Source: a bacterium
GTDB lineage: Bacteria; SM23-31; JAUVVT01
Assembly (NCBI GenBank): GCA_030616165.1
Contig: JAUWXV010000043.1
Span: forward strand, 1-20,183
Length of the DNA: 20,183 nucleotides
Direction: 5' to 3'
Shown: positions 1 to 20,183 of the stretch, piece after piece
How positions within the stretch are numbered: position 1 is the stretch's first letter
How the letters are laid out: every line of letters begins with the position of its first letter
Notes under the pieces: model-generated
Seen by the model: the letters and a program-made list of their open reading frames with translations, nothing else
Databases searched by the model: none
Told to the model about the DNA's origin: nothing
Made by a program: the position numbers and the translations under genes

Positions 1-163
1 CTAAAATCATAAATCCTTTTTTCTGCGTTTCAGCGGTTCAATTATCGTAAATCGTATTTCTTTTCTCTCTTCCCCTTTGTGCCTCTATTTGTCATTCGTA
101 CTTCGTTCATTGAATCCATGCTTTCACTAAAAAAACGGGGAAAAACTGAAAAATAAAAAAAAT

Positions 164-215
164 GAGTATTGTGTCCCCATATTAACAAGAATAATTAGTA
201 TTGTGTCCCCGAATT
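164..215. repeat. Two copies of an AGTATTGTGTCCCC motif
   Basis: The string GTATTGTGTCCCC occurs at 166-178 and again at 198-210, each followed by an AT-rich stretch (ATATT, then GAATT), a 32-base period. A diverged version (AGTATTGTGTTGCTGAATTA) is present near 5267-5286. It is a short interspersed motif of unknown function; no gene is associated with it here. Confidence 0.5.
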
Positions 216-248
216 AGGAAATCAATTAAATAAGGGTTGGAAGCAAAG

Positions 249-355
249 AGGGCGAACACAGGGGTTCGCCCCTACATGAGGTTGAAAGATATTATTATAG
301 GGTATTTTGTGGGAATACCTTCACCAGTAGAAGATGGATTCCTGCTTTCGCAGGA
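249..355. repeat. Interspersed palindromic repeat, copy 1 of a ~95-bp direct repeat
   Basis: From 266 to about 357 the sequence (TCGCCCCTACAT..., ...GGGAATACCTTCACCAGTAG...) matches 916-1007 with a constant offset of 650 bases and only scattered substitutions. The left end also holds an inverted repeat, GGGCGAAC (250-257) against GTTCGCCC (265-272). The right end holds a small hairpin, ATTCCTG...CAGGAAT (339-358). This is a multi-copy non-coding element. The minus-strand reading frame across 272-598 is low-complexity and is not a gene. Confidence 0.75.
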
Positions 356-423
356 ATGACAAGGTGGGGGTGGGAATGACAAGGTGGGGGGTGGGAATGA
401 CAAGGTGGGGGGTGGGAATGACA
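355..423. repeat. Tandem repeat, three 20-21-bp units (AATGACAAGGTGGGGGTGGG)
   Basis: Units lie at 355-374, 375-395 and 396-416, with a partial fourth start (AATGACA) at 417-423. They differ only in the length of the G run. The array grows out of the 3' end of the ~95-bp repeat, so it looks like slippage expansion of that element's end. Confidence 0.85.
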
Positions 424-503
424 ATACTTGGCTTAATAGCAAGTTACGGTGGCGGTGCTGGGGACGATCCCGTATAAAAATAAATAAATAAAATAAAAGG
501 TGT

Positions 504-521
504 GTTGGTGACAACACCAAC
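504..521. repeat. Small hairpin GTTGGTG/CACCAAC
   Basis: A 7-bp perfect inverted repeat (504-510 and 515-521) with a 4-base loop, flanked by A-rich sequence (480-498) and by CCCGAAGGACAGG. It looks like another small interspersed palindrome, not a terminator, because no T tract follows on either strand. Confidence 0.5.
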
Positions 522-624
522 CCGAAGGACAGGCACACAGCTAACACACAGTGCACGCACACAGGTTCGCCCATACATTTGGTTAAAAGAGAAAACATCT
601 AAGATAAATGATATAAGTATATTA

Positions 625-726
625 GCCTAACCAGCGGTTGCAGCTAACCATTAGGCGGTAATTTGGCGGTTCTTGTCGTGTAGTGGTGATTGCTGGATAT
701 TTCTAACAGTTGGCTGCGGTTAGTGA
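625..726. other. Long imperfect palindrome resembling an integron attC site
   Basis: Between 625 and 726 the arms CCTAACC...GCAGCTAAC (626-646) and GTTGGCTGC...GGTTAGTG (709-725) are partly complementary, with extra unpaired bases on one side. On the minus strand this ends in GTTAGGC, which fits the attC R' core (GTTRRRY). The opposite box (CACTAAC) misses the consensus RYYYAAC at two positions, and no cassette gene or integrase is visible. The arms are seen directly; the attC reading is speculative. Confidence 0.25.
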
Positions 727-915
727 AGGTTTAGTAGATTATTACATATTTGAAGAAGAAAAAGCAATCTAAAAAAGTCTGTAATATTAATTAAATAAAT
801 ATTTTATATAAATTTTCTCCTCGCGGCAGTTTGTTCATCAGAATCCTATCTAACTTAAATACATACAATTTTTTTTATAGTTAAAATGAGGGTGGTGAAA
901 AGGTAGAATATCACG

Positions 916-1014
916 TCGCCCCTACATTAGGTTGAAAGAAAATATTATAGGCTATTTTGTGGGAATACCTTCACCAGTAGAAGATGGATTCCCGCCTGCG
1001 CGGGAATGACAGGG
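916..1014. repeat. Copy 2 of the ~95-bp direct repeat
   Basis: This is the counterpart of 266-357 (offset 650). It shares CGCCCCTACAT, GGTTGAAAGA and GGGAATACCTTCACCAGTAG, and ends in a GC-rich hairpin, TTCCCGC...GCGGGAA (about 989-1006). The minus-strand frame running across it (945-1238) encodes typical repeat-derived peptide text and is rejected as a gene. Confidence 0.75.
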
Positions 1015-1026
1015 GGAAGGCGGGAA

Positions 1027-1083
1027 TTCGCCAGAGGCGAACAAGTTCGCCGGAGGCGAACAAGTGCTCCAGAGGCGAACAAG
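1027..1083. repeat. Tandem repeat, three 19-bp units (TTCGCCNGAGGCGAACAAG)
   Basis: Units lie at 1027-1045, 1046-1064 and 1065-1083. Each of the first two contains the short palindrome TTCGCC...GGCGAA. The third has TGCTCC instead of TTCGCC, which breaks its left arm. Related GGCGAAC/GTTCGCC palindromes occur at 250-272 and 5193-5210, so this is a local expansion of a family spread through the window. Confidence 0.85.
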
Positions 1084-1261
1084 TTTTTATCAATTGAACA
1101 TAGTTTTTTAAGTAATCGGGCTATATTGTTTTTTACAGAACTATTTTTTTTGTCATTACGAGCAAAGCCCGAGGGTTGAAGGTGAGGGACACGTTCGCAG
1201 AGCAGGAGTTCAATTGTTTGGGATTTCTCCAATTCCAAAGCTTCATAACCCGAACAAAAAT

Positions 1262-2269
1262 TTATGTTGGAAATTGAACAAAAGAAACAAGCATAACTGC
1301 AAAAGATACTAAAAAAATTCCGAGAGCGAACAAACCACTTGCGGCTGGTGAAATGAAAAGTTCCGGCTTTTCATCTTCACCAAACCAGTTTACCTGGCGT
1401 CGTGCTGCTGTACCAAATGCAAGGACAATAAGAGCAATGATTATAGCATAGAAAAATGAAATTAATGCCATAGCCATACCTGGTCCAAATTTATCCGGGT
1501 CATCAATGTGGGCAAACATTAAAAGTAGACCTATCATGATACCAATAAAACCAAATGCCATAAACCTGTTATACATGTTGGAAGTTACCCTGACCGCATT
1601 TTTTGCTTCTTCAACCGTTGAATAAATACCACCAAATCCCCCTTTAAGACTATTTGTAATATCTTGAAAAGAATTTGTAATAAAGATAGCGGCTAATCCA
1701 CCATAAATACAAATTCCTGATGGTAGGTTTATAAAGAGTGATAAACTTGATAATATTGGAAAAGAAATTATAAATGTAAAAGAAATTATTCCCAATACTG
1801 CCAATCCTCTTGAAATGCCAATTTTCTCCATTGATTCTACTGCAGGGACTTTATCAGGAATTGAAGTGATTCTGAAAGAATCGACAATAAATTTCAGGAT
1901 AAATCCATAAATTAGAGTTAAAGATGCCATCCCAAAGCCAGGAATTAATTTATCCGGATTATCAAGGACGGCAAGCATTAAAATCAAACCGATGAACGTT
2001 CCAATTGCACCTACTAAAATAAAACTATTGCCAAAAAAATCTACTGTAGTTTGATTTAAACTGCAGGTTGTTTGTCTGAAAAGCGATTTAAAAATTTCAG
2101 AAGGGCGAATAGCCACATTTAATGCAATAAAACTCATCGCTACAGTTGCGCCAATGACAAACATTGCAGCGGGAAAACTAATAAACAAAAAAATATTACC
2201 TGTCATGAATGTAGCTAATACGACGAAAGCTAACGTAAAAAACAATGCAACGATTTTTTTGCTAAACAT
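1262..2269 (-). CDS. Polytopic membrane protein with two tandem MotA-like channel segments
   Basis: 335 residues, almost entirely hydrophobic, with about eight or nine predicted membrane helices. Residues 87-122 and 240-275 are two copies of the same motif: G-x-I-G-x-x-I-G-L, then L/I-D-(N/D)-P-D-K, then P-G-x-x-M-A and an aromatic-rich helix. This motif is typical of the last two helices of MotA/PomA-type proton or sodium channel subunits. A conventional MotA has one such segment and a large cytoplasmic loop between helices 2 and 3. Here the loop is short (about residues 54-79) and the unit is duplicated within one chain. The start is supported by a perfect AGGAGG (2275-2280) five bases upstream. 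No motB or flagellar gene is adjacent, so a stator role is unproven; an ion channel or unrelated membrane role is equally possible. The gene stands alone between repeat clusters. Confidence 0.7.
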   Translation of the reverse strand: MFSKKIVALFFTLAFVVLATFMTGNIFLFISFPAAMFVIGATVAMSFIALNVAIRPSEIFKSLFRQTTCSLNQTTVDFFGNSFILVGAIGTFIGLILMLAVLDNPDKLIPGFGMASLTLIYGFILKFIVDSFRITSIPDKVPAVESMEKIGISRGLAVLGIISFTFIISFPILSSLSLFINLPSGICIYGGLAAIFITNSFQDITNSLKGGFGGIYSTVEEAKNAVRVTSNMYNRFMAFGFIGIMIGLLLMFAHIDDPDKFGPGMAMALISFFYAIIIALIVLAFGTAARRQVNWFGEDEKPELFISPAASGLFALGIFLVSFAVMLVSFVQFPT

Positions 2270-2397
2270 TGCAACCTCCTATAGTTTATCTAATAACGTG
2301 TGAATTTTAAAAGATAACGGATTTATTTATCTATTAATCTGTATTATTGATAAATTTTTTTTTCATAACTAAATTTGTAAAAAAATAGTATAAGATA

Positions 2398-2639
2398 GAT
2401 CCTGAAACAAGTTCAGGATGACAGGCAGCGTTTGTGTATCAGGGTGATATGCAATGTTTGTGTATCTGGGTGATATGCAGCGTTTGTGTATCTGGGTGAT
2501 ATGCAGCGTTTGTGTATCAGGGTGATATGCAATGTTTGTGTATCTGGGTGATATGCAATGTTTGTGTTTCGGAATAAGATGTGGTGTTGCTGTTATCCTA
2601 TAAATGTCCCCCTTGTCATCCTGAACTTGTTTCAGGATC
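2398..2639. mobile_element. MITE-like element with perfect 26-bp terminal inverted repeats
   Basis: The left end (2398-2423, beginning GATCCTGAAACAAG) is the exact reverse complement of the right end (2614-2639, ending CTTGTTTCAGGATC). Each end is itself partly palindromic (CCTGAAACAAGTTCAGG). The interior holds a 26-bp tandem array and no protein-coding capacity. The minus-strand frame over 2369-2782 is a repeated CISPRYTNIAYHP-type translation of the array and is not a gene. The ends resemble widespread interspersed palindromes; transposition as a unit is an inference. Confidence 0.6.
2425..2580. repeat. Tandem array of six 26-bp units
   Basis: Units start at 2425, 2451, 2477, 2503, 2529 and 2555. 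The consensus begins GC(A)(G/A)(C/T)GTTTGTGTAT and ends GGGTGATAT. Variation is mostly confined to two positions (AGCG or AATG; CAGGG or CTGGG), and the sixth unit is diverged. The period is exactly 26 with no spacers, which excludes a CRISPR array. Confidence 0.92.
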
Positions 2640-2770
2640 CATAAAAATCCGAAAGAAAGATTCAAAATCCCGCTTTGCGGGAAGAAATAGCAATAGGAAT
2701 ATAATGAAATTTTGTCTTTACGGACTCCTAAAATAATTATGTTATAAAAAAATTTAGCTATAAAAATATA

Positions 2771-2799
2771 TTGACAAGGCATTATTATTTATATATATT
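2771..2799 (+). promoter_or_regulatory. Candidate sigma70-type promoter upstream of the cyclase gene
   Basis: TTGACA at 2771-2776, a 17-base spacer and TATATT at 2794-2799. This is close to consensus, but in DNA this AT-rich such matches arise by chance. If it drives the gene at 3226, the leader is about 420 bases long. Confidence 0.35.
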
Positions 2800-3225
2800 T
2801 TATACATTAAACAGAGTAATAAACAGATTAGTTATAAAAATATAATTATTTGAATATAATTTGTACAAACAGTATAAAACAATAGGACATATTCAAAATT
2901 ATTATATTTTCCATCCACTATTAGATATTGCACATCAATTTCTACCACTTTTCCGGATATGATTGTTCACATAAAAAGGCACGTTTAAGAAATGTAAAAG
3001 CATATTTATCACACTGGAAAAATTCAAGCCCGTATAGAACAGATAGACTGGTTCCGGTAAAGAGAATGAGCCTTAACTATATAATTAACAAATAGATTTA
3101 AATTACTTATACTCTGCACATTACAAATATAAGATATAAGTGCCCGATATGTGTTAGCGTCTATATAGCGTCTGTATAATATATTTTATTTACCCAATTT
3201 ATATGGTTAAATAAAAGGCAGATAT
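2800..3225. other. Gene-free leader region with a short unassigned reading frame
   Basis: About 425 AT-rich bases. On the plus strand an open stretch from about 2922 to 3092 encodes protein-like text containing HFSGYDCSHKKARLRNVKAY and a tryptophan, then a stop. It has no clear start codon or ribosome site. It could be the tail of a decayed gene; I do not recognise it. Nothing else is seen. Confidence 0.3.
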
Positions 3226-4587
3226 ATGTCATCAAATTACGTGTCGTTTGATGGAAATAGACTTCGCGAGGCAAGAAGGAAAAAAGGACTCACTCAGCTT
3301 GATCTTGCAGAGGAGATTGGGGCAACACAGGAAGAAATCTCAGATTATGAGCGTGAAGTAAGGGGTTGTTATCTTAAAAGAGCCTGGAAAATCATAGATA
3401 TACTTGGCGAAACCTATGACAATGTAATCCGCGGATCTATACCTGAAGATGTGGAGAAAGATTCATTTCCAAAGAAAAAGAAAGCGAGGAAAGCAAAAGA
3501 TGTTTTTGAATCCCCTAAAATAATAAAAGAACAAAGAAGATTAGCCGCTGTAATGTTCACAGATATTGTGGGCTATACTGCCATAATGTCGAAAGATGAG
3601 CGAAAGGCTTTACAGATTCTACAAAAAAATCGGGATATTTTGAAGCCGCTAATCAAGCAGCTCAACGGTGAATGGTTAAAAGAGATGGCAGATGGGACAA
3701 TCTCCATTTTTCATAGTACGTTAGATGCGGTGAACTGTGCCGTAGAAATTCAAAGTTCATTAAAAGACGAAACTGATTTTAAACTACGTATCGGTATACA
3801 TATCGGAGATGTAGTGTTTTCGGAAGGGGATATATTTGGTGATGGTGTTAATATTGCTTCTCGAATACAGCCGTTGGCAGAGCCGGGAGGGATTTGTGTC
3901 TCTTATAGGGTTTATGATGACATTCTCAACAAGCCGGAATTAGAAGCTGTTTTTGTTGGGGAGAAAAAGTTAAAAAATGTAATTCGTCCTATAAAAGTTT
4001 ATGCTATTACTTCGGCAGGACTTCCTGCCCCCTTAACAGAATTATCCACTGATAAAAAAATTGAAGTGAAACTACCAATTGCTGCCCCTGAAAAGAAAAA
4101 GCCAATCCTAAGTAGTAAATTGATTTTCAGTTGTGCAGCGGCAGTGGTATTATTTGTAATTCTTTTATATGGCTGGATTTTACCCACTTATTTTAATAAA
4201 GATACTACTAAAGGCAAGATTGATTCATTGGCGATCTTACCTTTTATAAGTTCAAGTGAGCATGATGATGTTATCTATCTCAGCGAAGGTATTCCTGAAA
4301 GCATTATTTCCAGTATGCAAAAACTGCCTGATATAAAAGTGATTTCATTCAGTTTGGTACAGCAGCGTTATAAAGATGAAATTCCCTCCCCGAGTGTTAT
4401 TGGCAGTGATTTAAATGTTAAATCAGTTGTTGTTGGTAGGATGTCACTGCGCGGTGAGGAACTCACAATCAACATAGAGATAGTGGACACGAGGGATAAC
4501 AGCGTTATATTAGCTAAACAATACTTTGAAAAACTTGCTGACCCCTGTGGGTATTCAAACGAAGATAGCCGAGGATATTACCGATGA
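3226..4587 (+). CDS. XRE-HTH / class III adenylyl cyclase / TM / TolB-like fusion protein (frameshifted C-terminus)
   Basis: 453 residues in four parts. Residues 10-70 are an XRE-type helix-turn-helix (LREARRKKGLTQLDLAEEIG). Residues 104-262 are a class III nucleotidyl cyclase domain. Residues 299-321 are a single membrane helix. Residues 333-438 are a TolB-like/FlgO-like domain (SLAILPF..., YLSEGIPESI). All key cyclase residues are present: metal-binding D113 (FTDIVGYT) and D156, the base-recognising pair K152 and D206 (Lys/Asp favours ATP over GTP), and transition-state N209 and R213 (GDGVNIASR). The predicted product is cAMP made on the cytoplasmic side. The start has AAGG (3215-3218) upstream. 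A likely extra base in the C run 4542-4545 shifts the frame. The alternative frame continues with GIQTKIAEDITDELRFQLT, the usual end of such domains, and stops at 4637-4639. No TPR follows, although TPRs are common in relatives. Confidence 0.8.
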   Translation: MSSNYVSFDGNRLREARRKKGLTQLDLAEEIGATQEEISDYEREVRGCYLKRAWKIIDILGETYDNVIRGSIPEDVEKDSFPKKKKARKAKDVFESPKIIKEQRRLAAVMFTDIVGYTAIMSKDERKALQILQKNRDILKPLIKQLNGEWLKEMADGTISIFHSTLDAVNCAVEIQSSLKDETDFKLRIGIHIGDVVFSEGDIFGDGVNIASRIQPLAEPGGICVSYRVYDDILNKPELEAVFVGEKKLKNVIRPIKVYAITSAGLPAPLTELSTDKKIEVKLPIAAPEKKKPILSSKLIFSCAAAVVLFVILLYGWILPTYFNKDTTKGKIDSLAILPFISSSEHDDVIYLSEGIPESIISSMQKLPDIKVISFSLVQQRYKDEIPSPSVIGSDLNVKSVVVGRMSLRGEELTINIEIVDTRDNSVILAKQYFEKLADPCGYSNEDSRGYYR

Positions 4588-4639
4588 ACTCAGATTTCAA
4601 TTGACTAAAAGAAGTTTAATGTCGGGTTTTAAACCTTAA
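4542..4639 (+). pseudogene. Displaced C-terminal tail of the cyclase gene after a frameshift
   Basis: Removing one C from 4542-4545 turns the terminal PCGYSNEDSRGYYR into PVGIQTKIAEDITDELRFQL followed by TKRSLMSGFKP and a TAA at 4637-4639. The pattern xxIQxxIAxxIxxxLxxxL is the normal amphipathic continuation after TolB-like domains in cyclase/TPR proteins, so this is very likely the original tail. The cause may be a real mutation or a sequencing error in a homopolymer. Confidence 0.7.
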
Positions 4640-4650
4640 AGTAATGATTT

Positions 4651-4674
4651 GGAGGTGAAAATTACTCCACCTCC
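4651..4674. terminator. Weak hairpin after the cyclase gene
   Basis: GGAGGTG (4651-4657) pairs with CACCTCC (4668-4674) around a 10-base loop, just after the corrected stop codon. There is no following T tract, so it is at best a weak or factor-dependent terminator. Confidence 0.3.
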
Positions 4675-4780
4675 AGAACTAACTCAAATACAAGTATTTT
4701 TAAGATGAACACTTTATTTTAAAGTTATTCAAAAATCACTTCCCATACACACCAACCAAACTTTTTAATTGATTATTATT

Positions 4781-4978
4781 CTACTCTTTTTTTATAATTT
4801 CAAATCCTTTATTTGTAAGCCTTATAAACCAATAGTTTACTTTTCTTTCTCGGGTTATCAAATCTGAATCTATTAGTTTCTTTAGAACATTTGAAACAGT
4901 TGTTTTTATTTTACTATTCAATATATAAATTTTCAGGTGTAAAGGAGCTGGGAGAATATTTAAAACCAGGAAAAAAAT
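4781..4978 (-). pseudogene. Remnant of a winged-helix (MarR-like) regulator
   Basis: A 65-codon open stretch with no ATG start, ending in TAG at 4781-4783. Its C-terminal part reads IKTTVSNVLKKLIDSDLITR, then ERKVNYWFIRLTNKGFEIIK. This is the recognition helix, wing and final helix pattern of MarR-type regulators (…VSNVLKKLIDSDLI, R…, LTNKG). The N-terminal dimerisation part is missing and the upstream sequence is closed by a stop. I read it as a decayed gene. The family assignment rests on pattern only. Confidence 0.45.
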
Positions 4979-5061
4979 CTATTGAAAATATGGCTATATT
5001 AGCTAAATATTTTGTACTGACACTCAAAAATCAAAACAGAATTAAGCAGCTTTTTGTTTAG
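4921..5061 (+). pseudogene. Unassigned protein-like fragment
   Basis: An open plus-strand frame that ends at TAG 5059-5061 and contains GVKELGEYLKPGKKSIENMA followed by ILAKYF. It has no start codon or ribosome site. The KSIENMA text is reminiscent of the N-terminal region of some DDE transposases, but the fragment is too short to assign. It overlaps the minus-strand winged-helix remnant by about 60 bases, so at least one of the two is not ancestral coding sequence. Confidence 0.2.
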
Positions 5062-5190
5062 TGCAAATCTGTTCAAATTTGACTGAACCTAACACCTTAA
5101 GTAACTAATGAGGATAGAAACGATTATAGTTATTTATTCAAGTTTCTATAGTTTGATGAGCCTCATAAAATTAATACTATTTATTTTAAA

Positions 5191-5215
5191 GAGGGCGAAC
5201 GCCGTTCGCCCCTAC
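5191..5215. repeat. Interspersed palindrome GGGCGAAC-GCC-GTTCGCCC
   Basis: GGCGAAC (5194-5200) and GTTCGCC (5204-5210) are perfect arms around a short loop, followed by CCTAC. The same core, including the trailing CCCCTACA, occurs at 250-276, and half copies occur at 564-577 and 915-925. It is a small multi-copy palindromic element in non-coding DNA. Confidence 0.75.
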
Positions 5216-5335
5216 AATCGTGCTGTATGAAAATGTATGATTTTTTTAGCCATATTGTCAAGAAATAAGTATTGTGTTGCTGAATTATGCCGGTGCAAGA
5301 ATTTTAATAATATCATTTAAAGTTTAAATATTATT

Positions 5336-5660
5336 CTATATTTTTTCAATTTCAGTATTTTCTTTTTTTAATTTTTCTTTTATTGATTCTATTAATTCAG
5401 TTGCTTTATCGATATTTCTATCTTTAATAAAATAGCATATACCTCTCATCAAATGAGCAGGATAATTATGTGGTTATATTTTCGGGATAATATCTAAAAG
5501 TTCATTTATTTTATTTATGTTATTCTTTTTTTCATTACAATAATATAGATTAAAATAGTAAAAAAAATCAATTGCACTTAATGGAAAAATTGTTAGTTTT
5601 CATTTAAAATATAACCGAAACTCATACTAAATTCATATTTGATTTTAATATGGGGAATAT
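5336..5660 (-). pseudogene. Decayed TPR-like protein gene
   Basis: Reading leftward, the frame ends at TAG 5336-5338 and encodes PAHLMRGICYFIKDRNIDKA followed by TELIESIKEKLKKENTEIEK. This has the A/G/Y spacing of a tetratricopeptide helix pair. An in-frame TAA at 5474-5476 interrupts it after INKINELLDIIPKI. Further upstream the protein-like text (KYEFSMSFGYILNEN) is in another frame. At least one stop and one frameshift are therefore needed, and the gene is dead. Its upstream part (5551-5660) is duplicated at 7026-7136. TPR assignment is by pattern only. Confidence 0.5.
5551..5660. repeat. 110-bp direct repeat, copy 1
   Basis: From TAAAATAGTA to TGGGGAATAT this block matches 7026-7136. The differences are two substitutions and one extra A in a homopolymer. 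The two copies lie in the same orientation about 1.36 kb apart and enclose the coiled-coil gene at 5897 and several gene remnants. The near identity implies a recent duplication. Confidence 0.9.
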
Positions 5661-5799
5661 CGATTTATTAGAAGTTAATTTCTCATTGGAAGAAATATGT
5701 GGAAGTTTATCCTCAGATTCCAGAAAAAAGGTTATTGGTTATAAAAATATAGAAGAACTCAAAATGTCTGAAAAAGCAATCGAGTTATATAAAAGATGA
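5650..5799 (+). CDS. Small hypothetical ORF, possibly a gene fragment
   Basis: 49 codons starting MGNIDLLEVN and ending in EKAIELYKR. The first bases lie inside the 110-bp repeat, and the equivalent start in the other copy (7126) runs into a stop after eight residues. There is no good ribosome binding site. The amphipathic C-terminal end suggests a fragment of a helical protein. Function unknown; it may not be expressed. Confidence 0.25.
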   Translation: MGNIDLLEVNFSLEEICGSLSSDSRKKVIGYKNIEELKMSEKAIELYKR

Positions 5800-5896
5800 A
5801 TAAAAAATGATAATGAATTCAAATTGAAGAAATAAACAGAGATAATGCTTAAAAATATTACAATAAAGATGAGATGAAAAATAAGGAGGAAAGGAC

Positions 5897-6445
5897 ATGG
5901 CAGATATACATACTCCTATAGAAAGAACACTAAAAAATGATATTATTGCCAAAAATGAAATCCGACGAGACCTGGAAAAGATTATGTTTTTGATTCGACG
6001 ATTAAGTGAAAAACTTAGAAAATGCAAAAACCACCGAGATATAAGTCGTTACAATTCTACTATAAAGAGACATCGTAAAAAAGCAGAGCAGCTTCGTGTT
6101 GAACTACTAAAAAGGAATGAAGACCTTGAAAAAAGAATAAGGGATGAGATGAAATATTCAGAAAAAGAAGTGAAAGAATTCAAAACTCAAATGGAAAAAG
6201 AAACCAGGGAGATGGAAGAAGCACGTTCGAAATTAGAAAAGATCAAAGAAACGCGAGAGAAATCAGAGAAGATTGAGGAACAAGAAGAAGTAGCCAGAGA
6301 AATGTCCCAGGCAACAAGGCGATTGCTTAGAGAAACTGCAGATGTTAAGAAAATTGAGAAGGAACTGAGTTCAGAGGAAAAAGATAAGATTTTGTTTACA
6401 CAAGAGCTAAAGAAAATTGAAAGTGAAAAGCTGATCTACGGCTAA
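5897..6445 (+). CDS. Highly charged coiled-coil protein, unknown function
   Basis: 182 residues with an excellent ribosome site (AAGGAGG, 5883-5889, seven bases before the ATG). From about residue 20 to the end the protein is rich in Lys, Glu and Arg with heptad-like spacing of Leu, Ile and Met. A short linker around 45-52 (KCNHRDIS-type text) separates two helical segments, which suggests a long antiparallel or parallel coiled coil. There is no signal peptide, membrane helix or enzymatic motif. It is the only intact gene within a stretch of degraded sequences and lies between the two copies of the 110-bp repeat. A structural or scaffold role is possible, but the sequence does not show one. 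I do not recognise a family. Confidence 0.6.
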   Translation: MADIHTPIERTLKNDIIAKNEIRRDLEKIMFLIRRLSEKLRKCKNHRDISRYNSTIKRHRKKAEQLRVELLKRNEDLEKRIRDEMKYSEKEVKEFKTQMEKETREMEEARSKLEKIKETREKSEKIEEQEEVAREMSQATRRLLRETADVKKIEKELSSEEKDKILFTQELKKIESEKLIYG

Positions 6446-7025
6446 TAAGTTCCCTCTTGTGTCCCGGCTTCTGGTTGTGTTAAAGTTTTTGCCAAGTCAT
6501 CTTATGGATGACGAGAAGGTTCCGCCATAGTCCGCAATAGCGGATCCTCCTAATGCGGATTTAAGCCTGAAAAAAAGAAGGTAACATTTTAAAAAAAAAA
6601 TAAGTTTACCTGAGGGATTTTTTATCGGATTGAGCGATTGATTGGGCTGTAACTTAACATTTACTATTTTGCTCTTAATGATCCACGAGTCAAAAACGCA
6701 CTATCTTCCATATCACGTAATGCATCATTTGCTGCAGGACGTAATTCTTATAAATAAGCAGTTGTTGCTTTTTGTTGATCAACGTCAATTTCTAATTTTT
6801 GAAGAACTTGAGGAAAATATCCGCTTGTCGGATCATATAAAAACTTAAAAAGGTCATCTAATTTAAGTAATAAGATATTCACTGAGATTTTATTTCGAAT
6901 CAATCGATTGCGTTGCTAATCAAAGTAATGCTACACTTTCTCATAATAAACGTTGGACAGGTGTCTCCAGTCATCCTATTTTAAGGGAAAAACATCTTAA
7001 TCAGAAAGAAATAGATAATATTATT
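6446..7025. other. Non-coding stretch with gene remnants
   Basis: No intact gene. It contains an inverted repeat around 6529-6561 (TCCGCAATAGCGGATCC followed by TAATGCGGA), a minus-strand remnant (listed separately), and a plus-strand open stretch ending at TAA 7026-7028 that reads FESIDCVANQSNATLSHNKR followed by WTGVSSHPILREKHLNQKEI. The latter has no start or ribosome site and I cannot assign it. Confidence 0.35.
6664..6914 (-). pseudogene. Unassigned gene remnant with an internal stop
   Basis: The minus strand reads KLDDLFKFLYDPTSGYFPQV, then LQKLEIDVDQQKATTAYL, an in-frame TAA, and ELRPAANDALRDMEDSAFLT, stopping at TAG 6664-6666. Composition and continuity across the stop look like real protein. 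No start or ribosome site is seen upstream. Further left on the same strand, in another frame, is SALGGSAIADYGGTFSSS (about 6496-6560), which may belong to the same decayed gene. I do not recognise the family. Confidence 0.35.
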
Positions 7026-7136
7026 TAAAATAGTAAAAAAAAATCAGTTGCACTTAATGGAAAAATTGTTAGTTTTCATTTAAAATATAACCGAAACTCA
7101 TACCAAATTCATATTTGATTTTAATATGGGGAATAT
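7026..7136. repeat. 110-bp direct repeat, copy 2
   Basis: This is the counterpart of 5551-5660 in the same orientation, with one extra A in the run at about 7036-7044. The flanks differ on both sides (GATTATT-type sequence to the left, AGGAATAATAG to the right), so the duplicated unit is well bounded. No target-site duplication is evident. Confidence 0.9.
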
Positions 7137-7247
7137 AGGAATAATAGTTAATTAAGTTACATACCACTAATAATGTTTATATATTCTTTGTTTAATCAGT
7201 GTAATCCATGAAATCTTTTGCAATTAATATTTTATTATAGGAAATAT

Positions 7248-9086
7248 ATGCAAGCATATTACCATACATTTTACATTCCCGTTATGGGTACTGGTCATAC
7301 AGTTGACACACCTATTCGTGTCGCACATTTAGGTATTAATTCCGTTGTTTCACTTGTAGATGATATTCTGCTTGATAGAATTCGCAAATATTACAGTGAA
7401 AAATTTGGATTACCATATTTCAAGATTTTACCGGACGAGGAAGACGGAAGAGCTAAGAGGATTACAGCTTATCTTGATATGGTCAGGGAAATCGTTCATA
7501 TAAAAATGGAAGCTATCAAGAAACAGCCTTTTTTCACTTCCAGCGACAAAGTAAAATACTTTGAATTACTGCCTGATGAAAGTATATTGAAAAAATTGTA
7601 TAACAAGTTTTTCAAAATGAAAGAAGGGGATGAAAAAAGAGCACTGGAAGAAGAGCTGACGCATAAAATGCGACCCGGTTCTATAGATGTTAATATTATG
7701 GTTAAACTGGACAAAGTCAATTTTAACAACGGTAGTCCCTTAAGTGATAAATTCAGCGATGCCAAAGCTGCACTCAGAGGCTACGTTAACAGCAGTCTTA
7801 AGTCAGGCATAGTGTTTTCGGCTGGAATTAACCAAAGCTTGTTTAATTATATGACGCAGTTTAGTGATTTTTATAGAAACAAAGTTGGTGAAATTAAAAA
7901 GAGTATAATTTTGAAGGTTAGTGATTTCCGCTCTGCACTCATTCAGGGCAAATTAATGGCAAAGAAAGGATTAGAGGTTGCCGAATTTAGAATTGAATCA
8001 GGGCTCCACTGCGGCGGTCATGCCTTTCCTTCCAACGGATTTGTACTTCCATATATTCTTCAGGAATTCAAAGAAAAACGTGAACAGTTAGAAAAGATGT
8101 TTAAACCGCTAATAAAGAAATATTACAAAAAAATGGATTGGAAATATACGGAAACATCGATTAAGAATCGTCCGCTTATCACTGTGCAGGGGGGGATTGG
8201 TACTAATGGAGAAGTGCACAGGCTCCGTAAAGATTTTAATATAGACCTTACGGGCTGGGCAAGTCCTTTTCTGCTTGTTCCCGAAGCGACCTGCGTGGAT
8301 GCATCAACACGGGAAATTTTAAGAAAGGCAGGTAAAGAGGAACTTTACATAAGTGATGTTTCTCCGCTTGAGATTCCATTCAATAATGTGCGATGTTCAG
8401 GCTCGGAAATGTGGACACGCGAAAGAATAAAAAAAGGTAACCCGGGTTCTCCTTGTCCAAAAGGGCTTTTAATATCAAACACTGAATATACTGAAAAGCC
8501 AATATGTCTTGCATCAAGGCAGTATCAAAAGAAGAAATTAGAGGAGATAAGTAAACTGGAAATTTCAAACGATAAAAAAGAAAAATTATATGCACAGATT
8601 TTGGAAAAAACTTGCATCTGTGACCATTTGGGTAATGGAGCTCTTATTTCCCTTGGAATTGCGGAGGAGAATAACTCCCCCCAATCTATTTGCCCCGGTC
8701 CCAATCTCGCATGGTTTGATAGATTATACTCTTTAAAGGAAATGATTGACCATATTTACGGTAGGGGGGAATCTTTAGTTTTATCTGAACGTCCACATAT
8801 GTTTGCTAAAGAAATTGAGATGTATGTAGATTATTTTGAAAAACAAGTAACTCAGAGCAGTTATTCACTAAAAGAAATTAAAAATTTGAAAGAATCTAAG
8901 AAAAACCTTGAAGATGGTATGGACTTTTGCCTAAATATTGCAGAGAGACAGCCGTATGATGGGGAAAATCTGGCATCTATTCCTCCTTGCATAGAACAGC
9001 AAAGGTTGCGCTTAAAATCTATCTATGACGTGTTTGAAATGAATATCGAAAAAAAATGCTATATGAAAATAAATCATAGAACATAA
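7248..9086 (+). CDS. Large conserved cysteine-rich protein of unknown function
   Basis: 612 residues from the ATG at 7248 (an in-frame ATG also exists at 7218). I prefer 7248 because AGGA (7237-7240) lies seven bases upstream and because the MQAYYHTFYIPVMGTGHTVD start looks like the natural N-terminus. The protein is soluble, with no signal peptide or membrane helix. It has blocks that look strongly conserved: IPVMGTG near the start, SGLHCGGHAF (C255), ITVQGGIGTNGE, ASPFLLVPEATCVD (C349), PGSPCPKG (C403), CLASRQYQ (C420), TCIC (C456, C458) and SICPGPNLAWF (C482). I recall similar proteins annotated as hypothetical in Bacteroidota. The glycine-rich GGIGT block and the cysteines suggest a TIM-barrel or nucleotide/metal-binding enzyme, but this is inference. 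It stands alone, with a hairpin just downstream. Confidence 0.65.
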   Translation: MQAYYHTFYIPVMGTGHTVDTPIRVAHLGINSVVSLVDDILLDRIRKYYSEKFGLPYFKILPDEEDGRAKRITAYLDMVREIVHIKMEAIKKQPFFTSSDKVKYFELLPDESILKKLYNKFFKMKEGDEKRALEEELTHKMRPGSIDVNIMVKLDKVNFNNGSPLSDKFSDAKAALRGYVNSSLKSGIVFSAGINQSLFNYMTQFSDFYRNKVGEIKKSIILKVSDFRSALIQGKLMAKKGLEVAEFRIESGLHCGGHAFPSNGFVLPYILQEFKEKREQLEKMFKPLIKKYYKKMDWKYTETSIKNRPLITVQGGIGTNGEVHRLRKDFNIDLTGWASPFLLVPEATCVDASTREILRKAGKEELYISDVSPLEIPFNNVRCSGSEMWTRERIKKGNPGSPCPKGLLISNTEYTEKPICLASRQYQKKKLEEISKLEISNDKKEKLYAQILEKTCICDHLGNGALISLGIAEENNSPQSICPGPNLAWFDRLYSLKEMIDHIYGRGESLVLSERPHMFAKEIEMYVDYFEKQVTQSSYSLKEIKNLKESKKNLEDGMDFCLNIAERQPYDGENLASIPPCIEQQRLRLKSIYDVFEMNIEKKCYMKINHRT

Positions 9087-9138
9087 GAAATCATTTGTAT
9101 CAATAATCAAATTATAGAAAATGAAATAATCGAAAATA

Positions 9139-9169
9139 ATATTTAACCTGAATTATTCAGGTTAAATAT
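9139..9169. terminator. Hairpin with 14-bp perfect arms
   Basis: ATATTTAACCTGAA (9139-9152) and TTCAGGTTAAATAT (9156-9169) pair perfectly around a 3-base loop, 52 bases after the stop of the cysteine-rich gene. It overlaps the stop codon of the minus-strand symporter remnant. It probably served as a bidirectional transcription end. The stem is AT-rich and no clean T tract follows, so efficiency is uncertain. Confidence 0.5.
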
Positions 9170-9539
9170 GTAATGATTCTTTATATTCTAAATATTCTTT
9201 TTTGCCAAACCAGGGAGCTCCAACTTTATTATAAAACCTTACTTTTTTCGCAAGAAATTCATCATTTGGTTTTTCAATTAATGATATTATAATTCCAATT
9301 ATTGTAAGTATTTATGCTACGACACAGCAGTAAATGAACAGCCAGTCATGATTCTGAAACCACATTGGTAATGATTCATTAGCAAACTTTTTTAAGAAGA
9401 AGACCGACCATCCGGATGCTATTCCCAGAATTGCTGTAGTCCAGGAAGCCTTTTCTCCGGCTTTCCACCAGAGGAATCCACCATAATATTCGACAATATA
9501 AAAGAAGTGCCAACAGATATTGTATCTGTTATAAAAGGA
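9162..9539 (-). pseudogene. C-terminal remnant of a sodium:solute symporter
   Basis: The minus-strand frame reads FYIVEYYGGFLWWKAGEKAS, a membrane helix ending IYCCVVA, an in-frame TAA (9312-9314), then ILTIIGIIISLIEKPNDEFL and the cytoplasmic tail (FYNKVGAPWFGKKEYLEYKE). It ends at TAA 9162-9164. The WWKAGEKASW-like block, the last helix and the EKPNDE...FYNKV tail match the C-terminus of SSS-family transporters. A stop at 9540-9542 closes the frame upstream and the rest of the gene is absent. It differs in sequence from the intact symporter at 17137, so it is a separate paralogue rather than a recent copy. Confidence 0.8.
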
Positions 9540-9543
9540 TTAT

Positions 9544-10156
9544 TATCGATGATGTGTATTTGGATAAGTGATAAGTGCATAGAATTAATTATCCCAGATG
9601 AGTGTATATTTCATTTATTTCTTGTATTTACCTTAAAAATATACAAAATTATAATTGTAGTTTAACAATTTTATGGGCATCCCTATCATTGTGAAAAGCT
9701 AACATTAATAGATTTTGATATTAATTTTAATTTGAGAAAAATGAGATAATTTTTTATCTTGACAATATAAATATATTTTATTAATATGTATAGACATAAA
9801 GATTTTAGATTTTTTGAAGAAGTTCTTTTAATTTGTTGTTTTATTTTGTCTTACTTAAAAATAATGTCAAGTATGACATAGTTATTCCCCCATTCATAAA
9901 CTTATTTTTTTCTAACTTTTTACTGTAATTCTGTTATATTTTATAGATAATTAACGAAATATATTAAGTTTCGTTGGAATCTCGATTTGCTACAAATCTA
10001 ATATTTCAGAAAAGCTTAAAAGAACTTTTTAACTTTCCCATCAATATATTAATAAATATATTAAATTCTTCATTTTGCCTGTTAAGATGGAAAAATTTCT
10101 TATCGGGTGTACTAATGTTTAATACCCTGGAGTATTTAGTTAATGTATAGTCTAAG
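9544..10156. other. AT-rich intergenic stretch without a gene
   Basis: About 600 bases with no convincing reading frame on either strand. The only notable signal is the promoter-like pair at 9759-9787. The minus-strand frame at 10006-10236 overlaps the start of the next gene and has no protein-like features. Confidence 0.5.
9759..9787 (+). promoter_or_regulatory. Near-consensus sigma70-type promoter
   Basis: TTGACA (9759-9764), a 17-base spacer and TAATAT (9782-9787). It is the best -35/-10 pair in the stretch before the inositol-phosphate gene and would give a leader of roughly 380 bases. Chance occurrence in AT-rich DNA cannot be excluded. Confidence 0.4.
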
Positions 10157-10174
10157 ATGGAGGTAATATTGAAT

Positions 10175-11515
10175 ATGAAGGCATTAATAATAGCAGCAGG
10201 AAGGGGGATCAGACTCCAACATAATTTTTCACCCAAACCGTTAACTCCAATATTCGGTTTAACTCTTATTGAGAGGATTTTGTTAACAAGTAAACTAGCA
10301 GGAATTGATGAATTTGTGGTAATTGTTGGTTATAAATCTCATAAGATAATAAAAAAATTAGGTGGTGGAGAGAAATATGGTGTTAAAATTAAATATGTAA
10401 CTAATACTGAATGGGAAAAAGGGAATGGGATTTCAGTATTAAAAGGAAGAGAATATTTAAAGAATGAGAACTTTATCCTTTTGATGTCCGATCATCTTTT
10501 TAATGAGTCTATTTTGAAAAAACTAAAAGAGATTGAATTAAAAGACAACGATTGTGTGTTATGTATAGACCGCAATCTTAATGGTAAAAATTTAGACATT
10601 TCTGATGCTACCAAAGCCTGGGTTGAAAATGGTTCCATTAAAAAAATTGGGAAAGATATCGATAATTATAATGTTATAGATACTGGAATATTTTTATGCA
10701 GTCCTGAAATATTTGATGCATTAGAGGAAAGTGTGTCGAGGAGAGAATACTCCCTTTCTGCTGGTAATCAGATATTATCTGATAATGGGAATTTGAAAAT
10801 ACTTGACATTACTGGGAATTTTTGGGTAGATGTGGATGACGATGTATCTTTAAAAAGTGCAAAAAAAATTCTTATTAAGGATTTAACAAAACTAACCGAT
10901 GGTCCGATTTCAAAATTTTTAAACAGATTCTTTTCAACAAGAATCTCTTCAAAATTGGCAAATTATAATATTTTACCTAATCAACTTACAATATTCAGTT
11001 TTGTTATGGCATTACTGGCGGCTTTATTTTTCTATTTTGGAAATAGTTATATAGAAATAGTAATAGGAGGGATACTGGCACAATTTTCCTCAATAGTTGA
11101 TGGATGTGATGGAGAGATTGCACGGTTAAAGTTTAAATTCAGCGAATTTGGAACCTGGCTTGATAGAATTTTAGACCGATATGCTGATGGTCTTATAATA
11201 TTAGGTATTACCAATTACTGCTGGAGAACATCTTCAAATGAGTTAGTTTTGTTAATCGGATTTTTAGCATTAATTGGAACTTTTATGAATAGCTATTCTG
11301 CTATACCATATGATGAAATTTTTAAAAGGAGTAGTATACTGCATAGAAATTCTTTCAGATTGGGGCGCGATGTGAGATTATTTGTTGTGCTCATTGGTTC
11401 TATTTTAAATCAAATGTTTTTAACACTAATATTTTTTGCAGTAATCACAAATCTGGAATCAATACGAAGGTTGTTTGTTATAAAATATGAATATCGATTT
11501 AATGGAAGAAATTGA
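10175..11515 (+). CDS. Bifunctional inositol-1-phosphate cytidylyltransferase / CDP-alcohol phosphatidyltransferase (IPCT-DIPPS type)
   Basis: 446 residues from the ATG at 10175. The GGAGGT ribosome site (10159-10164) overlaps the earlier in-frame ATG at 10157, so the later start, MKALIIAAGRG, is preferred and matches the family. Residues 1-235 are a sugar-phosphate-type nucleotidyltransferase (AAGRGIRL, SPKPLTP, EKGNGISVLKG, LLMSDHLF, VIDTGIF, FWVDVDD). Residues 245-440 are a polytopic CDP-alcohol phosphatidyltransferase with the complete signature D-x2-D-G-x2-A-R-x8-G-x3-D-x3-D (DGCDGEIAR...GTWLDRILD). In characterised archaeal homologues (Archaeoglobus), the first domain makes CDP-inositol from CTP and inositol-1-phosphate, and the second joins it to another inositol-1-phosphate to give phosphorylated di-myo-inositol phosphate. 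The final product here could instead be an inositol lipid. No inositol-phosphate synthase gene is in the window. The next gene overlaps its 3' end by 29 bases. Confidence 0.88.
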   Translation: MKALIIAAGRGIRLQHNFSPKPLTPIFGLTLIERILLTSKLAGIDEFVVIVGYKSHKIIKKLGGGEKYGVKIKYVTNTEWEKGNGISVLKGREYLKNENFILLMSDHLFNESILKKLKEIELKDNDCVLCIDRNLNGKNLDISDATKAWVENGSIKKIGKDIDNYNVIDTGIFLCSPEIFDALEESVSRREYSLSAGNQILSDNGNLKILDITGNFWVDVDDDVSLKSAKKILIKDLTKLTDGPISKFLNRFFSTRISSKLANYNILPNQLTIFSFVMALLAALFFYFGNSYIEIVIGGILAQFSSIVDGCDGEIARLKFKFSEFGTWLDRILDRYADGLIILGITNYCWRTSSNELVLLIGFLALIGTFMNSYSAIPYDEIFKRSSILHRNSFRLGRDVRLFVVLIGSILNQMFLTLIFFAVITNLESIRRLFVIKYEYRFNGRN

Positions 11516-12062
11516 GTGCGAGATCAAGGAAGTTATCAAGAAATCTGAGATTCCGGAAGATTATCCGCATGCCAAGAATGTGAAGGAATGGGTGTTGAGA
11601 TTGAAGTCCGATGCAGATACTGCGCTTCAAATTGCCGCTCTTGCGCATGATATCGAAAGAGCAATATCAAATAGAAAGATTTTAAAAAATAATTTTAAAG
11701 ATTACGATAGTTTCAAGAAAGCACACTCCATAAATAGTGCAAAAATAACTCTGGAAATTTTAAATAAATTCCCTTTAAGTAAAGAGGTGAAAGATAAGGT
11801 TAGATATTTAATAGAGAATCATGAACTTGGTTCAGAAAATGACCAGGAACTTTCCGTTTTAAAGGATGCGGATAGTCTTTCCTTTTTTGAGGTCAATCTC
11901 CCTTTATACTTTCAGCGACACAATATAGATGATACACTTTTTAGAATGCAGTGGGGATACAGGAGAATTTCTGAAAGAGCAAAAGAGTTTTTAAAACAAT
12001 TCAAATATAAAAATGAAACATTGAATAATCTTTTAAAAGAGTTTATATATAATAATAAATAA
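11487..12062 (+). CDS. HD-domain metal-dependent phosphohydrolase-like protein
   Basis: 191 residues. It carries an HD-superfamily pattern: H28 (YPHAKNV), H54-D55 (LAHDIER), H80 (KAHSINSA), H112 (ENHE) and a distal Asp (D127 or D129 in KDADSLSFFE). These residues would bind a divalent metal pair and hydrolyse a phosphomonoester or phosphodiester. It is compact and soluble, with no partner domain. The start at 11487 lies inside the 3' end of the phosphatidyltransferase gene (29-base overlap), which implies co-transcription and translational coupling; a later ATG at 11502 is possible. Coupling to an enzyme that yields a phosphorylated inositol diester makes a role as the finishing phosphatase attractive, but that is inference. 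An unrelated nucleotide substrate is equally possible. Confidence 0.65.
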   Translation: MNIDLMEEIECEIKEVIKKSEIPEDYPHAKNVKEWVLRLKSDADTALQIAALAHDIERAISNRKILKNNFKDYDSFKKAHSINSAKITLEILNKFPLSKEVKDKVRYLIENHELGSENDQELSVLKDADSLSFFEVNLPLYFQRHNIDDTLFRMQWGYRRISERAKEFLKQFKYKNETLNNLLKEFIYNNK

Positions 12063-12167
12063 TCAGAGAAATGATTTTGGCTATCTAATTTATCCCATTT
12101 TTAACCATTTGATTTTTAAGATATTGGGCAATCAAATATTTCTGAAACTCTCATACATAAAAAATAC

Positions 12168-12196
12168 TTGAAAATTGGGATAAAGTTTATTAGATT
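12168..12196 (+). promoter_or_regulatory. Candidate promoter of pdxST
   Basis: TTGAAA (12168-12173), a 17-base spacer and TAGATT (12191-12196), about 35 bases before the pdxS start. Spacing and position are good; both hexamers differ slightly from consensus. No operator or riboswitch-like structure is seen in the short leader. Confidence 0.45.
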
Positions 12197-12230
12197 AAAA
12201 AAGATTTGAAATAAATATAGGAGATACAAT

Positions 12231-13112
12231 ATGGAGAAAGGGTCATTTGAAGTCAAGGTAGGATTGGCAGAGATGCTGAAGGGTGGAGTTATAATGGATA
12301 TAACGAATCCAGAGCAGGCAAAGATAGCCGAGGATTCAGGTGCCGTGGCAGTAATGGCTCTTGAAAAGATACCAGCAGATATAAGGAAATCTGGTGGGAT
12401 AGCCAGAATGGCTGACCCGGAGATTATAATGAGGATTCAAAAGATAGTTAGTATTCCTGTAATGGCGAAGTGCAGGATTGGTCACTTTGCAGAGGCACAG
12501 ATTCTTGAGGCACTCGGTGTAGATTTTGTTGATGAGAGTGAGGTTTTAACTCCTGCAGATGAGCAGAATCATGTAGATAAGCATAAATTCAAGGTCCCAT
12601 TTGTGTGTGGGGCAAGAAGTTTGGGTGAGGCTTTAAGGAGAATAGGAGAAGGGGCGGCTCTGATAAGAACAAAAGGAGAAGCCGGAAGTGGGAATATTGT
12701 GGAAGCTGTTCGGCATATGCGTTTAGTTATGAGTGAGATAAGAAAACTGACTGTTCTTGGAAATGAGGAACTGATGGCGGAGGCAAAAAGATTGGGTGCC
12801 CCTTACGAACTTGTGAAAAAGGTTGCAAAGTTAGGTAAACTACCCGTTCCAAACTTCGCTGCGGGTGGGGTTGCCACACCTGCCGATGCTTCACTGATGA
12901 TGCAGCTTGGTGCAGAGGCAGTCTTTGTAGGGTCCGGGATATTCAAATCAGAAGACCCTCCACAAAGGGCTAAAGCGATTGTTGAGGCTACCACTAACTT
13001 TGATAAGCCAGAAATTCTTGCCAAGGTTTCCTCCGGTTTAAAGGAGGCTATGGAAGGAATAGATATTCATGAGATTCCCGCTGAACAACAAATGCAAGTT
13101 AGAGGATGGTAA
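12231..13112 (+). CDS. pdxS: Pyridoxal 5'-phosphate synthase subunit PdxS
   Basis: 293 residues, the usual length for PdxS. It is the synthase subunit that builds PLP from ribose 5-phosphate, glyceraldehyde 3-phosphate and ammonia, in a dodecamer decorated with PdxT. The protein is nearly collinear with the Bacillus subtilis enzyme. D23 (VIMDIT), the first catalytic lysine K80 (VMAKCRIGH), the second lysine K148 ([19 protein letters not shown]) and the phosphate-binding loops [12 protein letters not shown] and VGSGIFKS are all present. The C-terminus ends EQQMQVRGW, the family's conserved tail. The start is supported by TAGGAGA (12218-12224). Six bases separate it from pdxT. It lacks the Ala after K80 seen in many relatives (Cys here), which is a tolerated substitution. 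Confidence 0.98.
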
Positions 13113-13118
13113 ATAAAG

Positions 13119-13703
13119 ATGAATTCTATTTGCGTGGGAATTCTTGCTCTTCAGGGAGATTACGGCAAGCATAAAGAAAAGTGCGATTGGCTGGGAGTGG
13201 ATTCTATCTATGTCCGCTCTTCCGAAGAACTGAATCGCTGTACTCATCTAATTATTCCCGGAGGTGAATCTACCACTATCTCGAAATTGATGAAACTTTA
13301 CGGGATGGTAGATGAATTGAAAAAATTCGGGAAGGAAAAATATATCTGGGGTACCTGTGCTGGTATGATTCTCGTTGCAAAAAAGGTTGACGATACCAGA
13401 GTGGAAAATCTTGGACTTATAGATATTTATGTTCAAAGAAACGCATACGGCAGGCAAGTTGATTCTTTTATTACTGAAGAAAATTTACCTCTAATCGATG
13501 GAAAAGAGAAATTTAAACTCATATTTATAAGGGCACCTGTATTATTAGAATATGGTGATTCTGTTACACCCCTCGGCTTTGTTAATGAAATCCCTGTCAT
13601 TGCGAGAAATGACAATGTTTTAGTTTCATCTTTTCATCCTGAACTGACACCAGATTTAAGAATGCATTCATATTTTATTTTCAAAATGGGAAAGAAAAAA
13701 TAA
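13119..13703 (+). CDS. pdxT: Pyridoxal 5'-phosphate synthase glutaminase subunit PdxT
   Basis: 194 residues, the normal size for this class I glutaminase. It releases ammonia from glutamine and channels it to PdxS. The catalytic triad is complete: C80 in WGTCAGM, and H173 with E175 in SSFHPELT. The substrate-loop signature PGGESTTISKL (residues 48-58) is present. The N-terminus ICVGILALQGDY is typical. The ATG lies six bases after the pdxS stop without its own strong ribosome site, so translation is probably coupled to pdxS, which would keep the two subunits balanced. An intrinsic terminator follows 60 bases downstream and ends the operon. Confidence 0.97.
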   Translation: MNSICVGILALQGDYGKHKEKCDWLGVDSIYVRSSEELNRCTHLIIPGGESTTISKLMKLYGMVDELKKFGKEKYIWGTCAGMILVAKKVDDTRVENLGLIDIYVQRNAYGRQVDSFITEENLPLIDGKEKFKLIFIRAPVLLEYGDSVTPLGFVNEIPVIARNDNVLVSSFHPELTPDLRMHSYFIFKMGKKK

Positions 13704-13757
13704 TTTATTTTTGAAAGTATGGTTCATCAACGAAAGTTGTGGAGAAACAGTTTTACT

Positions 13758-13785
13758 AAAAAACCCGCTTAATGCGGGATTTTTT
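13758..13785 (+). terminator. Rho-independent terminator after pdxT
   Basis: A GC stem, CCCGC (13764-13768) and GCGGG (13774-13778), with a 5-base loop, extended by A6 on the left and a T-rich tract on the right (13780-13785). The A/T symmetry would let it act in both directions. This is the clearest intrinsic terminator in the window. Confidence 0.9.
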
Positions 13786-13910
13786 GTTTATGAAATAATG
13801 TTAAATTCTATATTTTTAATTTTCTCTTATCTATAAATTTTATATAAAATTTCTGTAAGATAGACATTCCTGCTCTGTCCCTCGTTATTCTGGTCAGACC
13901 CCAAGGCAAG

Positions 13911-14160
13911 CAAGAATGTCTGACCTACTATATTAATCATTATCAAATTTAAATATGTGAGTTTGCCTTTTTAAGATTATTTATTTCTATTAATTAGGGT
14001 AAGGCGTTCAAATGTTGATTGCTAATATCAAGGTCAGACAAGAATGTCTGACCTACTATATTAATCATTATCAAATTTAAATATGTGAGTTTGCCTTTTT
14101 AAGATTATTTATTTCTATTAATTAGGGTAAGGCGTTCAAATGTTGATTGCTAATATCAAG
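13911..14160. repeat. Perfect 122-bp tandem duplication (128-bp period)
   Basis: 13911-14032 and 14039-14160 appear identical over 122 bases, joined by GTCAGA. At the junction, AGGTCAGACA (14031-14040) and TGTCTGACCT (14045-14054) form a perfect 10-bp hairpin. The left edge has a split version, GGTCAGAC (13892-13899) and GTCTGACC (13918-13925). No reading frame is conserved. The unit is intergenic, between the pdxT terminator and the peptidase region. Confidence 0.95.
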
Positions 14161-14194
14161 TAAGATTAATATATTTTTTCAAAATTTATAATAA

Positions 14195-14238
14195 AATTTT
14201 ATTTTATAATTTGCCTTAAATAAAAATTTTTTTATATT
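14195..14238 (+). promoter_or_regulatory. Promoter-like block A (peptidase side)
   Basis: About 44 bases nearly identical to 17023-17067. It contains an AT-rich upstream part (AATTTTATTTTATAAT), TTGCCT (14211-14216) and TATATT (14233-14238) with a 16-base spacer. It lies directly before the peptidase 3' remnant and about 300 bases before the intact peptidase start. Its conservation in a second location ahead of a different gene supports a regulatory function. Confidence 0.6.
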
Positions 14239-14245
14239 TTAAAAA

Positions 14246-14476
14246 CTTCTACTGGTTCACGGGGATATACAATAATATATATCCGCGAAATACCATCAGA
14301 TTGGTTAATGCTTTTATCAAAGCGAATAAACAATTCGATTTCATAATTATGTCGTGAAGAGACACAGTTTTGGCAAATATAATCGCCATTATGTTCGTAT
14401 GCTTTGAGACTATTTATCAGAATATCTCCTCAGTAATTACCGCACCAACTTAGATATTTTCGAAGACGAAAAATAG
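14246..14476 (+). pseudogene. 3' remnant of a second S9 peptidase gene
   Basis: This segment aligns along its length with the last ~230 bases of the intact peptidase gene (about 16685-16916). Shared blocks include GAAATACCATCAGATT, TTTTGGCAAATATAATCGC, TACCGCACCAAC and TTCGAAGACGAAAAATAG. Frameshifts and stops (TAA, TGA) interrupt it, and the HGD-x-D motif is damaged just after the GGGGATATA equivalent. The stop codon position (14474-14476) is conserved. It is a dead paralogue in the same orientation as the intact gene, left after loss of its 5' part. Confidence 0.92.
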
Positions 14477-14543
14477 CCAATTGGGGATTAATCATATTAC
14501 CGGATAATCCTGATTTTTAAACAATAAATAGGAGGAAGTAACA

Positions 14544-16916
14544 ATGAGAATAAAAACTGTTAGCAATCGTATCACTGCACGATTGTTTATTACTATTGTG
14601 CTTCTGCTATTTTCAACCAGCCTTCTTTTTGCACAGAAGGACAAAATTCAAAAAGCAAACTTTGAACTGGCAAACAAATTCACCACAAAAAAAATCGAGA
14701 AAATGCTCTACGATACCTCTGTCAGGCCGAAATGGCTGGAAAACAGCGAGATGTTCTGGTATCGTTTTAAAAACAGTTCTGGTACACATTATTATCTTGT
14801 TGACCCTCTGGAAAAGACAAAGAAACCGATATTTGATAATGATCAACTGGCGGCAGCTTTATCAAAAGAGTTAAAAAAGCCGTTTGATCCGAATCATATT
14901 ACAATAGACTCTCTCAAGTTTGTAAAAGAAATGGAAGCGGTTGAAATAATAGTAGATAGTTTACGCTACGAGTATAATTTATTAACATCCACATTAACAT
15001 TCATCGACAGCGTTAAAAAGAAACCGAAAAAGGAAGAATGGGTAAATTTCTCTCCTGACAGTGCCACGATTGTTTTCGCTAAAAACCATAATCTTTATAT
15101 TATGGCAACAGATGATCCCGACAGCGTAGAACATCAATTAACAACTGACGGAGAAAGGTATTACAGTTATGCTGCTGATGATGGTGATACGACCAAAGAC
15201 AAGCGCGTAAGAGCAAGAGCACAATGGTCTAAAGACTCTAAAAAGTTTCATCTTATGAGATGGGACAAACGGAAAGTAGGAGATTTATGGGTAATTGACG
15301 TGCTGAACAATCCGCGTCCCAAACTTGAGACCTATAAATATGCCATGCCAGGTGAAGAATATGTTCCACAGTATGAACTATTCGTTTTTGACCGTGAAAA
15401 AAAGGGAAATGTTAAGGTAAAGGCTGATATGTGGAAAGACCAGGGTTTATTTGTGGTCCGGTGGGGAGAGACATCGGAAACGCTCTATTTTGTTCGGAGG
15501 GACAGAACAATGCACAAGGTAGATGTGTGCACAGCAGATGCAGAAACAGGGGATATTGGTGTCCTTCTTGAGGAAAGAATGGACACATACATTGAGGGTG
15601 GTCCAATTTATCTTATCAATGATGACAGTGAGATTATCCATTGGTCTGAACGAGATGGGTGGGGACATTATTATCTTTATGACGGTAAAGGGAACCTGAA
15701 AAACCAGATTACCACTGGAAATTTTGTATGTTCGAGGAGGGGAATTACAAAAATAGATACATCAAAACGGGTATTATATTTCTCTGCGAGTGGCCGCGAA
15801 AAAGATGTTGACCCTTATTATTCGCATTATTATCGTGTCGGTTTTGATGGAGAGGGACTTAAACTAATCACTCCAGAAAACGCTGACCATTCAATTTCTA
15901 TGTCCAAGTCAAATAAATATTTTATCGATAACTTTTCCCGTATTGACCAGGTTTCTAAAGCGGTATTGCGTGATTATATAGGAAACAAAATTATGGACCT
16001 GGAAACCATCGATATTTCCAGACTTGAAGAGGCTGGCTGGAAAATGCCGGAGACTTTTAAAGTTAAAGCGGCAGATGGCATTACCGACCTTTATGGCGTC
16101 ATGTGGAAACCTTCTGATTTTGACCCTGAAAAGAAATATCCGATTATTGCCCACGTGTACCCGGGTCCCCAGCAAGAATCGGTTCCTAAAGGATTTTCTC
16201 CGACAAACAGAAATATTGGACTTGCCCAGATTGGTTTTGTTGTCATTGCAGTAGGGAACAGAGGTGGAAGCCCGCAGAGGTCAAAATGGTATCATAATTA
16301 CGGCTACGGTAATCTGCGAGACTATGGACTTGCTGACAAAAAGTATGCAATTGAGCAGCTTTCCGACAGATATTCATTTATTGATATTGACCGTGTGGGG
16401 ATTTACGGGCATTCCGGAGGCGGATTTATGTCAACAGCCGCAATGCTGGTATATCCGGATTTTTTCAATGTTGCCGTCTCCTCTTCCGGTAATCATGATA
16501 ACAACATATATAACCAGGGGTGGAGTGAAAAACACCATGGGGTAAAAGAGGTAAAAGTAAAGAAGAAAAAGGATAAAGAAGAATCGACTGCCGAAAAAGA
16601 TACAAGTGAGGTTGAATATGAAACCAAATTTGAAATCAAAGTTCCAACCAATATTGAACTTGCCAAAAATTTGAAAGGGCACTTACTGCTGGTTCATGGA
16701 GATATAGACAATAATGTTCATCCGGGAAATACCATCAGATTAGTCGACGCTCTTATTAAGGAGAATAAACGTTTTGATTTCATGATTATGGCGGGACAGA
16801 AGCACGGTTTTGGCAAATATAATCGCTATTTCGTCCGGGCTCTGTGGAATTATTTTGCAGAACATCTACTCGGTGATTACCGCACCAACGTGGATATGTT
16901 CGAAGACGAAAAATAG
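14544..16916 (+). CDS. Secreted dipeptidyl peptidase IV-like S9 serine peptidase
   Basis: 790 residues. An N-terminal signal peptide (about 1-30, ending SLLFAQ) indicates export. Residues 40-500 are a DPP IV-type beta-propeller. Residues 505-785 are an alpha/beta-hydrolase domain with a full triad: S624 (YGHSGGG), D722 (HGDIDNN) and H754 (GQKHGFG). In this family the enzymes cut dipeptides from the N-terminus of peptides, often after proline. A very charged insertion (about 666-700, KKKKDKEES and following) separates the nucleophile region from the Asp; similar insertions occur in Bacteroidota relatives. The ribosome site GGAGG (14531-14535) is strong. Upstream lie a dead 3' copy of the same gene and promoter-like block A; downstream is a symporter with a matching promoter block. 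Exact substrate specificity is not shown by the sequence. Confidence 0.93.
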   Translation: MRIKTVSNRITARLFITIVLLLFSTSLLFAQKDKIQKANFELANKFTTKKIEKMLYDTSVRPKWLENSEMFWYRFKNSSGTHYYLVDPLEKTKKPIFDNDQLAAALSKELKKPFDPNHITIDSLKFVKEMEAVEIIVDSLRYEYNLLTSTLTFIDSVKKKPKKEEWVNFSPDSATIVFAKNHNLYIMATDDPDSVEHQLTTDGERYYSYAADDGDTTKDKRVRARAQWSKDSKKFHLMRWDKRKVGDLWVIDVLNNPRPKLETYKYAMPGEEYVPQYELFVFDREKKGNVKVKADMWKDQGLFVVRWGETSETLYFVRRDRTMHKVDVCTADAETGDIGVLLEERMDTYIEGGPIYLINDDSEIIHWSERDGWGHYYLYDGKGNLKNQITTGNFVCSRRGITKIDTSKRVLYFSASGREKDVDPYYSHYYRVGFDGEGLKLITPENADHSISMSKSNKYFIDNFSRIDQVSKAVLRDYIGNKIMDLETIDISRLEEAGWKMPETFKVKAADGITDLYGVMWKPSDFDPEKKYPIIAHVYPGPQQESVPKGFSPTNRNIGLAQIGFVVIAVGNRGGSPQRSKWYHNYGYGNLRDYGLADKKYAIEQLSDRYSFIDIDRVGIYGHSGGGFMSTAAMLVYPDFFNVAVSSSGNHDNNIYNQGWSEKHHGVKEVKVKKKKDKEESTAEKDTSEVEYETKFEIKVPTNIELAKNLKGHLLLVHGDIDNNVHPGNTIRLVDALIKENKRFDFMIMAGQKHGFGKYNRYFVRALWNYFAEHLLGDYRTNVDMFEDEK

Positions 16917-17022
16917 CCCAATAGACTTAGAGATGATTTGAAAAAATTGGGTAAAGAAGAATAGTAGATATACACTGCAATGCGTCTCTACATATAATAA
17001 TAAAATTTGTATAATCTTCTAT

Positions 17023-17067
17023 AATTTTATTTTATAATTTGCCTTAAACAAAAAATTTTTTTATATT
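17023..17067 (+). promoter_or_regulatory. Promoter-like block B (symporter side)
   Basis: This is the second copy of the block at 14195-14238. TTGCCT (17039-17044) and TATATT (17062-17067) are separated by 17 bases, 70 bases before the symporter start. The upstream AATTTTATTTTATAAT is shared and could act as an UP element. The position is right for the promoter of the symporter operon. Confidence 0.6.
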
Positions 17068-17136
17068 GAAAAATATTTTAATATCAAAGCAAAAAATGAA
17101 ATAAGAAATAATAATTTAAAAGGACAGGTAAGAATT

Positions 17137-18636
17137 ATGGGAATGGCAGGAATTGATGTATTTATTGTGATTTTATTTTTGATAGGGATTTTATCCTTCG
17201 GGACATTTTTCAGGAGATTTGTAAAGACATCTGAGGATTATTTTCTTGCAAAGAAGATGCTTCCCTGGTGGGCTATTGGAATGTCAATAGTGGTTGCCGA
17301 TATAGGGGCAGTAGAATATATGGGAATGGCAGGGGGAACATACCGATTTGGTCTTGCTCAGGCAAACTTTGACTGGATTGGCTGTATTCCGGCTATGCTT
17401 GTTGCGGCAATTATATTCATTCCTTATTATTGGAAAGCCGGCGTTTATACTGTCCCTGAATTTCTTGGAAGGAGATATAATGTCTATGTTCAATCCATAC
17501 AAGCATTTCTCTGGGTTTCATTTCTTGCATTTGTTCTCGGTATAATACTCTGGGCAACTGCTATTTTCTTAAATACGATGATGGGTTGGCCCCATTGGGT
17601 TTCTATTATTATAACAGCCGCAATCGTTGGAATATATACTATTTCAGGAGGTTTATCGGCAGTAGTTATGACAAATGCCCTTCAGTTAATAATATTGTTT
17701 ATTGGTGCAATTGCGATACTTGTTCTTGGACTTAAAACTGTCGGCGGCTGGGGAGAGATGACTGAAAGGATATATTCTCTTGGACCTGAATTTAAGAACC
17801 ATTTTAAACTTATGTTACCAATGGATACCACAACGCCTTACCCATGGGCTGCCATCATATTTGGGTCAACTCTGGTAATATCACCAGCATACTGGATAGG
17901 AAATCAGGCGATAATTCAATCTTCACTTGGTGCAAGAAACGAATGGGATGCGAAGGCAGGAGTGATGTGGGCTGCGATATTAAAAATCTCTATTCCGCTT
18001 TTAATTGCAATTCCCGGTCTTATTGCTCTTTCCCTGTATCCTAACTTAAGTGATGGTGATGAGTCTATACCAACGCTTATCAAAAATCTTCTTCCACCAG
18101 GGCTAACAGGGCTTGTTTTTGCTGCATTCTTTGCCGCTTTAATGTCAACTGTTGCTGCATATCTTGAATCTGCTGCTACACTTTTTACAAAAGACATTTA
18201 TCAAAAGTTTATTAAAAAAGAGGCACCAGATAGGCATTACCTTACAGTTGGAAGATATCTTACCGCTGGAATAATAATTTTGGGGATATTTTCGGCTTCT
18301 TTAAGTAGTAAATTTCCCGGGATATTCGTGGCACTCCAGACTATTATGTCAATATTTTATGGACCAACTTTTGCCATACTTATACTCGGTATACTCTGGA
18401 AACGTTCTACTCAATGGGGAGGACTTTATGGATTGATTTCCGGAGTGTTACTTTCTTCTTTTCTTTTTGCATTTAGGTCACATTTTTTTAATATATCAGA
18501 ACCGTTTTTATATATATGCTGGTGGTCATTTGTTTTTGCAATTATTGTAAATATAATAGTCAGCCTATTTACCAAGCCTAAGTCAGATGAAGAACTTGAA
18601 GGACTTGTTTATGGGATGACTGCAAATAAAAAATAG
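17137..18636 (+). CDS. Sodium:solute symporter (SSS family)
   Basis: 499 residues with about 13 membrane helices, typical of SSS transporters that use the sodium gradient to import sugars, amino acids or other small solutes. Recognisable family features are the N-terminal SEDYFLAKKMLPWWAIGMSI, GAVEYMGMAGGTYRFG, the YTVPEFLGRRYN loop, YTISGGLSAVVMTNALQLII, and the helix with FAALMSTVAAYLESAATLFTKD. The C-terminal hydrophilic tail (TKPKSDEELEGL) is also standard. The start codon is preceded by AGGACAGG; an alternative ATG lies two codons later. Substrate cannot be read from the sequence. The shared promoter block and adjacency to a secreted peptidase suggest amino acids or small peptides. Two small membrane proteins follow closely. 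Confidence 0.93.
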   Translation: MGMAGIDVFIVILFLIGILSFGTFFRRFVKTSEDYFLAKKMLPWWAIGMSIVVADIGAVEYMGMAGGTYRFGLAQANFDWIGCIPAMLVAAIIFIPYYWKAGVYTVPEFLGRRYNVYVQSIQAFLWVSFLAFVLGIILWATAIFLNTMMGWPHWVSIIITAAIVGIYTISGGLSAVVMTNALQLIILFIGAIAILVLGLKTVGGWGEMTERIYSLGPEFKNHFKLMLPMDTTTPYPWAAIIFGSTLVISPAYWIGNQAIIQSSLGARNEWDAKAGVMWAAILKISIPLLIAIPGLIALSLYPNLSDGDESIPTLIKNLLPPGLTGLVFAAFFAALMSTVAAYLESAATLFTKDIYQKFIKKEAPDRHYLTVGRYLTAGIIILGIFSASLSSKFPGIFVALQTIMSIFYGPTFAILILGILWKRSTQWGGLYGLISGVLLSSFLFAFRSHFFNISEPFLYICWWSFVFAIIVNIIVSLFTKPKSDEELEGLVYGMTANKK

Positions 18637-18668
18637 ATTAATAAAAACAAAAAAATAGTAAGGTAATC

Positions 18669-18872
18669 ATGATAAATTTACTTTCTCAAATACCTCTTTC
18701 ATGGGTAAAAGTCATTATTATGGTTTTATTCTTAAGTTTAGTAATTTGGATGTGGCTAACACCCAGAGAATACATATTTAGATCTTCTCCTGATAATAAG
18801 AGATGGAGAGACCTTAGAATATGGGGGACTCTTATTATTATTGTTCAAGTAATAATCTATTTAATATTTTAA
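18669..18872 (+). CDS. Small two-helix membrane protein linked to the symporter
   Basis: 67 residues: helix 1 at about 12-30, a cytoplasmic or periplasmic loop TPREYIFRSSPDNKRWRDLR, then helix 2 at about 50-67 ending IIYLIF. The loop pattern YIFxxxPDxxRWRDLRxW looks conserved, and I recall similar small proteins encoded beside transporters. It starts 32 bases after the symporter stop, with AAGG upstream, and is probably in the same transcript. It may be an accessory subunit or a regulator of the symporter; this is inferred from position only. Confidence 0.7.
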   Translation: MINLLSQIPLSWVKVIIMVLFLSLVIWMWLTPREYIFRSSPDNKRWRDLRIWGTLIIIVQVIIYLIF

Positions 18873-18885
18873 GAGGACAATTGAA

Positions 18886-19113
18886 ATGTCAAAAACAGAA
18901 GGCTCAACAGAAAGTAAGCTCGAAAGCCAGTCCCTTCAATTAATGGGTATTTTTCTCGGAATTTTTGGAATCATTATGATTATCGCAATAATTTTTCCGG
19001 AAAACATCGAGGGTAAAATAACAAATCTAATTACCGGGCTAATTCTTTTAGGATTTGGTATCGGTGCCTTCCTCAAGGGGAGATCCCGCAAGGTTAAAAA
19101 AGAATTGGAGTAG
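18886..19113 (+). CDS. Small two-helix membrane protein
   Basis: 75 residues with a hydrophilic N-terminus (about 1-16), helix 1 (17-38), a short loop FPENIEGK, helix 2 (46-63) and a basic tail (KGRSRKVKKELE) that would face the cytoplasm. A good ribosome site (GAGGA, 18873-18877) lies just after the stop of the preceding gene, and the gap is only 13 bases, so it belongs to the symporter operon. I do not recognise a family. No catalytic or binding motif is seen. Confidence 0.65.
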   Translation: MSKTEGSTESKLESQSLQLMGIFLGIFGIIMIIAIIFPENIEGKITNLITGLILLGFGIGAFLKGRSRKVKKELE

Positions 19114-19275
19114 ATTCTGCAATAGTTAAAATTTTTTGCAAACCTTTTATATGAATACTCATGATACAATATTTTTGTTTAAATGACATATTAAAAAACT
19201 TAAGAATCATTTTAGGGGAAAAAATTTTTTAGTTAAGCATTTCATTATTAAAAAAAAATAAAATTAAGTAATTAT

Positions 19276-19833
19276 ATGGATTGGGTTAAATTAGGTTCTA
19301 TATTTATAGTGTTAGGTTTAATATGGAAAATTTGTCAATGGATTTCAAAAAGACCCCGGATTGAAGGAGAAATAATTGATGTTAAAGTATGTCAAATTGA
19401 TAAGCCAAGGATAGGAATTAATTATCAGGATGAATTCGCTGTAAATTTTCGAATAGCTATTGATATTAAGTTTATTAATCATAGAGAATCAAGTAGTTGT
19501 ATTGAGGAAATATGGATAAATTTGAAAAGTAAAAAAATAAGTAACAAATTAACAGGGAATTTATCGTCGGATAGAAAAATTGACGGAGGAGGAATAAAGC
19601 AACCTTATTTTTATTATAAAGATGAGGTTGTTTTTAAAGGCGATGATGTAAGAAAAGAAGCTGGTAATATCCCTTTGACTGAATATCCAAAATTTCTGAT
19701 AAATGAATTTTCTAAATCAAAACCTTTTATTAAAAAATGTGAAAATATTAAAAATTTAATTAATGATAACAAATACGAAATTAATTATAAAATTACAGGC
19801 AGAAAATGGAAGATTTTTAAAATTAATCCATGA
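19276..19833 (+). CDS. Hypothetical protein with one N-terminal membrane helix
   Basis: 185 residues: a single hydrophobic helix (about 5-22, GSIFIVLGLIWKICQWI), then a soluble region rich in beta-strand-like text (RIEGEIIDVKVCQI, AVNFRIAIDIKFINH, EEIWINLKSK) and a lysine-rich C-terminus. No family is recognised. The gene is more AT-rich than the operon upstream, lacks a clear ribosome site (the ATG follows TAAGTAATTAT), and is separated from it by 160 bases. These are hints, not proof, of recent acquisition. Confidence 0.55.
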   Translation: MDWVKLGSIFIVLGLIWKICQWISKRPRIEGEIIDVKVCQIDKPRIGINYQDEFAVNFRIAIDIKFINHRESSSCIEEIWINLKSKKISNKLTGNLSSDRKIDGGGIKQPYFYYKDEVVFKGDDVRKEAGNIPLTEYPKFLINEFSKSKPFIKKCENIKNLINDNKYEINYKITGRKWKIFKINP

Positions 19834-19955
19834 AAATAATTAAAGATGATTTTATCATATTAATAGCAGAAAAGGTAGATACCTATAGTAGGTAGTCTTC
19901 TGGAACAGATGCCTATAAAAGATTTTATAAAAAATAAACAAATGAAAAATAATAA

Positions 19956-20183
19956 ATGAAAAATACAATTTTTACATTTATAATAGTAATTTTTAACTTT
20001 GTAAATATTTTTTCTCAAACATTACCAAAATTGCCTAATGTTGAAAAAGAAAAAATACCAAAGTTAGAATATCAAATAAAATTACTATATCAAGATTTTA
20101 AAACTCTAAAAAAATTATCAAGTGAAGAGATTAATTATTATAAAAGCAAAGATATATTAATTGTTAATGATAAGGTAAAAGTA
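19956..20183 (+). CDS. Partial gene for a putative secreted protein (runs off the window)
   Basis: 76 codons open to the window edge, starting MKNTIFTFIIVIFNFVNIFS. This has the form of a signal peptide (Lys, hydrophobic core, then SQ). The mature part is lysine-rich and helical (LEYQIKLLYQDFKTLKKLSS). An earlier ATG at 19942 runs into a stop after five codons. The ribosome site is poor. Function unknown; the remainder lies outside the window. Confidence 0.5.
   Translation, partial: MKNTIFTFIIVIFNFVNIFSQTLPKLPNVEKEKIPKLEYQIKLLYQDFKTLKKLSSEEINYYKSKDILIVNDKVKV

Follow-up and report, generated by a model that had tools for sequence, protein, structure and literature searches.

Organisation of the ORF and its surroundings

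The window (the whole 20,183-nucleotide stretch analysed) includes a single ORF for a protein of 453 amino acids (aa), in which an XRE-type helix-turn-helix (HTH) domain and a charged linker precede a class III nucleotide cyclase catalytic domain (CHD), a membrane helix (TM) and a TolB-like domain. As assembled, the fusion is real, in frame and present in one copy; the cyclase that carries it is ordinary apart from this, and its tail is broken. The features are given in Table 1.

Table 1. Features of the HTH-cyclase ORF and of the sequence that follows it.
Feature	Residues	Coordinates	Strand	Basis
ORF, ATG start, main-frame stop at 4585-4587	453 aa	3226..4587	+	ORF reading
XRE/HTH_3 domain	13-63	3262..3414	+	PF01381 E 9.1e-8; genome scan; AlphaFold2 pLDDT 88.9; PDB fold matches
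Lys/Glu-rich low-confidence linker; in-frame ATG/GTG/TTG absent at the start-Met position of relatives	64-102	3415..3531	+	sequence; model
Class III nucleotide cyclase catalytic domain; D113, K152, D156, D206, N209, R213; Ala155 for Gly	106-261	3541..4008	+	Pfam; alignment; model; fold search
Predicted single membrane helix	about 297-323	4114..4194	+	hydropathy; model helix 297-323
TolB-like/FlgO-like domain	about 334-436	4225..4533	+	Pfam; similarity to the G002:C217 protein; model
CCCC run, frame break relative to relatives		4542..4545	+	frame comparison with relatives
GIQTKIAEDITDELRFQLT in another frame, followed by KRSLMSGFKP and a stop; the relatives have TPRs from here on		4544..4639	+	frame translation; comparison with relatives

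A chance origin of the ORF and its domains is excluded by the strong E-values of the domain matches and by a simulation with 5000 random sequences matching the local intergenic composition, none of which stayed open over the first 97 codons. The GC content by codon position is coding-like through the HTH, linker, CHD and TolB-like segments.

The initial annotation had extended the gene to 4639. The ORF stops at 4587, and 4639 is reached only by a change of frame in the CCCC run, since the stretch that spans about 4544-4639 (GIQTKIAEDITDELRFQLTKRSLMSGFKP) lies in a different frame from the main ORF. Its first part, read in the frame that begins in the CCCC run, matches the helix that follows the TolB-like domain in relatives. 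Similarity ends after the LT of this out-of-frame stretch; past the point of the frame break, the relatives carry several hundred TPR residues. No TPR remnant was found downstream by tblastn with the TPRs of the relatives, and 4640-5890 showed no coding pattern in the one frame tested. Together with the end of similarity after LT, this indicates that the TPR tail was lost from the ORF. The C-terminus is most likely truncated, with decay possibly under way there. As conservation persists immediately beyond the break, the break would be either recent or a sequencing error.

Several further repeats occur in the window. Two direct copies of about 121 bases (5540-5660 and 7015-7136; 95% identical) lie in otherwise noncoding DNA, and a unit of about 130 bases is duplicated in tandem at 13902-14160, with 97.7% identity. 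Short tandem units, offset by about 26 and 52 bases, are found at 2413-2567 within a minus-strand ORF (2369-2782) that had no Pfam match; nor did a 622-aa ORF at 7218-9086 at E 0.01. Upstream of an S9/DPPIV peptidase ORF, the segment at 14245-14481 shares 79.5% identity with the ORF's own 3' end (16681-16922), which suggests a remnant of an upstream S9/DPPIV duplicate.

Cyclase, membrane and TolB-like segments

The CHD was matched to Guanylate_cyc with an E-value of 7.6e-13, over the Pfam cut-off. Its AlphaFold2 model is very confident (pLDDT >90 over most of the domain), and the top Foldseek matches are 3mr7, Ma1120 and Rv1900c; as modelled, the CHD has the cyclase fold and matches solved adenylyl cyclases. 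The initial annotation described the cyclase as complete, with six catalytic residues retained. All six are seen in the alignment, being nearly invariant among the 45 aligned sequences and conserved in A1 and A3, and they fill the roles expected of a class III cyclase, namely two metal-binding Asp residues (D113, D156), the substrate Lys/Asp pair (K152, D206) and the transition-state Asn/Arg pair (N209, R213). Lys and Asp at the two substrate positions of class III cyclases are associated with ATP specificity, which K152 and D206 would fit. However, "complete" is too strong a word, given that residue 155 (3688-3690), in the GDG turn adjoining the second metal-binding residue D156, is Ala here and Gly in the other 44 of the 45 sequences; the residue list of the initial annotation does not include this substitution. 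A Pycsar cyclase (PycC) was also considered and rejected; the model match is at the level of the CHD only (E 2.4e-7), and the next two downstream ORFs had no Pycsar effector match.

The best hydrophobic segment by hydropathy, residues 300-318, falls in the model helix. Beyond it, a FlgO/TolB-like Pfam match at residues 392-434 has an E-value of 2.6e-4, just under the cut-off, a stretch including this domain shows 43% similarity to the G002:C217 protein, and the model forms a mixed alpha/beta domain at 334-436. Thus, the order HTH-cyclase-TM-TolB given by the initial annotation is borne out. The HTH and CHD are both N-terminal to the single helix, and lysines lie on the N-terminal side of that helix; hence the HTH and CHD are predicted to be inside, as first proposed, and the TolB-like domain outside.

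The Ala155 substitution, the frame break and the missing TPR tail could mean that the gene is dying, a remnant broken not long ago that yields no protein or an inactive one, and the DNA from 4640 to about 5890, which looks noncoding, points the same way. So does the related genome G002, a class relative, which at L080:1303-1389 (contig G002:C185) carries a cut cyclase start, MKEQRKLAAIMFTDIVGYTALMQ; its open frame is limited to about 38 codons and is followed directly by an unrelated gene. This explanation is rather improbable, as the main frame is intact through the HTH, CHD, TM and TolB-like domain, the six catalytic residues are kept, and conservation continues past the break.

HTH domain and distribution of the fusion

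The HTH_3 (PF01381) match is over the curated Pfam cut-off. Modelled by AlphaFold2 with 23 viral XRE domains, residues 1-80 form a five-helix XRE fold (helices at 10-19, 24-31, 35-42, 50-60 and 64-67); the HTH and linker are weaker in the full-length model, whose alignment of 45 sequences holds no relative having them. Matches of the HTH model in the PDB include HipB, C.BclI, SinR, C.AhdI and DdrO, and DNA-binding repressors rank among the top fold matches. The N-terminus is therefore predicted to fold as the HTH that the initial annotation had recognised. No close source of it was found among the XRE domains of the same genome.

In the linker, the start Met of the relatives aligns with Ile100-Lys101, and no in-frame start codon was found near that site in the ORF. 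Thus, ribosomes must reach the cyclase part by starting at the HTH.

The initial annotation saw in this protein one that both binds DNA at the membrane and makes cAMP. In such a membrane one-component regulator, the cyclase dimer would pair two HTHs on a palindrome close to the membrane and would also produce cAMP, giving two outputs from one protein. The XRE fold and the repressors among its fold matches are consistent with this, and the DNA ahead of the start codon has short inverted repeats, among them 3184-3196/3204-3216 and a palindrome at 3073-3088, that might provide a candidate operator. However, the repeats are AT-rich, and with no second copy of the fusion there is no conserved target or operator. 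In addition, the recognition helix ATQEEISDYERE (EEISDYE; residues 33-41) carries a net charge of -3, below the -1 to +2 of the 20 other XRE domains with which it was compared. This acidic helix leans against ordinary DNA binding, although charge alone is not decisive, and the regulator is considered unlikely.

The closest cyclases are those of G149 (69% identical), of Neomarinimicrobiota (loci L081-L084; 64-69%) and a paralog in the same genome, G000:C280 (59%). All begin directly at the CHD, and in relatives TolB/TPR segments come after it. The paralog (L025:4061-5182) had no TolB/TPR match in the 374 residues before its contig ends.

Among 176 distinct CHD cores collected as the best-scoring cyclases, an HTH was present in one, that of the window ORF. 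Two HTH profiles were used, one from XRE domains selected for their resemblance to the window HTH and one from viral repressors, and very different HTH types would escape both. The 80 genome loci obtained by an alignment scan, and 8 viral loci, have no HTH before the CHD. No match spanning both domains was obtained with residues 1-269 in 386 genomes or in 146 genomes around G149, nor with the HTH alone in 290 genomes, and a single-sequence scan of genome contigs gave no match. The whole-genome matches starting before residue 70 that were inspected had other sensor domains or coiled coils in place of an HTH. The best of the plasmid cyclases among the matches listed are similar only from residue 93 on, and phage contributed one weak record. 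The exact architecture is a singleton in the material searched.

A single copy in a genome of 343 contigs might also reflect misassembly of an XRE gene start onto a cyclase gene. The contig G002:C217 of a class relative is itself chimeric-looking at its start (L027:3-300), where a single frame leads from unrelated residues into the TolB-like domain. Nevertheless, the join is interior to a 20 kb contig and in frame, with no stop and with coding-like composition through the linker, and the start Met of the cyclase has been replaced by Ile, not merely preceded by foreign DNA. An assembly chimera is therefore highly improbable.

Comparison with known systems and proposed role

The body of the protein resembles CHD-TM-TolB-TPR class III cyclases (e.g. 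G149:C234, loci among L081-L160, many of them from Neomarinimicrobiota and Bacteroidota, and Rhizobium plasmid cyclases), in which a TolB-like domain follows the CHD, many having a membrane helix that separates the two; identity over the CHD reaches 69%. Unlike these cyclases, which begin at the CHD and carry TPRs, the window protein has the CHD, TM and TolB-like domain in the same order with an XRE domain added at the N-terminus and no C-terminal TPR repeats.

The mycobacterial CHD+LuxR proteins carry their HTH at the C-terminus, behind an ATPase region, and are not known to have a membrane helix or a TolB domain. These proteins (Rv0386 type), a named subfamily in Actinobacteria (PMC3466318), likewise combine a cyclase and an HTH, but of the LuxR type and not XRE. 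Closer in the HTH are the multi-domain cyclases used in a 2016 paper that cites Pfam architectures, where PF01381 is listed among the HTH partners (PMC4886424); these are described as mainly two-domain proteins, and membrane or TolB parts are unmentioned. Given these two precedents, the HTH-cyclase fusion as a kind is not new, whereas the exact XRE-CHD-TM-TolB order, which the initial annotation had singled out, was found in no other protein of the material searched. Nothing direct on XRE-cyclases or TolB-like cyclases was found in the literature searched, the coverage of which is incomplete.

A winged HTH (Trans_reg_C) is absent from the N-terminus of the window protein, where Pfam finds HTH_3/XRE instead. 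CadC/ToxR-like transmembrane transcription regulators have a winged HTH and are not known to carry an enzyme domain. They are alike in combining a cytoplasmic HTH, one membrane helix and an outer sensor domain; the family is named in PMC5430869. RodZ also has a cytoplasmic HTH, one membrane helix and a periplasmic domain, without a cyclase; its HTH binds MreB, and hence a membrane-anchored HTH can bind protein instead of DNA (PMC4047632). HTH_25 was not among the Pfam matches of the window protein.

The fusion is most likely specific to this lineage, and the cyclase that received it routine. We tentatively favour a singleton fusion, in an uncultured bacterial lineage, in which the HTH serves as an accessory cytoplasmic module of the cyclase. 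An XRE-type HTH would have been fused in frame, with the charged linker between, to the beginning of a CHD-TM-TolB-TPR cyclase of the common type, and the TPR tail has been lost. The product is expected to be an inner-membrane protein whose HTH and cyclase face the cytoplasm, the TolB-like domain lying outside. Class III cyclases work as dimers whose active sites form at the interface. A homodimer is likewise presumed here, and cAMP would be made under the control of the outer part. The HTH could act as a DNA-binding pair or could hold a partner protein, in the way that MreB is bound by RodZ; a docking, pairing or autoregulatory module appears more likely than a main output. Set against this accessory role are the signs of a dying gene considered above and the possibility that an HTH keeping its predicted fold may bind DNA. 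Since no second genome has the fusion, neither it nor its function gains support from conservation.

The most far-reaching form of the proposal, a live membrane protein coupling DNA binding by an XRE pair with cAMP synthesis, would hold a promoter and a cAMP source at the membrane under outer TolB-like control, and is very unlikely. If expressed and active, the protein would give a modest example from nature of a second-messenger enzyme combined with an HTH in the same membrane protein, and it could be used to ask directly if HTHs of this type contact DNA or serve to dock proteins. Present as one truncated copy, it chiefly shows how freely cyclase domains are shuffled.
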